This document shows, in pieces, positions 1 through 64,000 of a DNA stretch of 64,000 nucleotides (positions within the stretch are counted from its first letter, which is position 1; each line of letters starts with the position of its first letter). The notes under the pieces were generated by a model, which had not been told where the DNA came from, made no database searches, and was given only the letters and a program-made list of their open reading frames with translations. The DNA is from Aeromicrobium sp. Sec7.5 (GTDB lineage: Bacteria; Actinomycetota; Actinomycetes; Propionibacteriales; Nocardioidaceae): contig NZ_JBAJIJ010000001.1 in the NCBI RefSeq assembly GCF_036867135.1, forward strand, positions 2,108,001 through 2,172,000, written 5' to 3'. The position numbers were made by a program, and so were the translations under genes.

Positions 1-150
1 GGCTACGCCGTCGCGCAGACCACCGAGGGGCACGTCGTCACGTCGGTGCACGACGTGCCCGAGCGGCTGCACGTGCGCCTCGCCGACGGGCACGTCTCCG
101 TCGTGCGCACCTCCGTCCACCCCGACCCGCAGGAGAACGTCGATGACTGA
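1..150 (+). CDS. xseA: Exodeoxyribonuclease VII large subunit, C-terminal end (partial)
   Basis: The first 49 codons visible run from the window edge to a TGA at 148-150. The residues (starting GYAVAQTTEGHVV, then a basic and hydrophobic RVRLADG-like strand) look like the C-terminal tail of XseA, the catalytic large subunit of exonuclease VII, which degrades single-stranded DNA. Its stop overlaps the xseB start by 8 nt, the usual coupled arrangement. The assignment rests mainly on that context because the catalytic domain lies outside the window. Confidence 0.8.
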   Translation, partial: GYAVAQTTEGHVVTSVHDVPERLHVRLADGHVSVVRTSVHPDPQENVDD

Positions 151-358
151 CCAGCCCGAGATCAGCTACGAGCAGGCCCGCGACGAGCTCATCGCCACGG
201 TGCAGCGTCTCGAGACCGGTGGCACCACGCTCGAGGAGTCACTCGCCCTGTGGGAGCGCGGCGAGGAGCTGGCCCGCATCTGTCAGACCTGGCTCGACGG
301 TGCTCGCGAGCGGCTCGCCGCGGCCAGCGGCACCGCGAGCGACGCCGAGACCGACTGA
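143..358 (+). CDS. xseB: Exodeoxyribonuclease VII small subunit
   Basis: A 71-residue protein of the size expected for XseB, which forms a helical hairpin that binds the large subunit of the single-strand-specific exonuclease VII. The sequence has the family pattern: SYEQARDELIATVQRLE, a Gly-Gly turn, then TLEESLALWERGEELA. The ATG at 143 lies inside the end of xseA (ATGACTGA overlap), so translation is probably coupled. The last residues are a short Ala/Asp/Glu-rich tail. Confident from both sequence and context. Confidence 0.95.
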   Translation: MTDQPEISYEQARDELIATVQRLETGGTTLEESLALWERGEELARICQTWLDGARERLAAASGTASDAETD

Positions 359-359
359 G

Positions 360-911
360 TCAGCTGGTCGTCAGGCGACGCACGAAGTCCTCGACGTCCT
401 CGAGTGGCGCCGTGCTGGTGGTCACCAGGGTCGTCACCTCGGGCGTCTCCTGCACCAACGTGACGGACTTGCCCGGACCGTCGAAGCGCTGCCACACGAC
501 GCCGTCGATGTCGAGCGTGCCCGCCTCCTCGGCGCCCTCGGCGTGGGTCTGGACGAGGTCGTCGACCGACTCCTTCTCCTGCTCCAGCCCGATGTACCGG
601 TCCTCGTCGGTCAGCACGCCCAGGTGCCACGCCTGGGTGCCGGTCGGGGCGAACCTCACGCCGTTGACGCGCCAGTCGTCGGGCAGGTTGGCCGGGGCGA
701 GCAGCCCGTAGGTCGCGACGTCGCGGGCGCTCTCGGCCGTGGCGGCGTACGGCACGCTGTCGCCGATCGGGTCCTCGGGGGTGTCGGTCTGCAGCAGCCC
801 GAACACCCAGATGCCCAGCACGATGATCGAGAGCACGACGACGCTGCGGACGACGTCGCCCATCGACGGGTTGCCCCGTGACCGCTTCGGTGCCGGCTGA
901 CGCTCGCTCAT
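360..911 (-). CDS. DUF4245 membrane-anchored protein
   Basis: This 183-residue protein has a basic N-terminus, one membrane segment at about residues 22-40 (VRSVVVLSIIVLGIWVFGL) and an extracytoplasmic domain with a YGLLAPANLPDDWRVNGVRF stretch typical of DUF4245. The family is common in actinobacteria and often lies beside xseB, as here (convergent, 1-nt gap). No enzymatic function is known. It is probably a one-span protein with an outside domain. Confidence 0.8.
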   Translation of the reverse strand: MSERQPAPKRSRGNPSMGDVVRSVVVLSIIVLGIWVFGLLQTDTPEDPIGDSVPYAATAESARDVATYGLLAPANLPDDWRVNGVRFAPTGTQAWHLGVLTDEDRYIGLEQEKESVDDLVQTHAEGAEEAGTLDIDGVVWQRFDGPGKSVTLVQETPEVTTLVTTSTAPLEDVEDFVRRLTTS

Positions 912-921
912 GCCGTCACGC

Positions 922-2031
922 TCAGTCGGTCTGGCCGCTGCGACGCCAGCGGATGCCGGCCTCGATGAAGTCGTCGATCTCGCCGTCGAGCACGGCCTGC
1001 GTGTTGCCGCTCTCGTGCTCGGTGCGCAGGTCCTTGACCAGCTGGTACGGGTTCAGCACGTAGTTGCGCATCTGGTCGCCCCACGAGGCATTGGCGTCGC
1101 CGCGCAGCTCGTCGAGGTGAGCCCGCTCCTCCGCCTTCTTCAGGGCGAGGAGCTTGGCCTTCAGGATGACCATGGCGCTGGCCTTGTTCTGCAGCTGGCT
1201 CTTCTCGTTCTGGCAGCTCACCACGGTGCCCGTGGGCAGGTGGGTCAGGCGCACGGCCGAGTCGGTCGTGTTGACGCTCTGGCCGCCGGGCCCGCTCGAG
1301 CGGTAGACGTCGATGCGCACCTCCTCCTCGGGGAGGTCGATCTCGTCGGTCTGCTCCAGCACCGGCACGACCTCGACCGCGGCGAACGACGTCTGTCGGC
1401 GGCCCTGGTTGTCGAACGGCGAGATGCGCACGAGGCGGTGCGTGCCCGACTCGACCGAGAGCGTGCCGTAGGCGTACGGGGCGCGGACCGCGAACGTGGA
1501 CGACTTGATGCCAGCGCCCTCGGCCCACGACGTGTCGTAGACCTCGACGGGGTACTTGTGGCGCTCGGCCCAGCGCGTGTACATGCGCTGCAGCATCTCG
1601 GTGAAGTCGGTGGCGTCGTCGCCGCCGGCGCCGGAGCGGATCGTGACGATCGCCTCTCGCTCGTCGTACTCGCCCGAGAGGAGCGTGCGGACCTCGAGGC
1701 TCTCGACCGCCGTCTGCAGGCGGCGGATCTCGTTCTCGGCCTCCGTCAGGGAGTCGGCGTCGCCCTCCTCGCGGGAGAGCTCCACCAGCACCTCGGCATC
1801 GTCGAGGCGCTGACGCAGGGACTCGACCCGCTCGACCTCGGCCTGGAGCACCGACAACCGGCCGGTCACCCGCTGCGCGTTGGCCTGGTCGTCCCAGAGG
1901 TCGGGGGCGCCGACCTGCTCCTGGAGCTCGTCCATCTCCATCCGGAGCTTGGGCAGGTCGAGGACCTTCTCGATCGACGTCATCGTCTGATCGAGTTCCT
2001 TGATGAGCTCGGAGAAATCAACGGCAGCCAC
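922..2031 (-). CDS. prfB: Peptide chain release factor 2
   Basis: RF2 recognises UGA and UAA stop codons and triggers peptide release. The 369-residue protein shows the SPF tripeptide anticodon at 204-206, which marks RF2 rather than RF1, and the catalytic GGQ at 249-251 within [17 protein letters not shown]. The reading frame is continuous, so the programmed +1 frameshift of E. coli prfB is absent, as is usual in actinobacteria. It ends about 10 nt from the DUF4245 start on the same strand and may be co-transcribed with it. Confidence 0.97.
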
Positions 2032-2053
2032 GTGCTGAGGCTACCGCGTGGGG

Positions 2054-2236
2054 TCAGATGCTCTTGCGGCGGAACTCCGGCGACTGCGTGGGACCGTTCG
2101 CGCCGTGCGACTTCTCGCTGCCGTCGCGCTCGGCGCTCTCAGCCGTCGCGTGGTGCTTGTCCTTCTTCTTCTCCAGCGCCTCGCGGAACTTGGCCTTCAT
2201 GTCGGACTTGGGGTCGTTCTGCGCTGATTCGGCCAT
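2054..2236 (-). CDS. DUF5302 small charged protein
   Basis: A 60-residue hydrophilic protein rich in Lys, Glu and Ser, with the core DMKAKFREALEKKKDKHH and a C-terminus ending PEFRRKS(I). This pattern matches the small actinobacterial family DUF5302, whose function is unknown. It is likely mostly helical or disordered and soluble. It lies 22 nt upstream of prfB on the same strand. The start ATG at 2236 gives the usual family length. Confidence 0.75.
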   Translation of the reverse strand: MAESAQNDPKSDMKAKFREALEKKKDKHHATAESAERDGSEKSHGANGPTQSPEFRRKSI

Positions 2237-2292
2237 GTCCGCACCCTAGACCCCCCCAGCAGGACAGAGCCCTGATCAGGACGGGGCCTTGC

Positions 2293-3204
2293 TCAGGACA
2301 GGGCCTCGGCCACGATCGCCATGGCGTCGGCGATCGCTGCGTCGACCGTGCCGGCGTCCTGCGCGTCGCGCGAGGTCAGGATCGCGACCACGATCGGCGC
2401 ACCTCCCGGCGGCCAGACCACGGCGATGTCGTTGCGCGTGCCGTAGGACGCGGAACCGGTCTTGTCGGCGACCTCCCACCCGGCGGGCACGCCCGCACGG
2501 ATGACGGCGTCACCGGTCGTGTTCCGGCGCATCAGATCGAGCAGGGTGTCGCGGGCGCCCTGGTCCGCCTCGCCGAGCGTGTAGTGCTCCAGCGTCGCGA
2601 CCATGGCCCGGGGCGTGCTCGTGTCGCGATCGTCGCCGGGCACGGCCTCGTTGAGCTCGGGCTCGGTGCGTGAGGAGCTCGTCACGTCGTCGCCCGTGGC
2701 GCGCAGGGCCTCCTGGAGCCCGGGCGGGCCGCCGACCAGGCCCAGGAGCGGGTTGGCCGCCGCGTTGTCGCTGAATCGCACCGCGCCGTCGGCGAGCTCG
2801 CCGACCGTCATGGTGGTGCGCCCCTGCGCCAAGGCGTCCTTGACCGTCGGCGCGTACTCCTCCAGGTCGTCCGTCGAGATCGGCACCTCCTGCTCCAGGA
2901 CCCTCGTCGACTCCTGCTCGAGCAGCGCACCCACGAGGAACGCCTTGATGGTCGAGGCGAAGGCGAAGCGCTCGTCGGGCCGGTGCTCGACGCTGTCGCC
3001 CGATCCGGTGTCGAGCGCGCAGACCCCGAGTCGCACGTCGTGGGTCTGCTCGACCGCCACAAGGTCGTCGGAGCGGTCGATCACCGAGCCGGCGGACGTC
3101 TCGTTCGTCGCGGGCCGCGGTTCCGGCGATTCCTCCCCGCCGCTGCACCCCGACGCCGCGATCAGCAGCACCAGCACCGTCGACACCACCCCGAGCCCCC
3201 GCAT
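2293..3204 (-). CDS. Class A beta-lactamase (lipoprotein)
   Basis: A serine beta-lactamase, hydrolysing beta-lactam rings outside the membrane. All class A landmarks are visible: STIK (catalytic Ser about 84, Lys about 87), SDN, ExxLN in EPELNEA, and KTGS. I chose the ATG at 3204 because it gives a lipoprotein signal (LVLLIAASGC, lipidated Cys about 20). An upstream in-frame extension lacks a signal and is Arg-rich. The predicted product is 303 aa. Downstream, three degenerate 17-bp repeats cover 2261-2311. The substrate range cannot be inferred. Confidence 0.9.
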   Translation of the reverse strand: MRGLGVVSTVLVLLIAASGCSGGEESPEPRPATNETSAGSVIDRSDDLVAVEQTHDVRLGVCALDTGSGDSVEHRPDERFAFASTIKAFLVGALLEQESTRVLEQEVPISTDDLEEYAPTVKDALAQGRTTMTVGELADGAVRFSDNAAANPLLGLVGGPPGLQEALRATGDDVTSSSRTEPELNEAVPGDDRDTSTPRAMVATLEHYTLGEADQGARDTLLDLMRRNTTGDAVIRAGVPAGWEVADKTGSASYGTRNDIAVVWPPGGAPIVVAILTSRDAQDAGTVDAAIADAMAIVAEALS

Positions 3205-3368
3205 GGCACCACTCCACCACAACCAGGGACGCTCCCGGCGACGCCGCACGACCCCCACGGCTCGCGGGATGGGTGCGTGATGCACCAAGATGGTGGCCCA
3301 GGAGCGGGAACATTCCTCGCGATGGGCCTCTCTGACGTTCGAACCGTCCCCGAGCCGAAGGCGCGCCC

Positions 3369-4025
3369 ATGTCATCCCAGGTCCCCGGCCCTCCGCCGTC
3401 CGAGCCCAGCCCGCAGGGCGCTCCGCTCCCCCCGGCTCCCGGCCAGAGCCCGCCGGCTCCGCAGTACGGAGCGCCCGCGCCCCAGTACGGCGGTGGTGGC
3501 CACGGCGGTCCCGGCGGATTCCCGCAGCAGCCCGCTCCGGGCGGTGGCGGCGGCGGAAGGACCGGACTCATCATCGCGATCGTGGCGGCCGTCGTGCTGC
3601 TGGTCGCGGGCGCGGCCACGGCCCTGATCATCCTGCTCACCGGCGGCGATGACGAGGGCGACGACACCGACGACGACACCTCGCAGAACGACGACGAGGC
3701 CTACGTGACGACGGTCGAGGACTACTTCGCCGCCTACGACGACGGCGACTGCGACACGATCCTGGACCTCTACCCTGACCAGTTCGACGACGTCGAGGAG
3801 TGCGAGGACGAGTACCCGTACACCGATCCGGACGATGTCGAGATCGAGATCAGCTCGCTCGAGGCCACCGACGTCGACGACGACGCCGACCCGACCGAGG
3901 CCACCGTCGAGGTCTCGTTCACCGAGTTCGACCTCGAAGATGACGACGAGGACGACTACACCGTCGAGTTCACGCTCGAGAAGGACGGCGACGACTGGAT
4001 CATCACCGAGTACGACTCGGTCTGA
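3369..4025 (+). CDS. Proline-rich, acidic single-pass membrane protein (paralogue 1)
   Basis: A 218-residue protein with a Pro/Gly-rich cytoplasmic tail (1-62), a membrane segment at about 64-90 (TGLIIAIVAAVVLLVAGAAT), then a very acidic linker and an outer domain with YVTTVEDYFAAYDDGDCDTILDLYP and two nearby cysteines. The layout resembles actinobacterial DUF4878-like or lumazine-binding-like secreted domains. It is a paralogue of the next gene, 57 nt downstream. The function is unknown. It is divergent from the beta-lactamase across a 164-nt gap. Confidence 0.6.
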   Translation: MSSQVPGPPPSEPSPQGAPLPPAPGQSPPAPQYGAPAPQYGGGGHGGPGGFPQQPAPGGGGGGRTGLIIAIVAAVVLLVAGAATALIILLTGGDDEGDDTDDDTSQNDDEAYVTTVEDYFAAYDDGDCDTILDLYPDQFDDVEECEDEYPYTDPDDVEIEISSLEATDVDDDADPTEATVEVSFTEFDLEDDDEDDYTVEFTLEKDGDDWIITEYDSV

Positions 4026-4082
4026 TCGCGGCGCGACGACCCTTAACCCCACACCCCGAACAGAAGGAACGGCGTCACCACC

Positions 4083-4772
4083 ATGAGCAACGATCCCAGC
4101 ATCCCGCCCCCGCCCGGCGCGAACACCCCTCCCGGCCAGCCGCTTCCGGGCCAGCCGACTCCGCCACCGGGCCAGGCCACGCCGCCACCGCCCGGCGGCT
4201 ACCCGCCGGCCGGCTTCCCGCCGCAGGGCAACGCGACGCCTCCCGGAGGCGGCGGAGGCAAGAAGACGGGTCTGATCATCGGTGCGATCGTCCTGGCCCT
4301 GCTGCTCATCGGCGGCGCCATCACGACGGTCCTGCTGCTGACCGGGGGCGACGACGACGATCCGGATCCGAAGCCGACGAACACGACCTCGGAGGACCCG
4401 GACGACGAGCCCACCGACGATCCCGACGACGACGAGGTCGACCTCGACGACGGCCCGTGGGTCGACACGGTCGAGGACTTCACGACCTCCTACTACGACG
4501 GCGACTGCGCCACGCTCCTCGAGCTGGCCCCCGACAACTGGCCCGACGAGGCCGCCTGCCTCGCCGAGATCATGCCGGGCACGTTCGAGCTGCTGGACTA
4601 CGACATCGAGACGACCGATCTCGATGACGAGCAGGATCCGACCGAGGCCACGGTCGACATCGACTACACCATCGAGCAGATCTCGACCGGTCAGACGCAG
4701 TCCTACGTGACGACGTTCACGATCGAGGACGTCGACGGCGACTGGGTCGTCACGAACTTCCAGACGGACTGA
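4083..4772 (+). CDS. Proline-rich, acidic single-pass membrane protein (paralogue 2)
   Basis: This 229-residue protein repeats the plan of its neighbour: a Pro-rich tail, the membrane segment GLIIGAIVLALLLIGGAIT at about 62-85, an Asp/Glu/Thr-rich linker, and an outer domain with WVDTVEDFTTSYYDGDCATLLELAP, two cysteines and a C-terminal DGDWVVTNFQ strand. The two genes are a tandem duplication that has diverged. A good ribosome site (GAAGGAACGG) precedes the ATG. It ends at a strong bidirectional hairpin. The function is unknown. Confidence 0.6.
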   Translation: MSNDPSIPPPPGANTPPGQPLPGQPTPPPGQATPPPPGGYPPAGFPPQGNATPPGGGGGKKTGLIIGAIVLALLLIGGAITTVLLLTGGDDDDPDPKPTNTTSEDPDDEPTDDPDDDEVDLDDGPWVDTVEDFTTSYYDGDCATLLELAPDNWPDEAACLAEIMPGTFELLDYDIETTDLDDEQDPTEATVDIDYTIEQISTGQTQSYVTTFTIEDVDGDWVVTNFQTD

Positions 4773-4777
4773 TCGAC

Positions 4778-4817
4778 CTTCGCCGGACCGAGCTCACCCG
4801 GGCTCGGTCCGGCGAAG
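4778..4817. terminator. Bidirectional terminator hairpin, 16-bp perfect stem
   Basis: Positions 4778-4793 are the exact reverse complement of 4802-4817, with an 8-nt loop. It sits between the convergent acidic-protein gene and the TadG-like gene, whose last codons form one arm. There is no U-tract, which is normal for GC-rich actinobacteria. Confidence 0.8.
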
Positions 4818-5216
4818 TTGTCCGGACGCCTCAGCCACGATCGTGGTGGCCGAGGTCAGGCCTGGTGGGGCGAGCGGCAGCGTGATGTCACGCTCCAGAC
4901 GCACCGTCACGGTGTCGCCGTCGAGTCGCACCGCGACCACACGGACCCCGGTTGAGCCGGCCACGTGCTCGGCCACCCGGGCACGGGCCGCGTCAGGGTC
5001 GATGACCGTCACCCCCGCGGTGTAGAACGCGTCGAGGTCGAGCGCGTCCGCCGCCGCCACCACTGCCCCGTCGGCGAGGCCGTTGAGCCGCTGACGTTCG
5101 AGGAACGCATCCGACGCGTTGACCACGACGACCGCCAACAGGCCGACCACCGCGAAGAACCCGATGGTCACGAGCGTGATCTGGCCGCGGTCAGACCTGG
5201 TTCGTCGCGCACTCAT
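4794..5216 (-). CDS. TadG-like Flp pilus assembly protein
   Basis: A 140-residue protein beginning with the hallmark RSDRGQITLVTIGFFAVVGLLAVVVVNASDAFLERQRLNGLADGAVVAAADALD, given here in parts: an RGQ-type N-terminus, one membrane helix at about 12-32, then the LADGAVVAAADA helix found in TadG/TadE-like pseudopilins. It is the last gene of the Tad operon and overlaps the preceding TadE-like gene by 4 nt (ATGA). It probably sits in the inner membrane with its C-terminal domain outside. Confidence 0.8.
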   Translation of the reverse strand: MSARRTRSDRGQITLVTIGFFAVVGLLAVVVVNASDAFLERQRLNGLADGAVVAAADALDLDAFYTAGVTVIDPDAARARVAEHVAGSTGVRVVAVRLDGDTVTVRLERDITLPLAPPGLTSATTIVAEASGQLRRTEPG

Positions 5217-5653
5217 CGCCGACCCTCGCGGAACGTTCCGTAGGCATGAGTGTGCGTGGCGTCGACCGAGATGACGCCGAGGTCGTCGCCCAGCACGGTC
5301 GGCAGCAGCGGCAGCGGTTGGTCGACCGCCACCACGACTCGCACGCTCGAGCCGGGCAGCAGACAGTCGGCCGGGGTGGGCAGGCAGACGACGTCGATCA
5401 CAGCCCCGGTGACGCCGTGGTCGGCCAGCGCCACCCGCGCGGCCTGGTCGGCGCGCACCTGGGCCGTGGCGACGTCAGGCGCCCGCACGAACGCGCGCCC
5501 CGCCGCCTGGCTCGCGGACGACACCGCGAAGGCTGCCCGTTGTGCCTCGAACACCGACAACAGCACGTAGACGAGCGGCACGAGCAGCAGGACCGTCAGC
5601 CAGACGAACTCGACCGTCGCCGCACCGCGCTCGCGGCGGCGACGGGAGCTCAC
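5213..5653 (-). CDS. TadE-family pseudopilin (second copy)
   Basis: A 146-residue protein with a basic start (SSRRRRERGAATVEFVWL), the GAATVEF motif of TadE-like minor pilins and a membrane helix at about 14-36. The start is taken as GTG at 5653 because it overlaps the upstream stop as GTGA, the coupling used throughout this operon. The outer part contains two cysteines (VVCLPTPADC) that could form a disulfide. It is a minor pilin or pilus-initiation component by family. Confidence 0.8.
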   Translation of the reverse strand: MSSRRRRERGAATVEFVWLTVLLLVPLVYVLLSVFEAQRAAFAVSSASQAAGRAFVRAPDVATAQVRADQAARVALADHGVTGAVIDVVCLPTPADCLLPGSSVRVVVAVDQPLPLLPTVLGDDLGVISVDATHTHAYGTFREGRR

Positions 5654-6048
5654 GGTGCGACCTCGCTGACCGCGTGACCGGTGACCTCCACCGTCATGCC
5701 AGGACCCAGAAGACCGAGCGCCGGCACCTCGCTCACGACGGTGACCTCCACCCCGGGCGACCCGGCCACGGTCGTGGGTGCCACCGCGATCGAGCGGACG
5801 AAGCGTTCGCCGATGCCCGCCTCCACCTGCGTCCGTGTCCGTTGCTCCCCCGCACCCGGTGGCGCGTCGAGCGCGGCCTGGGCGCGGGCGCCCTCGGCCG
5901 CTGCCGCCGTCGTGACGTTGCGTACGTGCATCACCAGGGCCACCTGCATGATGCCGAGCACCAGGGGGATGACGACCAGCATGACCAGCACGAAGTCGAC
6001 GACGGCGGCACCCGAGTCGTCGCACCTGCCGCGCTGCTGCTCAGCCAC
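5650..6048 (-). CDS. TadE-family pseudopilin (first copy)
   Basis: A 132-residue minor pilin. It has a short polar leader, the motif DDSGAAVVDFVLVMLVVIPL at about 10-29 and a long membrane helix, followed by an extracytoplasmic domain. TadE proteins are processed by the prepilin peptidase and needed for Flp pilus biogenesis. It overlaps the pilin gene by 8 nt and the following TadE copy by 4 nt, so it is part of one tight operon. No peptidase gene is seen in the window. Confidence 0.85.
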   Translation of the reverse strand: MAEQQRGRCDDSGAAVVDFVLVMLVVIPLVLGIMQVALVMHVRNVTTAAAAEGARAQAALDAPPGAGEQRTRTQVEAGIGERFVRSIAVAPTTVAGSPGVEVTVVSEVPALGLLGPGMTVEVTGHAVSEVAP

Positions 6049-6241
6049 CGACTGAGGCGAGCGCCTGCTCGAGGATGCGCGCCAGCTCGGGGCCGGCGAT
6101 GGCCGTCAGCAGTGCCACGATCCCGGCACTCATGACCGTGATCATGACCCAGCCCGGTACGTCGCCGGCGTCGTCGTGGCGACGTCGGCGGACGAAGTGG
6201 TGCACGACGGTGCGAGGCCGGACGATGGGGTGTCTGGTCAT
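6041..6241 (-). CDS. flp: Flp-type major pilin
   Basis: A 66-residue protein with a basic leader (RRRRHDDAGD) and a hydrophobic segment VPGWVMITVMSAGIVALLTA at about 29-48 ending near the C-terminus, as in actinobacterial Flp pilins. The cleavage site is probably near GDVPGW, but there is no classical G/xxxxEY, so the exact site is uncertain. Its position between tadC and tadE genes supports the call. It would be the main fibre subunit. Confidence 0.75.
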   Translation of the reverse strand: MTRHPIVRPRTVVHHFVRRRRHDDAGDVPGWVMITVMSAGIVALLTAIAGPELARILEQALASVGG

Positions 6242-6251
6242 GGTGTTCCTC

Positions 6252-7163
6252 TCAGTTTCCGGACGTGAGCTGCAGGCCGACCACGCCGGGATAGAACGCG
6301 AACACCACCGTGACCGGAAGGATCGCGAAGACCACCGGGACCATCATCAGGACCTCGCGGCGCCCGCCGGACTCGATCAAGGAGCGACGCGCGGACTCAC
6401 GTGCGTCGGCCGCCTGGGCGTGCAGGACGTCGACCAGTGGGGTGCCGCGCTCGACGGCACCGGCCAGTGCCTCGGCGAACCGGGAGATGCTGCCGACCCC
6501 GGTGCGAGAGGCCAGGGCGTCGAACGCCTCGGCGACCGTGCCGCCGGCGTGGACGTCGGCCATGACCCGGCGCAGCTCATCGGCAAGCTCGCCGTGGGCG
6601 AGGGCCGAGACGCGCTGCACCGCGACGGTCGGGCTCTCGCCGGCGGCAACGGCCAGCGCCAGGAGATCGGCGATGGTGGGGAACTCCTGCTCCATCGCGC
6701 GCTCACGCTCCACGACGCGACGCGTCAGGTCGCGATCACACCACCAGGCGGCGGCCAGTGCGCCCACCCAGCAGAAGACGAGGAGCGCCACTGGCGCAGT
6801 CGGGCGACGCGCGGCGACGAGGAGGCTGATCGCGATGCAGATGCCCGAGGCCGCGCCGACCCACCGGAGCTGACGGAGCCGGAAGTCCTCGACGCGCACC
6901 GCGGACCCGAGGCGGTCCAGACGCCGTCGGACGTCGTCGTCGCCTCCGATCGCCGTGACGACGGCCGTGCCGATCGCTCGCAGGCGGTCCGGGAACGACA
7001 CCGACACGGAGTCGTCGGCCGGGATCGGCGACACGTCACGGACGTAGGGCGCGACTCGGTCGAGCAGCGCCGGACGGCGGGTGCCCGCCCACCCGGCGCC
7101 GAGCAGCACCACCCCGAGGGCGAACGCCCCGGCCATCGCTCCGCCCGTCGCTGGCGTGATCAC
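6252..7163 (-). CDS. tadC: Tad secretion membrane protein TadC (type II secretion F domain)
   Basis: A 303-residue polytopic platform protein for Flp pilus assembly. The T2SSF domain is visible in EFPTIADLLALAVAAGESP, followed by ALAHGELADELRRVMADVHAGGTVAEAFDALASR, then two closing membrane segments. The GTG at 7163 is chosen because it overlaps the tadB stop (GTGA) and is followed directly by a membrane helix. A longer frame upstream is only tadB antisense-free read-through in another frame. Confidence 0.88.
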   Translation of the reverse strand: MITPATGGAMAGAFALGVVLLGAGWAGTRRPALLDRVAPYVRDVSPIPADDSVSVSFPDRLRAIGTAVVTAIGGDDDVRRRLDRLGSAVRVEDFRLRQLRWVGAASGICIAISLLVAARRPTAPVALLVFCWVGALAAAWWCDRDLTRRVVERERAMEQEFPTIADLLALAVAAGESPTVAVQRVSALAHGELADELRRVMADVHAGGTVAEAFDALASRTGVGSISRFAEALAGAVERGTPLVDVLHAQAADARESARRSLIESGGRREVLMMVPVVFAILPVTVVFAFYPGVVGLQLTSGN

Positions 7164-7981
7164 GCGAACACCCGCCGCTCGCTCGGCAGTCGGCCGATCC
7201 GCATCATCAACCGGTACGCCACGACGCACACCACGGCCCCGCCGACGACGATCAGCCCACCGGTCGGCGTGGAGTAGCGGTCGACGACGTCGGATCGCCC
7301 CGCCATGCTCAGCAGGACCAGCCACGGCGCAGCCACCGCGAGCCGCGCTCCGTTGACGGTCCACGACTGCCGCGACTCCAGCTCGCCACGGGTGCGAAGG
7401 TCGTCGCGGAGGAAGCCGGAGAGCGAGCGCAGGACCCGGCCGAGGTCCCGGCCGCCCACGTGACGGGTCAAACGCAGCGCCTCGACGACCCGGTCGCCGG
7501 TGGGATCGGCCAGGCGCGACTTCAACCGGTCGAGAGCGTCGTCGAACCGGCCCGACGAGGCGTGGTCTCGTCCGAACTGCGCGAAGTACGGCCGCAGCTG
7601 CTCCGGGCCGCGCCGACCGAGGGCCGCCACGGCCTCGGGCAGGGACATGCCCGCCCGCACGCCGGCGGCGAGGTGGTCGACGACATCGGGCCACGCGGCC
7701 CTCCGCTCCCGCAGCAGCCGTTCGCGTCGGCCACGCCGGACGGCGCCCGGCAGCACCGAGGCGAGCTGGCCCACACCGAGCCCGATCGTGGGTGAACCAG
7801 TCAGCCCAGCCGTGACGACCCAGGCGCCGGCGGCGCACCCCGCACCGGATCCGATGCTGCGCCACGCCACCGGAGACCGTCGGGCCGAGACTCGGCGAAA
7901 GCGTCCCGGATTCGGCGTGGACCACCACGAGACGATCAGCGTGAGCCCGAGGCCGACCACCAACCCGATCAGAACCCCCAC
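7160..7981 (-). CDS. tadB: Tad secretion membrane protein TadB (type II secretion F domain)
   Basis: A 273-residue partner of TadC. It opens with a membrane helix (GVLIGLVVGLGLTLIVSWW), then the F-domain pattern WPDVVDHLAAGVRAGMSLPEAVAALG and a later LVLLSMAG plus VVGGAVVCVVAYRLM pair of helices. The GTG start at 7981 overlaps the tadA 3' end by 13 nt. TadB and TadC form the inner-membrane platform driven by the TadA ATPase. The gene itself is intact even though tadA is interrupted. Confidence 0.88.
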   Translation of the reverse strand: MGVLIGLVVGLGLTLIVSWWSTPNPGRFRRVSARRSPVAWRSIGSGAGCAAGAWVVTAGLTGSPTIGLGVGQLASVLPGAVRRGRRERLLRERRAAWPDVVDHLAAGVRAGMSLPEAVAALGRRGPEQLRPYFAQFGRDHASSGRFDDALDRLKSRLADPTGDRVVEALRLTRHVGGRDLGRVLRSLSGFLRDDLRTRGELESRQSWTVNGARLAVAAPWLVLLSMAGRSDVVDRYSTPTGGLIVVGGAVVCVVAYRLMMRIGRLPSERRVFA

Positions 7982-8960
7982 GAGCCACCTCCGAGCAGGG
8001 AGTCGAGGTCAAGCCCGGCGCGCTCGAAGGCGTCGCGGCGGGCGGGCCGCCCCACGGCCCGAACGAGGTCGCCGGAGCGTCGTTCGAAGACCGGTTCGCT
8101 CTCGACGCTGCCGGACTCGACCCGGCCCGTGACGGCGACGACCTCCTGCACGGCGCGACGGCCGGAGGAGTCCATCGCGGTGTGGACCACGAGATCGACC
8201 GTGCTGGCGACGGTCGGCACCACGAACCCCGCACCGATGTTCTCACCGGCGAGCAGCGGGAGGGTGCTGAGCTTCATCAGCGCCTGGCGCGCGGAGTTCG
8301 CATGGATCGATGCCAGTCCCGGCAGCCCGGAGTTCAGCGCCAGGAGGAGGTCGAGGCACTCCGCCGCCCGCACCTCGCCGATGATGAGGCGACTCGGGCG
8401 CATGCGCAGCGACTCCTTCACCAGCGCGCGGAGGTCGATCTCGCCGTTGCCCTCGAGCCCGGGTGGACGACACTGGAGCTGGACCCAGTCGGGGTGGGTG
8501 ATCTGCAGCTCGTAGACCTCCTCGGCCGAGACGACACGTTCGTGTCCCGGGATCGCCCCAGCAAGGCAGTTGAGCAGCGTGGTCTTGCCGGCCTGGGTGG
8601 CGCCGGAGACGACGATGTTGAGGCCAGCCACCACGCTGCCGCGCAGGAACCGGGCCGTCGCGGTGTCGAGGGTGCCGAGGTCGACGAGTGCCTCGAGGTC
8701 GTGGGCCCGGGCGACGAACTTGCGAATGTTGACCGCGGTGAAGCCATTCGAGATCCCGTCGAGCACGACGTGGAGGCGATGTCCGCCGGGGAGGTTGGCA
8801 TCGACGAAGGGCTGGCTCACGTCGAGGCGCCGGCCCGTGGTCGACAGCATCCGCTCGACCAGCTCGCGCACCCCGTCGGCCGTGAGGATGATGCTCGTCA
8901 GCTCGTGCCGACCGCCGCGGGCCACGAACACCCGGTCCGGCGCGTTGATCCAGATCTCCT
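7969..8960 (-). pseudogene. tadA: tadA/cpaF, 3' fragment cut off by IS110 insertion
   Basis: This part encodes the C-terminal 330 residues of the Flp pilus ATPase. It begins EIWINAPDRVFVARGG, which is the middle of the conserved CpaF N-domain motif, and carries Walker A GATQAGKTT and a Walker B region (RPSRLIIGEVR). Directly upstream in frame is a TAG belonging to the inserted element. The rest of the gene lies at 11597-11840. Joining the two parts at the shared CT gives 412 codons with no frame loss, reading DDPSVEEIWINAPDR. The ATPase is therefore inactive unless the element leaves. Confidence 0.92.
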
Positions 8961-8969
8961 AGGGCGTTG

Positions 8970-9440
8970 CTACCGGCTCCGTTCACGCCACGTCGGAGGT
9001 CGTCCACCCTCGCGCCAGATCACGAGTCGGAGATCAGCGAGAAGCGCAGTAGTGGCCGCAGCGTGCGCTGCAACAGCATCGCGCGCGATGTGCTTCTTGT
9101 GAAGGAGAGCATCGGTGATCGTCACGAGCGTCCGGTTGGCGCGTGACATCGCTTCGTCGATGCGTTGGGCTTCCTCGAGCGTGAGCCACTTCTGCCCGGG
9201 GAAGTCTGGAGCAGGTTCGGCCACGTAGGGCTCGTCCGCGTTAAGCCGACCCTCGCGGCGTCGCGCCCGCATTCGACCCGTCCAACGTTTGCGCATGGCT
9301 CTGTGGAAGATGCATCGCGGTGAACGACCTTCGGCCGGGCGACTGGTCGCGTCGGGGAACAGCGAGCAATCAACACACTCGCGGTAGTCCTGCTCATCGT
9401 TACTCACGCTGTTTACGCCTGCAGGCAGATCGCTCAGCAC
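8970..9440 (-). CDS. Passenger protein of the IS110 element, zinc-knuckle-like, unknown
   Basis: An open frame of up to 156 codons from GTG 9440, with GTG 9407 as an alternative start. It ends only 9 nt from the left border of the element. Visible features are a CxxC at ECVDC and a later CxxH at RCIFHR, likely one zinc site, followed by a very basic stretch (RKRWTGRMRARRREGR) and a helical C-terminal half. I do not recognise the family. Its lower GC content than the surroundings and its antisense orientation to the transposase suggest cargo. It could instead be a chance frame. Confidence 0.5.
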   Translation of the reverse strand: MLSDLPAGVNSVSNDEQDYRECVDCSLFPDATSRPAEGRSPRCIFHRAMRKRWTGRMRARRREGRLNADEPYVAEPAPDFPGQKWLTLEEAQRIDEAMSRANRTLVTITDALLHKKHIARDAVAAHAAATTALLADLRLVIWREGGRPPTWRERSR

Positions 9441-9589
9441 TCGCTGTAATCACGGCACGATCCTATGTATCCCTACCGTCAACCGTCTGCCGTGTGCACT
9501 GCATTAACGCTGATTAACGCAGTTTTGGTCCCTGCGGCGTGTCGACTGGACTCGTCCGGCGGTCGGACGGGAACGTCCGGTCATGTCGA

Positions 9590-9930
9590 GCCGCCACCAC
9601 AAACACGTCTACGGACTGCGCGGGCTTCGAGCCCTTCTGAGAGACGGACGGTTTGTGGTGGTCGCTGGGTATGGCGAACGACCCCGTGAGATGCCGCACC
9701 TTGAGTGCTCTGCCCTAGACCGATGCGCCAACCCAACAGGCTCGGAACCCACAGGAAGGAGAGGTCCTTGACCTCACCGGCCAGCACTGCGTTAGCAGTC
9801 CCGAGCCGCCGTCACGAAACCGCTTCAGATCTCCCGCACCGTGAGTGCTTCGTTGAGAGCGCGGGTCGTGTCGGTCGCTGGAGGCTGCTGAAACGGCCAT
9901 GTGAGATGTCGTGCCCTGAGCACTGATTGA
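9590..9930 (+). ncRNA. Candidate bridge RNA of the IS110 element
   Basis: This gene-free stretch upstream of the transposase holds guide-like segments. Target loop: 9826-9834 (CAGATCTCC) equals the left tadA flank, and 9870-9877 (GTCGGTCG) is the reverse complement of the right flank 11597-11604. They flank a hairpin region. Donor loop: 9686-9693 (GTGAGATG) equals the right end of the element, and 9712-9718 (GCCCTAG) is the reverse complement of 8959-8965 at the left end. A third module at 9901-9925 repeats the right-end sequence over 10 nt. IS110 recombinases use such RNAs. The transcript limits are not known. Confidence 0.75.
9594..9661 (+). other. Large RNA-type stem-loop in IS110 left region
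   Basis: Positions 9594-9604 (CCACCACAAAC) pair perfectly with 9651-9661. Inside lie a second helix, CGTCT 9606-9610 with AGACG 9642-9646, and a GGGCT/AGCCC hairpin at 9622-9634. A separate hairpin with stem CGGACG/CGTCCG lies just upstream near 9564-9579. Nested helices of this kind suggest a folded transcript, perhaps the 5' domain of the element's guide RNA. Confidence 0.6.
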
Positions 9931-10011
9931 CGTAGGTCGCCGCCAGTGGCCTCCACCCTTCCACCGGCGACTCCACACCCGCTGAACCACCCACAGAACG
10001 GAGATACACCC

Positions 10012-11337
10012 ATGCCCGCATACGTCGGAATCGACTGGAGTGAGTCCTACCAAGACTGGGCTGCTGTCGACCACGAAGGCACCAAGATCGAGGGAGGACG
10101 GTTCCTCGAGACACCGGACGGCTTCGATGACTTCGAGGCCCGCATCAGGGCTCTCGCTGACCCCGAGACCGGCACCCTGCCCACGATCGCGATCGAGACC
10201 GAGAAGGGCCTGACGGTCGCCAACCTGCGTCGTCGGGGCTACGCCGTCTACGCGATCAACCCGCTCAAGGTCTCGAACTACCGCACGCGCAAGGCAACGA
10301 GCCGCGGCAAGAGCGACAAGGGCGACGCGATGATGATCGCCAACATCGTCCGGACAGACCCCGACGACCACCGTGCGCTGCCGAACATCACGCCGAGCGG
10401 TCACGCGATGACCGTGCTGTCCCGCGCCCATCAGGACGAGATCTGGCGTGTCACGTCGATCGCGGCCGAGATGCGCAGCGTGCTGCGTACCTACTACCCG
10501 ACCGCCCTCGAGGTCTATCCCACCAAGACCCTCGTCAGCGACGAAGCGCGCACCGTCCTCCGGGCCCTGCCCACTCCGACGGCTGCGGCCGCGAAGCGCG
10601 CCGCCGGGTGGAAAACTCTGCTCCGCGACTCAGGTCGGGTGAAGTACATCGACCGAGACGCCGCCCGCCGCATCGAGTCATTCCGGGCGCCGACCCTGCG
10701 GGTCGACCCCGTCGAGGAGGCCGCGCTCGGCGCCCGACTGCAGGCCCTCATCACCACGCTCGACGGCGCCGTCACCGCGCAGCGCACCATCGAGGAGCAG
10801 ATGATGAACGCCGTCCGCCAGCACCACTACTACCCGCTGCTGCAGCCGATCGTCGGCATCGGGGACACCATCGCCGCCCGACTCCTCGGCGAGATCGGCG
10901 ACGACCCCTACCGGTTCGACAACAAGAACTCGATCCGTTCCTACGCGGGGACGGCGCCCATCACTCGAGCGTCCGGGAAGTCCATGGTCGTCAACCGGCG
11001 CCGCGTGAAGAACAACAGGCTCAACAACGCGATGTACATGTGGGCCTTCAGCGCCGCCCGCTTCTCTCCCGGCGCAAAGATGCACTACGGCGTTCGCCGG
11101 GAGCAGGGCGAGCGCCACGCGGCCGCTCTGCGCAACCTCGGGAACCGACTCATCGGCTGCCTCTGGCACTGCATGACCACCGGCGAGGTCTGGGACGAGC
11201 ACCGCGTCTGGGGCCACCGCTACACCCTGCCGCCCGCCATGCCCCTCACCGTCGACCTCGACAGCGAGGAGATGCGTCTCGAGACCACTCTCGAGGGCTT
11301 CGACGCGGCCATGGAGGCCGCCGCCGAGACCGCGTGA
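10012..11337 (+). CDS. IS110-family transposase (DEDD/serine recombinase)
   Basis: A 441-residue recombinase. The N-terminal RuvC-like DEDD domain shows VGIDWS (Asp about 7), AIETEKG (Glu) and KSDKGDAMMIA (Asp pair). The C-terminal Transposase_20 domain shows IVGIGDTIAARLLGEIGD and SYAGTAPITRASGKS, which holds the catalytic serine. All key residues look intact, so the element may be active. The ATG at 10012 follows GGAG and lies close to the guide-RNA region, as in the IS110 subgroup where the RNA precedes the gene. Confidence 0.93.
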   Translation: MPAYVGIDWSESYQDWAAVDHEGTKIEGGRFLETPDGFDDFEARIRALADPETGTLPTIAIETEKGLTVANLRRRGYAVYAINPLKVSNYRTRKATSRGKSDKGDAMMIANIVRTDPDDHRALPNITPSGHAMTVLSRAHQDEIWRVTSIAAEMRSVLRTYYPTALEVYPTKTLVSDEARTVLRALPTPTAAAAKRAAGWKTLLRDSGRVKYIDRDAARRIESFRAPTLRVDPVEEAALGARLQALITTLDGAVTAQRTIEEQMMNAVRQHHYYPLLQPIVGIGDTIAARLLGEIGDDPYRFDNKNSIRSYAGTAPITRASGKSMVVNRRRVKNNRLNNAMYMWAFSAARFSPGAKMHYGVRREQGERHAAALRNLGNRLIGCLWHCMTTGEVWDEHRVWGHRYTLPPAMPLTVDLDSEEMRLETTLEGFDAAMEAAAETA

Positions 11338-11352
11338 CCCGACACGACGCGA

Positions 11353-11386
11353 AGGACCCCAGCACGAGCAATCGTGCTGGGGTCCT
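11353..11386 (+). terminator. Transposase terminator, 14-bp perfect stem
   Basis: AGGACCCCAGCACG at 11353-11366 pairs exactly with 11373-11386 across a 6-nt loop. It lies 15 nt after the transposase stop. The remaining 210 nt to the element's right border contain no gene that I can support. Confidence 0.8.
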
Positions 11387-11567
11387 GTTCGCTGAACCAC
11401 CACTGCCGCAGCGTCCAATGAGTACTCGAGGCACAAGCCCTCGGTGTCTCCACAACACCTCGGGAACCTCCTCGCGGAGGCGGACACTTCAAGCGGTCAA
11501 GCGGAGTCGGAATGAGTCTAGTCCCAGCCCTTGCCGGTCACAATCAACACGGACGGTCAGCCTGCCG

Positions 11568-11840
11568 TCAGAGTGCGGTGGCTACGTGAGATGTCTCGAC
11601 CGACGGGTCATCGACCAACGGCTGCAGCACCCCGAGCCCGGCGACGTCGGCGACCAGTCGAGCGACCTCGACGTCGGTCTCGTCGAGCGTGCGCACCGCC
11701 CCGGTCAGGCTGGCCCGCTCGTGATCGGCCACGACGTCCTGGGCCGCCTGCCGCACCGCGGCCGGATCGGCACGCGGGTCGATCCGGCGCTCCCGCACCA
11801 GCTCACGGACGCGCGTCGTCAAGGTCGTTGCAGGATCCAC
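11568..11840 (-). pseudogene. tadA: tadA/cpaF, 5' fragment fused to element sequence
   Basis: The first 81 codons of the pilus ATPase start at GTG 11840, preceded by GAGGAAAGGGA. They encode the CpaF N-domain (DPATTLTTRVRELVRERR, then VADVAGLGVLQPLVDDPSVE). After position 11597 the frame continues into the IS110 element for nine codons (TSHVATAL) and stops at 11568. The catalytic domain is on the far side of the insertion, at 7969-8960. No ssd/cpaE-like gene lies upstream, so the start of the Tad operon seems to be here. Confidence 0.9.
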
Positions 11841-11949
11841 CCCAGATCCCTTTCCTCGGAAAGTCGTGCCGACGAGACTGGCCCGACCCCCGCAAACCCT
11901 GCAACCACCCGAGACGGGGGCTGTGGACAACGAGGTCAGGGTAGGTCAC

Positions 11950-12007
11950 CGGACCGAGTTTTCGAGGCTCGCGCCGTGGGCGGCACTCACACCTCAACCG
12001 GAGGTGG
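11950..12007. repeat. Dispersed intergenic repeat, copy 1
   Basis: Contains ACCGAG, TTTTCGAGGCTCGCGCC and CACACCTCAACCGG, the diverged core of a repeat also found at 12745-12838, 19533-19635 and 63488-63812. It has two arms able to pair around GAGG/CCTC. It lies between the tadA start and a membrane protein's 3' end. Confidence 0.75.
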
Positions 12008-12015
12008 GGTCTCGA

Positions 12016-12426
12016 TCAGACTCTCGCCCGGCTGATGACGAATCGGTGGACTCCGAGTCCCGCCCACCAGGCCGCGATCGCCACCCATCCCCAGCCCACG
12101 TACGCCTCACCGTCAGAGATCGACCACACGCCGAGTCCCGCGAACGCAGCCCCGAACAAGAACGCCCCCACCACTGAATCACCGAAGCGAGCATCTTCCG
12201 TTGGTCCGCGTGACCCAGACACTCCGCCGTCCGGGTGATCCGGGCGCCAGGACTTGTAGATCCAGTACACCGCCGCCATCCCGGTCACGGCAGCCCAGAA
12301 CCCATACAGCCAGAAGATGTCCCCCGCAATGACCTGCATCCCGACCAACAGGAAGGTGAGGACCGCGTAGCCCCATGCCCTGGACCGCGACGACGGGCCT
12401 CCGCGTCGCAGATAGTCCTCGAACAC
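12016..12426 (-). CDS. Four-helix membrane protein, unknown
   Basis: A 136-residue protein with two pairs of hydrophobic segments: AWGYAVLTFLLVGMQVIAG and FWLYGFWAAVTGMAAVYWI, then GAFLFGAAFAGLGVWSI and WGWVAIAAWWAGLGVHRFVI. The loop between the pairs is hydrophilic (about residues 65-80). I do not recognise a family. It is divergent from the small gene at 12472. Its likely location is the inner membrane. Confidence 0.6.
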   Translation of the reverse strand: MFEDYLRRGGPSSRSRAWGYAVLTFLLVGMQVIAGDIFWLYGFWAAVTGMAAVYWIYKSWRPDHPDGGVSGSRGPTEDARFGDSVVGAFLFGAAFAGLGVWSISDGEAYVGWGWVAIAAWWAGLGVHRFVISRARV

Positions 12427-12471
12427 CCTTGGCTCCTGTTCGTTCCGTCCTGACAGAAATGTAGGACGAAC

Positions 12472-12678
12472 GTGTCAGTTCCGCACCAGCGCCGAAGCCA
12501 CGTGCTTAGGCTCTCGCCCGTGCAGTTCCTTGCCCACGTAGCCATCGGCGCTGCGATCGCCCTGCTCGCACCGTGGCTCGAGCGCACGTACCGGGCCCGC
12601 TACGGCAGTGACGATGGCGACGGGGAGACGAAGTTCCTGGTCGGCGCCGGAGTCTGGTACCTGATCTTCGAGCGATAG
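12472..12678 (+). CDS. Small single-span protein, unknown
   Basis: A short frame of 68 codons from GTG 12472, or 52 codons from GTG 12520. It has one hydrophobic segment (FLAHVAIGAAIALLAPWLE) and a charged tail ending GVWYLIFER. Codon use is weakly biased and no good ribosome site is present. It may be a real small membrane protein divergent from the gene at 12426, but this is uncertain. Confidence 0.35.
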   Translation: MSVPHQRRSHVLRLSPVQFLAHVAIGAAIALLAPWLERTYRARYGSDDGDGETKFLVGAGVWYLIFER

Positions 12679-12744
12679 AGCGCGTGCGGCGCCACGGGAA
12701 CACCGACGTCGACTGCTCCGCCGCTCGAGGTCGACGACGAAGGG

Positions 12745-12838
12745 GTGTCTCGAAAGGGCTCCCTCAGCCCATCACCCGACCGAGGTTTCGAGGCTTGCGC
12801 CGCAGGCGGCGTTCGCACCTCAACCACCGGTGGTGCAG
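12745..12838. repeat. Dispersed intergenic repeat, copy 2
   Basis: Has both parts of the longer repeat unit: CTCGAAAGGGCTCCCTCAGC near 12749, and ACCGAGGTTTCGAGGCTTGC to ACCTCAACCACCGG at 12777-12831. It lies downstream of the glutaminase gene. The rest of the 200-nt gap shows nothing else. Confidence 0.75.
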
Positions 12839-12880
12839 GAGCGCCGCGGGCGGCCTCCCCCGCTCGACCAGCGGGGACGG

Positions 12881-14170
12881 TCAGGCGTCGAGGGCGTCGT
12901 CGACGGTGTCGAAGACCTGGGGGGTGTAGTCCTCGGACGGGGTGTCGTCACCGGGCTCGCTGACGTCGACGTCGGGGTCGGGCAGGAGTCCGTCGGGGTC
13001 GACGAGTCGCACCTCGTGCCCGTCGATACGCAGGCGACGGATGCCCTCCAGCAGCATGCGCCGTGCGACGTCGTGCACCCGGTGCACGCGGTGCAGGTCG
13101 ATCACCACCACGCCGTCATCCTCCGGCTCGGCCTCCAGGCCGCGCAGCACGCGCTCGGCCTCGATGAAACGCAGGTCGCCCGCCACCTCGTGCACCGAGG
13201 GCGCGTCGTCGGCCTGGGCCTTGGGCACCCGCACGACCGACCGGGCCGACTCCGGTGCCTCCATGAGGTGGAGGCCCATGTCGGCCGAGAGCTTCTCGAA
13301 CGTCCGCACGCCCCGGCTGCTGTTGCCGTGCTCGTCGAGCCGCGGCGAGAACACCGCGATGCCGACCTGCCCGGGCAGCACGCCGATGAGCCCGCCGGCC
13401 ACGCCACTCTTGGCCGGGATACCCACCGTGGTGAGCCAGTCGCCCGCCGCGTCGTACATGCCGCAGGTCGCCATGACGCTGAGCACCTGGCGGGTCACGC
13501 CGGGCTCGAGCACGCGAGTGCCGTCGGGCGCCACGCCGTTGGCGGCGAGCACCGACGCCATGCGCGCGAGGTCCTCGACCGTCACCGAGACCGAGCACTG
13601 GCGGATGTAGCCGCGCACCACGTCGGCCGGGTCGTCGGTCAGGGTCCCCACCGTCTTGAGCATGTACGCGATCGCCATGTTGCGGTCGGAGGTCGAGAGC
13701 TCGGACTCGAACACCTGCTCGTCGACCGACAGGTCGCGGCCGGCCAGGCGCGAGTACAGGTCGACGATGCGCTCCGAGCGCTTGTCGGCGTCGTCGCCCG
13801 CCACCAGGGCGTGGGCCGCGATGGCACCGGCGTTGATCATGGGGTTGCGCGGCCGTCCGGTCGACGGCTCGAGCGAGATCTCGTTGAACGCGTCACCCGA
13901 CGGCTCGACGTCGATCCGCTCCAGCACTCCCGCGAGGCCCTGGTCGTGGATCGCCATGGCATAGGTGAACGGCTTGGAGATCGACTGGATCGTGAACTCC
14001 ACGTCGGCGTCACCGGCGCTGTACACCTGACCGTCGAGCGTCGCGATCGCCACCGCGAAGCGGTCGGGGTCGGCGCCCGCCAGCTCGGGGATGTAGTCGG
14101 CGACCGCCCCGTCGTCCTCGCCGCAGATCTCGAGCAGCTCGGCCAGGTAGTCGTTCATGGGCGCCTTCAT
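12881..14170 (-). CDS. glsA: Glutaminase A with C-terminal STAS domain
   Basis: Converts glutamine to glutamate and ammonia in the cytoplasm. The glutaminase domain spans about 1-310 and has the SxxK pair at Ser63/Lys66 (QSISKPF), NPMINAGAI and KSGVAGGLIGVLPG. Residues about 320-400 form a STAS-like domain (VVVIDLHRVHRVHDVARRML), a known fusion in actinobacterial and animal-like glutaminases. The length is 429. A second start at 14158 (MNDYLAELLE) has the better ribosome site (AAGG), so the first four residues are doubtful. Confidence 0.93.
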   Translation of the reverse strand: MKAPMNDYLAELLEICGEDDGAVADYIPELAGADPDRFAVAIATLDGQVYSAGDADVEFTIQSISKPFTYAMAIHDQGLAGVLERIDVEPSGDAFNEISLEPSTGRPRNPMINAGAIAAHALVAGDDADKRSERIVDLYSRLAGRDLSVDEQVFESELSTSDRNMAIAYMLKTVGTLTDDPADVVRGYIRQCSVSVTVEDLARMASVLAANGVAPDGTRVLEPGVTRQVLSVMATCGMYDAAGDWLTTVGIPAKSGVAGGLIGVLPGQVGIAVFSPRLDEHGNSSRGVRTFEKLSADMGLHLMEAPESARSVVRVPKAQADDAPSVHEVAGDLRFIEAERVLRGLEAEPEDDGVVVIDLHRVHRVHDVARRMLLEGIRRLRIDGHEVRLVDPDGLLPDPDVDVSEPGDDTPSEDYTPQVFDTVDDALDA

Positions 14171-14208
14171 GCCCCGATGCTGTCACGGGCTTCGGCAAGG
14201 ATGACCCC

Positions 14209-15276
14209 ATGAGGTCCGATCTCGCGCCCTGGCGCCTGGGTCCGCAGCTGCTGGCCGCCGACCCTCCGGGTCGCCCACGGCCCGACACCCCCGCCGGACC
14301 TTCGGGTCGCCCACGGCCCGACACCCCCGCCGGTGTCGTACGGCACTTCGGCGCCGTCCAGTCGCAGGAGCACCTCTGGGCCCCGTGGGCGGTGGGTCGC
14401 CGGTGCGGAGCCACGTTCACCGAGGTGCTCGACGGGCTCTGGCCGGCCGGAGTCGTCCGCACGCACGTCCTGCGCACCACGTGGCACTACGTGCACACGG
14501 CCGACCTGCCGTACGCCATCGCCGCCACCTCCGACCGCGTGATGCGCCAGGTCCTCGCCACCATGCGGCGGGCCGGCCTCGACGAGGCTCGACTCCTCGC
14601 AGCCAGCGAGGTCGTCACCCAGGCGGTGCGCGAGAGGCCCGGTTGCACGCGTGATCACATCGCCGAACGCCTCCGGGAGGCCGGGTACGAGGAAAAGTCC
14701 AGCCGGCTCGCTCACGTCGTGATGACCGCTGAGCTGCGGGGCGAGATCGGGGGCGAGCGTCGCCCCGGTCAGCACGAGTACTACCCGCTCGAGCTCGCCC
14801 CGCTCCCCTCCTTCGACGACTCCCTCGCCTGGCTCGCCCGCACCTACGCGCGCGGTCACGGACCGTTCACGGCCCACGACCTCGCCTGGTGGTCGAGCCT
14901 CACGGTCTGCCAGGCACGCACCGCGATCGAGCTGGCCGACCTCCGGCCCGCCACGGTGGCCGGTCAGGACCTCTGGTCGCTCGGCGAGCCCGTCCTCGTC
15001 GACGTGCCGCCGGTGCTGCTGCTGCCCAACTTCGACGAGGTCATCTCCCACGTCCGCGACGCGACGGTCAGGGCCGACGTCGGCCCCGGCTACGACGAGG
15101 CCATGTTCGCCACCGGGCTGCTGTTCCTCGACGGGCGCCTCTGCGGCCACTGGCGTCGCACCGTCACGGGCGACCAGGTCGCGGTCGAGACCACCGCGAA
15201 CCGTGATCTGACCACGTCGGAGCGTCGTCATCTGACCGCCGAGATCGACCGCTTCCGCGCGTTCGTGACGGGCTGA
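14209..15276 (+). CDS. Winged-helix DNA-binding protein of the AlkZ/HTH_42 family
   Basis: A 355-residue member of the family that includes the AlkZ glycosylases for interstrand crosslinks. Seen: the QSQ element in VVRHFGAVQSQEHLWAPWA, matching the QxQ-type active-site motif, the RTHVLRTTWHYV block, and the VLLLPNFDEVISHVRD segment near the C-terminus. The N-terminus carries a 12-residue in-frame duplication, GRPRPDTPAGPS, encoded by a 36-bp tandem repeat at 14268-14333. Whether it is an active glycosylase or only DNA-binding cannot be told. Confidence 0.75.
   Translation: MRSDLAPWRLGPQLLAADPPGRPRPDTPAGPSGRPRPDTPAGVVRHFGAVQSQEHLWAPWAVGRRCGATFTEVLDGLWPAGVVRTHVLRTTWHYVHTADLPYAIAATSDRVMRQVLATMRRAGLDEARLLAASEVVTQAVRERPGCTRDHIAERLREAGYEEKSSRLAHVVMTAELRGEIGGERRPGQHEYYPLELAPLPSFDDSLAWLARTYARGHGPFTAHDLAWWSSLTVCQARTAIELADLRPATVAGQDLWSLGEPVLVDVPPVLLLPNFDEVISHVRDATVRADVGPGYDEAMFATGLLFLDGRLCGHWRRTVTGDQVAVETTANRDLTTSERRHLTAEIDRFRAFVTG
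14268..14333 (+). repeat. 36-bp tandem duplication inside the AlkZ-like gene
   Basis: Positions 14268-14297 and 14304-14333 are identical over 30 nt with a 36-bp period. The unit keeps the reading frame and adds 12 residues before the QSQ motif. It looks like a recent slippage event. Confidence 0.85.
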
Positions 15277-15469
15277 ACCAGGCGCCGCGCGACCTCGACC
15301 GCAGGCCGCCGACACCGTCTACTCGTGGGTAGTTCCCACACGGTCGGGCCGGCGCGCGCGAATGTCGTCACGACACTGTGAACCCGGGAGTTCGGCCGAG
15401 GTCCGGCGCGTTAGGGTGAGCACACATCCCCTGTGTTCACCGCGCTATTCGGAAGAGGCGATCTGGGCC

Positions 15470-18400
15470 GTGGCCGAGTCCTCCACCACTGACAACTCCA
15501 ACTCCCCCCAGCCTGACTTCGGGCCCAATCAGTGGCTCGTGGAGGAGATGTTCGAGCGCTACCAGGCCGACCCGAAGTCCGTCGACGGCGAGTGGGCCGA
15601 CTTCTTCGCGAAGGGCGGCACGCCCGACGGCGGATCCGCCGCGACCGCCACGAACGGCGCCACCCCGGCCAAGACCCCCGCGAAGGCCGCTGCGGCCACC
15701 GCGAGCGCGAACCAGTCCACGGCCGCCACCGCGCCGAAGGCCGAGCCCACGGTCGTCACGCCCACCAGCACCACGCCGGCCGTCTCCAACGGCACGGTGC
15801 CCGACGGATCCAGCAAGTCCCCCGTCGCCAAGGCCTCGCCCACCGTGGTGAAGTCCACCACCGCCGCCACCGGTGTCGCGCCCGCCACCACGCCGCCCAC
15901 CGACCCCGGCGAGGTCGAGAAGGTCGTGCTGCGGGGCGCCGCCGCCCGTACCGCCCAGAACATGGACGCCAGCCTCGCGGTGCCCACCGCGACCTCGGTC
16001 CGCTCCGTGCCGGTCAAGCTGCTCTTCGACAACCGCACGGTCATGAACAACCACCTCGCCCGCGCCCGCGGCGGCAAGGTCTCGTTCACGCACATCATCG
16101 GCTACGCCGTGGTCCGCGCCGTCGCCTCGCTGCCGGAGATGAACACCGGCTACGAGACCAACGACAAGGGCAAGCCGGTCCAGCTCAAGCCCGAGCACGT
16201 CAACTTCGGCCTCGCGATCGACCTCCAGAAGCCCGACGGCAGCCGCCAGCTGCTCGTGCCGAGCATCAAGGCCGCCGAGACGATGAGCTTCGCGCAGTTC
16301 TGGCAGGCCTACGAGGTCATGGTCAAGAAGGCCCGCGACGGCAAGCTCGAGGTCTCCGACTTCCAGGGCACCACGGTCTCGCTCACCAACCCCGGTGGCA
16401 TTGGCACCAACCACTCCGTACCGCGTCTGATGGCCGGCCAGGGCGTCATCGTCGGTGTCGGCTCGATGGAGTACCCGCCGGAGTTCCAGGGCGCGTCCGA
16501 GCACACGCTCGCGCAGATGGCGATCAGCAAGATGATGACGCTGACCTCCACCTACGACCACCGCGTGATCCAGGGCGCCCAGTCGGGTGAGTTCCTCAAG
16601 CGCGTCCACCAGCTGCTGATCGGCGGCGAGGGCTTCTACGACGAGATCTTCCGCGCGCTGCGCATCCCCTACGAGCCCATCCGCTGGGCCCAGGACATCG
16701 CCGTCAGCCACGACGACGACATCGACCGCCAGGCCCGCGTGCTCGAGCTCATCCACGCGTTCCGCGTCCGTGGTCACCTCATGGCCGACACGAACCCGCT
16801 GGAGTACAAGCAGCGCAGCCACCCCGACCTCGACACCGCGTCGCACGGCCTGACGCTGTGGGACCTCGACCGCGAGTTCCCCACCGGTCCGTCGTTCGGC
16901 GGCGAGCGCCGCTACATGAAGCTGCGCGAGATCCTCGGCATCCTGCGCGACTCGTACTCGCGGACGATCGGCACCGAGTACATGTACATCGAGGACCCGG
17001 CGGAGCGTCGCTGGTTCCAGGAGCGCCTCGAGCGCGGCTACACCAAGCCGCCGCGCGAGGAGCAGCTCCGCATCCTGGCCAAGCTCAACGAGGCCGAGGC
17101 CTTCGAGACGTTCCTGCAGACCAAGTTCGTCGGTCAGAAGCGCTTCAGCCTCGAGGGCGGCGAGACCACGATCCCGCTGCTCGACGAGATCTGTGAGGAG
17201 GCCGCCGGCGACGGCCTCGAGGAGGTCTGCATCGGCATGGCCCACCGCGGCCGCCTCAACGTGCTGGTCAACATCGCTGGCAAGAGCCCCGGCGCGGTCT
17301 TCCGCGAGTTCGAGGGCAACATCGACCCACGCACCGTGCAGGGCTCCGGCGACGTCAAGTACCACCTGGGCGTCGAGGGCGAGTTCACCTCTGAGCACGG
17401 CGACACGATCAAGGTCTCGGTCGCGGCCAACCCGTCGCACCTCGAGGTCGTCGACCCGGTGCTCGAGGGCATCACCCGCGCCAAGCAGGACGTCCTGAAC
17501 CGCGGCGAGGAGTTCCCGGTGCTGCCGGTCCTCGTGCACGGCGATGCCGCGTTCGCCGGTCAGGGGGTCGTGGCCGAGACGCTCAACCTCTCGCAGCTGC
17601 GTGGCTACCGCACCGGTGGCACGATCCACGTCATCGTGAACAACCAGGTCGGGTTCACCACGAGCCCGTCCTCGTCGCGCTCCTCCACGTACTGCACCGA
17701 CGTCGCCCGCATGATCCAGGCGCCGGTCTTCCACGTCAACGGCGACGATCCCGAGGCCTGCATCCGCATCGCGGCGCTCGCCTACGAGTACCGCAAGACG
17801 TTCCACAAGGACGTCATCATCGACCTCATCTGCTACCGCCGTCGCGGCCACAACGAGGGCGACGACCCGTCGTTCACCCAGCCGCTGATGTACGACACGA
17901 TCGAGAAGAAGAAGTCGGTGCGCAAGCTGTACACCGAGGCCCTCGTCGGTCGTGGCGACATCACCATGGGCGAGGCCGAGGCGGCACTGGCCGACTACCA
18001 GGCCCGACTCGAGCGCAACTTCAAGGACGTCAAGGACGCCGAGCACTCCGACCTCGACTACACGCGCACGCCGGACTACCCGGAGAAGCCCGAGCTGCCC
18101 GGCGCGCTGCAGACAGCGATCACGCCCGAGGTGCTCAAGGCGATCGCGGACTCGTACACCAACGTCCCGGAGGGCTTCACGGTCCACCCGAAGGTCCTCC
18201 CGCAGCTGCAGCGTCGCGCCGCGTCGATCACGGCCGGCCCGATCGACTGGGGCACGGGCGAGATCCTCGCGATGGGCTCGCTGCTGCTCGACGGCCGTCC
18301 GGTCCGCATGGCTGGTCAGGACTCGCGTCGAGGCACCTTCTCGTCGCGCTTCGCCACGATCATCGATCGCCAGAACGCCGACGAGTGGACCCCGCTGTCC

Positions 18401-19261
18401 AACATCGCCGAGGACCAGGCGCCGTTCTTCATCTACGACTCCCTGCTGAGCGAGTACGCCGCGCTGGGCTTCGAGTACGGCTACTCGGTCGCTCGACCCG
18501 AGGCACTCACGATCTGGGAGGCCCAGTTCGGCGACTTCATCAACGGCGCCCAGTCCGTCATCGACGAGTACCTGTCGTCGGGCGAGACGAAGTGGGGCCA
18601 GAAGTCCGGCGTCGTGCTGCTCCTGCCGCACGGCTACGAGGGCCAGGGCCCCGACCACTCGTCGGCCCGCATCGAGCGCTTCCTGGCGCTCGCGGCGAAT
18701 GACGAGATCACGATCGCCCAGCCGTCGTCGCCCGCGTCGTACTTCCACCTGCTGCGCAAGCACACGCTGGAGGCCGAGCACCGTCCGCTGGTCGTGCTCT
18801 CGCCGAAGTCGATGCTCCGCAGCAAGGCCGCGGCGTCGCAGCCCGACGAGTTCACGAGCGGCACGTTCCGCCCGGTGATCGGCGACGACAAGATCGATCC
18901 CGAGCAGGTCGAGCGCGTGCTGCTCGTCACCGGCAAGCTGACGTGGGAGCTCCTGGCCGAGCGCGAGAAGCGCGAGGACACCCGCACCGCGATCGTGCGG
19001 GTCGAGCAGCTCTACCCGCGTCCCGCCGCCGAGCTGGCCGCCGAGCTCAGTCGCTTCCCGAAGCTCAACGAGGTTCGCTGGGTCCAGGACGAGCCCGAGA
19101 ACCAGGGCGCCTGGCCGCACGTCAAGCACCACTTCACGGGCGCCTTCGACGGCGCACCGCTGAAGGGCGTCACGCGGCCCGAGTCCTCCACGACGGCCGT
19201 GGGCTCGCACCCGCGCCACGTCGCCGAGGCGCGCGAGCTGCTGGACCGCGCGTTCGCCTGA
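15470..19261 (+). CDS. kgd: Multifunctional 2-oxoglutarate decarboxylase / dehydrogenase E1-E2 (Kgd)
   Basis: The actinobacterial fusion enzyme of the TCA cycle, 1263 aa from GTG 15470. An N-terminal helix (NQWLVEEMFERYQADPKSVDGEWADFF) leads to an Ala/Thr/Pro linker, then an E2-type acyltransferase domain ending in the DHRVIQGAQSGEFL motif, then the ThDP-dependent E1 domain (CIGMAHRGRLNVLVNI, HGDAAFAGQGVVAE, NNQVGFTT). No lipoyl domain is present, as is normal for Kgd. GAAGAGG precedes the start. Residues upstream of the GTG look non-coding. The partner DUF6104 gene follows directly. Confidence 0.96.
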   Translation: MAESSTTDNSNSPQPDFGPNQWLVEEMFERYQADPKSVDGEWADFFAKGGTPDGGSAATATNGATPAKTPAKAAAATASANQSTAATAPKAEPTVVTPTSTTPAVSNGTVPDGSSKSPVAKASPTVVKSTTAATGVAPATTPPTDPGEVEKVVLRGAAARTAQNMDASLAVPTATSVRSVPVKLLFDNRTVMNNHLARARGGKVSFTHIIGYAVVRAVASLPEMNTGYETNDKGKPVQLKPEHVNFGLAIDLQKPDGSRQLLVPSIKAAETMSFAQFWQAYEVMVKKARDGKLEVSDFQGTTVSLTNPGGIGTNHSVPRLMAGQGVIVGVGSMEYPPEFQGASEHTLAQMAISKMMTLTSTYDHRVIQGAQSGEFLKRVHQLLIGGEGFYDEIFRALRIPYEPIRWAQDIAVSHDDDIDRQARVLELIHAFRVRGHLMADTNPLEYKQRSHPDLDTASHGLTLWDLDREFPTGPSFGGERRYMKLREILGILRDSYSRTIGTEYMYIEDPAERRWFQERLERGYTKPPREEQLRILAKLNEAEAFETFLQTKFVGQKRFSLEGGETTIPLLDEICEEAAGDGLEEVCIGMAHRGRLNVLVNIAGKSPGAVFREFEGNIDPRTVQGSGDVKYHLGVEGEFTSEHGDTIKVSVAANPSHLEVVDPVLEGITRAKQDVLNRGEEFPVLPVLVHGDAAFAGQGVVAETLNLSQLRGYRTGGTIHVIVNNQVGFTTSPSSSRSSTYCTDVARMIQAPVFHVNGDDPEACIRIAALAYEYRKTFHKDVIIDLICYRRRGHNEGDDPSFTQPLMYDTIEKKKSVRKLYTEALVGRGDITMGEAEAALADYQARLERNFKDVKDAEHSDLDYTRTPDYPEKPELPGALQTAITPEVLKAIADSYTNVPEGFTVHPKVLPQLQRRAASITAGPIDWGTGEILAMGSLLLDGRPVRMAGQDSRRGTFSSRFATIIDRQNADEWTPLSNIAEDQAPFFIYDSLLSEYAALGFEYGYSVARPEALTIWEAQFGDFINGAQSVIDEYLSSGETKWGQKSGVVLLLPHGYEGQGPDHSSARIERFLALAANDEITIAQPSSPASYFHLLRKHTLEAEHRPLVVLSPKSMLRSKAAASQPDEFTSGTFRPVIGDDKIDPEQVERVLLVTGKLTWELLAEREKREDTRTAIVRVEQLYPRPAAELAAELSRFPKLNEVRWVQDEPENQGAWPHVKHHFTGAFDGAPLKGVTRPESSTTAVGSHPRHVAEARELLDRAFA

Positions 19262-19276
19262 GCCGACGGAGCACGC

Positions 19277-19459
19277 ATGTACTTCACCGATCGTGGGATC
19301 GAGGAGCTGCAGTCGCGCCGGGGTGACGAGACCGTCACCCTGGCGTGGCTCGCCGACCGGCTGGGCGAGTTCGTCGACACCAATCCCGAGTTCGAGGTCC
19401 AGATCGAGCGCTTCGCCACCTGGCTAGCGCGCCTGGACGATGACGATGACGAGGTCTGA
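19277..19459 (+). CDS. DUF6104 small protein downstream of kgd
   Basis: A 60-residue acidic protein (YFTDRGIEELQSRRGDETVT, then LAWLADRLGEFVD and an Asp-rich end). It lies 15 nt after kgd on the same strand and matches the DUF6104 family, which is repeatedly found at this place in actinobacteria. The function is unknown. Co-expression with Kgd is likely from spacing alone. Confidence 0.85.
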   Translation: MYFTDRGIEELQSRRGDETVTLAWLADRLGEFVDTNPEFEVQIERFATWLARLDDDDDEV

Positions 19460-19532
19460 CCGAGCTCGGCGAGGGAACGGCCGAGTCAGGTCGAGTGATC
19501 CACAGCCGAAGGCCGTCTGACTGTCGAGGCCC

Positions 19533-19635
19533 GGTCGGCTGAGGCACCCGTCAGCCGACCGAGGTTTCGAGGCTCGCGCGCCAGAGCGCACTCGCACCTC
19601 AACCACCGGTGGCGGGGCAGACCTCAACCACCGGT
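19533..19635. repeat. Terminator hairpin plus dispersed repeat, copy 3
   Basis: GGTCGGCTGA at 19533-19542 pairs perfectly with 19551-19560. It is followed by the repeat core ACCGAGGTTTCGAGGCTCGC to ACCTCAACCACCGG, and the last 14 nt occur twice. It lies between two convergent genes and probably ends both transcripts. Confidence 0.75.
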
Positions 19636-19642
19636 GATCGGC

Positions 19643-20296
19643 TCAGCCGACGCGTCGCGCCAGCAGCGTCGCGTCCTCGATCTCGACGCTCTTCCCGTCG
19701 CGCTCCACGACCCGCGGCCGCTCCTCGACGACGAGCACCTCGACGTCCTCCGGCAGCGCGGGGAGCAGGTCGGCCGCGTGCCACATGGCGTCGTGCTGCC
19801 TGCGGGAGAGCTGCTCGAACACCTCCGACGGCGCGTGACCCACGACGAGAAGGTGGCCGCCGGGCGCCACCGCTCCCGCCAGCCGGCGGACGACATCGAC
19901 CATCGCGGCTCCGGGATGCAGGAAGTGGGTCGTCACCAAGTCGAACGAGCGCCCCTCGGCCTCGAACGCACGCGCATCGACCTGCCACCAGTCGGTGCGG
20001 TCGGCCACGCCGGCCGCGGCCGCGTGCTCGGCGGCGCGGGCCAGGCCCTCGGACGAGAAGTCGGCGCCGGTGACGGTCCATCCCTGCTGGGCGAGCCAGA
20101 TGACGTCGCCACCCTCGCCGCATCCGAGGTCGAGTGCGGTGCCCGGCTTCAGGGTCGAGATCTCGGTGACGAGCTGCGGATTCGGCTTGCCGCTCCAGAT
20201 CTTGTCGCCGGTGGAGTACCGCTCGTCCCAGCCCGGGACCTCGAAGTAGTCGGCGGCGTCGCGGTCGTGGGCGTTGTCGTGCTGATGCTCGGTCAT
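19643..20296 (-). CDS. Class I SAM-dependent methyltransferase
   Basis: A 217-residue Rossmann-type methyltransferase. Motif I is ALDLGCGEGGDVIWLA at about 54-69, followed by VTGADFSSEGLARA and DLVTTHFLHPG. The opening YFEVPGWDERYSTGDKIWSGKPN resembles the Methyltransf_25/TehB-like group near XRE-cupin regulators. The substrate is unknown. It is divergent from the XRE-cupin gene with 66 nt between them, which contains paired GGCAA/TTGCC sites, so the regulator probably controls it. Confidence 0.88.
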   Translation of the reverse strand: MTEHQHDNAHDRDAADYFEVPGWDERYSTGDKIWSGKPNPQLVTEISTLKPGTALDLGCGEGGDVIWLAQQGWTVTGADFSSEGLARAAEHAAAAGVADRTDWWQVDARAFEAEGRSFDLVTTHFLHPGAAMVDVVRRLAGAVAPGGHLLVVGHAPSEVFEQLSRRQHDAMWHAADLLPALPEDVEVLVVEERPRVVERDGKSVEIEDATLLARRVG

Positions 20297-20326
20297 GGGT
20301 CCAGCCTTCCGGCCGGGCCCGGTCGT

Positions 20327-20352
20327 GGCAACTTCCTTTGCCGTTGTGGCAA
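20327..20352. promoter_or_regulatory. Operator candidates for XRE-cupin regulator
   Basis: Three half-sites in alternation: GGCAA 20327-20331, TTGCC 20338-20342, GGCAA 20348-20352. They form two overlapping inverted repeats (spacers 6 and 5 nt) immediately upstream of the regulator. Symmetry and position suggest control of both divergent genes. This is inference. Confidence 0.6.
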
Positions 20353-20362
20353 GATCGCGGCC

Positions 20363-20938
20363 ATGGACGACCAGATCGAGCAGGTGCTGGACGGCGTCGG
20401 CCCTCGCCTGCGTGCCCTGCGGGTCGCGCGCGGGGCGACACTCGCCGATCTCGCCACCGACACGGGCATCTCGGTCAGCACGCTGTCACGGTTGGAGTCC
20501 GGGCAGCGCCGTCCGAGCCTCGAGCTCCTGCTGCCCCTGTCGCGCGTGCACCAGGTGCCGCTCGACGAGCTGGTCGACGCCCCGGAGACCGGCGACCCCC
20601 GCGTCCGGGCCAAGCCGGTCGTGCGTCACGGTCGCACGTTCATCCCGCTGACCCGCCGCCCCGGCGGGTTGCAGGCGTTCAAGATCATCATCCCGCCGCA
20701 TGACCCGCCCGAGCCCTACGCACCGAGGGTGCACGAGGGCTACGAGTGGATCTACGTCCTGTCCGGGCGACTGCACCTCGAGCTCGCCGGCCAGGTCACG
20801 GACGTCGGTCCGGGTGAGGTCGTCGAGTTCGACACCCGAACGCCGCACGTCGTGGCGAACCGGGGCGACATCCCGGCCGAGATCCTCGGCCTGTTCGGCC
20901 CGCAGGGCGAGCGGATGCACGTCCGTTCAGGGCAGTAG
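20363..20938 (+). CDS. XRE-family regulator with cupin domain
   Basis: A 191-residue two-domain regulator. The N-terminal HTH_3 domain spans about 10-65 (GPRLRALRVARGATLADLA, then STLSRLESGQRRPSLELL). The C-terminal cupin spans about 95-185 (HEGYEWIYVLSGRLHLEL and FDTRTPHVVANRG), which would bind a small ligand. Such proteins usually repress a neighbouring gene. The divergent methyltransferase and the paired operator sites fit this. The ATG at 20363 is the first in-frame start after the sites. Confidence 0.88.
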   Translation: MDDQIEQVLDGVGPRLRALRVARGATLADLATDTGISVSTLSRLESGQRRPSLELLLPLSRVHQVPLDELVDAPETGDPRVRAKPVVRHGRTFIPLTRRPGGLQAFKIIIPPHDPPEPYAPRVHEGYEWIYVLSGRLHLELAGQVTDVGPGEVVEFDTRTPHVVANRGDIPAEILGLFGPQGERMHVRSGQ

Positions 20939-20946
20939 ACCCGCGG

Positions 20947-21912
20947 TCAGCGCGTCAGGACGATCTTGCCGAACAGCGAGCCGTCGATGACCTTGGCCAG
21001 GCCGTCGGCCGCCTGCTCCATCGGGATGACCGAGTCGATCAGCGGACGCAGGCCCGTGACGTCGAGGAACTGCGCGAGCCGGTGCAGCTCGTCGCGGGTG
21101 CCCATCGTGGAGCCGTGCACGCGCATCTGCTGGAAGAAGATCCGCGTCAGCTCCGCCGGCGGGGCATCGCCCGAGGTGGCTCCGGAGATCACGATCGTGC
21201 CGCCGGGACGCATCGCGCGCACCGAGTGCGACCACGTGGCGGCGCCGACCGTCTCCATCACCGCGTCGACCTTCGACGGGAGACGGGCCCCCGACTCGAA
21301 GACCTCGTGCGCGCCGAGCTCGAGCGCCTTGGTGCGCTTGTCCTCGTCACGGCTCGTGGCGTAGACGCGGAATCCTGCCGCGGCCGCGAGCGAGATGAGC
21401 GCCGTCGCGACACCGCCACCGGCACCCTGCACGAGGACCGTGTCGCCCTGCTTCAGGTCCGACTGGGTGAAGAGCATGCGGTACGCCGTGAGCCACGCCG
21501 TCGGCAGGCACGCGGCCTCCTCGAACGACAGGCCGGCCGGCTTGGCGATCACGTTGCGACGCGGCACCGCGACCTTGTCGGCGAAGGTGCCGGCGTGCCG
21601 CTCCGACAGCAGCGACCGCTTCGGGTCCAGCGTCTCGTCACCGCGCCACGAGGGGTCGCTGATGACCGAGTGCACGAGCACCTCGTTGCCGTCCTCGTCG
21701 TACCCGGCGGCGTCGCAACCGAGGATCATCGGCAGCGACTCTGACTTCAATCCCACCCCGCGCAGGCTCCACACGTCGTGGTGGTTGATTGAGGCGGCCT
21801 TGACCGTGACCGTGGTCCAGCCGTCCGGCACCTCCGGATCGGGGCGCTCGCCGACGACGAGTCCGGCCAACGGGTCGTCGGGATTGATGGATCCGGCGTA
21901 GACGGCGAACAT
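20947..21912 (-). CDS. Zinc-binding-type alcohol dehydrogenase / quinone reductase (MDR family)
   Basis: A 321-residue NAD(P)H-dependent MDR oxidoreductase. GroES-like domain: TVTVKAASINHHDVWSLRG and ILGCDAAGYDEDGNEV. Nucleotide-binding domain: VLVQGAGGGVATALISLAAA. The cysteine cluster of zinc enzymes is absent, which favours a quinone-oxidoreductase-like type. The ATG at 21912 follows GAAAGG. It is 11 nt downstream of the malic enzyme on the same strand, so the two form an operon. Confidence 0.85.
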   Translation of the reverse strand: MFAVYAGSINPDDPLAGLVVGERPDPEVPDGWTTVTVKAASINHHDVWSLRGVGLKSESLPMILGCDAAGYDEDGNEVLVHSVISDPSWRGDETLDPKRSLLSERHAGTFADKVAVPRRNVIAKPAGLSFEEAACLPTAWLTAYRMLFTQSDLKQGDTVLVQGAGGGVATALISLAAAAGFRVYATSRDEDKRTKALELGAHEVFESGARLPSKVDAVMETVGAATWSHSVRAMRPGGTIVISGATSGDAPPAELTRIFFQQMRVHGSTMGTRDELHRLAQFLDVTGLRPLIDSVIPMEQAADGLAKVIDGSLFGKIVLTR

Positions 21913-21923
21913 GCGTGAGCCTT

Positions 21924-23120
21924 TCAGTACGGGCGGCGCGCCACGCCCTCGCGGCGCGCGGTGTCGGTGACGGCGCGCGACACGGCCTGGGCCACGCGCG
22001 GGTCGAACGGCGACGGGATCACGTAGCCCTCGTGCAGGTCGTCGCCGACCAGGTCGGCGATCGCCTGGGCGGCCGCGAGCTTCATGCCCTCGGTGATGCG
22101 GGTGGCGCGCACGTCGAGCGCACCTCGGAAGATGCCCGGGAAGACGAGGACGTTGTTGATCTGGTTCGGGAAGTCCGAGCGGCCCGTGGCCACGACGCGG
22201 GCGTAGCGCTGCGCCACCTCGGGGTGCACCTCGGGCGTCGGGTTGGCCATCGCGAAGATGATCGCGTCGGGCGCCATCTGGGCGATGCCCTCCTCGGGCG
22301 TGGTGCCGCCCGAGACCCCGATGTACACGTCGGCGCCGTGCAGGGCGTCCACGATCGTGCCCGGGCGCGCGTACTCGGCGGACTGGTCGGCGATCCACTG
22401 CTTGGCGACGTTCAGGTCGCTGCGGCCCCCGTGGATCACGCCGGACCGGTCGGTGACCTGGATGCGACGCACGCCCGCGGCCTGCAGCATCTTCATGATC
22501 GCGGCGCCGGCGGCGCCGGCCCCCGAGATGACGACCTTGAGCTCGGTCATGTCGCGCTCGGTGAGTCGCACCGCGTTGATGAGTGCCGCGAGCGTGACGA
22601 CCGCCGTGCCGTGCTGGTCGTCGTGGAAGACCGGGATGTCGAGGCGCTCGATCAGGCGCTGCTCGATCTCGAAGCAGCGTGGTGCCGAGATGTCCTCGAG
22701 GTTGATGCCGCCGAAGGACGGTGCGAGCCGGGCCACGGTCTCGACGATCTCGTCGACGTCGGTCGTGGCGAGCGCGATCGGGATGGCGTCGACCCCGCCG
22801 AACTGCTTGAACAGGACGGCCTTGCCCTCCATGACCGGCATCGACGCGGCCGGACCGATGTCGCCCAGGCCCAGCACCGCGGTGCCGTCGGTCACGACGG
22901 CCACGGTGTTGGAGACCCACGTGTACTCGTGCGCGACCTCGGGATCGGCGTGGATCGCCTCGCACACGCGGGCGACACCTGGCGTGTACGACATGGAGAG
23001 GTCGTCGGAGTCACGCAGCGGGACCGTCGCGGCGATCTCCATCTTGCCGCCGCGGTGCAGCGAGAAGACGGGGTCGTCGGGGTCGAGGGGCGTCGTGATG
23101 TCGATGTCGGTGGCAACCAT
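21924..23120 (-). CDS. NAD(P)-dependent malic enzyme
   Basis: Decarboxylates malate to pyruvate with reduction of NAD(P). It is a 398-residue short bacterial form without the phosphotransacetylase domain. Seen: [28 protein letters not shown], the metal site [19 protein letters not shown] and the Rossmann motif [18 protein letters not shown] chose the ATG at 23120 ([10 protein letters not shown]). Upstream codons in frame lack family similarity. It leads the two-gene operon with the quinone reductase. Cofactor preference cannot be fixed by eye. Confidence 0.93.
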
Positions 23121-23283
23121 GTGTGCTGTGGGGCTCGAGTCTTGGGAGAAGGGAACGACTGAGGTCGTGCGGCTCGGGACACCGGAGGGATCGAGCCTCG
23201 GCGGAGCAGGTGGCGCGGAACGCCCGGAACGGGGGCAGGTCGTGCCCGTCATCCATCGTGCCACAGGCCCCTGTCAGGGCTGG

Positions 23284-23700
23284 TCAGGACCCTTCGCTCG
23301 CCGCGCGCTCGACGATCGCTCGGTTGACCGGGGGCGCAAGCACGCAGACCAGCACGACGAGGGCGGCCAGACCGGCGCCCAGCGGCAGGTAGCGCACCGC
23401 CAGGACATCGCCGTCGACGTTGCGCAGGCTCCACGCGATCAGGAGCTGCAGCAGCTGCGTCATGACGATCGGTCCTCGCGCGCCGTGGCGACCCCGCAGC
23501 AGCAGCACAGCGGCCACGAGCTGCGTGCCGCCGTAGAGGAGGAAGAAGACGGCGACGCCCACGCCGACCGCCACACGTTCGCCGTTGATCGAGCCGAGAT
23601 CGGCGACGGCCAGCGCGATGACGGCCAGTGCCTCCACCGTGACGACGGCAGCCGCGACCGTGAGAAGGCGGCGGACGGTCGGAGGCCAGGTGTCGGACAC
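23284..23700 (-). CDS. Four-span membrane protein, unknown
   Basis: A 138-residue hydrophobic protein with helices at about 10-35 (LLTVAAAVVTVEALAVIALA), 44-68, 77-92 and 103-123 (AGLAALVVLVCVLAPPV). The topology is common among small actinobacterial integral proteins. I do not recognise a named family. It is divergent from whiB, and 226 nt separate the two starts. Confidence 0.65.
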   Translation of the reverse strand: MSDTWPPTVRRLLTVAAAVVTVEALAVIALAVADLGSINGERVAVGVGVAVFFLLYGGTQLVAAVLLLRGRHGARGPIVMTQLLQLLIAWSLRNVDGDVLAVRYLPLGAGLAALVVLVCVLAPPVNRAIVERAASEGS

Positions 23701-23926
23701 GGCGCCAGCCTACGGAATGGCAGCAGAACGAGGAGTGAGGCAGGCCTGTGTGACGGATCGAACACGATCTGAATTGCTACATCCTTGTAAACAGTCCGGT
23801 TTGTTGAAATCATCATGAACAAGCGCGTTCACGAGGGATTTTCCTTCCAACATCTGGACAAGAGCCCTCGCGCCACACTTTACTTTTCACATCGCTACCC
23901 GAAGTTCTCGGGAAGGAGCATCCGCC

Positions 23927-24178
23927 ATGGATTGGCGCCACAAGTCGGCCTGTCTCGACGAGGACCCGGAGCTCTTCTTCCCGATCGGCAACACCGGGCC
24001 CGCGATCATGCAGATCGAAGAGGCCAAGCTCGTGTGCCGTCGGTGCGACGTCAGCGACCAGTGCCTCACCTGGGCCCTCGAGTCCGGTCAGGACCACGGC
24101 GTCTGGGGCGGTCTGAGCGAGGACGAGCGTCGCGCTCTCAAGCGCCGCAACGCTCGCGCCCGCATCCGCACCGCCTGA
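23927..24178 (+). CDS. whiB1: WhiB-family iron-sulfur transcription factor, WhiB1-like
   Basis: An 83-residue Wbl protein with the four cluster-binding cysteines at 9, 37, 40 and 46, the GVWGG turn at 58-62 and a basic C-terminal tail (ERRALKRRNARARIR). Its compact length and MDWRHKSACLDEDPELFFP start fit WhiB1, which binds the primary sigma factor and senses NO. GGAAGGAG precedes the ATG. The 220-nt upstream region is AT-richer than its surroundings and has a TGTGACGGATCGAACA element that loosely resembles half a CRP site. Confidence 0.93.
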   Translation: MDWRHKSACLDEDPELFFPIGNTGPAIMQIEEAKLVCRRCDVSDQCLTWALESGQDHGVWGGLSEDERRALKRRNARARIRTA

Positions 24179-24190
24179 GCCGCGCCCCCG

Positions 24191-25603
24191 CTACGCGTCG
24201 AGCGTGATCGACACGGTCGTCCCGCCACTGGGGCGCCGTTCGAACGTGAGGGTGCCGTCGAGCTCGGTCTGCACCAGCGCGGTCACGATCGACAGCCCGA
24301 GGCTGTCGCCGGTGCGGAAGCCCTCGGGCATGCCCACCCCGTCGTCACTGACGCGCAGCCGGATCCGGTCACGGATGCGGTTCGACGCCACCGTGATCTG
24401 ACCTCCGCCGTCGCCGAACGCGTGCTCGGCGGCGTTCTGGATCAGCTCGGTCAGCACCATCGACAGCGGGGTGGCGACCTCGCCCGAGAGCTGGCCGAAC
24501 GACCCGATCCGGGTCGCGACGATCGACCGCTCCCCCGCCACGTCCAGCACCGTGCGCAGGAGCCGGTCGGCGATGTCGTCGAAGTCGACCACGTCACCGA
24601 ACGACTGGCTCAGCGTCTCGTGGACCAGGGCGATCGAGCCGACCCGTCGCTCCGCCTCCTGGAGCGCGTGTCGCGCCTCGTCGGTCGACATCCGCCGAGC
24701 CTGCAGGCGCAGCAGCGCGGCCACGGTCTGCAGGTTGTTCTTGACCCGGTGATGGATCTCGCGGATCGTCGCGTCCTTCGTCATCAGCTCACGCTCGCGA
24801 AGGCGCAGCTCCGTGACGTCGCGCAGCAGGATGAGCGCGCCGGCCGGACGTCCCGACGACGTGAGCGGGATGCGTCGGACCCGCAGCGAGGCCGCCGCGT
24901 TCTCGAGCTCGCCTGAACCGCCCTCCAGACCCACCAGCAGGCCGGGCACGGCGTGGCGCGGGGTCCGGCGGTCCATCAGGCCGGCGGTCACATCGACCAT
25001 GCGGGTGCCGATCAGGTCCCCGACGAGGCCGAGCCGGCGGTACGCCGAGAGCGCGTTCGGGCTCGCGAAGCGCACGAGCCCGTCGGGCCCGGTGCGGACG
25101 AAGCCGTCGCCGACCCGGAGCAGGTCGACGACCGTGGAGCGGTCGGCGGACTCCGGGAACTCGCCGGAACGGATCATCTCCAGCAGGTCGCCGGCCACGT
25201 CGAGGTACGCCGACTCCAGCGCACCGGCGCTGCGGAGGCCCGGTGCCTCGCGGCGGCGCTCGACGACGGCGATGATCCGCCCGTCGCGCCGCACCGGCAC
25301 GAACTGCGTGGAGCGACCCGCCGCGTCGACCTCGCCGTCGACCGTGACACCTCGGACGAAGGCGCGCTCGACGAGCGGGGCGGACCCCGACGGCAGTGAG
25401 ACCCCGACGACGTCCTCCAGCAGGGCCGTCGGTCCGGTCGTGGGCCGCACCTGGGCCACGGCACACACGGCGGACTCCTCCGCCTCGGGCACCCACAGGA
25501 CGAGGTCGGAGAACGCGAGGTCGGCGATGAGCTGCCAGTCGGCGACGAGGGCGTAGAGCCAGCGGGCGTCGTCGACGGACACGGCACTGCGCGAGCGCGT
25601 CAT
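24191..25603 (-). CDS. pdtaS: Two-component sensor kinase PdtaS-like
   Basis: A soluble histidine kinase of the PdtaS/PdtaR type, whose response regulator acts on RNA. It has an N-terminal GAF-like domain (about 10-145), a PAS domain (about 165-265), and the HisKA_2 helix with EIHHRVKNNLQTVAALLRLQ near residue 284. The HATPase_c domain shows ELIQNAAEHAF and DDGVGMPEGF. The start is taken as ATG 25603, after GAGG. A GTG at 25621 would add six residues. No membrane segment is present. It is convergent with whiB, with a 12-nt gap. Confidence 0.93.
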   Translation of the reverse strand: MTRSRSAVSVDDARWLYALVADWQLIADLAFSDLVLWVPEAEESAVCAVAQVRPTTGPTALLEDVVGVSLPSGSAPLVERAFVRGVTVDGEVDAAGRSTQFVPVRRDGRIIAVVERRREAPGLRSAGALESAYLDVAGDLLEMIRSGEFPESADRSTVVDLLRVGDGFVRTGPDGLVRFASPNALSAYRRLGLVGDLIGTRMVDVTAGLMDRRTPRHAVPGLLVGLEGGSGELENAAASLRVRRIPLTSSGRPAGALILLRDVTELRLRERELMTKDATIREIHHRVKNNLQTVAALLRLQARRMSTDEARHALQEAERRVGSIALVHETLSQSFGDVVDFDDIADRLLRTVLDVAGERSIVATRIGSFGQLSGEVATPLSMVLTELIQNAAEHAFGDGGGQITVASNRIRDRIRLRVSDDGVGMPEGFRTGDSLGLSIVTALVQTELDGTLTFERRPSGGTTVSITLDA

Positions 25604-25642
25604 GTCCTCGAGCTGGCCCACGGGGTCACCCTACGTGGCACG

Positions 25643-26611
25643 ATGGGAGCGATGACCGAGTCGACCTGGCTGTCCGTGCGCACGACCGGCATGGACGTGC
25701 CCGCCGACCGACCGCTCGACGCGATGACGGCCGAGCTGGTCCAGATGCTCGGCGACCCGTCCCCGCGACTACGCGAGGAGCTGGCGTACCCGATCCTCAC
25801 GGCGTGGCTGCAGCGCGGCGTCTACGACGACCTGCTCAGCGGGCTCGGCGACGGGATCGTGTCGGGCCTCGGGTACGGCCTGGGGCGCGACGGCACCCCC
25901 GACGAGGACGGCGCCGAGGACTCCTCGGTGATCCGTCGCTCGTACAGCGCCCTGATGCTGGCCGAGATCGTCGGCCGCGACAACGACGTCCACCTGGTGC
26001 AGGCCGCGTCGGTGCTGGCGTGGGGCGACGCCGCCACGAGCTGGTACGTCCGCGAGCTCGACCACCGGGGCTGGATCCCGGAGATCGGCTGGGCCCACGC
26101 GATCGCCCACGGCGCCGATCTGCTCGCGGCGTTGGCGCGCTCGCGTCACTTCGGGGCCCTCGAGCTCACGGTGCTCCTCGACGTCGTGGCCGACCGCGTC
26201 CTGGCACCCACGGCCTACGCGTGGCGCCACGGCGAGGACGACCGACTCGCCTTCGCCGTCATGACCCTGCTCCACCGCAACGCCCTGGACACCTCGCTCG
26301 TCGAGCCCTGGCTCGCCCGGCTCGGCGCCGGCCTGCAGCCACCCCGGACCCGTGGACACCTCGACGCCGAGTGGCCCACCACCGAGGCGCGCAACACCTC
26401 CGCGTTCCTGCGGGCCCTGCACCTGCAGCTCGCCCTGGGCGTGCAGGGCCGCTCGGACCTGCGGGGTGATGCCGACCTCTTCGCCGAGCAGCCCGCCGGC
26501 CGGGCCGACCTGTTGCTCGCGGTGCTCGACCAGATCCGTTCCGAGAGCCCGTGGCTCTACCGACCCACCTCACGCACGCCCGTCCCGCCGGGCCGATCCG
26601 CCACCTTGTAA
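25643..26611 (+). CDS. DUF2785-like protein
   Basis: A 322-residue protein (319 if it starts at ATG 25652). It is alpha-helical by composition, with the segment HRGWIPEIGWAHAIAHGADL that resembles DUF2785. The family's function is unknown. It is divergent from pdtaS across a 39-nt gap, so the promoters overlap closely. It is followed 10 nt later by the acetolactate-synthase-like gene, which may share the transcript. Confidence 0.65.
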   Translation: MGAMTESTWLSVRTTGMDVPADRPLDAMTAELVQMLGDPSPRLREELAYPILTAWLQRGVYDDLLSGLGDGIVSGLGYGLGRDGTPDEDGAEDSSVIRRSYSALMLAEIVGRDNDVHLVQAASVLAWGDAATSWYVRELDHRGWIPEIGWAHAIAHGADLLAALARSRHFGALELTVLLDVVADRVLAPTAYAWRHGEDDRLAFAVMTLLHRNALDTSLVEPWLARLGAGLQPPRTRGHLDAEWPTTEARNTSAFLRALHLQLALGVQGRSDLRGDADLFAEQPAGRADLLLAVLDQIRSESPWLYRPTSRTPVPPGRSATL

Positions 26612-26621
26612 CCTCCGTCAC

Positions 26622-28274
26622 ATGACTGACGAGCCGGTACACGGTGGAGTGATCGCGACCGAGGTCGCCCGGGCGCACGGCGTCGAGGCGATGTTCACGC
26701 TCTCGGGGGCGCACGTGTTCCCGATGTACGACGGGGCCGTGAAGGCGGAGCCGCCGATGCCCATCATCGACGTCCGCCACGAGCCGTCGGCCGTCTTCGC
26801 CGCCGAGGCCATCGGCAAGCTCACCCGCAAGCCGGGCCTCGCCGTGCTGACCGCCGGCCCCGGCGTCACCAACGGCGTCAGCCCCATCGCGCAGGCGCAG
26901 TTCGCCGGTTCCCCGCTCGTCGTGATCGGCGGCCGCGCACCCGACAACCGCTGGGGCCAGGGCAGCCTGCAGGAGCTCGACCACCCGCCGATCCTCGAGA
27001 CCATCACGGCGCTCTCCACGACGGCCCGCACGACGGCCGACATCGGCCCCACGGTCGACGACGCGTTCCGCGTCGCGGGGTCGTCGCACCGCGGTCCCGC
27101 GTTCCTCGACGTGCCGATGGACCAGTTCTTCGGCACCGCGTCCCGTCACACCACCGCGGGCGCCGTCGACCCGATCGAGCCCGACGCCGACGCCTTGGCC
27201 ACGGTCGCCGACCTGCTCGCCGGTGCCCAGCGCCCGCTGCTGATCCTCGGCACCGACGTGTGGGCCGACGGCGCCGAGGAGGCGGCGCTCCGCCTCGTGA
27301 CCGAGACCGGCATCCCCGTCATCGCCAACGGCATGGGGCGCGGCATCGTGCCCGGCGGCCACTCGCAGCTCGTCACCAAGGCCCGCTCCGCCGCGCTGAA
27401 CGGGGCCGACCTCGTGATCGTCGTGGGCACGCCACTCGACTTCCGTCTCGGCTACGGCGTGTTCGGCGGCAAGGAGGACACCACCCCGGCGCGGGTCGTC
27501 CACCTGGCCGACTCCCCCGCCCAGGTCTCGACGCACGCCGAGCTCGCCGCGAGCGCCTCCGGCGACCTGACGCGCGTGCTCGACGGCGTGCTGTCCGGTC
27601 TGCAGTCCACGAGCGGCGCCAAGCCCGACTGGTCGGGGTGGCTCGCCGACCTGCAGGACCAGGTCAAGGCCGGGGTCGAGCGCGACAACGCCCTGCTCAC
27701 CGCCAGCGCCGACCCGATCCACCCCGCCCGCATCTACGGCGAGCTGCTCCCCCGACTGGCCGATGACGCCGTCGTGATCGGCGACGGCGGCGACTTCGTG
27801 TCGTTCGCCGGCAAGTTCGTCGAGCCGAGTCGTCCGGGCGGATGGCTGGACCCGGGGCCGTACGGCTGCCTCGGCGCCGGCCTCGGCGCGGCCATCGCCG
27901 CGCGCATCGCCCGCCCGTCGAGCCAGGTCGTGCTGCTGTTCGGCGACGGTGCCGCCGGCATGTCGCTGATCGACGTCGACACGCTGGTGCGCCACAACCT
28001 CCCGGTCGTCATGATCGTCGGCAACAACAGCGCGTGGGGTCTCGAGAAGGGGCCCATGCAGATGCTCTACGGCTACGACGTCGCGGCCGACCTCGCCCCG
28101 GGCACGCGGTACGACCAGGTCGTCACGGCGCTCGGCGGTGGCGGTGAGCTCGTGACCGACCCGAAGGAGATCGGCCCGGCCATCGACCGCGCCTTCGCGT
28201 CCGGCATCCCGTACCTCGTCAACGTGCTCACCGACGTCGACGCGGCCTACCCCCGGGCCACGTTCGGCATCTAG
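26622..28274 (+). CDS. Thiamine-diphosphate enzyme, acetolactate synthase-like
   Basis: A 550-residue ThDP enzyme with the three usual domains: PYR (VRHEPSAVFAAEAIGKLTRKP), central (PLLILGTDVWADGAEEAALR) and PP, where the metal and ThDP motif is GDGAAG at about 447 followed by NNSAWG. The start is ATG 26622 (MTDEPVHGGVIATEVARAHG). It is close to the IlvG/IlvX-type homologues of actinobacteria, which are not the main IlvB and lack an adjacent small subunit. No ilvN gene is nearby, so a role outside valine synthesis is possible. Confidence 0.85.
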   Translation: MTDEPVHGGVIATEVARAHGVEAMFTLSGAHVFPMYDGAVKAEPPMPIIDVRHEPSAVFAAEAIGKLTRKPGLAVLTAGPGVTNGVSPIAQAQFAGSPLVVIGGRAPDNRWGQGSLQELDHPPILETITALSTTARTTADIGPTVDDAFRVAGSSHRGPAFLDVPMDQFFGTASRHTTAGAVDPIEPDADALATVADLLAGAQRPLLILGTDVWADGAEEAALRLVTETGIPVIANGMGRGIVPGGHSQLVTKARSAALNGADLVIVVGTPLDFRLGYGVFGGKEDTTPARVVHLADSPAQVSTHAELAASASGDLTRVLDGVLSGLQSTSGAKPDWSGWLADLQDQVKAGVERDNALLTASADPIHPARIYGELLPRLADDAVVIGDGGDFVSFAGKFVEPSRPGGWLDPGPYGCLGAGLGAAIAARIARPSSQVVLLFGDGAAGMSLIDVDTLVRHNLPVVMIVGNNSAWGLEKGPMQMLYGYDVAADLAPGTRYDQVVTALGGGGELVTDPKEIGPAIDRAFASGIPYLVNVLTDVDAAYPRATFGI

Positions 28275-28279
28275 TCAGC

Positions 28280-28352
28280 CGCGAGAGCCACCAACAAAGT
28301 CGCTCCTCGCCACCAACAAAGTCGCTCCTGACCACCAACAAACTCTCTCGCG
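28280..28352. repeat. Three 22-bp tandem repeats enclosed by inverted CGCGAGAG
   Basis: Units at 28287-28308 and 28309-28330 share GCCACCAACAAAGTCGCTCC exactly, and a third copy at 28331-28348 is diverged. The array is bounded by CGCGAGAG 28280-28287 and its reverse complement 28345-28352. It lies between two convergent genes and could act as a terminator. The tandem part is unexplained. Confidence 0.8.
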
Positions 28353-28361
28353 AGGGGAACG

Positions 28362-29159
28362 TCAGCGGCGGGTGGTGCGGACGGCGGTGGTGCGCTCCTT
28401 GCGCCAGTAGCCGGCGATGTCGCACGTGCCGCGGGCGTAGCCGTGCGCCCGCGCCCAGCGACGGATCGGCTTGAGCACCCCGGCCTCGCCGGCGGCCCAG
28501 AGGAACACCCGACGGTCGGCCGGGAGCACCAGCGCATCGAGGTGACGACCGAGCACGTCGTCGCCGGCAGCGGCGACGTCCGGATCGTCCAGGTGCAACC
28601 ACGTCACCGACACCCCCGGGCGCAGCGCGAGCTCCTGCTCCTCGGCCGCGTCCGGCACGAGCACCGCCACGAGGGCTTCGGTCCCGTCGGCGAGCTCCTC
28701 CAGCCACCGCGCCACGGCCGGCAGGGCCGTGTGGTCGGCCAGCAGGACGAGCGTGTCGGCATCCGGCACCACCTCGAGCGACGACTTCGGCCCGGCGACC
28801 CAGAGGGACTCGCCCGGCTCGGCCCGCTGGGCCCAGTCCGAGGCCAGGCCGCCGGGGTGCACCACGAAGTCGACCCACACCTCAGCAGCCACCGGGTCGT
28901 ACCGGCGGATCGTGTAGTCACGGTGCGGCGGGAACGGTCGCGGCCAGTCGAGCGTCGCACCGTCGGCGGCCAGCACCGGCGGGCGGATCGTGCCGTCGGC
29001 GTCGGGGAACACGAGCTTGACGTGCTCGTCCGGGACGCCGCTCGAGAACCCGGCCAGACTGGGGCCACCGAGGACCACCCGCACCATGCGCGGCGTCACG
29101 ATCTCGCGCCGGATCACCTCGAGCTCGCGGACACCGCGGGTCTGATCAGCACCTGGCAC
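28362..29159 (-). CDS. Siderophore-interacting protein (FAD/NADPH ferric reductase)
   Basis: A 265-residue cytoplasmic flavin reductase that releases iron from ferric siderophores. Visible: the FAD-binding segment PFPPHRDYTIRRYDP with the RxYT-like motif, VDFVVHPGGLASDWAQ, and the C-terminal GEAGVLKPIRRWARAHGYARG then DIAGYWRKER of the SIP domain. The start is taken as GTG 29159. An ATG at 29201 would lie inside the IdeR-like box. It is divergent from the ABC transporter across that shared box. Confidence 0.9.
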   Translation of the reverse strand: MPGADQTRGVRELEVIRREIVTPRMVRVVLGGPSLAGFSSGVPDEHVKLVFPDADGTIRPPVLAADGATLDWPRPFPPHRDYTIRRYDPVAAEVWVDFVVHPGGLASDWAQRAEPGESLWVAGPKSSLEVVPDADTLVLLADHTALPAVARWLEELADGTEALVAVLVPDAAEEQELALRPGVSVTWLHLDDPDVAAAGDDVLGRHLDALVLPADRRVFLWAAGEAGVLKPIRRWARAHGYARGTCDIAGYWRKERTTAVRTTRR

Positions 29160-29186
29160 GGACCCATTCTGCCCCCACCCAGAAGG

Positions 29187-29203
29187 TGAGGGTAGCCTCA
29201 TCT
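29187..29203. promoter_or_regulatory. IdeR/DtxR-type iron box over divergent promoters
   Basis: The sequence TGAGGGTAGCCTCATCT matches 13 of 17 positions of the DtxR/IdeR consensus as I know it (TTAGGTTAGCCTAACCT). Its core TGAGG-GTAG-CCTCA is an inverted repeat. A -10-like TAGCCT at 29193-29198 points to the ABC gene, and TACCCT (29195-29190) points to the siderophore-interacting protein. Iron repression of both sides is inferred. Confidence 0.75.
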
Positions 29204-29204
29204 G

Positions 29205-30914
29205 GTGGGGACGGGGAGCAGGACGACGCCGGCGACGGTGCGCACCTCCCGCCAGATCCTCTTCGGCCCGATCACCCACCACCGCCGCCTGATCGCCAGT
29301 GGCACCCCCCTCATCGTCCTGTGGCAGATGTGCGAGGCCCTGGTCCCGGTCATGATCGGCGTGACGATCGACGTCGGCATCGAGACCGGCGAGCTCCGGC
29401 CGTTCCTGCTCTCGTGCCTGGCGATCGTCGTGATCTTCACCTTCCTCAGCTACGGCTACCGCTTCGGCGCGATCTTCATGAACCGCGCGGTGCAGCTCGA
29501 GTCGCACCGCATCCGACTCGAGATCGCCGACAAGGCCGTGCAGCCGGCCGACGACCCGAAGCTCGCCGGTGAGTGGCTGTCGCTCGCCACCTCCGACGCC
29601 GACAAGGTGTCACTGCTGGTGCGCCAGTTCGGCTTCACTGTCGCGTCCCTCGTGACGGTGACCGCCACCGCGGTCTACCTCACGCGCACCGACATGACCC
29701 TGGCCCTGGTGATCCTGTTCGGCCTGCCCATCACGGTCGGGATCACCCAGCTCGTCTCCCCCGTCGTGGCCCGCCGCACCGACCGCGAGCAGTCAGCGAT
29801 CGCGCGCGTCGCCGGCCTCGGTGGCGACCTGGTCGCAGGCCTGCGCCCCCTCAAGGGCATCGGTGCCGAGGACGCGGCGAGCCGCCGGTACCGCGGCGCG
29901 AGCCAGGCGGCCCGGACCTCCAGCATCGTCACCGCCCGGTCCTGGGGCTACATGTCCGGACTCACGACCCTGGTCTCCGGACTCTTCCTGGCCGTCGTGG
30001 CGTGGTTGGCCGGCTCCAAGGCCATCGAGGGCGACCTGACGCTCGGCGAGCTCGTCGCGATCGTGGGCCTGACGCAGTTCCTCGCCGAGCCCATCTCGAT
30101 GCTGGGCGCGCTCTCGGCCCAGTTCGCCGCCAGCACCGCGTCGGCCCGCCGTCTCCACACGGCCCTCGCGACCCCGGTGCGGGTCCGGGACGGTCCCGAC
30201 CACCTGCCGCCGGGCGTCCCGCGCGACCTGAGGTTCGACGGCGTCACGACCCCCGCCCTGACCGGGGTCGACCTGCGCTGCGGTCCCGGCCAGCTCGTCG
30301 CCGTGGCCTGCGACAGTCCCGACAGCGCCGACTCCCTCGTGGCCCTGCTCGACGGGTCGGCCGCCCCGAGCGGCGGCTCGGTCTCGATCGCCGGCGTCGA
30401 CCTGCAGAACCTGGCGGGCGTCGACCGCCGCGCGACCCTCCTGGTGGTCCCGCACGAGGCCAACCCGCCGGAGGGCACGATCCGGTCGGCGATCGACCCG
30501 GACGGCACCCTCGATGCCACGACCCTCGACGAGGTGCTGACGGCGTCGGCGGCGCACGACGTCGTCGCGGCCCACCACGACGGCCTGGACCACGCGGTCC
30601 GGTCCGGCGGCAGCAGCCTCTCGGGCGGCCAGCGCCAGCGCCTCACGATCGCGCGCTCGCTCGCCGTGTCCCCGCCCGTGCTCGTGCTCCGCGACCCCAC
30701 GACCGCGATCGACGCCGTGACCGAGCAGCAGATCGCCCGCGGGCTGCAGGGCCGGCTGGGGCGCGAGACCGCGACGCTCGTCGTCACGACCTCACCGACC
30801 CTGCTGGCCGCTGCCGATCACGTCGTCTGGATCCGGTCGGGACGCGTCGCCCGCGTCGCCCCGCACCACGTGCTGCAGGAGGATCCGGAGTACCGCGAGG
30901 AGGTGCTGCGATGA
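29205..30914 (+). CDS. ABC exporter-type half-transporter with degenerate ATP site (IrtA/IrtB-like)
   Basis: A 569-residue half-transporter: six membrane helices (about 30-310), then an ATPase domain. The Walker A position (about 368-377, ACDSPDSADS) has no GxxGxGK and no lysine. Walker B reads VLVLRDPTTAID, with the catalytic Glu replaced by Asp. The signature LSGGQRQR at 472 is intact. It overlaps its partner by 4 nt (ATGA). The iron box and the divergent siderophore-interacting gene suggest siderophore transport like IrtAB. The GTG start may be leaderless, 7 nt after a TAGCCT box. Confidence 0.88.
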   Translation: MGTGSRTTPATVRTSRQILFGPITHHRRLIASGTPLIVLWQMCEALVPVMIGVTIDVGIETGELRPFLLSCLAIVVIFTFLSYGYRFGAIFMNRAVQLESHRIRLEIADKAVQPADDPKLAGEWLSLATSDADKVSLLVRQFGFTVASLVTVTATAVYLTRTDMTLALVILFGLPITVGITQLVSPVVARRTDREQSAIARVAGLGGDLVAGLRPLKGIGAEDAASRRYRGASQAARTSSIVTARSWGYMSGLTTLVSGLFLAVVAWLAGSKAIEGDLTLGELVAIVGLTQFLAEPISMLGALSAQFAASTASARRLHTALATPVRVRDGPDHLPPGVPRDLRFDGVTTPALTGVDLRCGPGQLVAVACDSPDSADSLVALLDGSAAPSGGSVSIAGVDLQNLAGVDRRATLLVVPHEANPPEGTIRSAIDPDGTLDATTLDEVLTASAAHDVVAAHHDGLDHAVRSGGSSLSGGQRQRLTIARSLAVSPPVLVLRDPTTAIDAVTEQQIARGLQGRLGRETATLVVTTSPTLLAAADHVVWIRSGRVARVAPHHVLQEDPEYREEVLR

Positions 30915-32668
30915 GCGCCCCGATCCCGGCACGCGAGCTTCTCCCCGTCGCCACCGGACGCGACACGACTCGCCTGGTCGCCCGCCGGTTCCGCCGACGT
31001 CCTGGCGCAGTGGCGCTGGCGGTCGCGGCGTTCCTGCTCACGGGAGCCGCCGGAATCGTCGCCCCGCGCGCCCTCGGCGAGATCGTTGACCTCGTGCAGA
31101 CCGGCGGTGACTCCGGCGACCTGATGCTGCCCGTCCTGGCGATCGTGATCGCCGCCGTGGTCGGGGCGATCGCCGCCTCGGCCGCCGTGGGCGCTCTCGC
31201 CCAGGCCACGATCCCGGTGCTCGCGGAGCTGCGCGAGGACGTCCTCGACCGTTCTCTGCACCTGGACTCGGGGCAGCTGGAGAAGGCCGGCACAGGCGAC
31301 GTCATGGCCCGGGTCGGCGACGACGTGCGCACCGTGACCGACTCGCTCGACGAGGCGGTCCCGGTGCTGCTGACCTCGCTCATGGCGATCGTGTTCACGG
31401 CCGGTGGCCTGTTCGCGCTCGACTGGCGACTCGGGCTCGCGGGCGCACTCGCGGTGCCCGGCTACGTCGCTGCGCTGCGCTGGTACCTCCCCCGGTCAGG
31501 TCCGGTCTACCGCGCCGAGCGCGTCGCGCAGGGCGAGCGCGCCGAGGCCCTCATGTCGACTCTCGAGCACGCACCGACGATCCGCGCGTTCGGCCGGGAG
31601 GGACCGGCCCTGGGCGAGATCGACCGCACCTCGGTCAACGCCCGCGAGCTCGCGCTGCGGACCTTCTGGGTGCTGATGCGCTACGGCGCGCGCATGAATC
31701 GTGCTGAGGCGATCGGTGTCCTGATCATCTTGACGGCCGGCTTCGTCCTCGTGCGCGAGGACGTCGTCACGGTCGGTGCCGCGACGGCCGCCGCCCTGTA
31801 CTTCCATCGCCTGTTCAACCCCATCGGCGGCGTGCTGTTCGTGTTCGACGACGTGCAGTCCGCCGGGGCGTCGCTCACCCGACTCGCCGGCGTCGCGCTG
31901 CTGCCCGAGCAGGACGACCGCGTCGGGGCCCTCGACGGACCGGCCCGTCTCGAGCTGCGGGGCGTCGGGCACGCGTGGGAGCCGGGCACCCCCGTGCTGC
32001 ACGAGGTCGACCTCGTCGTCGAGCCGGGTGAACGGGTCGCCGTCGTGGGCGCCAGCGGCGCCGGCAAGTCGACCGTCGCGGCGATCGCGGCGGGGCTGAC
32101 CTCCCCGACCTCCGGTCGGACGTTCCTGGCCGGTCGCGACGTCGACGACCTCGGCACGGCCACCGTGCGCCGGCACGTGGCGGTCGTGAGCCAGGAGGTG
32201 CACGTCTTCACCGGGACGGTGCGCGACAACCTGTCGCTGGCCGACACCGAGGCCGACGACGACGCCCTGCTCGCCGCGCTGGAGGTCGTCGGGGCGCGTC
32301 GCTGGGCCACGGCACTGCCCGAGGGTCTCGACACCCGGGTGGGCAGCTTCGGCCACGCCCTCACGAGCGCGCAGGCCCAGCAGCTCGCCCTGGCCCGAGT
32401 CGCCCTCCTCGACCCGCCGTTCGTCGTGCTCGACGAGGCCACCGCGGAGGCCGGGTCGTCCGGCGCCCGCGACCTCGAGATCGCCGCCTCCGAGATCGTG
32501 CGTGGCCGGACCGCGCTCGTGGTGGCTCACCGGCTCACCCAGGCCCAGAGCGCCGACCGCGTCGTCGTGATGGACCACGGACGCATCGTCGAGGTGGGCA
32601 CCCACGACGAGCTCGTCGCCGCCGGCGGCCAGTACGCGACCCTCTGGCACGCCTGGTCGGGTTCGTAG
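30911..32668 (+). CDS. ABC exporter-type half-transporter with degenerate signature (partner)
   Basis: A 585-residue half-transporter. Membrane domain at about 30-315. The ATPase has Walker A GASGAGKST at 380-388, Walker B FVVLDEA with the catalytic Glu at about 509, and the H-loop VVAHRLT. The signature is LTSAQ at 484 instead of LSGGQ. Together with the previous protein this leaves one normal composite ATP site and one dead site. The heterodimer is probably an inner-membrane siderophore transporter. The start ATG overlaps the upstream stop. Confidence 0.9.
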   Translation: MSAPIPARELLPVATGRDTTRLVARRFRRRPGAVALAVAAFLLTGAAGIVAPRALGEIVDLVQTGGDSGDLMLPVLAIVIAAVVGAIAASAAVGALAQATIPVLAELREDVLDRSLHLDSGQLEKAGTGDVMARVGDDVRTVTDSLDEAVPVLLTSLMAIVFTAGGLFALDWRLGLAGALAVPGYVAALRWYLPRSGPVYRAERVAQGERAEALMSTLEHAPTIRAFGREGPALGEIDRTSVNARELALRTFWVLMRYGARMNRAEAIGVLIILTAGFVLVREDVVTVGAATAAALYFHRLFNPIGGVLFVFDDVQSAGASLTRLAGVALLPEQDDRVGALDGPARLELRGVGHAWEPGTPVLHEVDLVVEPGERVAVVGASGAGKSTVAAIAAGLTSPTSGRTFLAGRDVDDLGTATVRRHVAVVSQEVHVFTGTVRDNLSLADTEADDDALLAALEVVGARRWATALPEGLDTRVGSFGHALTSAQAQQLALARVALLDPPFVVLDEATAEAGSSGARDLEIAASEIVRGRTALVVAHRLTQAQSADRVVVMDHGRIVEVGTHDELVAAGGQYATLWHAWSGS

Positions 32669-32677
32669 ACTTCCCCC

Positions 32678-33025
32678 ATGGCCGTCCTGACCCGCACCGT
32701 CACTGCCGACGACACCGCCCTTGCCGTGGGGAGCGGCGACCTGGAGGTGCTCGGCACGCCGGTCGTGGTCGCCTGGTGCGAGGCGGCGACCTGCGCGGAG
32801 CTGGAGCTCGAGGCTCATCTCACGAGCGTCGGCACCCACGTCGACGTCCGACACCTGGCCCCGTCGCCGATCGGGACGATGGTCGAGGTGCACGCCGACG
32901 TCACCGAGCGGACCGACCGGGTCGCCACGTTCGCCGTCGAGGCGCGCGACGGTGACACGGTCGTCGCCCGCGGCACGGTCGTGCGGGCGATCGTGGACCG
33001 GGAGCGATTCCTCGGCCGCCTCTGA
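32678..33025 (+). CDS. Hotdog-fold thioesterase, FlK-like
   Basis: A 115-residue single-domain hotdog protein. The pattern VAWCEAATCAELE followed by SVGTHVDVRHLAPSPIGTMVEV matches the fluoroacetyl-CoA thioesterase (FlK)-like family, with a Glu and a His in the positions expected for catalysis. It probably hydrolyses a small acyl-CoA. The substrate is unknown. It starts 9 nt after the ABC gene and may be co-transcribed with it. Confidence 0.8.
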   Translation: MAVLTRTVTADDTALAVGSGDLEVLGTPVVVAWCEAATCAELELEAHLTSVGTHVDVRHLAPSPIGTMVEVHADVTERTDRVATFAVEARDGDTVVARGTVVRAIVDRERFLGRL

Positions 33026-33066
33026 CGTGTGCGACCATGGGGGGTCAATTCTTCGAGGAGGATCCC

Positions 33067-33141
33067 ATGGGCAAGACCGGACGCAAGCGCCGCGCACGCC
33101 GCAAGAAGGGCGCGAACCACGGCAAGCGCCCCAACGCGTGA
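33067..33141 (+). CDS. Ribosomal mini-protein bL37
   Basis: A 24-residue, extremely basic peptide beginning MGKTGRKRRARRKKG and ending NHGKRPNA. This matches the actinobacterial large-subunit mini-protein bL37 described in mycobacterial ribosomes. A strong GAGGAGG ribosome site lies just before the ATG, and a canonical terminator follows 17 nt after the stop. It is its own short transcription unit or the end of the preceding one. Confidence 0.88.
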   Translation: MGKTGRKRRARRKKGANHGKRPNA

Positions 33142-33158
33142 CTTCTGCGTGAGACACG

Positions 33159-33185
33159 AAACCCCCGCAAAAATGCGGGGGTTTT
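33159..33185 (+). terminator. Rho-independent terminator after bL37
   Basis: AAACCCCCGCA at 33159-33169 pairs with TGCGGGGGTTT at 33174-33184 across a 4-nt loop, followed by a short T run. It is the most classical terminator in the window and would also stop rsrA/sigR transcripts from the other side. Confidence 0.92.
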
Positions 33186-33221
33186 GTCGTGTGGCACCAC
33201 GGGCGAGCGAAGCTCGGTGCC

Positions 33222-33521
33222 TCACTCGATGATGCGGGTCTCGGTGATCGTGGTGCGCGTGACGCGAGAGCCATCGATCTCGACCTGCACGGCGCGGATC
33301 GACTGCAGCACCTTCTGGCGCAGGGGCTCGGGCGCCGCCTCCTGGCAGGAGCGCGACACGAGACTGCGCACGACCTGCTCGAGGTCGTACTCGGTCAGGC
33401 AGTCGCTGCAGCTGTCGAGGTGCGTCTGCACCTCCTCGCAGGAGGCGTCGTCGATCTCGCGGTCGATGAACAGGTAGAGGTTCTGCAGCGCGTCGCCGCA
33501 GTCGGGTCCGTCACAGCTCAT
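33222..33521 (-). CDS. rsrA: Zinc anti-sigma factor of the RsrA/RshA type
   Basis: A 99-residue redox-sensing anti-sigma factor. The ZAS motif is H34-x3-C38-x2-C41 (THLDSCSDC), with extra cysteines at 3, 8 and 28. Under thiol oxidation such proteins form a disulfide, lose zinc and release SigR. It overlaps sigR by 4 nt, so the two are translated together. The C-terminal part is a charged tail ([13 protein letters not shown]). Confidence 0.94.
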
Positions 33522-34201
33522 GACGTCACCTCCGCCGTCGCCGGGGCCGCGCCCGCCATGCCGCGGTCGCGGGCGTAGTCGGCGAGCAGCTCGCGCAGCT
33601 GGCGACGCCCTCGGTGCAACCGTGACATCACGGTGCCGATGGGCGTGTCCATGATCTCCGCGATCTCCTTGTACGGGAAGCCCTCGACGTCGGCGAGGTA
33701 CACCGCGTAGCGGAAGTCCTCCGGCAGCGCCTGCAGCGCGTCCTTGACGTCGGAGTCGGGGAGGTGCTCGAGCGCCACCATCTCGGCCGACTTGAGGCCG
33801 GTCGAGGTGTGCGCCGCGGCCGCGGCGATCTGCCAGTCCTCGATGTCCTCGCTGACCTGCTGCGGCTGGCGCTGCTTCTTGCGATACGAGTTGATGTAGG
33901 TGTTGGTGAGGATCCGGTACAACCAGGCCTTGAGGTTGGTGCCGGGACGGAACTGGTGGAACGACGAGAACGCCTTGGCGAACGTCTCCTGCACGAGGTC
34001 CTCGGCATCAGCCGGATTGCGCGTCATCCGCAGTCCGGCCGAGTACAGCTGGTCGAGGTACGGCAGCGCGTCGGTCTCGAAGCGCGCCTGGCGCTGCTCC
34101 GGGCTCTCGTCGGCACTGGTCGTGTCGGCCGTGCGGTCGATGTCATCCATTGGGGTCGATCGTACCGGCCGAACCGTGGATGGTGCTTCGCAGACGGGCA
34201 T
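33518..34201 (-). CDS. sigR: ECF sigma factor SigR/SigH (thiol-stress response)
   Basis: A 227-residue sigma factor. Region 2 is seen in [37 protein letters not shown] (shown as family landmarks [10 protein letters not shown] and AWLYRILTN) and region 4 in [20 protein letters not shown] to [15 protein letters not shown]. The ATG at 34201 has a strong GGAGGA site and lies 22 nt below a perfect SigR-type promoter. A second ATG at 34150 would give a shorter form, which recalls the two SigR isoforms of Streptomyces. It is followed by rsrA. Confidence 0.94.
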
Positions 34202-34222
34202 GAGTCCTCCTTCCCGATCGTC

Positions 34223-34248
34223 AACGACGACCGTCGGGGACCTATTCC
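34223..34248 (-). promoter_or_regulatory. SigR-dependent autoregulatory promoter
   Basis: On the minus strand GGAAT (34248-34244) is followed after exactly 18 nt by GTT (34225-34223), the known SigR/SigH consensus GGAAT-N18-GTT. It sits at the 3' end of the SRAP gene, just before sigR, and indicates positive autoregulation. Confidence 0.88.
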
Positions 34249-34994
34249 GCGGGAAGCGGCCGCAGCAGCTCCGGTCCGTTGTTACGCACGTTGTTGACCG
34301 CGGTCGATACCGGCCAGGCCTGGAGCCGCCCCGGCGTGGCCGGCTGGAGGAGGGCGAACAGCTCGTGCTTCGGGTGCGGGGCCGGGTCGAGCCAGGCGTC
34401 GAGATGCTCGGTCGGCACGAGCCAGGGCGCGCGATCGTGCAGGCGCCCGTCCTCGCCCTCGGCCGCGGTCGTGAGGATCGTGAAGGTCACGAGCCACTCG
34501 GCCTCATCGCCGTCAGGCACGTCGGCGTCCTTCGGCTTCCAGAACTCGTAGAGCCCGGCGACGCCCAGGCCCTCGCCCCCGCCGTCCGGCGTGCGGCCCG
34601 TGATGAAGAAGGGCTGCTTGGGCGGCTTGCCGGCCCCGGTGTCGGGGCCCTGGTACCACTCGTAGAAGCCGTCCAGCGGGACGACGGCGCGACGCTTCGC
34701 GAACGCCCGCTTGAACGACGGCTTCTCGTCGACGGTCTCGGACCGGGCGTTGATCATGCGGTTACCGATCGAGACGTCCTTGGCCCAGCTCGGCACCAGT
34801 CCCCACTTCGCGGTGAGCAGCTCTCGCGTGGTCGCAGCGGAGTCGTCGGCGGTTCGCGCGATGACGAGCGGCGCGCGCTTGGTCGGCGCCATGTTGAAGT
34901 CGGCGCCGATCTCGTCCGCACCCGCGGCGAGGTCCGCCCCGAAGTCGTCACTCAGCTTCTGGGGGGTTCGGGTCGTGGCGTAGCGGCCGCACAT
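34242..34994 (-). CDS. SOS response-associated peptidase family protein (SRAP / YedK-HMCES)
   Basis: A 250-residue SRAP protein that forms a covalent link with abasic sites in single-stranded DNA. The catalytic Cys2 is present in MCGRYA, which requires Met removal and fixes the start at ATG 34994. Other landmarks are FNMAPT (Asn), [22 protein letters not shown] (Glu) and [10 protein letters not shown] near the end. Its stop overlaps the sigR promoter. In mycobacteria the same neighbourhood (SRAP, aroA, rsgA, sigH) is conserved. Confidence 0.95.
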
Positions 34995-35056
34995 GCTGCC
35001 AGCGTGGCAGACCGGCCCGCTGCGGACCACCCGCTGCGGAGCTGCTCCGTGCAGAG

Positions 35057-35707
35057 CTACTCCGTGAGTCGGGACAGCAACCAGGTCACGGCGTCGGCGT
35101 CGACCGGCAGCCGCTCGACCCACACGCGCGGCTCGGGCTCTCCCGCCAGGCCCTCGCGCAGGAGGCGTGCCAGCACTGCCAGTCCGACGGCGTCGGCGTC
35201 ATCGGCGTGCGTGAACGCGGTGAACCGGTCCGGCGCGAGCCGGGCGACGGTCTCGTGCGCCGGGAACGCCACGGCGAGCGCGTGCCCGACCTCGAGTCCC
35301 CAGAGGTCGTCCTCGAGCGCATGGGCCCCCCGACGCCCCAGCTCGACGACGACCAGCACGTGCGACACCGCGGGCTCCCATCCGCGATGTCCTGCCTGCC
35401 GGTACACGTCATCGAGCCGGGTCCGCAGGTGCGGCACCGACGTGAGTGCCGTGAGCGGATCATGACAGTCCGCGTCGGCGGCGGGAGACGGAGCGCTCCC
35501 TGTCCACGCCTCCACCACCGAGCGAACTGCCACGTAAGGGGGTTCGCGACCAGGACTGAGGTCGGCCATCGTCTCGATCGCCTCCACCAGCGAGATCCCG
35601 TGCGACGCTGCACTCGCTCCCACCACGAGTGCAACGTCGACCAGGGACTCCCGATCACCGAGAACCGCACGGGCGAACGCGGCGGTCGCGACGTCGTAGT
35701 CGTTCAT
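35057..35707 (-). CDS. Protein with degenerate GGDEF-like domain
   Basis: A 216-residue protein. Residues about 1-75 are helical (MNDYDVATAAFARAVLGDRE). From DPLTALTSVPHLRTRLDDVY it resembles the entry to a diguanylate cyclase domain (DPLTGLPN). At the place of RxGGDEF the sequence is RLAPDRF, so cyclase activity is not expected. It may bind nucleotides or another protein. No signal or membrane part. It is divergent from the sigma-fusion gene across 189 nt. Confidence 0.5.
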   Translation of the reverse strand: MNDYDVATAAFARAVLGDRESLVDVALVVGASAASHGISLVEAIETMADLSPGREPPYVAVRSVVEAWTGSAPSPAADADCHDPLTALTSVPHLRTRLDDVYRQAGHRGWEPAVSHVLVVVELGRRGAHALEDDLWGLEVGHALAVAFPAHETVARLAPDRFTAFTHADDADAVGLAVLARLLREGLAGEPEPRVWVERLPVDADAVTWLLSRLTE

Positions 35708-35799
35708 CCGGCCCTCCCTCGATCGTGCTGTTCTCATCAGGGGAACGGCGCCGGTCCACGGTCGTGACGCGACTTCGCGAACATTTTTTCCCGCTCGCT

Positions 35800-35836
35800 C
35801 GAGGACCCACGCCGTGGGACCTTGGTCCCTACTTCG
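35800..35836. promoter_or_regulatory. Palindromes upstream of sigma-fusion gene
   Basis: Two small inverted repeats, CCACGCCGTGG at about 35806-35816 and GGGACCTTGGTCCC at about 35816-35829, stand side by side in the divergent region. They could be regulator sites. No known consensus is recognised. Confidence 0.4.
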
Positions 35837-35896
35837 CCCAACCGCGTGACATGGACCCTCCATCAGTCGTTGAATGTTGGGGAGAGAGGGAGGCGC

Positions 35897-37609
35897 GTGA
35901 GCAATTCCGGGAGCGGAGCCGCAGCGGTCGACGACGTCGTCGACCCCGCGAGCATGTCCGACGCCGCTCTCATCGCCGCCGTGCGCTCGGGCGACACCGT
36001 GGCCTACGGCACCCTCTTCGAGCGTCACCGCACGGCCGCCAATCGCCTCTCCCGCCAGCTCGTCTCGGGACCCGGCGCCGACGACCTGGTGTCCGAGGCG
36101 TTCCTCAAGGTCCTTGGTGTCCTGCAGCGCGGGGCCGGGCCCGACGAGGCCTTCCGCGCCTACCTCCTGACCGCCGTGCGCCGCCTCCACATCGACGGCA
36201 TCCGCTCCGCCAAGCGTGAGCGCTCCACCGACGACGAGGCCGAGCTCGACCGGGCCGTCGAGTTCGTCGACCCCGCCGCCATGGAGTTCGACCGGGGCGC
36301 CGCCGGCGAGGCGTTCCGCTCGCTGCCGGAACGCTGGCAGCTCGTCCTGTGGCACCTCGACGTCGAGGGTCAGAACCCGGCCGAGATCGCACCGCTGCTC
36401 GGCATGGCCCCCAACAGCGTCTCCGCCCTGGCCTACCGCGCCCGCGAGGGCCTGCGCCGCGCGTACCTCCAGCAGCACCTCGCGCCCACGCTCGACGCCG
36501 AGTGCCGCGATGCCACGAGCAAGCTCGGGGCGTACGTCCGCCACGGCCTGGCCGCCCGGGACACCCGCAAGGTCGAGACCCACCTCGACACGTGCGCCCG
36601 TTGCACCGGGCTGCACCTCGAGCTGCGTGAGGTGAACTCGAGCCTCGCGGCCGTCCTCGGCCCCGTCGTGCTCGGCGCCGCGGCCACGGGCTACCTCGGC
36701 ACGGCCGTCTCCATCGGCGGTCTCGGCGTCCTCGGCGCCGGCACGGCTGCCGGACTCGCGATGTCGACCAAGACGATCATGCTCGAGACCGCCCGCGTCG
36801 CGTCAGCCCCCGCCCGGCTCGCGGTCGGCACGAGCCTGGTCTCGTCGACCCCGGCCGCCGTCGCCACGGTCGCCCTGGCCGGCGCCGCCACGGTCGGCGT
36901 CGTCGCCACCACCTCCGCCGTCACGGACCCGGCCACGATGCCGGTCACCGCACCGATCCAGGACACGTCGCCGGTCGTGCTCGACGACGGCATCCGGATC
37001 ACCCAGCCCACGCCGAGCCCCACGCTCCCGGCGCCGACCGCCACCGAGCCGGTGTCGGAGCCGGAGGAGCCCGACGAGACGGACCAGCCCGACGAGACCG
37101 ACGAGTCCGAGCCGACCCCCGAGCCGACCCCCACGCCGACCGCCGACGCCGACCTCGACAACGACGAGGACTCCCCCGGCGAGGGCGAGGGTGAGACCGA
37201 GCCCCCCGCCCCGCCGCCCCCGCCCGTCGTCGGCACCGACTTCGCGCTCGGCACGCCATCGGTCGCGAACGACCGCATCGGACTCCAGCGGACCATGACG
37301 GTGCCCGTCACCGGCACCACGACCGGCGGCGTCCCGGCCGACCGTTCGGTCTCGGTGCGGGTCGACTTCGACCGGACCGTGCAGCTGCGCGCGGTTCCTG
37401 CGGGCTGGACCTGCTCGGGCGCACCCCGCACCTGGGTCTCGAGCGTCACGTGCTCCACGACGGTCGCCGCGGGCGGCGACGCACGGTTCGCGCTGTCCTT
37501 CGCGGGCATCCGACCGGCCGGCACGGTCACGCTCGTGGCCGACGAGGACCCCGACTCCGGCAACAACACGGGCGCCTTCGTGAGCCCGTCGATCCTGCTG
37601 CTGTTCTGA
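35897..37609 (+). CDS. ECF sigma factor fused to anti-sigma zinc finger, membrane and outer domain
   Basis: A 570-residue chimera. Sigma region 2 at about 22-110 (AALIAAVRSGDTVAYGTLF, DDLVSEAFLKVL), region 4 at about 140-195 (LPERWQLVLWHLDVEG, NSVSALAYRAREGLRRAY), a zinc anti-sigma motif H229-LDT-C233-AR-C236, hydrophobic stretches at about 250-290 and 318-341, an acidic Pro/Thr linker (about 365-455) and a C-terminal beta-rich domain ending in a hydrophobic LLLF. The GTG at 35897 follows GGGAGAGAGGGAGG. The layout suggests a membrane-held sigma factor that must be cut loose. Confidence 0.85.
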   Translation: MSNSGSGAAAVDDVVDPASMSDAALIAAVRSGDTVAYGTLFERHRTAANRLSRQLVSGPGADDLVSEAFLKVLGVLQRGAGPDEAFRAYLLTAVRRLHIDGIRSAKRERSTDDEAELDRAVEFVDPAAMEFDRGAAGEAFRSLPERWQLVLWHLDVEGQNPAEIAPLLGMAPNSVSALAYRAREGLRRAYLQQHLAPTLDAECRDATSKLGAYVRHGLAARDTRKVETHLDTCARCTGLHLELREVNSSLAAVLGPVVLGAAATGYLGTAVSIGGLGVLGAGTAAGLAMSTKTIMLETARVASAPARLAVGTSLVSSTPAAVATVALAGAATVGVVATTSAVTDPATMPVTAPIQDTSPVVLDDGIRITQPTPSPTLPAPTATEPVSEPEEPDETDQPDETDESEPTPEPTPTPTADADLDNDEDSPGEGEGETEPPAPPPPPVVGTDFALGTPSVANDRIGLQRTMTVPVTGTTTGGVPADRSVSVRVDFDRTVQLRAVPAGWTCSGAPRTWVSSVTCSTTVAAGGDARFALSFAGIRPAGTVTLVADEDPDSGNNTGAFVSPSILLLF

Positions 37610-37660
37610 GCCGCGCCCGCGACGGGTTGCCGGTACGCCGTGATGCGGTAGACAAGGACC

Positions 37661-38137
37661 ATGACAGTCCTGCGCACGGTGGCCCGTCCGATGCTCGCCT
37701 CGATGTTCGTCGTGGGGGGCATCAACTCCCTGCGTCATGCGAAGGCGCTCGCGCCGGCCGCACAGCCCGTCTCCGACGCCCTGGCGCCGCTCGCGCCGCA
37801 GCTGCCCGTGACCCCCACGAACGTCGTGCGGGCCCACGGTGCCATCAGCCTCCTGGGCGGTCTCGCGCTGGCCACGGGCCGGTTCCCCCGCCTGGCCGCG
37901 CTCCTGCTCGCCGGCAACCTCGTGCCCACCACGGTGCAGGGCCACAAGTTCTGGACCGAGTCCGACCCGGCCGCCCGGTCGAACCAGCAGGTCCACTTCT
38001 TCAAGAACCTCTCGATGATCGGTGGCCTGCTGATGTCGACGCTCGACCCCGACCCGCACAAGAAGATCCTGGTGCGCCGCGCCAAGGACAAGGTCGTCGA
38101 GGCCAAGGACACCGTCGCGGCGCAGATCTCGCGCTGA
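37661..38137 (+). CDS. DoxX family membrane protein
   Basis: A 158-residue protein with four hydrophobic segments typical of DoxX: ARPMLASMFVVGGINSLRHA at about 8-27, RAHGAISLLGGLALATG, LAALLLAGNLVPTTVQGH, and HFFKNLSMIGGLLMSTLD. It has a charged C-terminal tail (KKILVRRAKDKVVEAKD). It is an inner-membrane protein, and family members are linked to redox or quinone functions in some bacteria. It ends 58 nt before aroA. Confidence 0.88.
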   Translation: MTVLRTVARPMLASMFVVGGINSLRHAKALAPAAQPVSDALAPLAPQLPVTPTNVVRAHGAISLLGGLALATGRFPRLAALLLAGNLVPTTVQGHKFWTESDPAARSNQQVHFFKNLSMIGGLLMSTLDPDPHKKILVRRAKDKVVEAKDTVAAQISR

Positions 38138-38195
38138 AGCCTCGAGATCGTCCGCTGCGGCACGGCAGCCGTCGCGGACGCTACGCTGGCCCGCG

Positions 38196-39479
38196 ATGAC
38201 TGAACCCCTGCCGTGGCTGGCTCCCACACCCCGTGAACCCGTGGTCGGCCAGATCATCGTGCCCGGTTCCAAGTCGCTGACCAATCGTGCGCTCGTGCTT
38301 GCCGCGGTCGCCGAGCGCCCGTCGGTCCTGACCCGCGCCCTCGGCTCCCGCGACACGAACCTGATGATCGGCGCCCTCACGGCCCTCGGCGCCCGCGTCG
38401 ACCGTGACGGCATCGACTGGACCGTGCACCCGATCGACCCGTCGCTCGAGGCGCCCGTCACCGTCGACTGCGGCCTGGCCGGCACCGTCATGCGGTTCGC
38501 CCCCGTGCTGGCCGCGCTCGGTTCGGCGCCGGTCACGTTCGACGGCGACGAGCGGGCACGGGAGCGGCCCATGGCCGTCACGATCTCGTCGCTCCGCGCG
38601 CTCGGCGTCAAGGTCGACGAGCACGGCGACGCCGGCCGGCTGCCGTTCACGGTGCACGGCACGGGCCGGGTCGAGGGCGGGCCCGTCACGATCGACGCCT
38701 CGGCGTCGAGCCAGTTCGTCTCCGCCCTGCTGCTCGCCGCGCCGCGCTTCGCCCACGGCCTGGACCTCACCCACCAGGGGCCGCCCATGCCGTCGGCCCC
38801 GCACGTCGCCATGACGGTCGAGCAGCTGCGGGCCCGAGGCGTGCAGGTCGACACCCCCGGCGGCCACCGCTGGACCGTCGCCCCGGGACCGGTCGCCCCG
38901 CTCGACACCGAGATCGAGCCCGACCTGTCCAACGCGGGCGTGTTCGTGGCCGCGGCCCTGGTCACCGGCGGCGAGGTGCGCGTCCGCAACTGGCCCTCCT
39001 CGACCGACCAGGCCGGCGACGCCTGGCGCGACCTCGCCGTGGCCTTCGGCGGCTCGGCGGAGCTCGACGGCGACGACCTGGTGGTGACCGGGCCCCGAAC
39101 CCTGTCCGGCGTCGACCTCGACCTGGGCGACGTCGGGGAGCTCGCGCCCGTCGTGGCCGCTGTCGCGGCCCTCGCCGAGACCCCCTCGCGCCTCACCGGC
39201 ATCGCGCACCTGCGCGGCCACGAGACCGACCGCCTCGCGGCGATCGCCACGGAGTTCAACCGGCTCGGCGGCGACGTCGAGGAGCTCGACGACGGTCTGG
39301 AGATCAGGCCTCGCCCGCTCCACGGTGACGTGTTCCGCACGTACCACGACCACCGCATGGCCCACGCCGCCGTCGTGCTCGCCCTGCGCGTGCCGGACGT
39401 CTTCGTCGAGAACGTCGTCACGACGGTCAAGACGTACCCCAACTTCGCCCCTGTCTGGGAGCGGCTGGTCGACGCATGA
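38196..39479 (+). CDS. aroA: 3-phosphoshikimate 1-carboxyvinyltransferase (EPSP synthase)
   Basis: The sixth step of the shikimate pathway, in the cytoplasm. A 427-residue protein with PGSKSLTNRALVLAA at about 22-36, the GLAGTVMRF loop, DGDERARERPM, SSQFVSALLLAAPRF and the C-terminal TYHDHRMAHAAVVLAL with the catalytic-region DHR. All substrate-binding landmarks look intact. It overlaps rsgA by 4 nt (ATGA) and is first in the aroA-rsgA-hisN operon. Confidence 0.97.
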   Translation: MTEPLPWLAPTPREPVVGQIIVPGSKSLTNRALVLAAVAERPSVLTRALGSRDTNLMIGALTALGARVDRDGIDWTVHPIDPSLEAPVTVDCGLAGTVMRFAPVLAALGSAPVTFDGDERARERPMAVTISSLRALGVKVDEHGDAGRLPFTVHGTGRVEGGPVTIDASASSQFVSALLLAAPRFAHGLDLTHQGPPMPSAPHVAMTVEQLRARGVQVDTPGGHRWTVAPGPVAPLDTEIEPDLSNAGVFVAAALVTGGEVRVRNWPSSTDQAGDAWRDLAVAFGGSAELDGDDLVVTGPRTLSGVDLDLGDVGELAPVVAAVAALAETPSRLTGIAHLRGHETDRLAAIATEFNRLGGDVEELDDGLEIRPRPLHGDVFRTYHDHRMAHAAVVLALRVPDVFVENVVTTVKTYPNFAPVWERLVDA

Positions 39480-40480
39480 GTCGACGCGACGACGACGAGC
39501 ACGCGCGCTTCGAGCGGCCGCGACGACGCACCCGCCCCCGCACGAAGGACCGGCCCGATTACTCGGGTCTCCCGCTCGGACGGGTCGTCACGGTCGACCG
39601 CGGCCGGTACACCGTGCAGGTCGAGGAGGCGCAGGCCGACGGCAGCCAGGCCGATGTCGGGGCCGCCGTCACGGCGTCGAAGGCCCGCAGCATCCGCGGT
39701 GTCGTGGTGGGCGACCTCGTGCGGCTCGACGGCGACGTCTCGGCCGACGAGGGCACGCTGGCCCGCATCGCCGAGGTCCTCCCGCGCACCACGGTCCTGC
39801 GCCGCACCGCCGACGACGACGACCCGATCGAGCGCATCGTCGTCGCCAACGCCGACCAGCTCGTCGTCGTCACCGCCCTGGCCGACCCGCCACCCCGACC
39901 AGCCCTGGTCGACCGCTGTCTCGTCGCGGCGTACGACGCCGGCATGGACCCACTCGTGATCCTGACCAAGTCCGATCTCGCCTCGCCCGACGACATGATC
40001 GCCGCACTGTCCCCACTCGACGTGCCGGTGCTGGTGATCGGCCCGGGGGCCGACCTCGATCCCGTGCGCGCGGCCCTGGCCGACCGCACCAGCGTGCTGC
40101 TGGGACACAGCGGCGTGGGCAAGTCGACCCTCGTCAACCAGCTCGTGCCCGACGCCCTGCGGTCCACCAGCCACGTCAACGCCGTCACGGGCCGCGGGCG
40201 CCACACGTCCAGCTCGGCCGTCGTGCTCGACCTGCCCGGCGGCGGACGCATCGTCGACACCCCCGGATTCCGCTCGTTCGGGCTCGCCCACGTGCAGGTC
40301 GACCAGATCGTGCGCGCCTTCGCCGACCTGAACGCGCTGACCCGCGACTGCCCGCGCGGCTGTCACCACAGCGGCGATGACCCCGAGTGCGCGCTCGACG
40401 TCGCGGTCGCCGAGGGACACCTCGCCCCGGCACGACTCGCGTCGTTCCGACGCATCCTTCAGAGCCGCGAGCAGGTCTGA
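39476..40480 (+). CDS. rsgA: Ribosome small-subunit-dependent GTPase A
   Basis: A circularly permuted GTPase that helps mature the 30S subunit. The N-terminal OB-fold region spans about 30-105. G motifs come in permuted order: TKSD at 164-167, then GHSGVGKST at 210-218, then DTPGFRSFG at 261-269. The C-terminal zinc site is made by CPRGCHHSGDDPEC (about 301-314). Length 334. A basic, disordered N-terminal 30 residues precede the OB-fold. Confidence 0.96.
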   Translation: MSRRDDDEHARFERPRRRTRPRTKDRPDYSGLPLGRVVTVDRGRYTVQVEEAQADGSQADVGAAVTASKARSIRGVVVGDLVRLDGDVSADEGTLARIAEVLPRTTVLRRTADDDDPIERIVVANADQLVVVTALADPPPRPALVDRCLVAAYDAGMDPLVILTKSDLASPDDMIAALSPLDVPVLVIGPGADLDPVRAALADRTSVLLGHSGVGKSTLVNQLVPDALRSTSHVNAVTGRGRHTSSSAVVLDLPGGGRIVDTPGFRSFGLAHVQVDQIVRAFADLNALTRDCPRGCHHSGDDPECALDVAVAEGHLAPARLASFRRILQSREQV

Positions 40481-40497
40481 CCACTACCGTGGCCCTC

Positions 40498-41391
40498 ATG
40501 GCCCACTCGTACGCCGACGACCTGCGTCTCGCGCACGTCCTCGCCGACTCCGCCGACAACCTGTCGATGGATCGATTCGGGGCGATCGACCTCGAGGTCT
40601 CGACCAAGCCCGACATGACCTGGGTGACCGAGTCCGACCAGGCCGTCGAGGAGGGCATCCGGCGCACGCTCCGCACGGCCCGCACCCGCGACGCCGTGTT
40701 CGGCGAGGAGGGCGGGGCCCAGGAGGGTGCCGCCTCGTCGTCGCGCCGCTGGATCGTCGACCCGATCGACGGCACCTCCAACTTCGTGCGCGGCGTCCCC
40801 GTCTGGGCCACGCTCATCGCGCTCGAGGAAGAGGGCGAGATCGTCGCCGGGGTCGTCTCGGCACCGGCCCTCGGGCGCCGGTGGTGGGCGCACAAGGGCA
40901 GCGGCGCCTTCACGGGCAAGTCGGTCATGAACGGTCGCGAGATCCGCGTCTCGCGCGTCGGTGACCTCGCGAGCGCGTCGCTGTCGTTCAGCTCGGCGCC
41001 GAGCTGGGAGGACATCGGCAAGGCCCAGGCCTTCGCGGCCCTGACCCGCCAGTGCTGGCGCACCCGCGCCTACGGCGACTTCTGGTCGTACGTCCTCGTG
41101 GCCGAGGGCGCGGTCGACATCGCGGCCGAGCCCGAGCTGAACCTGTGGGACATGGCCGCGCTCGACGTCATCGTGCGCGAGGCCGGCGGACGGTTCACGT
41201 CCCTCGCCGGTCGCGACGGGCCGTGGGGCGCCAACGCGATCGCCACGAACGGTCGCCTCCACGACGCTGCTATGGCCTACCTCGGGCACTTCCCCGACAC
41301 CGAGCCCCACGGTGACGGCTGGGACGACGAGGCCGAGCCTGAGGTCGACCGCCAGCGCGATCTCGGCAACGTCCTCGACTTCGATCGCTGA
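40498..41391 (+). CDS. hisN: Histidinol-phosphatase, inositol-monophosphatase family
   Basis: Dephosphorylates histidinol phosphate in histidine synthesis. A 297-residue IMPase-fold enzyme with metal ligands in GEEGG, WIVDPIDGTSNFVRGVPVWA (motif VDPIDGT) and the second Asp in LWDMAALDVIV. The ATG at 40498 follows rsgA by 17 nt. Actinobacteria use this unrelated HisN instead of the PHP or HAD types, which supports the name over a generic inositol phosphatase. Confidence 0.9.
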   Translation: MAHSYADDLRLAHVLADSADNLSMDRFGAIDLEVSTKPDMTWVTESDQAVEEGIRRTLRTARTRDAVFGEEGGAQEGAASSSRRWIVDPIDGTSNFVRGVPVWATLIALEEEGEIVAGVVSAPALGRRWWAHKGSGAFTGKSVMNGREIRVSRVGDLASASLSFSSAPSWEDIGKAQAFAALTRQCWRTRAYGDFWSYVLVAEGAVDIAAEPELNLWDMAALDVIVREAGGRFTSLAGRDGPWGANAIATNGRLHDAAMAYLGHFPDTEPHGDGWDDEAEPEVDRQRDLGNVLDFDR

Positions 41392-41431
41392 GCCGGGTCG
41401 TTCGCCCACGGGCTCGGCTCCACTTGTCGTC

Positions 41432-41461
41432 GATGCGTTAGCGATATATCGTTAACGCATC
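41432..41461. promoter_or_regulatory. 30-bp near-perfect palindrome, PadR operator
   Basis: GATGCGTTA (41432-41440) mirrors TAACGCATC (41453-41461), and the centre CGATATATCG (41442-41451) is itself a perfect palindrome on the same axis. Only the pair 41441/41452 mismatches. AT-rich ATATAT centres of this type are common in PadR operators. It lies 80 nt upstream of padR, so autoregulation is likely. Confidence 0.8.
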
Positions 41462-41541
41462 ACCCATGCATCGTCGATGGCGTCGACCCGCCGCGCTCCG
41501 CGGCGCCCGGGTCCGTCTCGACCCAGGACCGGAGGCCTCCC

Positions 41542-42153
41542 GTGCACCCGCACCACCAGCACCCCGAGCACGACCACCAGCACCCGTTCCGGACCGACGG
41601 GCATCGCGAGGCGGGCGCCCGCCGCGGCGGCCCGCACCCCCGAAGCGACTTCGCCGGACTCGGGGAGTTCCGTGACCTCGGCCGGGGCAGCGGGCGCGGT
41701 CGCCGTCGCCGTCGCGGCGGCGACGTCCGCGCCGCCGCCCTCCTGCTGCTCGCCGAGCGGCCGCGCCACGGCTACGACCTGATCCAGGAGATCAAGGAGC
41801 GCAGCGACGGCATGTGGTCACCGAGCCCCGGCTCCGTCTATCCCGTCCTGCAGCAGCTCGAGGACGAGGGCCTCGTCGAGTTCGACCGTGTCGACGGCCG
41901 CAAGACGGCCTCGCTCACCGCAGCCGGACACACCTACGTCGAGGAGCACGCCGACGACCTCGGCACGCCCTGGGCCACGGCCAAGGCCGGTAGCGAGGGC
42001 GTGCCCGAGCTCGGCCAGGCCCTGCGGTCCCTGATGGGCGCGTTCCGACAGGTCACGTCCGACGGCACGCCCGACCAGCGGCGCCAGGCGGCGACCCTCC
42101 TGGAGGACACGCGGCGGGGCCTGTACCGGATCCTGGCCGGCGACCAGGCCTGA
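41542..42153 (+). CDS. PadR-family regulator with histidine-rich N-terminus
   Basis: A 203-residue regulator. The N-terminus is His-rich (HPHHQHPEHDHQHP, residues 2-15), then an Arg/Gly-rich flexible segment, then the PadR winged helix from about 63 (AALLLLAERPRHGYDLIQEI to SPSPGSVYPVLQQLEDEGLV), and a helical C-terminal dimer part. The GTG at 41542 follows GGAGG. The histidines suggest metal binding, not proven. No transporter or other obvious target gene lies next to it on this strand. Confidence 0.88.
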   Translation: MHPHHQHPEHDHQHPFRTDGHREAGARRGGPHPRSDFAGLGEFRDLGRGSGRGRRRRRGGDVRAAALLLLAERPRHGYDLIQEIKERSDGMWSPSPGSVYPVLQQLEDEGLVEFDRVDGRKTASLTAAGHTYVEEHADDLGTPWATAKAGSEGVPELGQALRSLMGAFRQVTSDGTPDQRRQAATLLEDTRRGLYRILAGDQA

Positions 42154-42197
42154 CCCGACTCACCCTCGGCCGTGACCTCGATCACCGGCCGTGATCC

Positions 42198-42232
42198 TGC
42201 CTGACGGTAGGATACGATTGATCCGTCAGGCA
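42198..42232. terminator. Inverted repeat between convergent genes
   Basis: TGCCTGACGG at 42198-42207 pairs perfectly with 42223-42232 around a 15-nt AT-richer loop (TAGGATACGATTGAT). It covers the stop of the CGNR gene. A terminator is likely. The loop also holds a TAGGAT box, so an operator or promoter cannot be excluded. Confidence 0.55.
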
Positions 42233-42819
42233 GATCCATCGGCACGAAGTCGCGTCCGCTGGTACCTCGCCTGGCGCGTGCGGTGCGCGCACACGGAGGA
42301 GCAGTACCGCTGACGATGATGGTCCGGGACCAGGACGATGCGACAGCCCGGGGTCGCGCAGGTCGCGATGCGGTCGCGACCACCTCGCCGCACCAGGTCG
42401 ATGCAGTCGGCGGCGACGATGCCCAGCCACGACTCGACGCCGGGTCCCCACAGCCGTCGCCTCACGTGCAGCTCGCCTCGCCCGTCGAGGTCCAGCCCCC
42501 AGGACGGCGCGGATTCGGTCTCGTGGCGGTTGACCACCGCGAGCGACGAGGCCCGGGGCCGCGCGAGGAGGATCTGCTCGACCGCGCCCCGCATCTCGCG
42601 GAGGGCATCCATCCGCTCACCGTCGACGGCCAGGTCGTCGCCCAGCTCACCCCGTGCCGACGTGGCCGCCACCGCCACGAACCACGCAGCCGCCGACGCC
42701 ACCTCCGCGAGGGCGTCGCGCTCGTCGGGCGCGGCGACCACGGAGTTGACCAGCACGAGGGACGGGCGGACCTCAGCCGCGTCACGCGGCACGTCGAACT
42801 GCATGCCGGACGCTAACAT
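42226..42819 (-). CDS. ABATE/CGNR zinc-finger protein
   Basis: A 197-residue protein with an N-terminal ABATE-like domain (PSLVLVNSVVAAPDERDALA, then MDALREMRGAVEQILLARP) and a C-terminal CGNR-type zinc finger. Zinc ligands are C in CATPGCRIVLVPDHHRQRYC and the second pair CSSVCAHRTRQARYQRTR, where the family CGNR is changed to CAHR. Such proteins are presumed transcription regulators. The start is ATG 42819, or 42804. There is no clear ribosome site, so it may be leaderless. Confidence 0.8.
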   Translation of the reverse strand: MLASGMQFDVPRDAAEVRPSLVLVNSVVAAPDERDALAEVASAAAWFVAVAATSARGELGDDLAVDGERMDALREMRGAVEQILLARPRASSLAVVNRHETESAPSWGLDLDGRGELHVRRRLWGPGVESWLGIVAADCIDLVRRGGRDRIATCATPGCRIVLVPDHHRQRYCSSVCAHRTRQARYQRTRLRADGSA

Positions 42820-42930
42820 GCCGCTTGTACCGTCGCGTCGATCAACTGAGACATCTGCCTCGTTCCACTTCCGTGCGGCGCCCTGTCGCCGTACGGTGGA
42901 ATGTCGTCTCCCCGATCCGAGGTCTGTCCC

Positions 42931-43365
42931 ATGCTCCTCACGAACCGGCTCACCAGGCTCGTCGTGATCACCGTCGTCGCCACGCTGAGCGTGGCGGCGA
43001 TCATCACCTTCGCCTTCACGTCCGACGCGATCGGCGACCGCGGCCCCCGCGCCGAGGCCAAGTCCGACCGACCGACGGTCTCGGTGACGCCCACCGCCGG
43101 TGCGCCGGCCTCCGCCGCCGTCACGGCCGAGGCTGCTCCGCGGCCGGCCCCCGAGCCGGACGAGACCGCCGCGCCCACCACGCAGGCTGGCTCCGGCGCC
43201 GCCTCACCGCAGCCCGGCAGCGACCGCCCCGCGACACCGGCCAGCACGCCGGCACCCACGGCAGCACCGAAGCCCCCCACCAACGCCACCCCGGCACCCA
43301 CGACGCCGGCGCCCACGGCGCCGCGCCAGTGCTACCTCCTGGTCCTGCCGATCCCCTGCAGCTGA
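42931..43365 (+). CDS. Secreted or anchored Pro/Ala/Thr-rich protein, unknown
   Basis: A 144-residue protein with one N-terminal hydrophobic helix (LTRLVVITVVATLSVAAII) and a long low-complexity Ala/Pro/Thr/Glu region. The C-terminus is short and hydrophobic with two cysteines (CYLLVLPIPCS). I chose ATG 42931, preceded by GAGG, over ATG 42901. I do not recognise a family. The C-terminal Cys-x8-Cys end may be a structural motif. Confidence 0.55.
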   Translation: MLLTNRLTRLVVITVVATLSVAAIITFAFTSDAIGDRGPRAEAKSDRPTVSVTPTAGAPASAAVTAEAAPRPAPEPDETAAPTTQAGSGAASPQPGSDRPATPASTPAPTAAPKPPTNATPAPTTPAPTAPRQCYLLVLPIPCS

Positions 43366-43393
43366 GACCTCACCCCTGGGGCAGAGTGGGTCC

Positions 43394-43825
43394 GTGCTCG
43401 AGATCGTCCTGACCGCCGTGGCCGTGGTCCTCGTGGCCGTGCTCGCCGTCGTCGCCCTCGGCGCCTGGCGCTTCCTGCGCGCCACCCGCAGCGCCCGTCG
43501 CCGTCTGCGGCAGCTCGGTGGTCATCGGGAGGTCGCCGTGCTGCTCGGGCGTGCCTCCGTGGGGCGGGACCAGAGCCCGACCGTCGGCACGCTGGTGCGC
43601 ACCGACGACGTGGTCGTCCTCGTGCCCGCCACGGCGGGCTCGGAGGTCCTCGTCGCCCGCGACGACCTGACGGCGGCCTCCACCACCACCAGCTTCCTGG
43701 GGCGCTCGTTCGGCGAGCCCGTCCTCCTCCTGACGTGGGAGGAGCACGGGCTCGGCGACGCCGTGGCGCTGCGCGTCGGTGACCCGCAGACCTGGATCAC
43801 GGCGCTGACGCGTCCAGTGGCCTAG
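43394..43825 (+). CDS. Single-span membrane protein, unknown
   Basis: A 143-residue protein beginning with one membrane helix (EIVLTAVAVVLVAVLAVVALGAW) and continuing with a basic region (RATRSARRRLRQL) and a beta-rich cytoplasmic domain (VGTLVRTDDVVVLVPATAG). GTG 43394 is the start closest to the helix. It follows the Pro-rich gene by 28 nt. The family is not recognised. Confidence 0.55.
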   Translation: MLEIVLTAVAVVLVAVLAVVALGAWRFLRATRSARRRLRQLGGHREVAVLLGRASVGRDQSPTVGTLVRTDDVVVLVPATAGSEVLVARDDLTAASTTTSFLGRSFGEPVLLLTWEEHGLGDAVALRVGDPQTWITALTRPVA

Positions 43826-43833
43826 CCAATAGG

Positions 43834-43857
43834 TCAATGTGACGAACGTCAATACGA
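43834..43857. promoter_or_regulatory. Operator candidate for FadR-type regulator
   Basis: TGACG 43840-43844 and CGTCA 43847-43851 form an inverted repeat with a 2-nt spacer, and GTCAAT occurs twice around it. The site is 14 nt upstream of the regulator's ATG. Autoregulation is inferred from position. Confidence 0.5.
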
Positions 43858-43864
43858 TGGCGTC

Positions 43865-44581
43865 ATGTCACGCCTGGAATCGCCCCGCCTCCAGCAGCTC
43901 AAGCCCGTGCAACGCCCGCGGCTGTACGAGCAGGTCGCCGGCCAGATCACGGAGTGGATCACCACGAACGGGGTCCGCTCCGGCGACCGGCTGCCCCCCG
44001 AGCGCGAGCTCGCGACCCAGCTCGGCGTCAGCCGCGCGACGATCAGCCAGGCCCTCGTCGCGCTGGAGGTCGTCGGGGCCGTCGTGGTCCGCCACGGCGA
44101 CGGCGCGATCGTGACCGACGTCGCCGGCACCCCGCGGATCGTCGAGGCGATCCGCGCCCACGCGAACCGGCTGCCCGAGATCATCGACGCCCGCGACGCC
44201 CTCGAGTCGAAGATCGCCGCACTCGCCGCCGAGCGTCGCACCGACGCGCACCTCGCCGAGATCGACGCGGCGCTGGACGCCATGGAGGCCGACATCGACG
44301 CCGGCGGCCGCGGCGTCGAGGGTGACGAGCTGTTCCACGCGGCCGTCACGGGCGCAGCGGCGTCCGGGCTGCTGTCGAAGATGATGCGCGAGATCGGGGA
44401 GCTCGTGCTCGAGACCCGGATCGAGTCGCTCGGGCAGCCCGGCCGGCCGCGCGAGTCGCTCGCGGCCCACCGTCGCATCGCCGACGCCATCCGCGCCGGG
44501 GACCCGGCGGCCGCCGCAGCCGCGATGCACGCCCACGTCATGCGGGTCAGCGACGTCGCGATCCTCCACGACGAGGGGTAA
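43865..44581 (+). CDS. GntR-family regulator, FadR subfamily (FCD domain)
   Basis: A 238-residue regulator. The winged helix at about 15-85 shows GDRLPPERELATQLGVSRAT and ALVALEVVGAVVVRHGDG. The C-terminal FCD domain (about 95-230) shows EIIDARDALESKIAALAAER, DELFHAAVTGAA and AAHRRIADAIRAGDPAAAAA, with histidines in positions used for metal and ligand binding. It probably senses an acid metabolite. The next gene is convergent, so its target may be only itself or a distant gene. Confidence 0.9.
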   Translation: MSRLESPRLQQLKPVQRPRLYEQVAGQITEWITTNGVRSGDRLPPERELATQLGVSRATISQALVALEVVGAVVVRHGDGAIVTDVAGTPRIVEAIRAHANRLPEIIDARDALESKIAALAAERRTDAHLAEIDAALDAMEADIDAGGRGVEGDELFHAAVTGAAASGLLSKMMREIGELVLETRIESLGQPGRPRESLAAHRRIADAIRAGDPAAAAAAMHAHVMRVSDVAILHDEG

Positions 44582-44670
44582 GTCCCCCTCGAGCTGCTGG
44601 CCGTCTCAGACTCCGTCGCCCGCCACGCTGTCTCGTCCGTGGCTGCTGGTCCGAGCAACCACAGCTGCCG

Positions 44671-45903
44671 CTAGCCGGGCTCGATGGCGTCGGCGCGACG
44701 CGTCACCGACTCGATGCGGACCGTCAGGTCCTGCAGCTCGTCGAGGATCGCCGTGGCGGTCCAGAGCCGCTGGCTGCGGCGACCCTTCGCGGTGAGCACG
44801 CCCGCCGCCTCCAGACGGTCGATGCCGTGACGCAGCTCGGCGCCGGTGTAACCCGTCTGCTGCGACGCCAGCTCGGTCGTGAGGATCGGCTCGGCGACCA
44901 GCAGCCGAAGGAGCCTGGACTCCGGGCTGCCGACCACGACACCGCCGAGGGCGTCCTCCCACTCGCGGCCGATCTCGTGCAGGCTCGAGGCGGTGCGGCG
45001 CGACTCGTGGCTCGCGATCAGCGTGGCGTTCGTGAGCATGCCCACGAGCGGCCGGGCGTGCCCCCGGCGGTAGGCGCCCAGCGCGTCGAAGTAGCGGTCG
45101 CGGTGCGCCACGATGCCCGAGGCGATCGGCACCGTGAGGTTCTTGGTGGCAAGGCGCCGACGCAGCACGGCATGGATCAGGGTGCGTCCGATCCGTCCGT
45201 TGCCGTCGACGAACGGGTGGATCGACTCGAACTGCGCATGCACCACGGCCGCCTGCACGAGGACCGGCACGTCGTTGCGGTTGGCGTACGCGAACAGGTC
45301 GTCGAGGAACCCGGTCACGGAGTCCGGCGGCGGCGGCACGAAGAGCGCGTTGCGCGGCGAGTAGTCGCTGCCCCCGATCCAGTTCTGGACCGTGCGCAGC
45401 TGGCCCGCCTTGGGCGCCATGTCGGGATGGCGACGGAACAGGGCGTGGTGGGCACCCAGCATCGCCTCCTGGCGCAGGGTCCCCGTGCGCCCGGCGTCGG
45501 CGATGACGTCGGCGAGCGCGTGGGTGGCCGCGGCCATCGAGACCGCCGAGGCATTGGCTCTCTTGCCGTGCATGGCCTTGGCGTAGTCGCCCAGGCTCGC
45601 CTCGATGTTCTCGATCTTCGACGACGACACCGACTCGGTGCGCAGCAGCAGCTGGTTCAGCGCCCCGAGCTTGCGACCGTGCGTCAGGTCGAGCTGGGCG
45701 AGGCCGGCCAGCGCCGAGTCCATCGTGACCTTCAGCGAGCGGTCGTACGGAAAGTCCAGCTCCGCGATCAGGGGCGGACGCTGCACGACGATCTCGCGCA
45801 CCGTGCGGTCGGCCTTCGGGCCCTGCTGCACGGTCTGTGACCACGGCACGACCTCGTCGGCGTGCGGGGCCCAGTCGAGAGGCAGGTCGGCGTCGGGCGT
45901 CAC
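44671..45903 (-). CDS. Fic-family AMP-transferase with N-terminal inhibitory motif
   Basis: A 410-residue class II-type Fic protein. The inhibitory helix is at about 94-99 (SSKIEN, matching [ST]xxxE[GN]), and the catalytic loop HPFVDGNGRIGRTL is at about 229-242 with His and both Arg present. The N-terminal Fic_N domain (PPLIAELDFPYDRSLKVTMD) and a C-terminal winged-helix part (ELASQQTGYTGAELRHGIDR) complete it. GTG 45903 overlaps the MBL stop by 4 nt. It probably AMPylates a protein target. No antitoxin gene is needed because the inhibitor is built in. Confidence 0.92.
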   Translation of the reverse strand: MTPDADLPLDWAPHADEVVPWSQTVQQGPKADRTVREIVVQRPPLIAELDFPYDRSLKVTMDSALAGLAQLDLTHGRKLGALNQLLLRTESVSSSKIENIEASLGDYAKAMHGKRANASAVSMAAATHALADVIADAGRTGTLRQEAMLGAHHALFRRHPDMAPKAGQLRTVQNWIGGSDYSPRNALFVPPPPDSVTGFLDDLFAYANRNDVPVLVQAAVVHAQFESIHPFVDGNGRIGRTLIHAVLRRRLATKNLTVPIASGIVAHRDRYFDALGAYRRGHARPLVGMLTNATLIASHESRRTASSLHEIGREWEDALGGVVVGSPESRLLRLLVAEPILTTELASQQTGYTGAELRHGIDRLEAAGVLTAKGRRSQRLWTATAILDELQDLTVRIESVTRRADAIEPG

Positions 45904-46640
45904 GGGACCAGTCTGGCAGCCCGCTCCGCGGCCGCGGCCAGGTCGCCGCGCCACGGCAGGCCGTGTCCGGGCACCACGAGGTCGGCCTCGAGCCTCCCGA
46001 GCCGCTGCAGGGAGTCGCGCGCTGCCGGTCGGTCGTGGTCGAAGAACTCCGGCAACAGCTGGGGTCCGGAGCGGTTCGAGAGCGGGTGTCCGGTCACGAG
46101 CGCGTCGCCCGTGACCACGACACCGGCCTCGGGCAGCAGGTAGGCCGTGCTGCCCGAGGTGTGACCCGGCAGGTGCACCGGGACCGGTCCGCCCGGCAGG
46201 TCGAGCGGCCCCTCGCCGGGGAAAGGCTCGGCGTGCGCGACGAACGGAGGTTGCGTGGCACCGGCGCGGCTGATCGCGAGCGACCAGCGCAGCACGGCCG
46301 GTCGCCAGGCCCGCGTGAGCACGTCGGCGGTCGTGGCGCTCTCGTGCCGCTCCCCCGTGGCGTTGGGCACCTCGTCGGCGTGCATGAGGGCCGGTGTTCC
46401 GAAGTGCTCGTGCAGGTGGTTCAGGCCACCGACGTGGTCGACGTGCGCGTGCGTGACCAGGGCGGCGCGCACGTCCTCGGGCCGGTGCCCGATCGCCGCG
46501 ATCGACGCCAGGAGGGTCTCGAGGTCCCCGGGGTAGCCGGCGTCGATCAGCGTCAGCTCACGACCGTCGCGGACCAGGACCCAGTTGACGGCGGTCCCCT
46601 CCGCGCAGAAGACGTCCCTCGCCAGCCGGACGATGCTCAT
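45900..46640 (-). CDS. Metallo-beta-lactamase-fold hydrolase
   Basis: A 246-residue MBL-fold enzyme with the metal motif THAHVDHVGG (HxHxDH), a later PGHTSGSTAYL histidine, the Asp in VVTGDALV and a final His in VVPGHGLPW. All ligands for a two-metal site are present. It is similar to glyoxalase II-like and RNase-Z-like cytoplasmic hydrolases. The substrate is unknown. It is in an operon, overlapping NUDIX upstream and Fic downstream by 4 nt each. Confidence 0.9.
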   Translation of the reverse strand: MSIVRLARDVFCAEGTAVNWVLVRDGRELTLIDAGYPGDLETLLASIAAIGHRPEDVRAALVTHAHVDHVGGLNHLHEHFGTPALMHADEVPNATGERHESATTADVLTRAWRPAVLRWSLAISRAGATQPPFVAHAEPFPGEGPLDLPGGPVPVHLPGHTSGSTAYLLPEAGVVVTGDALVTGHPLSNRSGPQLLPEFFDHDRPAARDSLQRLGRLEADLVVPGHGLPWRGDLAAAAERAARLVP

Positions 46641-47062
46641 CGGTGGGCCAGCAGCCACGGCAGGAGGTGCTCGGCCGCGAGTGGAGCCAGGGGCAGGTCG
46701 CCCGGCGCCGCGGGATCGACCCAGCGGGACTCCTCGATCTCGGCCGCCACGCGGTGATCGGCCGACGCGAGCTCGAGCAGGAAGACGTGCGCGACCAACG
46801 CATGGCCGGGCTCGTTCGCCGCGTCCGTCTCGAACGTGCCGAGCGGCTGGAGCGCCGTGCTCTCGACGAGCAGCCCGATCTCCTCCTGGAGCTCGCGCAC
46901 CAGCGCGTCCCGCTGCTCCTCCCCCGCCTCGGGCTTGCCGCCGGGGTTCATGAACGCCGCCGTGCCGCGCTTGCGGACGAGCAGGGTCCGGCCGTCGGGA
47001 CGCACCACGACGGCCGCGACGACCTCGATGAGCGGAGGGGGGACGACGGGCGACGGGCTCAC
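46637..47062 (-). CDS. NUDIX hydrolase
   Basis: A 141-residue NUDIX protein. The Nudix box is complete: [20 protein letters not shown] followed by EIGL (G-x5-E-x7-REU-x-EE-x-G-U). Strand [15 protein letters not shown] precedes it, giving the MutT-like start. The start is set at GTG 47062. An upstream ATG at 47098 would overlap the divergent purT. It is the first gene of the NUDIX-MBL-Fic operon. The substrate is not predictable, though a mutT-like (d)NTP cleaner is possible. Confidence 0.88.
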
Positions 47063-47079
47063 GGCACCATGATGGCCCC

Positions 47080-48273
47080 ATGACGATCGGCACCCCACTC
47101 AGCCCGAACGCGACGCGCGTCCTCCTTCTCGGAGCCGGTGAGCTCGGCAAGGAGGTCACGATCGCGCTGCAGCGGCTCGGCGTCGAGACGATCGCGGTCG
47201 ACCGCTACGCCGACGCCCCGGCGATGCAGGTCGCGCACCGCAGCCACGTCGTGGACATGACCGACGCGGCAGCCGTCCGGGCCGTGGTGGAGACCGAGCG
47301 CCCGCACCTCGTCGTGCCCGAGATCGAGGCCATCGCGACGGACGCCCTGCTGGCGATCGAGGCCGACGGCCTGGCCACCGTGATCCCGACGGGTCGGGCG
47401 ACCTCGCTGACGATGAACCGCGAGGGGATCCGCCGGCTCGCCGCCGAGGAGCTCGGACTGCCGACCTCGCCGTACCGCTTCGCCGACTCCGCCGAGGAGC
47501 TCGCCGCCGGCGCGGAGGCCGTGGGCTTCCCGTGCGTCGTCAAGCCCGTCATGTCGTCGTCGGGCAAGGGCCAGAGCCTCGTGCGCGGACCGGGCGAGGT
47601 CGCGGATGCCTGGGCGCACGCCGCGACGGGCGGCCGGGTCGACTCCGGACGCGTCATCGTGGAGGGCTTCGTCGACTTCGACTACGAGATCACCCAGCTC
47701 ACGGTCCGCGCCGTGGGCCCGTCCGGCGACGTCGAGACCTTCTTCTGCGACCCGATCGGCCACCGCCAGGTCGACGGCGACTACGTGGAGTCCTGGCAGC
47801 CGCAGGCCATGACGCCGGCCGCCCTGGCGGGCGCGCGCGACGTGGCAGCCCGCATCACCGCCGCGCTCGGCGGACGGGGCCTGTTCGGGGTCGAGCTCTT
47901 CGTGCGCGGTGACGAGGTGATCTTCTCGGAGGTCAGCCCGCGACCGCACGACACGGGTCTGGTGACCCTCGCGACGCAGCGGCAGAACGAGTTCGAGCTG
48001 CACGCCCGCGCGATCCTGGGCCTGCCCGTCGACCCGACGCTACGCCGGCCGGGCGCCTCAGCCGTCGTGTACGGCGGGGTCGAGGGCGTCGGCGTCGCGT
48101 TCGAGGGCGTCGCAGAGGCCCTCTCCGTCCCCGAGAGCGACCTGCGCCTGTTCGGCAAGCCCGAGAGCTTCGTCCGCCGGCGCATGGGCGTCGCGGTCGC
48201 CGGCGCCGACACCACCGACGAGGCCCGCGCCCGGGCCACCGAGGCGGCGTCGAAGGTGCGTCCCGTCAGCTGA
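47080..48273 (+). CDS. purT: Formate-dependent phosphoribosylglycinamide formyltransferase
   Basis: The ATP-grasp route to formyl-GAR in purine synthesis, using formate in place of formyl-folate. A 397-residue protein with the N-domain [20 protein letters not shown], the substrate region [16 protein letters not shown]-grasp [36 protein letters not shown] and [19 protein letters not shown]. All are typical of PurT and distinguish it from PurK. Its end overlaps the convergent enoyl-CoA hydratase by 8 nt. Confidence 0.96.
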
Positions 48274-49033
48274 ACGAGCCGTGGCGGCCCTGGCCGCCGG
48301 CGAACCGGGACGCGCCCTCGGTCGCCTCCTGGAGGGAGACCAGCCCGTGCTCCCACTCGCGGTCGATCGCGCCCGGCAGGTCCAGGCCGTCCTGCTCGTA
48401 GGTCGAGAGCCGGTCGCGGCGCAGGCAGGTCTGCGGGAACGCGGCCAGCTGGCCCGCGAGCTCCACGGCCGCGTCGAGGACGCCGCCCGGCTCGCTCACC
48501 CGGTTCGCCAGACCGATCGAGAGGGCCTCGTCGGCCTCGACCGACCGCCCGGTCAGGACGAGGTCGAGCGCGCGGGAGTGGCCGATCAACCGCGGCAGGC
48601 GCACGGTGCCGCCGTCGATCAGGGGCACGCCCCAGCGGCGGCAGTAGACGCCGAACACTGCGGCGGGGTCGACGACGCGGAGGTCGCACCACAGCGCGAG
48701 CTCGAGCCCGCCCGCGACCGCGTGGCCGTCGACCGCGGCCACGACCGGCTTGCCCAGCAGGAGCCGGGTCGGCCCCATGGGCCCCGGGACGTCGTCTCCC
48801 CCGGGCGGCTCCACGTGCATGCGTCCGGCGCTCACCGCACCGAGGTCGGCGCCCGCGCAGAACGTGCCGCCCGCGCCCGCCAGGACCGCGACGCTCGCGG
48901 AGTCGTCCGCGTCGAACGCGCGGAACGCGGCGTGCAGTGCGTGGGCGTGCTCGGTGTCGACCGCGTTGCGGACCTCGGGTCGGTTGATGGTGACGACCGT
49001 GACCGGTCCCCGGCGTTCGACGTCGATGCTCAT
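48266..49033 (-). CDS. Enoyl-CoA hydratase / isomerase family protein
   Basis: A 255-residue crotonase-fold enzyme. Seen: [17 protein letters not shown], the oxyanion-hole segment [14 protein letters not shown], and [20 protein letters not shown]. The second catalytic Glu region is [20 protein letters not shown], so one of the two hydratase glutamates may be replaced. It could be a hydratase, an isomerase or another crotonase. The start ATG follows GGAAAGG. Confidence 0.88.
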
Positions 49034-49068
49034 GACGGCACCTTTCCAGAGAGACCTAGGCTCGCACC

Positions 49069-49788
49069 ATGGCCACCCTGATCCTCGTCCGCCACGGCCG
49101 GACGACCGCCAACGCGTCAGGCGTCCTCGCCGGTCGCACCCCGGGCGTCCTGCTCGACGAGACCGGCGAGGAGCAGGCCGCCCGAACGGGCGAACGGCTC
49201 GCCGTCGTGCCGCTCGCGGCGATCGTCTTGAGCCCGCTCGAGCGCTGCCGCCAGACGACCGAGGAGATCCGCCGCCGCCAGGCCTCGCCCCCCGAGGTCA
49301 CGGTCGAGGAGGCCATCTCCGAGTGCGACTACGGCGACTGGCAGGGCCGGTCGCTGGTCGACCTGGCCGGCGAGGACATGTGGGAGACCGTGCAGCGCCA
49401 TCCGTCCGCCGCGGCGTTCCCCGGTGGGGAGTCGATCCACGCGATGCAGTCACGCTCGGTCGCGGCGGTCCGTGCCCACGACGCCGCCGTCGAGGCCGCG
49501 CACGGCACCGGCGCGGTGTGGGCCGCGGTGAGCCACGGCGACATCATCAAGGCCGTCGTCGCCGACGCCTACGGTATGCACCTCGACCTGTTCCAGCGGG
49601 TCCAGGCCGACCCCGCCTCGGTCACGATCATCCGGTACGGACGATCGCGCCCCCACGTGATCAGCGTCAACACCCACGCGGGTGACCTCGCCTGGCTGGC
49701 CCCGACTCCCGGGGCGGACGGGCCCGAGGAGGACGCCGCGATCGGCGGCGGGGCCGGGCCTGCGGCGACTCCAGGGGGACGCTCCTAG
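49069..49788 (+). CDS. Histidine phosphatase, MSMEG_4193 family
   Basis: A 239-residue phosphoglycerate-mutase-like protein with the catalytic RHG in LILVRHGRTTANASGVLAGR, SPLERCRQTTE, ECDYGDWQGRSL and the second His in VWAAVSHGDIIKAVV. This set is typical of the MSMEG_4193 family. It is first in a trio with DUF3090 and SCO1664 genes that is conserved in actinobacteria. The C-terminal 25 residues are Gly/Ala/Asp-rich and disordered. The substrate is unknown. Confidence 0.9.
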   Translation: MATLILVRHGRTTANASGVLAGRTPGVLLDETGEEQAARTGERLAVVPLAAIVLSPLERCRQTTEEIRRRQASPPEVTVEEAISECDYGDWQGRSLVDLAGEDMWETVQRHPSAAAFPGGESIHAMQSRSVAAVRAHDAAVEAAHGTGAVWAAVSHGDIIKAVVADAYGMHLDLFQRVQADPASVTIIRYGRSRPHVISVNTHAGDLAWLAPTPGADGPEEDAAIGGGAGPAATPGGRS

Positions 49789-49798
49789 CATGGGAAGC

Positions 49799-50371
49799 AT
49801 GTCCCCCACCGTGCATGCCTTCGACTGGCCGGACCGCTTCGTGGTCGGCACGGTCGGCGAACCCGGTCAGCGCACCTTCTTCCTCCAGGTCAAGACAGGC
49901 CTCGACGTCCTCAGCGTGTCGCTCGAGAAGCAGCAGGCGGCAGCCCTGGCCGACCGCATCGACGAGGTGCTCGACACCCTGAAGGCCGAGGAGGGCAACC
50001 CGTTCAGCGTCCCCGACGGCACCCCGGTCGAGCTCGACGACCTCGACCCGCTCGACGAGCCGGTCGACGAGCTGTTCCGCGCCGGCACCATGAGCCTCGG
50101 CTGGGACCCCGCGACCTCGCAGATCGTGATCGAGGCCTTCGCGATCGCGGAGATCGAGCTCGAGGACCTCGCCTCCCAGCTCGACGCCGAGGTCGTCGAG
50201 CTCGATCTCGAGCCCGACGAGCTCCTGCGCGTCAAGATCCCCGTCGGCAGCGCGCGGGCGTTCGCGAAGCGGGCCCGCGACGTCGTGGGGGCCGGCCGAC
50301 CGGTGTGCTCGCTCTGCGGCGAGCCCATGGAGGACGGCCACGTCTGCGAGCTTCCCGACGGGTTCCGGTGA
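49799..50371 (+). CDS. DUF3090 family protein
   Basis: A 190-residue protein of the DUF3090 family: FDWPDRFVVGTVGEPGQRTFFLQ near the start, an acidic core, and a C-terminal zinc-knuckle-like CSLCGEPMEDGHVC. The Cys4-like end (C-x2-C, then C) suggests metal binding. Start ATG 49799, or 49790 with three extra residues. It lies 10 nt after the phosphatase and overlaps the SCO1664-type gene by 4 nt. Function unknown. Confidence 0.92.
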   Translation: MSPTVHAFDWPDRFVVGTVGEPGQRTFFLQVKTGLDVLSVSLEKQQAAALADRIDEVLDTLKAEEGNPFSVPDGTPVELDDLDPLDEPVDELFRAGTMSLGWDPATSQIVIEAFAIAEIELEDLASQLDAEVVELDLEPDELLRVKIPVGSARAFAKRARDVVGAGRPVCSLCGEPMEDGHVCELPDGFR

Positions 50372-51141
50372 GTCCCGACCTCGCCCATGACGAGCTGACG
50401 CTCACGGCGCAGATCCGCTCCGCGTCGAACGTGACCCTGGCCGGACGGATCGGCGAGGGCGAGGGCGCCGTCGACGTGGCCTACAAGCCCGTGACCGGCG
50501 AACGGCCGCTGTGGGACTTCCCGGACGGCACGCTGGCCGGCCGTGAGGTCGCCGCGTACCTCGTGTCGGAGGTCATGGGCTGGGATCTCGTGCCGCGCAC
50601 GTGGCTGCGTGACGGTCCGCTCGGACCCGGCATGGTGCAGCTGTGGCGGGAGTCGGACCTGACCCAGGAGGCCGTCACGATCGTCCCGGCCGGGCAGCTC
50701 CCGGACGGCTGGCACCATGTCTTCGACGGTCTCGACGCGCAGGACAACGTGGTCTCCCTCGTGCACGAGGAGTCCGTCGTCTTGCGTCGCATGGCGGTGT
50801 TCGACGTCGTGGTCAACAACGCCGACCGCAAGGGTGGTCACGTGCTGGAGATGCCCGACGGCCACCGGCACGGCATCGACCACGGGCTGACGCTCCACGC
50901 GGAGCCCAAGCTGCGCACGGTGCTGTGGGGCTGGGTCGGCGAGCCGCTCACCGACGAGGAGCTCGCGGGCGTCGACCGCGTCCGGGACGCGCTCGTCGGC
51001 GACCTCGGCGCAGCCCTCACCGAGCACGTGACCGCCGAGGAGGTCGAGGCCCTCGCCGCACGGTGCGACCACCTGCACGCGACGGCCACCTTCCCCACGC
51101 CGAGCGGCCCCATGCCGGCCGTCCCCTGGCCGCCGTTCTAG
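50368..51141 (+). CDS. SCO1664 family protein
   Basis: A 257-residue protein of the SCO1664 family, distantly related to the phosphatidylinositol 3/4-kinase fold. Landmarks are VDVAYKPVTGERPLWDFPDG, VFDVVVNNADRKGGHVLEM and HGIDHGLTLHAEPKLRTVLWGW, where NNADRKGGH and GIDHG look like kinase-type catalytic and metal loops. GTG 50368 overlaps DUF3090 as GTGA. In many actinobacteria this trio is next to mshC. Here an MFS gene follows in convergent direction. Confidence 0.92.
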   Translation: MSPDLAHDELTLTAQIRSASNVTLAGRIGEGEGAVDVAYKPVTGERPLWDFPDGTLAGREVAAYLVSEVMGWDLVPRTWLRDGPLGPGMVQLWRESDLTQEAVTIVPAGQLPDGWHHVFDGLDAQDNVVSLVHEESVVLRRMAVFDVVVNNADRKGGHVLEMPDGHRHGIDHGLTLHAEPKLRTVLWGWVGEPLTDEELAGVDRVRDALVGDLGAALTEHVTAEEVEALAARCDHLHATATFPTPSGPMPAVPWPPF

Positions 51142-52493
51142 GTCGTGCGGATCCGCGCCGCCGTCACTGAGGCGAGCAGGGCCACACTGGCCGCGAGACC
51201 GACGAGCAGGGCCGCTCCGGCGACGGGTGCGGAGTCGACGAAGCCGGCGAAGACGACGCTGCCGACCGCGAGCACGGCGCTCGCCGCCAGGTAGTCGTTG
51301 AGCTGCAGCGCCGACGCGCTGACGCCGTACCTCCCGTCCACGGACGCGTCGAGCACGAGCACCGAGATGGTCGAGAAGGCCATGCCGATGCCCAGCCCGG
51401 CGACGCCCCACGCCGCGATGGGGAGCACGAGCGGTACCTCCGGCACGGCGGCCAGGATCGACCCCGCGACACCGATCGCGACCAGGCCCGCACCGAGGCG
51501 GACCCGCAGGATCTTGTCGGCGAGGCGGTCCCACCGCGCCGAGAGGACGGCGCCGACGCACCAGGTGAACGCCCCCGACGTCAGCACCGCGCCGACCGCG
51601 ACGAGCGGCAGGTCCCGGCCGAGGACCAGCAGCAGCGGCAGGTTGACCTCGGCGAGCGTGAACGACGCACCGACCGCGCCGCGCGTCCCGATCATGCTGG
51701 GCACACCTCGAGCACCGCTCCAGGCGCCGCGCGGCAGGAGACGCACGCCTGCACCGATCGCCACGGCGAGCCCGCCCCCCACGAGGATCGGCCAGGCAGC
51801 GAGACCGCGTTGGCCTCCCGCACTGACGGCCAGCACGCCGCTCGCCGCGAGCGACGCCAGCGCGATGCGCCGGCCCGACAACGGGTTCGTGCCACCCGGC
51901 TGGTGCACGACGCCGGCGGAGCGGACGAGCCACCAGGCCCCGATCGCGAGGACCGGGACGCCGAGGAAGACCCACCGCCACCCGACGGTCGCGGCGATCC
52001 CCGCCGCGATGCTCGGGCCGATCACGGCCGGCAGCACCCACGCACTCGTGAGGATCGCGAAGACCCGCGGCCGCATCACGCCGGGGTAGGCCTCGGCGAT
52101 CACGACGTAGAGCGCGACACCGAGCGCACCACCACCGGCGCCGTGCAGCAGCCGCCCGGCGATGAAGAGCGGCATCGACGGTGCCAGCCCGGCGACCAGC
52201 ACGCCGGCACAGAACACGACGAGGCCCACGTTGAGCACCGGCACCGGACCGACCCGGTCGGCCGTCGGTCCGGCCACGACCAGCGCGAGGATCGACGTGG
52301 CCAGCGGCGCTGCGAACGCCACCGCGTAGAGCGACAAGCCGTCGAGGTCGCGCACGACCTCGGGCATGACGGTCGCGACCGCGAGGGCCTCGAAGGCGAA
52401 CAGGAACGCCAGCGAGAAGACCCCGAGCGTCACCCCGGCGTGCTGACGGCCCCACGGGGAGTCCACCACGGGGCGAGCGTCCTCGACGGTCAC
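51138..52493 (-). CDS. MFS transporter
   Basis: A 451-residue major facilitator protein with about 12-14 hydrophobic segments. The loop GPTADRVGPVPVLNVGLVVF after helix 2 is the usual MFS motif A region. A helical segment near AEAYPGVMRPRVFAIL is also typical. The DHA2-like layout suggests a drug or small-molecule exporter, but the substrate is unknown. It overlaps the next gene (quinone oxidoreductase) by 4 nt on the same strand, so it may be in the SoxR-controlled unit. Confidence 0.88.
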   Translation of the reverse strand: MTVEDARPVVDSPWGRQHAGVTLGVFSLAFLFAFEALAVATVMPEVVRDLDGLSLYAVAFAAPLATSILALVVAGPTADRVGPVPVLNVGLVVFCAGVLVAGLAPSMPLFIAGRLLHGAGGGALGVALYVVIAEAYPGVMRPRVFAILTSAWVLPAVIGPSIAAGIAATVGWRWVFLGVPVLAIGAWWLVRSAGVVHQPGGTNPLSGRRIALASLAASGVLAVSAGGQRGLAAWPILVGGGLAVAIGAGVRLLPRGAWSGARGVPSMIGTRGAVGASFTLAEVNLPLLLVLGRDLPLVAVGAVLTSGAFTWCVGAVLSARWDRLADKILRVRLGAGLVAIGVAGSILAAVPEVPLVLPIAAWGVAGLGIGMAFSTISVLVLDASVDGRYGVSASALQLNDYLAASAVLAVGSVVFAGFVDSAPVAGAALLVGLAASVALLASVTAARIRTT

Positions 52494-53440
52494 CGCTCCG
52501 CGCCCACCGCGAGCACGACCTTGCCGGTCGTCCGACGCTCCTGGAGGGCCCGGTGTGCCGCGGCAGCTCCGGCCAGCGGAAAGGTGGTGACGAGTGGCAC
52601 CCGGGAGCCGTCAGCAGCCGCGTCGAGCGACTCGCGCTCGAGCTGGGGCAGGCGGGCGAGGAGCGTCGGACCGAGCACGTCGACGACCGGTCGGTCAGGG
52701 TCGTCGTACGCGTTCTCCTCGCCCGAGGACCACCCGTAGCGGACGATCCGTCCGCCGGGCGCGAGTCGCTCGTAGAGCGCCTGTCCGACCGGCCCGTTCA
52801 CGGCGTCGAGGACGATCGTCGGCTCCGGCACCAGGTCGACCCAGCCGTCGGCCAGGTAGTCCACGGTCACCTGGGCGCCCAGCGTGCGGACGAGCTCGAC
52901 CTTCGCGGGACCGCCGGCGAGCCCGACGACCTGAGCACCTGCCGCCACGGCCGCCTGCACCAGCAGCACCCCGAGACCGCCGGCGGCGGCCGTCACGGCG
53001 ACCACGTCGCCCGGCCCGAGCTCCGCCAGGTCGAGGATCGCGGTCGCAGTGCGTCCGGTCCCGATCGCGGCGACCGCGAGCTCGGCCGTCAGGCCCGCCG
53101 GGATCGCGTGCGCCCGGTCGGCAGCCACGACGGCCTGCTCGGCGTACCCACCGCCCGTCGGTCCGAGGTGGGCGACGACGCGCCGACCCAGCCAGGCCGC
53201 GGACACGCCCTCCCCCACGGCGTCGACCGTGCCGGCGACCTCCCGCCCCGGCACGGTCGGCAGGTCCGGTCGCGCCATCGGCCCGAAGGACTCCCCTGAC
53301 CGGATCGACGTGTCGAGGAGGTGCACGCCGACCGCCTCCACCTGGACGCGGAGCTGACCCGGGGCGGGTCGCGGGTCGGGGACCTCCTCGAGCACGAGGA
53401 CGTCGGGAGGGCCGAACTCATGATGTCTGATCGCTCGCAT
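52490..53440 (-). CDS. Zinc-independent MDR oxidoreductase (quinone oxidoreductase-like)
   Basis: A 316-residue MDR enzyme: RAIRHHEFGPPDVLVLEEVP, TVPGREVAGTVDAVGEGV and VVAVTAAAGGLGVLLVQAAV for NADPH binding. No zinc-site cysteines. Start ATG 53440 (MRAIRHHEF). A canonical SoxR box lies between this start and soxR, so expression under redox-cycling drugs is likely. SoxR of Streptomyces is known to control such reductases. The MFS gene follows with a 4-nt overlap. Confidence 0.9.
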   Translation of the reverse strand: MRAIRHHEFGPPDVLVLEEVPDPRPAPGQLRVQVEAVGVHLLDTSIRSGESFGPMARPDLPTVPGREVAGTVDAVGEGVSAAWLGRRVVAHLGPTGGGYAEQAVVAADRAHAIPAGLTAELAVAAIGTGRTATAILDLAELGPGDVVAVTAAAGGLGVLLVQAAVAAGAQVVGLAGGPAKVELVRTLGAQVTVDYLADGWVDLVPEPTIVLDAVNGPVGQALYERLAPGGRIVRYGWSSGEENAYDDPDRPVVDVLGPTLLARLPQLERESLDAAADGSRVPLVTTFPLAGAAAAHRALQERRTTGKVVLAVGAER

Positions 53441-53455
53441 GGACTGATGCAACAA

Positions 53456-53473
53456 CCTCAACTAAAGTTGAGG
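53456..53473. promoter_or_regulatory. SoxR box
   Basis: CCTCAACTAAAGTTGAGG is an 18-bp inverted repeat of the SoxR operator type (CCTCAAG-TTAA-CTTGAGG-like). It lies between divergent soxR and the quinone oxidoreductase gene. It also overlaps the soxR ribosome site, the only GAGG there. Confidence 0.92.
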
Positions 53474-53477
53474 TCAA

Positions 53478-53948
53478 ATGACCACGACACGCCACCTCAT
53501 GACCCCCGGAGACGTCGCGACCCGATCGGGTGTGGCGATCTCGGCGCTGCACTTCTACGAGCGCAACGGGCTCATCGAGAGCGAACGCACGACCGGCAAC
53601 CAGCGCCGCTACCGCCGCGACGTGCTGCGCCGCATCGGGTTCATCCGGGTGTCGCAGCGCGTGGGCATCCCGCTCGCCGACATCGCCGCCTCCCTCGCGA
53701 CCCTGCCCGACGGCCGCACCCCCACCAAGCAGGACTGGGCCCGGCTGTCACGCACGTGGCGCACCGAGCTCGACGCCCGCATCAACCGGCTCGAGTCGCT
53801 CCGCGACGACCTGGACGGGTGCATCGGGTGCGGCTGCCTGTCGCTGCGCTCGTGCACGCTGTACAACCCCGACGACGTCCTGGCCGAGCGGGGCACCGGA
53901 GCGATCCGGCTCGACCGGGATCAGGACTCCGGTGGTCGCGGCCGGTAG
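53478..53948 (+). CDS. soxR: Redox-sensing transcriptional activator SoxR
   Basis: A 156-residue MerR-family regulator with a [2Fe-2S] cluster. The winged helix shows VATRSGVAISALHFYERNGL and the QRRYRRDVLRRIGFI wing. The cluster cysteines are C115, C118, C120 and C126 (CIGCGCLSLRSC, C-x2-C-x-C-x5-C). It activates genes through the palindromic box just upstream, here shared with the reductase operon. Its 3' end overlaps the DUF817 gene by 28 nt on the opposite strand. Confidence 0.95.
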   Translation: MTTTRHLMTPGDVATRSGVAISALHFYERNGLIESERTTGNQRRYRRDVLRRIGFIRVSQRVGIPLADIAASLATLPDGRTPTKQDWARLSRTWRTELDARINRLESLRDDLDGCIGCGCLSLRSCTLYNPDDVLAERGTGAIRLDRDQDSGGRGR

Positions 53949-54726
53949 ACGAGGGTCACCAGCACGACCGACACGATCATCAGCAGGAACCAGGCCACGA
54001 ACTTCGTGAGGGGCACGAGCTCCCAGCCGTCGAGCTGGCTCGGGTAGAACCACGCCCCTGCCGCGGTCGCGACGTTCTCGGCGACCCAGATGAAGAACGC
54101 CACCAGGCCGAACGCCACGACGACCGGCATGCGGAGCACGTGACGGTGCACGCGGAAGTGCATCGTGCAGCGTCCCCACAGCAGGACCACCGCGGCGAGA
54201 AGCACGTAGCGACCGTCGAGCACGTAGTGGTGCGTGAAGAAGTTGACGTAGATCCCGAGGGCCACGAGTGCCGACGCCCACACCGGCGGGTACCGGTCGA
54301 AGCGCAGGTCGAACAACCGCATGACCCGCACGAGGTACGACCCGACCGCGGCGTACATGAAGCCGCTGTAGAGCGGGACCGACCCCAGGTGCAGGACGCC
54401 GCCCGCCTCGTAGCTCCACGAGCCGACCGAGGTCTTGAACAGCTCCATGCCGGTTCCGGCGACGTGGAAGAGCACCACGACCCAGAGCTCGCGAGGTCGT
54501 TGCGGTGGAGCGCGGCGTCGTCCGGCCAGGTCAGCGCCGTGACGACGAGCACGAGCAGCAGCAGTGCACCGAACACACAGGCCCAGGCCTGCTTGACGCC
54601 GAAGACGAGGAGCTCGACGACGTACCCGCGCCACCCGGTCGACGGCGCCACCTCGAGGTGTGACCGCGCCCAGCGCAGCAGGCGCCGCTCCAGCGAGGTC
54701 GCGTCGCCCCCGGCCCCCTCCAGCAT
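53921..54726 (-). pseudogene. DUF817 membrane protein, disrupted by deletion and frameshift
   Basis: The 5' part (54726 to about 54487) reads LLVFGVKQAWACVFGALLLL and TWPDDAALHRNDL, the start of DUF817. Then the frame changes. The 3' part continues in another frame from ELWVVVLFHVAGTGMELFKT through FFTHHYVLDGRYVLL and FIWVAENVATAAGAWFYPSQ to the stop at 53921. By comparison with the family, about 25-35 residues are missing at the break. A deletion with frame loss explains this. A read error alone would not remove residues. Confidence 0.8.
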
Positions 54727-54735
54727 CGGCCCAGC

Positions 54736-55632
54736 CTACGAGAGGGGGGTCACGAGCTCGCCGCGCTCGAGGAACGCCGCGACGTTGGCGAGCACCAGGT
54801 CGGCCATCGCTCCACGCGTGTCGTGGGTGGCCGAACCGACGTGCGGGGCCAGGACGACCGAGTCGAGCGCTCGCAGCTCCCGTGGCACGTCCGGCTCGTC
54901 GGCGAAGACGTCGAGTCCGGCGCCGGCGATGGTGCCCGCCGTCAGTGCCGCGATCAGCGCGGACTCGTCGACCAGGCTGCCGCGGCCGACGTTGACCAGG
55001 TGCCCGTCGGCGCCGAGCGCCTCGAGCTCGGGCGCACCCACGAGCGGGTCCCCGCCACCGGGGGCCGCCAGCACCAGCACGTCGGCCCACTCGGCCAGGT
55101 CGCGGACCGAGGAGAACCACGGATACGCGACGTCGGCCTCGCGCCGGTTGCGGTAGCCGATCTCGCAGCGGAACGCGGTGAGCCGGTCGGCGATCGCCTG
55201 CCCGATCCGGCCGAGTCCGACGACGCCGACCCTGCGCCCCGTCACGTGACCCGTGAGCGGGTACGTGCCGAGCGTGACCCAGCTGCCGGCCCGCACGTAG
55301 CGGTCCGAGTCGCTGATCCGCCGCACCGAGTCGATCAGCAGACCGATCGCGAGATCGGCCACCGCGTCGGTCAGGACGTCCGGCGTGGTGCTCACCACGA
55401 TCCCGCGCTCCCGGACGGCGTCGAGATCGATCGAGTCGTAGCCCACACCGAAGCTCACGATCGCCTTCAGGTCCGGCAGCTCACCGATCTGCTCCGCCGT
55501 CAGGCCGTGGGCGGAGGTCGTGACGGCCACCGTGACTCCCCGCTCCGGCTCCGTCACGGCCCCGTGACGGAGCACGAGTTCGTCAGCGAGATCGGACTGC
55601 AACGGAGCGGCGATCAGCACGGGTGACGACAT
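54736..55632 (-). CDS. D-2-hydroxyacid dehydrogenase
   Basis: A 298-residue NAD(P)-dependent dehydrogenase. Rossmann motif: VGVVGLGRIGQAIADRL at about 134-150. Catalytic residues: Arg in NVGRGSLVDESALI, Glu in DVFADEPDVP, and His in VLAPHVGSATHDT. These are the R-E-H set of the family. It may act on glyoxylate or hydroxypyruvate-like acids. The start ATG 55632 is preceded by AGGAATG-type sequence. It is 9 nt upstream of the DUF817 pseudogene. Confidence 0.92.
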   Translation of the reverse strand: MSSPVLIAAPLQSDLADELVLRHGAVTEPERGVTVAVTTSAHGLTAEQIGELPDLKAIVSFGVGYDSIDLDAVRERGIVVSTTPDVLTDAVADLAIGLLIDSVRRISDSDRYVRAGSWVTLGTYPLTGHVTGRRVGVVGLGRIGQAIADRLTAFRCEIGYRNRREADVAYPWFSSVRDLAEWADVLVLAAPGGGDPLVGAPELEALGADGHLVNVGRGSLVDESALIAALTAGTIAGAGLDVFADEPDVPRELRALDSVVLAPHVGSATHDTRGAMADLVLANVAAFLERGELVTPLS

Positions 55633-55707
55633 TCCTCGACGCTAGCAACGGTGACCACGACGCCGACCCCCGGCGGCGGGAATGCCCCGCTGACCTAGCC
55701 TGACGGC

Positions 55708-56574
55708 ATGTCGCTCAGCATGTCCCTCGCCCGTGCCGTGCTCGCGCGCCGGCCCAAGACCCTCACCTCCGTCGAGTCCGCGCAGAAGCGCGTGGCCGAG
55801 CGTGAGGGCCCGGCCGAGGTCTCACGCCGGCTCCGCAGCACCTGCGACGTGACGACCGAGACGGTGGGCGGGTTCCCGGTCATCACGCTGACGCCCCGCG
55901 CGAAGGGCACGGGGACCGAGCTCGTGTACCTGCACGGCGGTGCCTACGTGGCGGCGATCATCCCGGCGCACTGGGCGTTCCTCGGCAAGATCGTCGCGCG
56001 GACCGGTGCCACCGTCACGGTGCCGCTCTACGGCCTGGCACCCGAGCACACGGTCGACGACGCGTTCGCGTTCGTGCCGCCCGTGCTCGAGGCGGTGCGT
56101 CAGCGTGCCGCGGGTCGGCCCGTGTACCTCGGCGGCGACTCCGCCGGCGGCGGGCTCTCGGTGAGCCTGGCGCTGCACGGCCAGCAGGTCGACGGTCTGG
56201 TGCTGATCGCCCCGTGGCTCGATCCCTCGGCCTCCAACCCGGTGGCCCCCGGTCTGGTCGAGGTCGATCCGATGCTCGACATCCCCGGGGCCGCGTGGGC
56301 CGGACGACAGTGGGCCGGCGCGCGCGAGGCCACCGACCCACGGGTGAGCCCGATCTTCGCCGACCCAGCCGGCCTCCCGCGCACCCTCGTGCTCCAGGGT
56401 GGGCACGACGTGCTGCTGGCCGACTCGCTGAAGTTCTGCGAGCGCGCCCTCGACACGGGCGTCGACCTGACGTTTCACGTCGAGCCCAGCGGTTTCCACG
56501 TGTACCCCGCGGCGACCTTCACTCCAGAAGGCCGCCGGGCCGTCCGCCTGATCGCGGACTTCATGCGTCGCTGA
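55708..56574 (+). CDS. Alpha/beta hydrolase, HSL-type esterase
   Basis: A 288-residue serine hydrolase of the hormone-sensitive-lipase group. The oxyanion HGG is in VYLHGGAYVAAI, the nucleophile is in GGDSAGGGL, Asp is near VLQGGHDVLLAD and the His is in PSGFHVYPAAT. The catalytic triad is thus complete. It probably cleaves short acyl esters. It is divergent from the dehydrogenase across 75 nt. No signal peptide is evident, so it is likely cytoplasmic. Confidence 0.92.
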   Translation: MSLSMSLARAVLARRPKTLTSVESAQKRVAEREGPAEVSRRLRSTCDVTTETVGGFPVITLTPRAKGTGTELVYLHGGAYVAAIIPAHWAFLGKIVARTGATVTVPLYGLAPEHTVDDAFAFVPPVLEAVRQRAAGRPVYLGGDSAGGGLSVSLALHGQQVDGLVLIAPWLDPSASNPVAPGLVEVDPMLDIPGAAWAGRQWAGAREATDPRVSPIFADPAGLPRTLVLQGGHDVLLADSLKFCERALDTGVDLTFHVEPSGFHVYPAATFTPEGRRAVRLIADFMRR

Positions 56575-56575
56575 G

Positions 56576-57412
56576 TCAGTCGCGCTCGAGCGGCCGCGAC
56601 GCGTCGGACGTCCAGGCGGTCATCGAGCCGTCGTAGATCGCGACGTCGCCGCGACCCAGGCCCTGCAGCGCGAAGGCGACCGCGGTGGCCGCGATGCCGC
56701 CGCCGCAGTACGTGACCGGTGCGACGTCGGGGTCGAGCGCTCCGACCGACTCGAACAGCGGGCGCAGCTCGTCGGCGGCGCGCAACCGACCGCTCTCGTC
56801 GACGAGCTCGTCGAACGGGACGTTCACGCTGCCCGGGATGCGGGCATCGGCGAAGGACTCACGCGCGAGCGAGTTGATCAGCAACGTCGACCGGTCGTGG
56901 GTGGCTGCCTCGACGTCCGCGGTCGTCACGACGCGCTCGGATCGACGTGTCGCAGTGAACGTCGCCGCCGGGTAGCTCGCGCCGCCGGCCGCGACCGGCA
57001 GACCTGCGTCCTTCCAGGCCTGGAGACCTCCGTCGAGCACCACGACGTCGTCATGTCCCTCGAGGCCGAGCTGCCACCAGAGGCGCGTCGCCCAGATGCC
57101 GTTGACGTGGTCGTAGACGACGACGGTGTGGTCGTTGCCGATGCCGAGCCCGCCGACGACCTCGGCGAAACGCTCCGACGGCACGGCCGCGAACGGCGCC
57201 TCACCGTCGTGCTCGGTCAGGTCGAGGGCCTGGTCGGCGAACGTGGCACCGGGCACGTGGGCCTCGCGGTACGTGTCGCGACCGGACTCGGTGTGGGCCC
57301 CGTTCTCGTCGAACGTGAGGTGCACCGTGGCGTCGACGACGCGGATCGTGGGGTCGTCGAGGCGCTCCTGGAGCCACGGGGCGTCGACGAGGCGGGGGTG
57401 TGCAGCGGTCAT
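56576..57412 (-). CDS. Sulfurtransferase with two rhodanese domains
   Basis: A 278-residue thiosulfate or 3-mercaptopyruvate sulfurtransferase. It has two rhodanese domains (about 10-130 and 155-275). The active-site Cys is in VTYCGGGIAATA, with a CGGGI loop. The inactive N-terminal copy shows VVVYDHVNGIWATRLWWQL. The Cys loop is closer to mercaptopyruvate-type (CGSG) than to rhodanese CRKG. The start ATG is 57412. The gene ends 1 nt from the esterase gene (convergent). Confidence 0.93.
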   Translation of the reverse strand: MTAAHPRLVDAPWLQERLDDPTIRVVDATVHLTFDENGAHTESGRDTYREAHVPGATFADQALDLTEHDGEAPFAAVPSERFAEVVGGLGIGNDHTVVVYDHVNGIWATRLWWQLGLEGHDDVVVLDGGLQAWKDAGLPVAAGGASYPAATFTATRRSERVVTTADVEAATHDRSTLLINSLARESFADARIPGSVNVPFDELVDESGRLRAADELRPLFESVGALDPDVAPVTYCGGGIAATAVAFALQGLGRGDVAIYDGSMTAWTSDASRPLERD

Positions 57413-57441
57413 GTCTCGAGCCTGGGGATCGTGCGGGCCGG

Positions 57442-58113
57442 TCAGTGCAGGACCTCGACGACCTCACGGGCCACACCTGCGGCGGACTGCGGGTTCTGGC
57501 CCGTCACGAGGCGGCCGTCGACGACGACGTTCTCGGTGAAGTTCGGGCCGGTCTGCACCGTCGCACCGAGCTCGGTGAGCCTCGTCTCGAGCAGGAACGG
57601 GACGGCGTCGGTGAGGCCCGCCGCCTCCTCCTCGTCGTTGGTGAAACCGGCGACCTTCTTGCCGGCGACGATCGAGCGACCGCTGCCCAGCGTGATGCCG
57701 GTGAGGGCCGCGGGCCCGTGGCAGACCGCCGCGACGACGCCGTCGTTCTCGTAGATCGTGCGAGCCACGGACCCGACGCTGGGATCGCTCGGGAAGTCCC
57801 ACATCGCCCCGTGGCCGCCCACGAAGTAGACGGTGTCGTAGTCGGTGGCGCTGATCTCGGAGAGGCGCTTGGTGTCCGCGAGCTGCTTCTTCACAGCGTC
57901 GTTCTCGAGGAACTCGACCTGGATCGGATCTTCCTCGTCGCGTCCGTCCTCGGGCGGCTGGCCGCCGGCGATCGAGACGAGGTCGACGTTCCACCCGGCG
58001 TCGGTGAAGACCTTCCACGGGTGCGCGGCCTCGCCGACGAAGTAGCCGGTCTTGCGCACGCCACCGAGGTCGTCGTGGCTGGTCAGGACGAGCAGTGCGT
58101 TGCGAGAGGTCAT
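57442..58113 (-). CDS. DJ-1/PfpI-type class I glutamine amidotransferase-like protein
   Basis: A 223-residue protein of the Hsp31/DJ-1 group. The nucleophile elbow is VVAAVCHGPAALTG with the conserved Cys, and TVYFVGGHGAMWDFP precedes it. The Glu is in GYFVGEAAHPW. These fit a glyoxalase III-like or chaperone-type enzyme more than an amidotransferase. It lies 29 nt upstream of the sulfurtransferase, in the same direction, and may be in one operon. Confidence 0.9.
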   Translation of the reverse strand: MTSRNALLVLTSHDDLGGVRKTGYFVGEAAHPWKVFTDAGWNVDLVSIAGGQPPEDGRDEEDPIQVEFLENDAVKKQLADTKRLSEISATDYDTVYFVGGHGAMWDFPSDPSVGSVARTIYENDGVVAAVCHGPAALTGITLGSGRSIVAGKKVAGFTNDEEEAAGLTDAVPFLLETRLTELGATVQTGPNFTENVVVDGRLVTGQNPQSAAGVAREVVEVLH

Positions 58114-58235
58114 GACTCCACGCTAACCACGCCGCCTGACGACGCAAGACGGCATGATTCAGGCGCGGGCGGTGAGCAGGCAACCCCTCGAGTCACTCAT
58201 GACGTTGCCCACGCACCGTCGGATCCGCCCCGTCG

Positions 58236-59405
58236 TCAGTCGTCCGCCGGAACGGGCTCGTCCCGGACCCGGCTCAACGCCACCGCGGCGAGGGCCGTGG
58301 TGATCGGCACCGCGGCGATCAGGCCGAGCGTGGCCACGAGGCTGCGCACGATCTCCTGCGCGAGGAACTGGTCCGTCACGGCCTCGGCGAGCGAGCCGTT
58401 GTCGGCCACCACGAGCACCAGCACCGGCAGCGACGACCCGGCGTACGCGAGGATGATCGTGTTCACGACCGAGGCGATGTGGGCCCGCCCGACGCGGTTC
58501 GCGGAGCCGTAGAGCTGCCGGAAGCCGTACCCGGGATTGGCGCGGGCGAGCTCACCCACCGTGGCCGCCTGCGTCACCGTGATGTCGTCGAGCACGCCGA
58601 GCGAACCGATCACGATGCCGGCGAGCAGGAGCCCGCGCATGTCGATGTCGTAGTTCGTCCCGACCGCCTCCGACAGGTCGTCCGTCACGCCCGTGAGGTG
58701 CAGGCCCGCCACCGCCACGTACGCCAGCAGACCGGTCAGGACGAAGCTGGCCACGGTGCCGAGGAGCGCCACCGTCGTCGCCAGCGTGAAGCCGTGCGTC
58801 AGGTAGAGGACCGAGAGCATGATCGCGGCCGAACCCACGAGGGCCACCAGGATCGGCGACTCCCCGTCGAGGATCGCCGGGACGATGAACCACAGCAGCA
58901 CCGCGAAGGTCACGACCAGGCCGGCGAGGGCCGTGATCCCCCTCCACCGTCCGAACGCGAACAGGGCCAGCGCCGAGGCGAGTACCAGCAGCCACAGACC
59001 CGTGCCGCGCTGCAGGTCGACGACCGAGTACACGTCCCCGTCGGGGGTGTCGCTCACCAGCACGACGACCGAGTCGCCCTCGCCGATCTCGGGCGCACCG
59101 CTGCCGTTGGGCAGGTCGACCTCCACGTCGCGGCCCGCGGCGTCGCCGTCGAGCAGCCGCACCTGTGCCGTGCCGCACCCGTTGGTCTCCCCCGTCAGGC
59201 CGTCCTCGCACGACACGCGGTCAATCGAGGTGACCTTGCCGGCGACCTGCGTGCCGGCGGCGTCCTCGGCCCCCTGCGTGTCGCCCGACGGCCACAGCCA
59301 CACCATCGCAGCGAGCGTCAGGAGCGCGATGGGCGCGATGACGAGCAGCGCGATGGTCCGCAGACGGCGGGACTCGGGGGCGGCGTGCGCGTGGCCTCCG
59401 GTCAT
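58236..59405 (-). CDS. YibE/F family membrane protein
   Basis: A 389-residue protein with an N-terminal helix (TIALLVIAPIALLTLAAMVW), an outside beta domain (about 50-130, with two Cys in RVSCEDGLTGETNGC) and about seven C-terminal helices. The YibE/F signature is seen in GSLGVLDDITVTQAATVGEL and LAYAGSSLPVLVL. It is probably a transporter in the inner membrane. The function is unproven. The Cys pair likely forms a disulfide outside the cell. Confidence 0.92.
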   Translation of the reverse strand: MTGGHAHAAPESRRLRTIALLVIAPIALLTLAAMVWLWPSGDTQGAEDAAGTQVAGKVTSIDRVSCEDGLTGETNGCGTAQVRLLDGDAAGRDVEVDLPNGSGAPEIGEGDSVVVLVSDTPDGDVYSVVDLQRGTGLWLLVLASALALFAFGRWRGITALAGLVVTFAVLLWFIVPAILDGESPILVALVGSAAIMLSVLYLTHGFTLATTVALLGTVASFVLTGLLAYVAVAGLHLTGVTDDLSEAVGTNYDIDMRGLLLAGIVIGSLGVLDDITVTQAATVGELARANPGYGFRQLYGSANRVGRAHIASVVNTIILAYAGSSLPVLVLVVADNGSLAEAVTDQFLAQEIVRSLVATLGLIAAVPITTALAAVALSRVRDEPVPADD

Positions 59406-59520
59406 GCGCCCACGCTAGACGACCCGCAGTGGCCCCTGGGTCACGCGCCACTCAGCCGCCGATCTTCGTCGGCAGGCCGCTCGACACGCGCGCCCCGGGC
59501 CGACGGGTCCGCCATCGACG

Positions 59521-59555
59521 AGGCGGACTCCCCCACCGTGTGAGGAAGTCCGCCT
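59521..59555 (-). terminator. Hairpin downstream of the small acidic-protein gene
   Basis: AGGCGGACT at 59521-59529 pairs perfectly with 59547-59555 around a 17-nt loop. It lies 22 nt after the stop of the gene at 59578 and could end its transcript. No U-run. Confidence 0.6.
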
Positions 59556-59577
59556 GCCGAGTCGGTCGTGCGCTGGT

Positions 59578-59796
59578 TCAGCCCAGGACGTCGGACGCGG
59601 AGACGTCGCCGTCCGCGTCGTCGATGGCCTTCGCCAGGCGGTCGACCTGGTCGCCGTCGAGCGTCACGCCGGCCTCGTCGAGGCCCTTGCGCAGCTCCTC
59701 GGCCACGGTGCCCTCGGGGGCGCCGTCCTGGTAGTTCGCGACGCGGTCGACGACGTTCTGGATGGCGGTCAGCTGTTCATCGGTGAGAGTGCTCAT
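59578..59796 (-). CDS. Small helical protein, unknown
   Basis: A 72-residue acidic protein (MSTLTDEQLTAIQNVVDRVA, then a turn at DGAPEGTV and a second helical half GDQVDRLAKAIDDADGDVSA). It looks like a two-helix bundle with balanced charges. No known family is recognised. It has its own hairpin downstream. It is divergent from the next small acidic gene. Confidence 0.6.
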   Translation of the reverse strand: MSTLTDEQLTAIQNVVDRVANYQDGAPEGTVAEELRKGLDEAGVTLDGDQVDRLAKAIDDADGDVSASDVLG

Positions 59797-59862
59797 GGTG
59801 GCGATGTACCCGCGTCACCGTCCTCCATGCGTGAACCGGCACGGGGCGGGTACCTCCTGTCC

Positions 59863-60108
59863 ATGAGCACCCCCTCGCACCCCGACGCCGGCCCCGGCAC
59901 CGACGGGCACGCACCGGTCGACCCGAAGACCTCCCCGGACACCGAGCCGGACACCGACACGCCCCCGACCCAGCCGTCCCCCGACGCCTCCGAGGTCGAG
60001 GACGGCAAGCCCGAGAAGCCGCTCGAGCCCGACGCGGGCTCCGACGACGACGGCCCCGACGGCGCGCAGACCCTGCCCCCGGACCCGACCGGCGAGCCGT
60101 CGACCTGA
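59863..60108 (+). CDS. Disordered acidic Pro/Asp-rich protein, unknown
   Basis: An 81-residue low-complexity protein rich in Asp, Pro, Glu, Ser and Thr, with no hydrophobic segment. ATG 59863 is preferred over the upstream ATG 59827 because it begins the low-complexity part, but the ribosome site is weak. It may be a small stress protein or a non-functional frame. It is 43 nt upstream of ku. Confidence 0.4.
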   Translation: MSTPSHPDAGPGTDGHAPVDPKTSPDTEPDTDTPPTQPSPDASEVEDGKPEKPLEPDAGSDDDGPDGAQTLPPDPTGEPST

Positions 60109-60151
60109 CCCGATGTGGTGCGTCGCTGCGGAGATCGCGGTTGACTGAGGC

Positions 60152-61084
60152 ATGCGAGCCATCTGGAAGGGCGCGATCAGCTTCGGTCTGGTCTCGGTGC
60201 CCGTCAAGGTCTACAGCGCGACCTCGTCGCACGATCTCCCCCTGCACCAGGTGCACGCCGAGGACGGCGGGCGCATCAAGTACCAGCGTCGGTGCGAGGA
60301 GTGCGGGAAGGTCGTGCCGTACGAGGACATCGACCGCGCCTACGAGGAGGGCGGCCGCCGCGTCGTCCTGAGCGACGAGGACTTCGACCTGCTCCCCGCC
60401 GAGCGCGACCACGAGATCGAAGTCGTGCAGTTCGTGCCCGCCGACCAGGTCGAGATCCTCCGGCTCGACAAGGCGTACTTCCTCGAGCCGGAGGACAGGG
60501 CCCTCAAGCCGTACACCCTCCTGCGACGCGCGCTCGAGGACACCGACCGCACCGCGATCGTCCAGTTCGCCCTGCGGCGCAAGACCCGTCTGGCCGCGCT
60601 GCGGGTGCGCGGCGACGTCCTGGTGCTGCAGACCATGCTCTGGGACGACGAGGTCCGGTCGCCGGCGTTCGACGTGCTGGGCACCGCCCCGAAGCTCTCG
60701 CAGCGCGAGCGCGACATGGCCTCGCAGCTCGTGGAGTCCATGTCGGACGACTTCGACCCGGGCGCGTTCACCGACGAGTACCAGGAGCAGCTGCGCGACC
60801 TGATCGCCCAGAAGCTCGAGAAGGGCGACGACGCCGAGGTGCTCGTCACCGACGACAGCGGGGACGACTCCGGCGACAACGTGATCGACCTGATGGAGGC
60901 GCTGGAGCGGAGCCTGTCGACGAAGTCCGCCGCGAAGAAGGCGCCCGCGAAGAAGGCAGCCGCCAAGAAGACTGCGGCCAAGAAGTCGGCGGCCAAGAAG
61001 GCCACGGCCAAGAAGACCGCCAAGAAGGCCCCCGCGAAGAAGACTGCCACCAAGAAGACTGCGGCCAAGAAGAAGTCGGCGTGA
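60152..61084 (+). CDS. ku: Non-homologous end-joining protein Ku
   Basis: Ku binds double-strand ends and recruits LigD. A 310-residue protein with IWKGAISFGLVSVPVKVYSA at the start, the zinc-like CEECGK, PAERDHEIEVVQFVPADQV and IVQFALRRKTRLAALRVRG in the beta-barrel core. The C-terminal 60 residues are Lys/Ala repeats (AAKKTAAKKSAAKKATAKK), the basic tail type found in many actinobacterial Ku proteins. It lies directly before ligD with a 1-nt gap. Confidence 0.97.
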   Translation: MRAIWKGAISFGLVSVPVKVYSATSSHDLPLHQVHAEDGGRIKYQRRCEECGKVVPYEDIDRAYEEGGRRVVLSDEDFDLLPAERDHEIEVVQFVPADQVEILRLDKAYFLEPEDRALKPYTLLRRALEDTDRTAIVQFALRRKTRLAALRVRGDVLVLQTMLWDDEVRSPAFDVLGTAPKLSQRERDMASQLVESMSDDFDPGAFTDEYQEQLRDLIAQKLEKGDDAEVLVTDDSGDDSGDNVIDLMEALERSLSTKSAAKKAPAKKAAAKKTAAKKSAAKKATAKKTAKKAPAKKTATKKTAAKKKSA

Positions 61085-61085
61085 C

Positions 61086-63470
61086 GTGGCACCTGCCGTC
61101 ACGACGGAGATCGGCGGTCGTCAGCTCCGGCTGACCCACCCCGACAAGGTGCTGTACCCGGCGAGCGGGACGACCAAGGCCGACGTCATCCGGTACTACG
61201 TCGAGATCGCCCCGTACCTGCTCCCCCACGTCACCGGGCGCATCTTGACCCGCAAGCGCTGGGTCGACGGGGTGGGCACCGAGCGCGCGCCCGGCGAGGT
61301 CTTCTTCGAGAAGAACCTGCCCGACTCCGCTCCCGAATGGATCCCCCGGGTCGAGATCGCCCACCGGGACCACCGCACCCGGTACCCCCGCTTCGAGGAG
61401 CCGGCGGCGCTCGCCTGGGCGGGTCAGGTCGCGGCACTCGAGCTGCACGTCCCGCAGTGGCGCGTCGGTGCCGACGGCGCGCACGAGAACCCCGACCGCC
61501 TGGTGCTCGACCTCGACCCCGGACCGGGGGTCGGGCTCCCGGAGTGCGTCGAGGTCGCGAAGCACGCCCGCACGCTGCTGAAGGACATCGGACTCGACCC
61601 GTATCCCGTCACCAGCGGCAGCAAGGGCCTCCACCTCTACGCCGCGCTGGACGGCTCGAACGACTCTGACGCGATCAACGCCTTTGCCAAGCGTCTGGCC
61701 CAGGCGCTCGAGGAGCAGTTGCCGGACCTCGTGGTCTCGTCGATGCGCAAGACCGACCGCCAGGGCAAGGTCCTGGTCGACTGGAGCCAGAACAACGGCA
61801 ACAAGACGACCATCGCGCCCTACTCGCTGCGCGGTCGCGACGAGCCCTACGTCGCGGTCCCCCGCACGTGGCGCGAGCTGAACGACCCCGACCTCCGCCA
61901 CCTGCGGATGGACGAGGTGCTGGCCCGCATGAAGCGCCGCAAGGACCCGATGGCGGCCCTCGGCCACGCCGTGGGAGCCGGCGCCGGCGACGAGACCGAC
62001 CTGCTGCGCGAGTACCGGTCCAAGCGCGACGCCCGCCGCACGCCCGAACCGGTCCCGGCCACCCCGGCCCCCGCGGGTTCCGGCGAGGGCCGCCTGTTCG
62101 TCGTCCACGAGCACCACGCGAGCAGCCTCCACTGGGACCTGCGCCTCGAGCGCGACGGCGTGCTGCGGTGCTGGGCGCTGCCCAAGGGCATCCCCGACGA
62201 CCCGAAGCGGAACCGGCTCGCGGTGCCCACGGAGGACCACCCGCTGGAGTACGCGACGTTCGAGGGCACGATCCCGCAGGGCGAGTACGGCGGCGGCGAA
62301 TCGCTGATCTGGGACACCGGCGAGTACGACACGGAGAAGTGGAACGACGGCGAGGTCATCGTGACCCTGCGCGGCAGCCGCGACGGCGGTCTCGAGGGGC
62401 AGCCTCGACGGCTCGCTCTCGTGCGCACGGGCAAGAAGAACTGGCTCGCCCACGTCATGGACCTGAAGGGGTCGTCCAACCGGGGCTCGCTGCGCGAGGC
62501 CGCGGTCGAGCCGATGCTGGCCACGCTGGGCTCGGCCGCCGATGTCGAGCACGACGGCGACTGGGCGTTCGAGCTGAAGTGGGACGGTGTCCGCACGATC
62601 GCGGTCCTCGAAGGGCGCGACGTCGCCCTGTTCAGCCGCTCGGGGCGCAAGGTCGCCGCGACGTATCCCGAGGTGACCGAGGGCCTCGGCAAGCTGCGAC
62701 CGGATCAGTCCCTCGTGCTGGACGGCGAGATCGTCGCACTCGGCCGGCGCGGCGCGCCGGACTTCTCGCTGCTCCAGCACCGGATCCAGCTCACGGGCGA
62801 CGCCGAGATCGCGGCCGCCCGCGACGAGGTGCCGGTGAAGTTCCTCGTGTTCGACGTGCTGCGGGCCGGAGGCAAGGACCTCACGGGATCCGGTTACGCC
62901 AAGCGCCGCGGGGTCCTCCAGGAGCTCGGCCTCGACGACCTCGATCACGTCGAGGTGCCGCCCGCCGTCGAGGGTGATCTCGACGCCGCGACTCGGCTCA
63001 GCCGGGACCGGGGACTCGAGGGGGTCGTGGCCAAGCGCCTCGGCTCCCGCTACCTCCCGGGACGGCGGTCCGGGTCGTGGATCAAGATCAAGCACCTCTC
63101 GGCCCAGTCGGTCGTGATCGGTGGGTGGCGACCGGGTCGGGGCAGGCGCTCGGGCTCGATCGGGTCGCTCCTGCTCGGCGTGCCCGAGGACGGCGGGCTG
63201 ACCTACGTCGGCCGGGTCGGGAGCGGATTCGACGAACGCACGCTGCGTGACCTCGAGCGGAGGCTCGGTCGGTCCGAGCGCAAGACCTCACCGTTCGCCG
63301 ACGTCCCGAAGGACGCCGCGAGCGACGCCCGGTGGGTCACGCCGCGGCTCGTCGGCGAGGTCACCTACGCCGAGCTGACGCCGGCCGGGCACCTGCGCCA
63401 CCCCGCCTGGAAGGGCCTGCGGACGGATCTGGAGGCCGCCGACGTCGCGTGGGAGGCCCCCGCCACCTGA
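61086..63470 (+). CDS. ligD: ATP-dependent DNA ligase D (POL-PE-LIG)
   Basis: The multifunctional NHEJ enzyme, 794 aa. Primase-polymerase domain at about 5-290 (LTHPDKVLYPASGTTKADVI, DLDPGPGVGLPE metal Asp pair, PVTSGSKGLHLYAAL). Phosphoesterase domain at about 325-440 (FVVHEHHASSLHWDLRLERD, GTIPQGEYGGGE). Ligase domain at about 490-794 with the nucleotidyl Lys in FELKWDGVRTIAVLEGRD, then LDGEIVALG and GVVAKRLGSRY. Domain order is like mycobacterial LigD. Start GTG 61086 is 1 nt after ku. Confidence 0.97.
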   Translation: MAPAVTTEIGGRQLRLTHPDKVLYPASGTTKADVIRYYVEIAPYLLPHVTGRILTRKRWVDGVGTERAPGEVFFEKNLPDSAPEWIPRVEIAHRDHRTRYPRFEEPAALAWAGQVAALELHVPQWRVGADGAHENPDRLVLDLDPGPGVGLPECVEVAKHARTLLKDIGLDPYPVTSGSKGLHLYAALDGSNDSDAINAFAKRLAQALEEQLPDLVVSSMRKTDRQGKVLVDWSQNNGNKTTIAPYSLRGRDEPYVAVPRTWRELNDPDLRHLRMDEVLARMKRRKDPMAALGHAVGAGAGDETDLLREYRSKRDARRTPEPVPATPAPAGSGEGRLFVVHEHHASSLHWDLRLERDGVLRCWALPKGIPDDPKRNRLAVPTEDHPLEYATFEGTIPQGEYGGGESLIWDTGEYDTEKWNDGEVIVTLRGSRDGGLEGQPRRLALVRTGKKNWLAHVMDLKGSSNRGSLREAAVEPMLATLGSAADVEHDGDWAFELKWDGVRTIAVLEGRDVALFSRSGRKVAATYPEVTEGLGKLRPDQSLVLDGEIVALGRRGAPDFSLLQHRIQLTGDAEIAAARDEVPVKFLVFDVLRAGGKDLTGSGYAKRRGVLQELGLDDLDHVEVPPAVEGDLDAATRLSRDRGLEGVVAKRLGSRYLPGRRSGSWIKIKHLSAQSVVIGGWRPGRGRRSGSIGSLLLGVPEDGGLTYVGRVGSGFDERTLRDLERRLGRSERKTSPFADVPKDAASDARWVTPRLVGEVTYAELTPAGHLRHPAWKGLRTDLEAADVAWEAPAT

Positions 63471-63487
63471 CCGAGGCCTCGCAGTGC

Positions 63488-63812
63488 GGGCGGAGCCCCG
63501 CCCCTTGAGGCGCGAGTGAGGAACGAACGAGCCTCGAAAGGGGTACCCGAGCCCACCACCTGACCGAGGTTTCGAGGCTCGCGCGCCAGAGCGCACTCAC
63601 ACCTCAACCACCGGGCGAGGGCGGAGCCCCGCCCCTTGAGGTGCGAGTGAGGAACGAACGAGCCTCGAAAGGGGTACCCGAGCCCACAACCTGACCGAGG
63701 TTTCGAGGCTCGCGCGCCAGAGCGCACTCACACCTCAACCACCGGGCGAGGGCGGAGCCCCGCCCCTTGAGGCGCGAGTGAGGAACGAACGAGCCTCGAA
63801 AGGGGCACCTCA
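63488..63812. repeat. Tandem array of 131-bp repeat, about 2.4 copies
   Basis: Units begin at 63488, 63619 and 63750 (exact 131-bp period; the last is partial). Each has GGGCGGAGCCCCGCCCCTTG (a hairpin), then CGAGCCTCGAAAGGGG, then ACCGAGGTTTCGAGGCTCGC and ACCTCAACCACCGGGC. The same core appears singly at 11950, 12745 and 19558. No gene is supported in 63471-63826. The array lies between two convergent genes and may act as a terminator. Confidence 0.9.
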
Positions 63813-63826
63813 GCCCCAGGGCGGTG

Positions 63827-64000
63827 TCAGCCGCCGACGACCTCGGCGATCTTGGCGTTGAACGCCTCCAGGTCGTCGGGGTTGCGCGAGGTGATGAGGT
63901 CCCAGCCGCGGCCCGGGCAGTGGAAGACGGTCTCGTCGACCCAGGTGCCTCCGGCGTTGACGATGTCGGTCCGCAGCGTCGGGAACGACGTCAGCGTCTT
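63827..64000 (-). CDS. DJ-1/PfpI-family protein, C-terminal end (partial)
   Basis: The last 57 codons read to a stop at 63827-63829. The residues VNAGGTWVDETVFHCPGRGW, DLITSRNPDDLEAFNAKI and the EVVGG end match the C-terminus of PfpI-type intracellular proteases or glyoxalases, where (D/T)SRxPxDLxAF is typical. The catalytic part is beyond the window. The frame is continuous to the window edge. Confidence 0.75.
   Translation of the reverse strand, partial: KTLTSFPTLRTDIVNAGGTWVDETVFHCPGRGWDLITSRNPDDLEAFNAKIAEVVGG

What the first reader, a model, noticed from the sequence alone, without database searches (positions are those of the whole stretch)
9826..11604. A bridge-RNA candidate whose guides match the interrupted tadA site
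In the gene-free region upstream of the IS110 transposase, CAGATCTCC (9826-9834) equals the tadA sequence on the left of the insertion (8951-8959, continuing into the CT core), and GTCGGTCG (9870-9877) is the exact reverse complement of the tadA sequence to the right (11597-11604). The two segments face each other around a hairpin region. That is the geometry of a target-binding loop in the bridge RNAs known from IS110 (for example IS621). Finding both a 9-mer and an 8-mer match, in the right order and strand, within about 50 nt is unlikely by chance. The target's natural identity, the pilus ATPase gene, is therefore explained by its own guides.
Basis: partly seen in the sequence, partly recalled or inferred. 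Interest (0 to 1): 0.95.

Follow-up and report, generated by a model that had tools for sequence, protein, structure and literature searches.

The report
IS110 element with two bridge RNAs
A jumping gene sitting in a bacterial pilus gene carries two guide RNAs side by side instead of one; the second one matches the exact spot where the element landed, and its cousins in other bacteria carry rows of up to four such target-choosing loops, which suggests that these elements keep a small bank of addresses.

Summary
In detail: CAGATCTCC (9826-9834) equals the left tadA flank and GTCGGTCG (9870-9877) is the reverse complement of the right flank. The element is a 2.6-kb IS110 insertion (8959-11596, CT core). 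A covariance model built only from 33 relatives finds two complete bridge RNAs upstream of the transposase: R1 9578-9732 (60.5 bits) and R2 9790-9949 (57.2 bits). The family's right guide directly follows the loop hairpin (TTCGTTGAG, 9849-9857) and pairs with CTCGACCGA at 8 of 9 positions, core included. R1 has intact loops but a different, unidentified target; its donor loop fits the left end better than R2's. Relatives led further: many carry arrays of 2-4 target-binding loops before one donor loop. In 31 of 45 delimited elements a loop matches the element's own flanks, and near-identical arrays sit at sites matched by different loops. Nothing here shows expression.

The parts
8959..11596 (+). 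whole IS110 element (a CT core copy at each end), inserted in tadA, which runs on the minus strand
   Evidence: empty site in 29 congeners; single copy
10012..11337 (+). IS110 transposase/recombinase, 441 aa (DEDD + Transposase_20 domains)
   Evidence: Pfam PF01548 1.8e-24, PF02371 7.7e-17; NCBIfam NF033542 1e-45, above cut-off
9578..9732 (+). bridge RNA R1 (complete, second copy)
   Evidence: CM from 33 relatives, window excluded: 60.5 bits, E 1e-16
9790..9949 (+). bridge RNA R2 (complete, next to transposase)
   Evidence: same CM: 57.2 bits, E 1e-15; 63% identical to R1 over 187 aligned columns including the flanks
9826..9834 (+). R2 left target guide CAGATCTCC = tadA left flank + first core base
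   Evidence: position equals the family's left-guide position
9836..9848 (+). R2 target-loop hairpin GCAC-CGTGA-GTGC
9849..9857 (+). R2 right target guide TTCGTTGAG, pairs with CTCGACCGA (core CT + right flank; 6 Watson-Crick, 2 G-U, 1 mismatch)
   Evidence: family position of right guide
9866..9881 (+).
   Evidence: repeat D11 with R1; family alignment A2; test 0 of 31
9901..9910 (+). R2 left donor guide GTGAGATGTC = right end of element (11586-11595)
   Evidence: 10/10 match
9928..9935 (+). R2 right donor guide TGACGTAG, poor fit to left end CTAGGGCG (5.5 of 8)
9612..9621 (+). R1 left target guide CGGACTGCGC (target not found)
   Evidence: position by homology; no target listed within 1 mismatch in 39 genomes
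9635..9643 (+). R1 right target guide TTCTGAGAG
   Evidence: position by homology
9686..9695 (+). R1 left donor guide GTGAGATGCC (9/10 to right end; mismatch next to the core, as in many relatives)
9711..9718 (+). R1 right donor guide TGCCCTAG = complement of left end CTAGGGCG (one G-U)
8970..9440 (-). possible passenger ORF, 156 aa, no known family

Best explanation
The element is an IS110-group RNA-guided recombinase unit with two tandem bridge RNA genes in its left end. Each RNA has a target-binding loop (left guide, hairpin, right guide ending in AG) and a donor-binding loop of the same layout. R2's target loop pairs with both strands of the tadA site around its CT core and directed this insertion (inferred from sequence match; shown for the homologous IS621 by others). 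R1 is a diverged duplicate with a different target address; its donor loop fits the element's left end better than R2's does, so R1 may supply donor recognition or a second target choice. In the wider family the same principle appears as arrays: several target loops upstream of one donor loop, of which one matches the present insertion site.
For: CM built without the window hits R1 and R2 full length and nothing else in the genome. R2 guides match tadA at the family's guide positions, score 15.0; R1 does not, score 9.5. Donor guides match the element ends: R1 9/10 and 7.5/8, R2 10/10 and 5.5/8. Relatives: guides at these positions match own flanks at p<0.01 in 31 of 45 delimited elements, where about 1 of roughly 110 loops is expected; boundaries were set from donor guides only, independently of target loops. 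Basal stems of 88 upstream loops pair with their own partner (12.0 pairs) better than with swapped partners (8.4), p=4e-27. 12 of 16 consensus pairs have compensatory changes. TBL and DBL of one complex come from two RNA molecules and work when separated in IS621 (PMC11208158), so a shared donor loop serving several target loops is mechanically possible.
Against: No expression data. R2's right guide has one mismatch and two G-U pairs. R2's right donor guide fits the left end poorly, so R2 alone does not account for both ends. R1's target is unknown, so it could be a relic. The transposase is on a long branch (1.86) and its nearest relatives are only about 45% identical, so family rules are extrapolated. 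14 of 45 relatives show no significant loop.
Confidence: 0.85

Rival explanations
1. One reading: one bridge RNA whose right target guide is 9870-9877.
For: Exact 8-nt complement to the right flank on the right side of the loop.
Against: The 8-mer lies in the basal stem and in a linker conserved in R1 and in relatives at other sites; it leaves out the core, which pairs in all four guides of IS621 (PMC11208160); 0 of 31 relatives match there.
Confidence: 0.07
2. R1 is a dead relic of a tandem or nested earlier insertion, and only R2 works.
For: R1 is followed by a transposase-leader-like tail (9747-9762, repeat D20) without a gene; its target was not found; among relatives no other element was seen with two complete bridge RNAs side by side.
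Against: R1 keeps every loop and a perfect 11-bp basal stem, scores higher than R2 with the family model, and its donor guides fit the present element ends on both sides; a relic should have drifted.
Confidence: 0.33
3. Split labour: R2 supplies target binding, R1 supplies donor binding.
For: Best fit of target is R2, best fit of left end is R1; IS621 works with separate TBL and DBL RNAs (PMC11208158); in relatives the target loop that fits is separated from the donor loop by other loops.
Against: R2's left donor guide is a perfect 10/10, better than R1's; no experiment.
Confidence: 0.35
4. The guide matches are coincidence.
For: Short matches in GC-rich DNA; one other CT site in the window scores as high as tadA.
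Against: Match falls at the position fixed by the family model; family-wide enrichment 31 of 45.
Confidence: 0.03

Closest known systems
IS621 bridge RNA (IS110 group; Durrant 2024 PMC11208160, Hiraizumi 2024 PMC11208158)
   Same: DEDD + Tnp recombinase, bridge RNA in a long left end, target loop before donor loop, guides read both strands, core CT included in the pairing
   Different: IS621 has one target loop and one donor loop; the window element has two complete bridge RNAs, and many relatives have 2-4 target loops with one donor loop, the fitting loop not adjacent to the donor loop
IS117 (Streptomyces minicircle) and IS117-like elements
   Same: an IS110-like element annotated as IS117 family is among the relatives (S. 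leeuwenhoekii plasmid, L154), with a loop array
   Different: window transposase is only about 42% identical; no report of its guide arrays found in the library
IS1111 / seekRNA elements (PMC11187229)
   Same: RNA-guided DEDD recombinase
   Different: IS1111 has the RNA downstream of tnp and subterminal inverted repeats; here the RNA is upstream
TIGR-Tas arrays (PMC12045711)
   Same: arrays of two-spacer guide units bound by a Nop-like domain; the window transposase matches the NCBIfam TIGR_Tas model at 7e-14, below its cut-off
   Different: TIGR arrays sit beside Tas effectors without donor loops; here the arrays belong to an IS110 transposon. That paper describes IS110 bridge RNAs as a single two-stem unit

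Membership tests
IS110 family | DEDD N-terminal domain and Transposase_20 C-terminal domain | tested here: met
IS110 family | insertion at a short core with no target duplication beyond it | tested here: met
   CT core, empty site aligned in congeners
IS110 group | long non-coding end upstream of tnp (1,053 nt left against 259 nt right) | tested here: met
   part of the left end is a possible ORF
IS110 bridge RNA | target loop with guides matching both flanks | tested here: met
   R2; right guide imperfect
IS110 bridge RNA | donor loop with guides matching both element ends | tested here: met
   R1 fits both ends; R2 fits the right end only
IS110 bridge RNA | a single bridge RNA per element (usual state, not strictly defining) | tested here: not met
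   two full hits
IS110 bridge RNA | RNA is transcribed and bound by the recombinase | not testable with these tools
   no RNA data
IS1111 group | RNA downstream of tnp | tested here: not met
   both RNAs lie upstream of tnp
TIGR-Tas | Tas protein above family cut-off | tested here: not met
   52.4 bits against cut-off 100

The most novel reading that the evidence does not exclude
A branch of IS110 elements carries modular arrays of interchangeable target-binding loops that act with one shared donor loop, so that one element can choose among several programmed sites; the array is a transposon-borne counterpart of TIGR guide arrays, and the window element is a variant in which the whole target-plus-donor unit was duplicated.
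Probability: 0.55. Interest if true: 0.92.

Novelty: new variant of a known kind. Interest (0 to 1): 0.8.

Why it matters
Bridge RNAs are described as one target loop plus one donor loop. Elements with two bridge RNAs, and relatives with arrays of target loops, would mean that natural IS110 elements can hold several addresses at once. This bears on how they change targets during evolution, on how target and donor loops cooperate in trans, and on the proposed kinship of IS110 with TIGR guide arrays. It would also offer natural templates for multi-site programmable recombination.

Tried and rejected
A brute-force four-guide finder matched loops to themselves and was dropped. The first genome-contig scan with the single protein found nothing. 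Rfam has no matching family. Single-sequence folding z-scores were not informative (-0.65 and -1.49). R1's predicted target CGGACTGCG-CT-CTCAG was not listed within 1 mismatch in 39 genomes, and counts at 3 mismatches do not exceed the reversed control in the own genome. The predicted target of the conserved donor-adjacent loop of Streptomyces elements, GATACGC-CT-ATGCGGG, was found in only 2 of 118 genomes, each with 1 mismatch, so that loop's role stays open. The hairpin finder misplaces the loop in some short-left-end relatives (L005, L007), where the match is clear by eye, so the automated counts are slightly low.

Full report
Observation. The element runs from the CT at 8959-8960 to the CT at 11595-11596 and interrupts tadA, which lies on the minus strand; the downstream half, 7972-8931, matches Pfam T2SSE and the NCBIfam TadA model, the latter below its cut-off. 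Twenty-nine congeners have tadA uninterrupted, which fixes the empty site as CAGATCTC-CT-CGACC; 20 of 29 keep CAGATCTCCT, so the guide addresses a conserved coding motif. The element occurs once in its genome. Its transposase is IS110 by Pfam and NCBIfam.

Two bridge RNAs. Repeat search showed tandem units about 213-215 nt apart (families D3, D11, D17). Transposase relatives are distant, at most about 45% identical, but share a clear RNA layout upstream of tnp: basal stem, left target guide, 4-bp hairpin, right target guide ending in AG, stem, linker, left donor guide, hairpin, right donor guide ending in TAG. A covariance model from 33 relatives, window excluded, has compensatory changes at 12 of 16 pairs and finds two complete copies in the window, 9578-9732 and 9790-9949, and no other in the genome. 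Of about 92 related loci, each has one full hit next to its transposase; L008 has a second hit, but downstream of its tnp near the contig end. In 246 sampled genomes of the phylum no other closely spaced pair was seen.

Guides. R2 carries the left target guide CAGATCTCC. The family's right guide directly follows the hairpin (for example TCGCGGCAG in L005, exactly complementary to its CTGCCGCGA flank). By that rule R2's right guide is TTCGTTGAG, 9849-9857, pairing with CTCGACCGA at 8 of 9 positions, two of them G-U. Its score against tadA is 15.0, equal to the 99.9% quantile of the family null; R1 scores 9.5. R1's donor guides fit the right end 9/10 and the left end 7.5/8; R2's fit 10/10 and 5.5/8. 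A mismatch next to the core in the left donor guide, as in R1, is common in relatives.

Arrays in relatives. A model of the target loop alone finds further loops upstream of the full bridge RNA in many relatives, usually 85-135 nt apart; in the 68 loci tabulated, 12 have one loop, 30 two, 20 three and 6 four. Weak loops make these counts approximate. Element ends were set from the donor guides alone; then each loop was scored against the element's own flanks, with other elements' flanks as null. Thirty-one of 45 elements have a loop at p<0.01. In the 27 multi-loop cases the best loop is never the one next to the donor loop (one case, L068, is labelled 'adjacent' by the script only because its donor-adjacent loop was missing from the list). 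Examples: L051 9.0+8.0, L092 9.0+7.5, L039 8.5+8.0. L155, from a plasmid not used in any model, gives 8.5+7.0; four other delimited plasmid elements (L147, L149, L153, L156) gave no significant loop. Upstream loops form their own basal stems with covariation.

Different loops, different sites. L026, L027 and L032 have 91-94% identical transposases and near-identical guides in all three loops. L026 and L027 sit at sites fitting loop 1 (7.0+8.0, 8.0+8.0); L032 sits at a site fitting loop 2 (9.0 left, but only 5.5 of 8 right). L067 and L068 have homologous arrays and sit at sites fitting loop 1 and loop 2; there the loop-2 guides differ between the two. Two copies of one element (L030, L031) share 10 nt of left flank that equal loop 2's guide. 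L028 and L048 share loops 1, 2 and 4 closely while loop 3 differs; plasmid L150 shares loops 1 and 2 with them. The simplest reading is a modular array of addresses, but sampled elements are related and not independent, and 14 of 45 elements are unexplained.

Mechanism. In IS621 the target and donor loops of one complex come from two RNA molecules and work as separate RNAs (PMC11208158), so several target loops could share one donor loop. Shown here: sequence, structure conservation, guide-flank matches. Inferred: transcription, processing, activity, and that the matches caused the insertions.

Known and new. The element is an IS110-group member and resembles IS621 in all features that could be tested except the number of bridge RNAs. 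Two full bridge RNAs per element and arrays of target loops were not found in the papers searched; no preprints were searchable. The TIGR-Tas paper contrasts TIGR arrays with IS110's 'single two-stem unit'; arrays in IS110 would narrow that gap. In the transposase tree the array elements form a supported clade (99/97), and the window element sits on a long branch next to it with weak support.

Noticed in passing
window 8970-9440, minus strand: A 156-aa ORF inside the element's left end, without Pfam or NCBIfam match and with no relative in 150 genomes of the family; possible passenger gene.
   Followed up: partly
window 7969-8931 and 11568-11930: tadA (pilus or secretion ATPase) is split by the element; no other good copy was seen in the genome, so the Tad system is probably broken.
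   Followed up: partly
L026, L028, L030, L048, L051 and others, loop next to the donor loop: In array elements the donor-adjacent target-type loop is conserved among elements at different sites and never is the best fit to the site; its predicted target is rare in 118 genomes. Role unknown.
   Followed up: partly
L008 2924-3077: A second complete bridge RNA downstream of the transposase near the contig end, perhaps a tandem second element.
   Followed up: no
relatives such as L026, L033, L039, L044: The base of the left donor guide next to the core often mismatches the element's right end (GGC or GAC against GTC), so consistently that it may be functional.
   Followed up: no
window 11353-11386: Perfect 15-bp inverted repeat just after the transposase stop, terminator-like.
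   Followed up: no
window 10012-11337: The transposase matches the NCBIfam TIGR-Tas model at 7e-14, below its cut-off.
   Followed up: no
L075 2022-2205; L039 1905-2174: Neighbouring loops in one array are near-duplicates of each other, which suggests that arrays grow by local duplication.
   Followed up: no

What the first reader, a model, noticed from the sequence alone, without database searches (positions are those of the whole stretch)
9686..9718. Donor loop that matches both ends of the element
GTGAGATG (9686-9693) equals the right end of the element before the core (11586-11593), and GCCCTAG (9712-9718) is the exact reverse complement of the left end with core (8959-8965). They flank a small hairpin, like the donor-binding loop of a bridge RNA. 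Here the donor loop lies before the target loop, the opposite of the order I recall for IS621.
Basis: partly seen in the sequence, partly recalled or inferred. Interest (0 to 1): 0.8.

Follow-up and report, generated by a model that had tools for sequence, protein, structure and literature searches.

The report
Doubled guide RNA in an insertion sequence
A jumping gene of the IS110 family carries two guide RNAs in tandem and appears to take its 'self' address from the first and its 'destination' address from the second, and its more distant cousins carry whole arrays of alternative destination addresses.

Summary
9686-9718 is the only place in the element's left end whose two guides fit both ends (15/15; 0 of 3000 random sites did as well).

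Only A's donor loop fits both ends; only B's target loop fits the site (cpaF gene, CAGATCTC-CT-CGACC). The apparent swap is therefore split use of a duplicated bridge RNA. The Knoellia element shows the same two units and the same split, also inside cpaF. The known IS621 structure, where target and donor loops come from different RNA molecules, makes this workable.

Wider survey: other relatives have one donor loop but commonly 2-5 target-loop units. In one Streptomyces, identical copies of an element sit at two sites, each matching a different unit, so the arrays hold alternative addresses. The Knoellia element spans 14 kb and carries type III restriction-modification and Abi genes. No experiment supports function yet.

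The parts
8959..11596 (+). IS110-group element including both CT cores (8959-8960 and 11595-11596), inserted in a cpaF/tadA-like ATPase gene
   Evidence: joined flanks with one CT core restore an open cpaF frame; congeners have the empty site
8959..8965 (+). left end CTAGGGC (right donor, RD); inner subterminal repeat GTTGCTACC 8966-8974
   Evidence: exact reverse complement of 9712-9718
8970..9440 (-). accessory ORF, 156 aa, CxDC...SPRCxFH motif, function unknown
   Evidence: homolog in the Knoellia element at the same place (BLASTP E=2e-12); no plasmid or near-relative match
9584..9668 (+). unit A target-binding-loop stem (TBL-A); guides about GTCTACGGACT / TTCTGAG, do not match the present target
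   Evidence: fold z -2.89; TBL profile hit; own-target score 8.5 of 15
9669..9735 (+). unit A donor-binding loop (DBL-A)
   Evidence: centroid fold outer stem + hairpin; similar to DBLs of relatives, 0 of 200 shuffles as good
9686..9693 (+). left donor guide of DBL-A, GTGAGATG = right end 11586-11593
9712..9718 (+). right donor guide of DBL-A, GCCCTAG, complements left end CTAGGGC
   Evidence: covaries in Knoellia (GACGTAG / CTACGTC)
9747..9772 (+). remnant ribosome site and start codon (TTG 9768-9770) ending copy A
   Evidence: repeat D13 with 9989-10004; Knoellia has AAGGAAGGA...ATG at the same place
9800..9883 (+). unit B target-binding loop (TBL-B)
   Evidence: fold, consensus stem with compensatory changes
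9826..9833 (+). left target guide CAGATCTC = target left flank 8951-8958
   Evidence: 8/8; in register 0 of 20000 random sites
9851..9857 (+). right target guide CGTTGAG, pairs with CTCGAC of the right flank with one G-U
   Evidence: whole target match 3 of 20000 random sites
9880..9950 (+). unit B donor-binding loop (DBL-B); LDG GTGAGATGTC 9901-9910 matches the right end, RDG GACGTAG 9929-9935 fits the left end only 5/7
   Evidence: profile hit 22 bits
10012..11337 (+). IS110 recombinase, 441 aa
   Evidence: PF01548 E=1.8e-24, PF02371 E=7.7e-17
11353..11386 (+). terminator-like hairpin after the recombinase gene
   Evidence: 15-nt perfect inverted repeat
11577..11596 (+). right end: subterminal repeat GGTGGCTAC, left donor GTGAGATGT, core CT
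   Evidence: sequence; STIR 7/9 with 8966-8974

Best explanation
The element is an IS110-group insertion sequence whose left end carries a tandemly duplicated bridge RNA: unit A (TBL-A, DBL-A) and unit B (TBL-B, DBL-B). For the present insertion the recombinase took donor recognition from DBL-A (9686-9718) and target recognition from TBL-B (9826-9857). Shown by sequence: the tandem units, the guide matches, their covariation with the ends in a second element of the same lineage, and the same split of use there. Inferred: that the region is transcribed as one or two RNAs, that the recombinase loads DBL-A and TBL-B together, and that TBL-A is a second, currently unmatched target address. DBL-B could still help, since its left guide fits the right end best.
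For: Donor match 15/15 only at DBL-A, 0/3000 null. Target match only at TBL-B, 3/20000 in register. Units A and B are repeats in register and both keep the TBL stem and DBL hairpin, with compensatory changes across 19 sequences. Knoellia subterranea element (52% aa): same leader over 429 nt, 65% id, E=2e-9. Its ends, confirmed by an open cpaF frame across the junction, are recognised by LTG of unit B AAGACCTC 8/8, RDG of unit A GACGTAG 7/7 and LDG of unit A 7/8. Its RE and LE lie in a 7-bp inverted repeat with the same 9+CT+5 spacing as the window. Published: in IS621 the target and donor loops of one synapse come from two RNA molecules, and separate TBL and DBL RNAs work in vitro (PMC11208158).
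Against: No transcript or activity data. DBL-A is not reported by a profile of relatives' DBLs, though pairwise similarity is clear. The right target guide match is imperfect (5.5/7) in both elements. The element is single-copy here, so mobility is unproved. LDG-B fits the right end better than LDG-A (10 against 8 nt; in Knoellia 8/8 against 7/8), so donor recognition could be shared between the two donor loops.
Confidence: 0.75

Rival explanations
1. A single bridge RNA with swapped order (donor loop, then target loop); TBL-A and DBL-B are decaying leftovers of a circular permutation by duplication.
For: The matching loops are DBL-A then TBL-B in both known members.
Against: TBL-A and DBL-B do not look decayed: TBL-A folds well in both elements (z -2.9 and -3.1), DBL-B of Knoellia has z -2.65, and DBL-B's left guide still fits each element's right end exactly.
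Confidence: 0.25
2. Unit B alone is the working bridge RNA in the usual order; unit A is an inert remnant of an older left end and the RDG-A match reflects history only.
For: Unit B sits where the single donor loop of relatives sits; DBL-B is the better profile match and its left guide matches the right end.
Against: RDG-B does not fit the left end in either element (5/7 and about 4/7), whereas RDG-A fits both 7/7 although the two left ends differ at two positions.
Confidence: 0.15
3. Hybrid element: left end plus unit A of one element fused to unit B, gene and right end of another, frozen after one event. (A statement about origin, compatible with the best explanation of function.)
For: Copy A ends with its own ribosome site and start codon; nested and tandem left ends occur among relatives (L029, L042, L068).
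Against: The same arrangement, with accessory gene, is shared with Knoellia at 52% protein identity, so it is old and inherited.
Confidence: 0.2

Closest known systems
IS621 bridge RNA (IS110 group; Durrant 2024 PMC11208160, Hiraizumi 2024 PMC11208158)
   Same: DEDD recombinase, CT core, ncRNA in a long left end, internal loops with left and right guides for target and donor, short subterminal repeat around the donor
   Different: IS621 has one target loop followed by one donor loop; here there are two of each and the matching ones are donor-first
IS117-like IS110 elements of Streptomyces and Rhodococcus (nearest annotated relatives, about 41-44% aa)
   Same: same recombinase clade, same TBL and DBL scaffolds, similar left donor (GTGAGATG type)
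   Different: they have one DBL, always next to the gene, with RDG xxATTAG and left end CTAATxx; most have 2-5 TBL units
IS1111 / seekRNA elements (PMC11187229)
   Same: RNA-guided DEDD recombinases of the wider family
   Different: their RNA lies downstream of the gene and the subterminal repeats are long

Membership tests
IS110 family, IS110 group | DEDD_Tnp_IS110 and Transposase_20 domains | tested here: met
IS110 family, IS110 group | insertion at a short core without target duplication | tested here: met
   core CT, empty site in congeners
IS110 family, IS110 group | long left end with the ncRNA upstream of the gene, short right end | tested here: met
   left end about 1050 nt, right end about 260 nt; guides at 9686-9857
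bridge RNA | a loop whose left and right guides match both donor ends | tested here: met
   DBL-A 15/15
bridge RNA | a loop whose left and right guides match the target | tested here: met
   TBL-B, 3/20000 null; right guide imperfect
bridge RNA | guides covary with ends or targets among relatives | tested here: met
   Knoellia element; 20 relatives for donor; L085/L086 for target
IS621-type bridge RNA | one TBL followed by one DBL | tested here: not met
   two TBL and two DBL, matching ones in the order DBL-A, TBL-B
bridge RNA | transcribed and bound by the recombinase | not testable with these tools
   no RNA or binding data; no Rfam match in the window

The most novel reading that the evidence does not exclude
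A clade of IS110 elements has multiplied its bridge RNA modules: arrays of 2-5 target loops that act as alternative addresses in one element, and in one sublineage a duplicated whole bridge RNA in which donor recognition comes from the first unit and target recognition from the second. Members of that sublineage can be large (14 kb) defence-carrying transposons that insert in cpaF.
Probability: 0.6. Interest if true: 0.88.

Novelty: new variant of a known kind. Interest (0 to 1): 0.8.

Why it matters
Bridge RNAs are described as one target loop plus one donor loop. Here nature has uncoupled and multiplied the two modules, which supports on sequence grounds the structural claim that the two loops act from different RNA molecules, and suggests how these elements change address: by duplicating and diverging target loops while one donor loop stays tied to the ends. 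One element with several addresses, used at different sites (L085/L086), is a natural multiplexed system and a ready source of parts for programmable recombination. I found no description of duplicated or arrayed bridge RNAs in the searched library, which holds no preprints and few subscription papers.

Tried and rejected
Rfam has no matching family. Direct protein scans of genome contigs and viral contigs with the single sequence found nothing; an alignment query was needed. DNA search of the leader in plasmids gave only short Streptomyces matches. My first alignment of relatives mixed strands because whole-genome loci are not turned to the match; redone. L002 was read in the wrong frame and dropped. 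I first took TBL-A for an unused target loop like the upstream loops of relatives and unit B for their last pair of loops; the Knoellia leader showed that A and B are two full units. The relatives' DBL profile does not report DBL-A, so its homology rests on pairwise comparison and on the repeat. A first search for the Knoellia ends within 1.8 kb failed; the element is simply longer. Accessory ORF: no Pfam family. The free scan for the target match alone is only modestly significant (24/3000); the register-bound test is the one relied on.

Full report
THE OBSERVATION. The two matches are exact at the coordinates given, with a short hairpin between them. The element ends were fixed independently of the guides: joining the flanks with one CT core restores the open frame of a cpaF/tadA-like ATPase (DDPSVE|EIWINAP), and congeners carry the empty site TCCAGATCTC-CT-CGA. 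The element is therefore 8959-11596, core CT, no target duplication, with a 7/9 subterminal inverted repeat GGTGGCTAC...GTTGCTACC around GTGAGATGT-CT-AGGGC. It encodes a 441-aa recombinase with both IS110 domains and is single-copy in this genome.

CHANCE. I scanned the leader 9541-10011 for the best pair of guides for the donor and for the target without naming a place. Donor: best at 9686/9712 with 15/15; none of 3000 random CT-centred sites scored 15. Target: best left guide at 9826 (CAGATCTC 8/8); the free scan is only modestly significant (24/3000), but in the structural register of the target-loop family 3/20000 random sites do as well and none matches the left guide 8/8.

TWO UNITS. The leader is a tandem repeat (repeats D1, D6, D10, D13 at spacings of 213-242 nt; 59% identity, 115 matches against at most 103 in 40 shuffles). 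Unit A is 9584-9735, unit B 9800-9950; copy A even ends with a ribosome site and start codon like those before the gene. Each unit is target loop then donor loop. The consensus of 19 related leaders keeps a nine-pair target-loop stem and a donor-loop hairpin, and 11 of 17 pairs show double changes.

RELATIVES. The nearest recombinases in plasmids and most genomes are about 43% identical. In 20 with both ends defined, the donor guides lie in the last loop, about 70-130 nt before the gene, 15/15 in 18; the left end is CTAATxx and the right guide xxATTAG changes with it. The window is the exception: left end CTAGGGC, matched by DBL-A and not by DBL-B.

THE DECISIVE RELATIVE. Knoellia subterranea has a 52% homolog (L072). 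Its leader aligns with the window's over both units (429 nt, 65%, E=2e-9) and an accessory minus-strand gene lies upstream in both (E=2e-12). Its right end, CGTGAACTGT-CT, was found from the unit B left donor guide, and its left end from the unit B target guide AAGACCTC followed by CTACGTC. The joined flanks restore an open cpaF frame aligning without gaps over 317 residues with the window's cpaF, and the two ends lie in a perfect 7-bp inverted repeat, TAGGTAC...GTACCTA, with the same 9+CT+5 spacing. There the donor scan again picks the loop homologous to 9686-9718 (TTGAACTG/GACGTAG, 14/15) and the target scan picks TBL-B (8/8 and 5.5/7). Between the two elements the left end changed at two positions and the unit A right guide changed at the same two, with complementarity kept. 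Window RDG-B still reads GACGTAG, the Knoellia-type guide, which suggests it is the older specificity.

HOW IT MOST LIKELY WORKS. In IS621 the target and donor loops of one synapse come from different RNA molecules, and separate loop RNAs support recombination (PMC11208158). A recombinase dimer bound to DBL-A and another bound to TBL-B would therefore suffice whatever their order. This step is inferred, as are transcription and the roles of TBL-A (second address) and DBL-B (possibly helping with its exact left guide).

ARRAYS. A profile of target-loop units found 66 units in 38 leaders. In a further set of 93 leaders, 67 had 2-5 units and 87 had exactly one donor loop; the two with two donor loops, L072 and L160, are the same Knoellia locus (counts by profile, so approximate, and some near-identical loci are included). 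Guide columns vary, the scaffold does not. Of 46 elements with both ends assigned automatically, 25 have a guide pair matching their own flanks at 14/15 or better (control mean about 11.4), always upstream of the last unit. L085 and L086, in Streptomyces acidiscabies, are the same 1837-bp element (99.95%) at two sites: one site fits unit 2 (15/15), the other unit 3 (14.5/15). So different units of one element correspond to different insertion sites.

CARGO. The Knoellia element runs from 414075 to 428093 of its contig, about 14 kb, and carries a type III methyltransferase (PADLOC E=3e-221), a ResIII helicase-like protein, an AbiEi antitoxin and an AbiJ-like protein; part may have arrived by later insertions (an IstA-like gene lies among them).

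LIMITS. No RNA or activity data. The right target guide is imperfect in both elements. Only two members of the double-unit lineage are known. The literature library holds no preprints.

Noticed in passing
L085 and L086 (Streptomyces acidiscabies), left ends at -588 from the gene: The same IS110 element (99.95% over 1837 bp) sits at two sites; one site matches the second unit of its target-loop array, the other the third unit.
   Followed up: yes
L041-L043, L056-L069, L072-L151 leaders: Tandem arrays of 2-5 target-loop-like units with variable guides and a conserved scaffold, followed by one donor loop, in most IS117-like elements.
   Followed up: partly
last unit of each array, about -170 to -215 from the gene: The last target-loop unit is not the one matching the target in relatives with several units, and its guides look partly conserved; its role is unexplained.
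   Followed up: partly
G915 C1:414075-428093 (L168, L072, L167), Knoellia subterranea: A 14-kb IS110-type element inside cpaF carrying type III restriction-modification, AbiEi and AbiJ-like genes.
   Followed up: partly
window 8970-9440 (-) and L072 550-1044 (-): Conserved accessory protein with a CxDC...SPRCxFH motif next to the bridge RNA; no Pfam family.
   Followed up: partly
window 9768-9926: The remnant TTG start at the end of copy A opens a frame of about 52 codons running through TBL-B and DBL-B; Knoellia has a similar frame ending at 1629 of L072. Possibly translation interplay with the RNA.
   Followed up: no
L064 and L066 (Arthrobacter, Paenarthrobacter plasmids): Two successive units carry nearly the same guides (CGGCGCTC / GACGCAG or GACGAAG), both fitting the present target.
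   Followed up: partly
L068 upstream and L042 downstream: Elements that seem to have inserted into their own kind: a duplicated left end within a target loop (L068), and an inverted partial copy joined at the donor loop (L042).
   Followed up: partly
window cpaF (8958 downwards and 11597-11930, minus) and Knoellia cpaF: Both members of the double-unit lineage interrupt cpaF, at different GAGGAG (Glu-Glu) codons.
   Followed up: partly

What the first reader, a model, noticed from the sequence alone, without database searches (positions are those of the whole stretch)
9686..9925. Three related guide-hairpin modules with compensating stem changes
Each module is a 9-10 nt guide followed by a 4-bp stem and a CNTGA loop: GCAC-CTTGA-GTGC (9696-9708), GCAC-CGTGA-GTGC (9836-9848) and GTGC-CCTGA-GCAC (9911-9923). 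The third has swapped base pairs, so the stem is conserved although the letters change. Module 1 looks donor-type and module 2 target-type. Module 3 repeats the right end over 10 nt (9901-9910 = 11586-11595) but has no clear right guide. An RNA with three guide loops is not something I know to be described.
Basis: seen in the sequence. Interest (0 to 1): 0.8.

Follow-up and report, generated by a model that had tools for sequence, protein, structure and literature searches.

The report
Jumping gene with multiple guide loops
A bacterial jumping gene that uses an RNA to choose where it lands carries two complete guide RNAs side by side, and related elements carry rows of target-reading loops that appear to send copies of the same element to different addresses.

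Summary
The three modules are real, at the stated coordinates. They are guide loops of bridge RNA in an IS110-family element (window 8959-11596) inserted in a cpaF/tadA-like gene at a CT core; 34 of 49 congeneric genomes match the uninterrupted site. A fourth module was missed (GGGC-TTCGA-GCCC, 9622-9634). The set is two complete bridge-RNA units, TBL1-DBL1 (9588-9728) and TBL2-DBL2 (9803-9945); a covariance model built without the window finds both (57.9 and 54.1 bits; next 12.0). Module 3 is DBL2, at the family's usual DBL place. The insertion target fits TBL2, not TBL1; the element's ends fit DBL1 best. Two full units side by side were seen nowhere else (scans of 394 and 391 genomes).

Relatives reveal something wider. 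In IS117-like elements, 62 of 80 loci carry 1-3 extra target-loop modules upstream of the usual unit. Insertion sites fit these upstream guides: among 52 target-distinct elements, 30 score at least 14 of 16, against 1.5% for other elements' targets and 0 of 52 for inverted targets. Two copies of one element (one base different) in one Streptomyces genome fit two different modules, 16 and 15.5 of 16. I found no description of such arrays in the searched library. Transcription and activity are untested.

The parts
8951..8958 (+). left target, CAGATCTC, in the disrupted cpaF/tadA-like gene
   Evidence: identical to TBL2 left guide 9826-9833
8959..11596 (+). whole IS110-family element including both copies of the CT core (8959-8960 and 11595-11596)
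   Evidence: joined flanks match an uninterrupted site in 34 of 49 congeneric genomes; own genome splits at query 1-61 and 60-117
8959..8965 (+). left end with core, CTAGGGC
   Evidence: reverse complement of DBL1 right guide GCCCTAG 9712-9718
8970..9440 (-). passenger-like ORF, 156 aa, unknown
   Evidence: nothing above cut-off in Pfam (best E 0.056) or NCBIfam
9588..9728 (+). bridge-RNA unit 1 (TBL1 + DBL1)
   Evidence: R3 57.9 bits, E 3.7e-10
9594..9661 (+). TBL1 with outer stem
9611..9619 (+). TBL1 left guide ACGGACTGC (assignment by analogy with TBL2; target not known)
   Evidence: no conserved site found in the genus
9622..9634 (+).
9635..9643 (+). TBL1 right guide TTCTGAGAG
9686..9695 (+). 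DBL1 left guide GTGAGATGC + core C
   Evidence: 8 of 8 with right end GTGAGATG, last base before core differs
9696..9708 (+).
9710..9718 (+). DBL1 right guide CTGCCCTAG
   Evidence: pairs with left end CTAGGGC, 7 of 8 plus one G-U over 8 positions
9803..9945 (+). bridge-RNA unit 2 (TBL2 + DBL2)
   Evidence: R3 54.1 bits, E 2.1e-9
9826..9834 (+). TBL2 left guide CAGATCTCC
   Evidence: 8 of 8 with left target plus core C
9836..9848 (+).
9849..9857 (+). TBL2 right guide TTCGTTGAG
   Evidence: 5 pairs plus 2 G-U of 8 with right target CTCGACCG; combined score 14, 0 of 59 other targets as good
9901..9910 (+). DBL2 left guide GTGAGATGTC
   Evidence: 10 of 10 with right end 11586-11595
9911..9923 (+).
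9927..9935 (+). DBL2 right guide TTGACGTAG, not matched to the present left end
   Evidence: 5 of 8 plus one G-U
10012..11337 (+). IS110-family transposase, 441 aa
   Evidence: PF01548, PF02371; NF033542 156.4 bits, cut-off 140
11586..11594 (+). right end GTGAGATGT
   Evidence: matches both DBL left guides over 8 bases
11597..11602 (+). right target after the core, CGACCG

Best explanation
The finding is part of an IS110-family (IS117-like) RNA-guided transposable element whose left end encodes two complete, diverged bridge-RNA units in tandem, TBL1-DBL1-TBL2-DBL2, followed by the transposase. Shown: the units, their structure, the precise borders, the fit of TBL2 to the present target and of DBL1 to both ends. 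Inferred: the element was placed in this gene by a complex that used the target loop of unit 2 and the donor loop of unit 1, each loop held by its own transposase dimer, which is possible because TBL and DBL in one IS621 complex come from different RNA molecules (PMC11208158). TBL1 would be a spare target loop and DBL2 a donor loop whose right guide no longer fits (or fits another end). The wider setting: in IS117-like relatives the left end is an array of one to three extra target loops ahead of the usual TBL-DBL unit, and which upstream loop fits the insertion site differs from copy to copy, so one element can aim at several addresses.
For: Borders: flanks join into an uninterrupted site. 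Units: R3, made without the window, finds both; TBL stems of the two units differ by compensating changes. Guides: TBL2 left 8 of 8, right 5 plus 2 G-U of 8; TBL1 only 3 plus 1 and 3 plus 1; DBL1 left 8 of 8, right 7 plus 1 G-U of 8; DBL2 right 5 plus 1. Arrays: 62 of 80 loci with upstream modules; stems 92.4% paired against 66.3% shuffled and at most 52.2% slid. Targets: 30 of 52 elements score at least 14 against 41 of 2652 swapped targets and 0 of 52 inverted. Identical element at two sites using two modules, L102 15.5 and L104 16 of 16. Further pairs of relatives in which an array holds guides for both insertion sites: L039/L133, L106/L034, L090/L084, L110/L091, L098/L088.
Against: No transcript or activity data. 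The two-unit layout rests on one element; none of the other genomes with hits shows it. Use of DBL1 rather than DBL2 is inferred from 2 more pairs on one side. TBL1 has no known target. In array elements the loop next to the DBL never fitted the target (0 of 46 at 13 or more), so its role there is unexplained. 10 of 62 elements score below 13, and one of three copies in G564 fits no module.
Confidence: 0.75

Rival explanations
1. Only unit 2 works: TBL2 and DBL2 form the ordinary bridge RNA and unit 1 is a decayed duplicate. The weak right guide of DBL2 is tolerated.
For: Unit 2 is at the usual place before the transposase; DBL2's left guide fits the right end 10 of 10; TBL2 fits the target.
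Against: DBL2's right guide pairs with the left end at only 5 of 8 plus one G-U, DBL1's at 7 of 8 plus one; in the 67 strictly delimited relatives the right guide fits 7 of 7, though by selection. Unit 1 scores slightly higher than unit 2 in R3 and has intact compensating stems, which is not what decay looks like.
Confidence: 0.2
2. Composite of two elements: the left end, passenger ORF and unit 1 come from one IS110 copy that lost its transposase, unit 2, transposase and right end from another; the fusion then moved as one unit.
For: The left end fits unit 1 and the right end fits unit 2 exactly; the units are only 62% identical.
Against: The units are each other's nearest branch in a FastTree of 79 sequences (support 0.879), which favours an old internal duplication; no remnant of a second left end (CTACGTC) was seen in the element, CTACGT occurs only once, in the right end. 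The tree rests on 139 columns.
Confidence: 0.35
3. The upstream loops of relatives are structural 5' hairpins (as in IS621) and their fit to targets is coincidence.
For: IS621 has a 5' stem-loop whose sequence is not conserved (PMC11208158, passages).
Against: Two-sided fit far above swapped and inverted targets; different insertion sites of one element fit different loops.
Confidence: 0.03

Closest known systems
IS621 bridge RNA (IS110 group; PMC11208160, PMC11208158)
   Same: RNA in the left end upstream of the transposase; internal loops with left and right guides around an apical hairpin; TBL before DBL; CT core; left guides same sense as the target or right end, right guides complementary.
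   Different: IS621 has one TBL and one DBL; here two TBL-DBL units, and in relatives one to three extra TBLs per DBL.
IS117 and IS117-like elements of Streptomyces and other Actinomycetota
   Same: Nearest transposases, 42-44% identical; same bridge-RNA family by covariance model.
   Different: They have one DBL with an array of target loops; the window has a second DBL and no array module of the usual kind, although TBL1 weakly matches the array model (29.6 bits).
TIGR-Tas arrays (PMC12045711)
   Same: Arrays of paired short guides; Nop-type protein domain (weak match NF052498, 52.4 bits, below its cut-off of 100).
   Different: No Tas effector; the loops serve a DEDD transposase and fit insertion sites. 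That paper states that IS110 bridge RNAs are a single two-stem unit.
seekRNA of IS1111/IS110 (PMC11187229)
   Same: RNA-guided target choice by the same transposase superfamily.
   Different: The passages seen describe one guide RNA per element; none described several target loops.

Membership tests
IS110-family transposable element | DEDD transposase with the IS110 N- and C-terminal domains | tested here: met
   PF01548 86.8 bits, PF02371 61.9 bits; NF033542 156.4 bits, cut-off 140
IS110-family transposable element | insertion at a dinucleotide core without a longer target duplication | tested here: met
   joined flanks with one CT match an uninterrupted site in 34 of 49 genomes
IS110 bridge RNA | structured RNA in the left end with TBL and DBL internal loops | tested here: met
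IS110 bridge RNA | TBL guides fit the insertion target | tested here: met
   TBL2; TBL1 does not fit
IS110 bridge RNA | DBL guides fit right end and left end | tested here: met
   DBL1 both sides; DBL2 left side only
IS110 bridge RNA | one TBL and one DBL per element | tested here: not met
   two of each in the window; extra TBLs in 62 of 80 related loci
IS110 bridge RNA | transcribed and bound by the transposase | not testable with these tools
   no expression or binding data
TIGR-Tas system | Tas protein above family cut-off | tested here: not met
   NF052498 52.4 bits, cut-off 100
IS1111 group | bridge/seek RNA in the right end | tested here: not met
   both units lie upstream of the transposase

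The most novel reading that the evidence does not exclude
IS117-like IS110 elements carry natural multiplexed bridge RNAs: an array of interchangeable target loops served by one donor loop, so that one element has several programmed addresses and spreads to whichever is present; the window element goes further, with two donor loops and division of labour between two bridge-RNA units. This would make bridge RNAs array-like, as TIGR guides are.
Probability: 0.7. Interest if true: 0.92.

Novelty: new variant of a known kind. Interest (0 to 1): 0.85.

Why it matters
Published bridge RNAs, in the papers seen, have one target loop and one donor loop. Elements with several target loops would explain how one element can have several site specificities without changing its RNA, would offer natural designs for multiplexed programmable recombination, and would bring IS110 closer to guide-array systems such as TIGR-Tas. 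The identical copies at two sites (L102, L104) make the idea directly testable.

Tried and rejected
Rfam found nothing in the window at gathering thresholds. A descriptor-only search for hairpin modules was not specific: shuffled left ends often reached 30-36 and once 41.5, against 48.0 for TBL1 and 34.0 for TBL2, so covariance models were used. Close relatives: none by a single-protein scan of genome contigs or viral contigs; best protein identity 44%. Target of TBL1: none in the own genome with up to 3 mismatches of an 18-base pattern, no conserved site in 49 congeneric genomes with up to 2 mismatches of a 16-base pattern, hits being about as frequent as with the reversed pattern. DBL2's right guide resembles CTACGT at 11582 in the right end; by my estimate such a match is expected by chance and I dropped it. 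Function of the loop next to the DBL in array elements: no consistent match inside the elements. Multi-copy elements L159-L178 (20 loci) each gave only one R1 match at E 0.1 or better, so they were not used for the array test. Border test: 67 of 120 elements passed; 53 were dropped because a guide did not find an end; 6 more were dropped for an odd left-guide match or missing flank letters, leaving 61 plus the window. The first target scan demanded a C after the left guide; it was relaxed to C or T with a narrower spacing window after seeing that L104 had been missed, so the exact scores carry that adjustment; the controls were run with the relaxed rule. R1 includes both window units among its ten training sequences; R3 was made to avoid this.

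Full report
1. What is there. The window holds one IS110-family element. The transposase (10012-11337, 441 aa) matches PF01548 and PF02371 and the NCBIfam IS110 model above its cut-off. The element interrupts a cpaF/tadA-like gene on the minus strand (gene name from my reading of the translation). Joining the flanks at a single CT gives a continuous sequence that matches uninterrupted sites in 34 of 49 genomes of the genus; in the own genome the same query splits into 1-61 and 60-117, so the borders are the CT at 8959-8960 and the CT at 11595-11596. The element is single-copy in its genome.

2. The modules. An internal comparison showed repeats at 9587/9802 and 9649/9862; aligning 9570-9765 with 9785-9975 gives two units of the same layout, and each folds into a long stem with an internal loop around an apical hairpin, the two stems differing by compensating changes. 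The order is TBL1-DBL1-TBL2-DBL2.

3. Independent test. R1, built from ten sequences including both window units, finds them at 98.1 and 95.7 bits. R3, built from 12 relatives only, finds them at 57.9 and 54.1 bits; nothing else in the window exceeds 12.0. In relatives the corresponding unit lies just upstream of the transposase, so unit 2, with module 3 as its DBL, holds the usual place, and unit 1 is the addition.

4. Which loops fit. Target left CAGATCTC: TBL2 8 of 8, TBL1 3 of 8. Target right CTCGACCG: TBL2 5 plus 2 G-U of 8, TBL1 3 plus 1. Right end GTGAGATG: DBL1 and DBL2 8 of 8; the next base (T) fits DBL2 only, but in many relatives that base differs between guide and end. Left end CTAGGGCG: DBL1 7 plus 1 G-U of 8, DBL2 5 plus 1. 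So target and ends are best explained by TBL2 together with DBL1. The published IS621 structure supports the possibility: TBL and DBL of one complex come from two RNA molecules, and separate TBL and DBL molecules supported recombination in vitro (PMC11208158, passages).

5. How rare is it. R1 hit 46 of 394 genomes of the class and 28 of 391 of the order; reading the match tables, only the window's genome shows two full-length units side by side on one strand. The two units are 62% identical and form the closest pair in a FastTree of 79 sequences (support 0.879).

6. What relatives showed. In the R1 search of 80 loci from genome contigs many elements gave weaker matches covering only the TBL half, upstream of the main unit. 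Model R2, from 27 such modules, found 116 matches at E 0.05 or better in the 80 loci: 100 upstream of the main unit on the same strand, 11 on the main TBL itself, 5 elsewhere; 62 of 80 loci have at least one upstream module (30 have one, 26 two, 6 three). Their stems covary: 92.4% of cells paired against 66.3% in shuffles, 255 double-changed cells against 64.2, and at most 52.2% paired when slid (the rows were fitted to the model, which favours its structure).

7. Do upstream modules guide insertion. Borders were predicted from each element's own DBL, without using the target: 67 of 120 elements passed. For 61 of these plus the window, 8 bases of left target and 8 of core plus right target were compared with every possible guide pair in the left end, G-U counting half; the two core bases are nearly free points in truth and control alike. 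52 of 62 score 13 or more. Reduced to 52 target-distinct elements: 30 score at least 14, against 41 of 2652 (1.5%) for other elements' targets and 0 of 52 for inverted targets (2 of 52 at 13 or more); in 46 array elements the best upstream guide reached 13 in 39 and the loop next to the DBL in 0. Best positions cluster near -100, -200 and -300 from the main unit, and 26 of 32 such guide pairs lie inside an R2 module. In four of five elements without array the loop next to the DBL fitted best, at 12.5 to 15.

8. Same element, two addresses. L102 and L104, from Streptomyces sp. NBC_01481, are alike from core to core except for one base; similarity stops at the CT on either side. L104's site ATTCGAGC|CTAACCAG fits the module at -307, 16 of 16; L102's site CGCTGGAC|CTGGCTGG fits the module at -102, 15.5 of 16. 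In one search, arrays of L039/L133, L106/L034, L090/L084, L110/L091 and L098/L088 hold a guide pair that fits the other member's site at 15 or better. In G565 all four copies used the same module, and in G564 two of three.

9. Against. Ten of 62 elements score below 13, among them L098, whose site fits no module; L043 has a left flank that fits one module and a right flank closer to another, perhaps a product of recombination between copies. The role of the loop next to the DBL in array elements is unknown. TBL1's target is unknown. Nothing shows transcription.

10. Literature. Searches of the held library found no paper on several target loops or several bridge RNAs in one IS110 element. Read: PMC11208160 sections 6 and 12 and passages; [quoted passage not shown] bioRxiv and most subscription journals are not held, so earlier description elsewhere cannot be excluded.

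11. Verdict. The window is a two-unit variant, possibly a one-off; the target-loop arrays of its relatives are the stronger and more general result.

Noticed in passing
window 8970-9440 (-): A 156-aa ORF inside the element's left end, with no family match in Pfam or NCBIfam above cut-off; perhaps a passenger gene.
   Followed up: partly
L102, L104 and other array elements, loop next to the DBL: The TBL-shaped loop adjacent to the DBL is conserved but fitted the insertion site in 0 of 46 array elements at score 13 or more, although it is the loop that fits in array-free elements.
   Followed up: partly
DBL left guides, for example L091, L096, L136: The last guide base before the core C often differs from the right end (guide G or A, end T), while the eight bases before it fit.
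   Followed up: no
L034 3232-3363 (-) and L035 3230-3373 (-): A second bridge-RNA match on the opposite strand directly behind the transposase; L035's right flank begins CTAATTG, like a left end, suggesting insertion next to or into another IS110 copy.
   Followed up: no
L043 (plasmid NZ_CP109267.1): Left flank fits one array module and right flank another, while L044 on the same plasmid fits one module on both sides; possible recombination between copies.
   Followed up: no
L186 (same place as L098, genome G564): One of three copies of an array element sits at a site that fits none of its modules.
   Followed up: partly
P0001, residues 241-367: Sub-threshold match to the TIGR-Tas endonuclease model NF052498 (E 6.8e-14, below cut-off), in line with the published Nop-domain link.
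   Followed up: no
window 11353-11386: Perfect 15-bp inverted repeat with a 4-nt gap just behind the transposase gene, a likely transcription terminator inside the right end.
   Followed up: no
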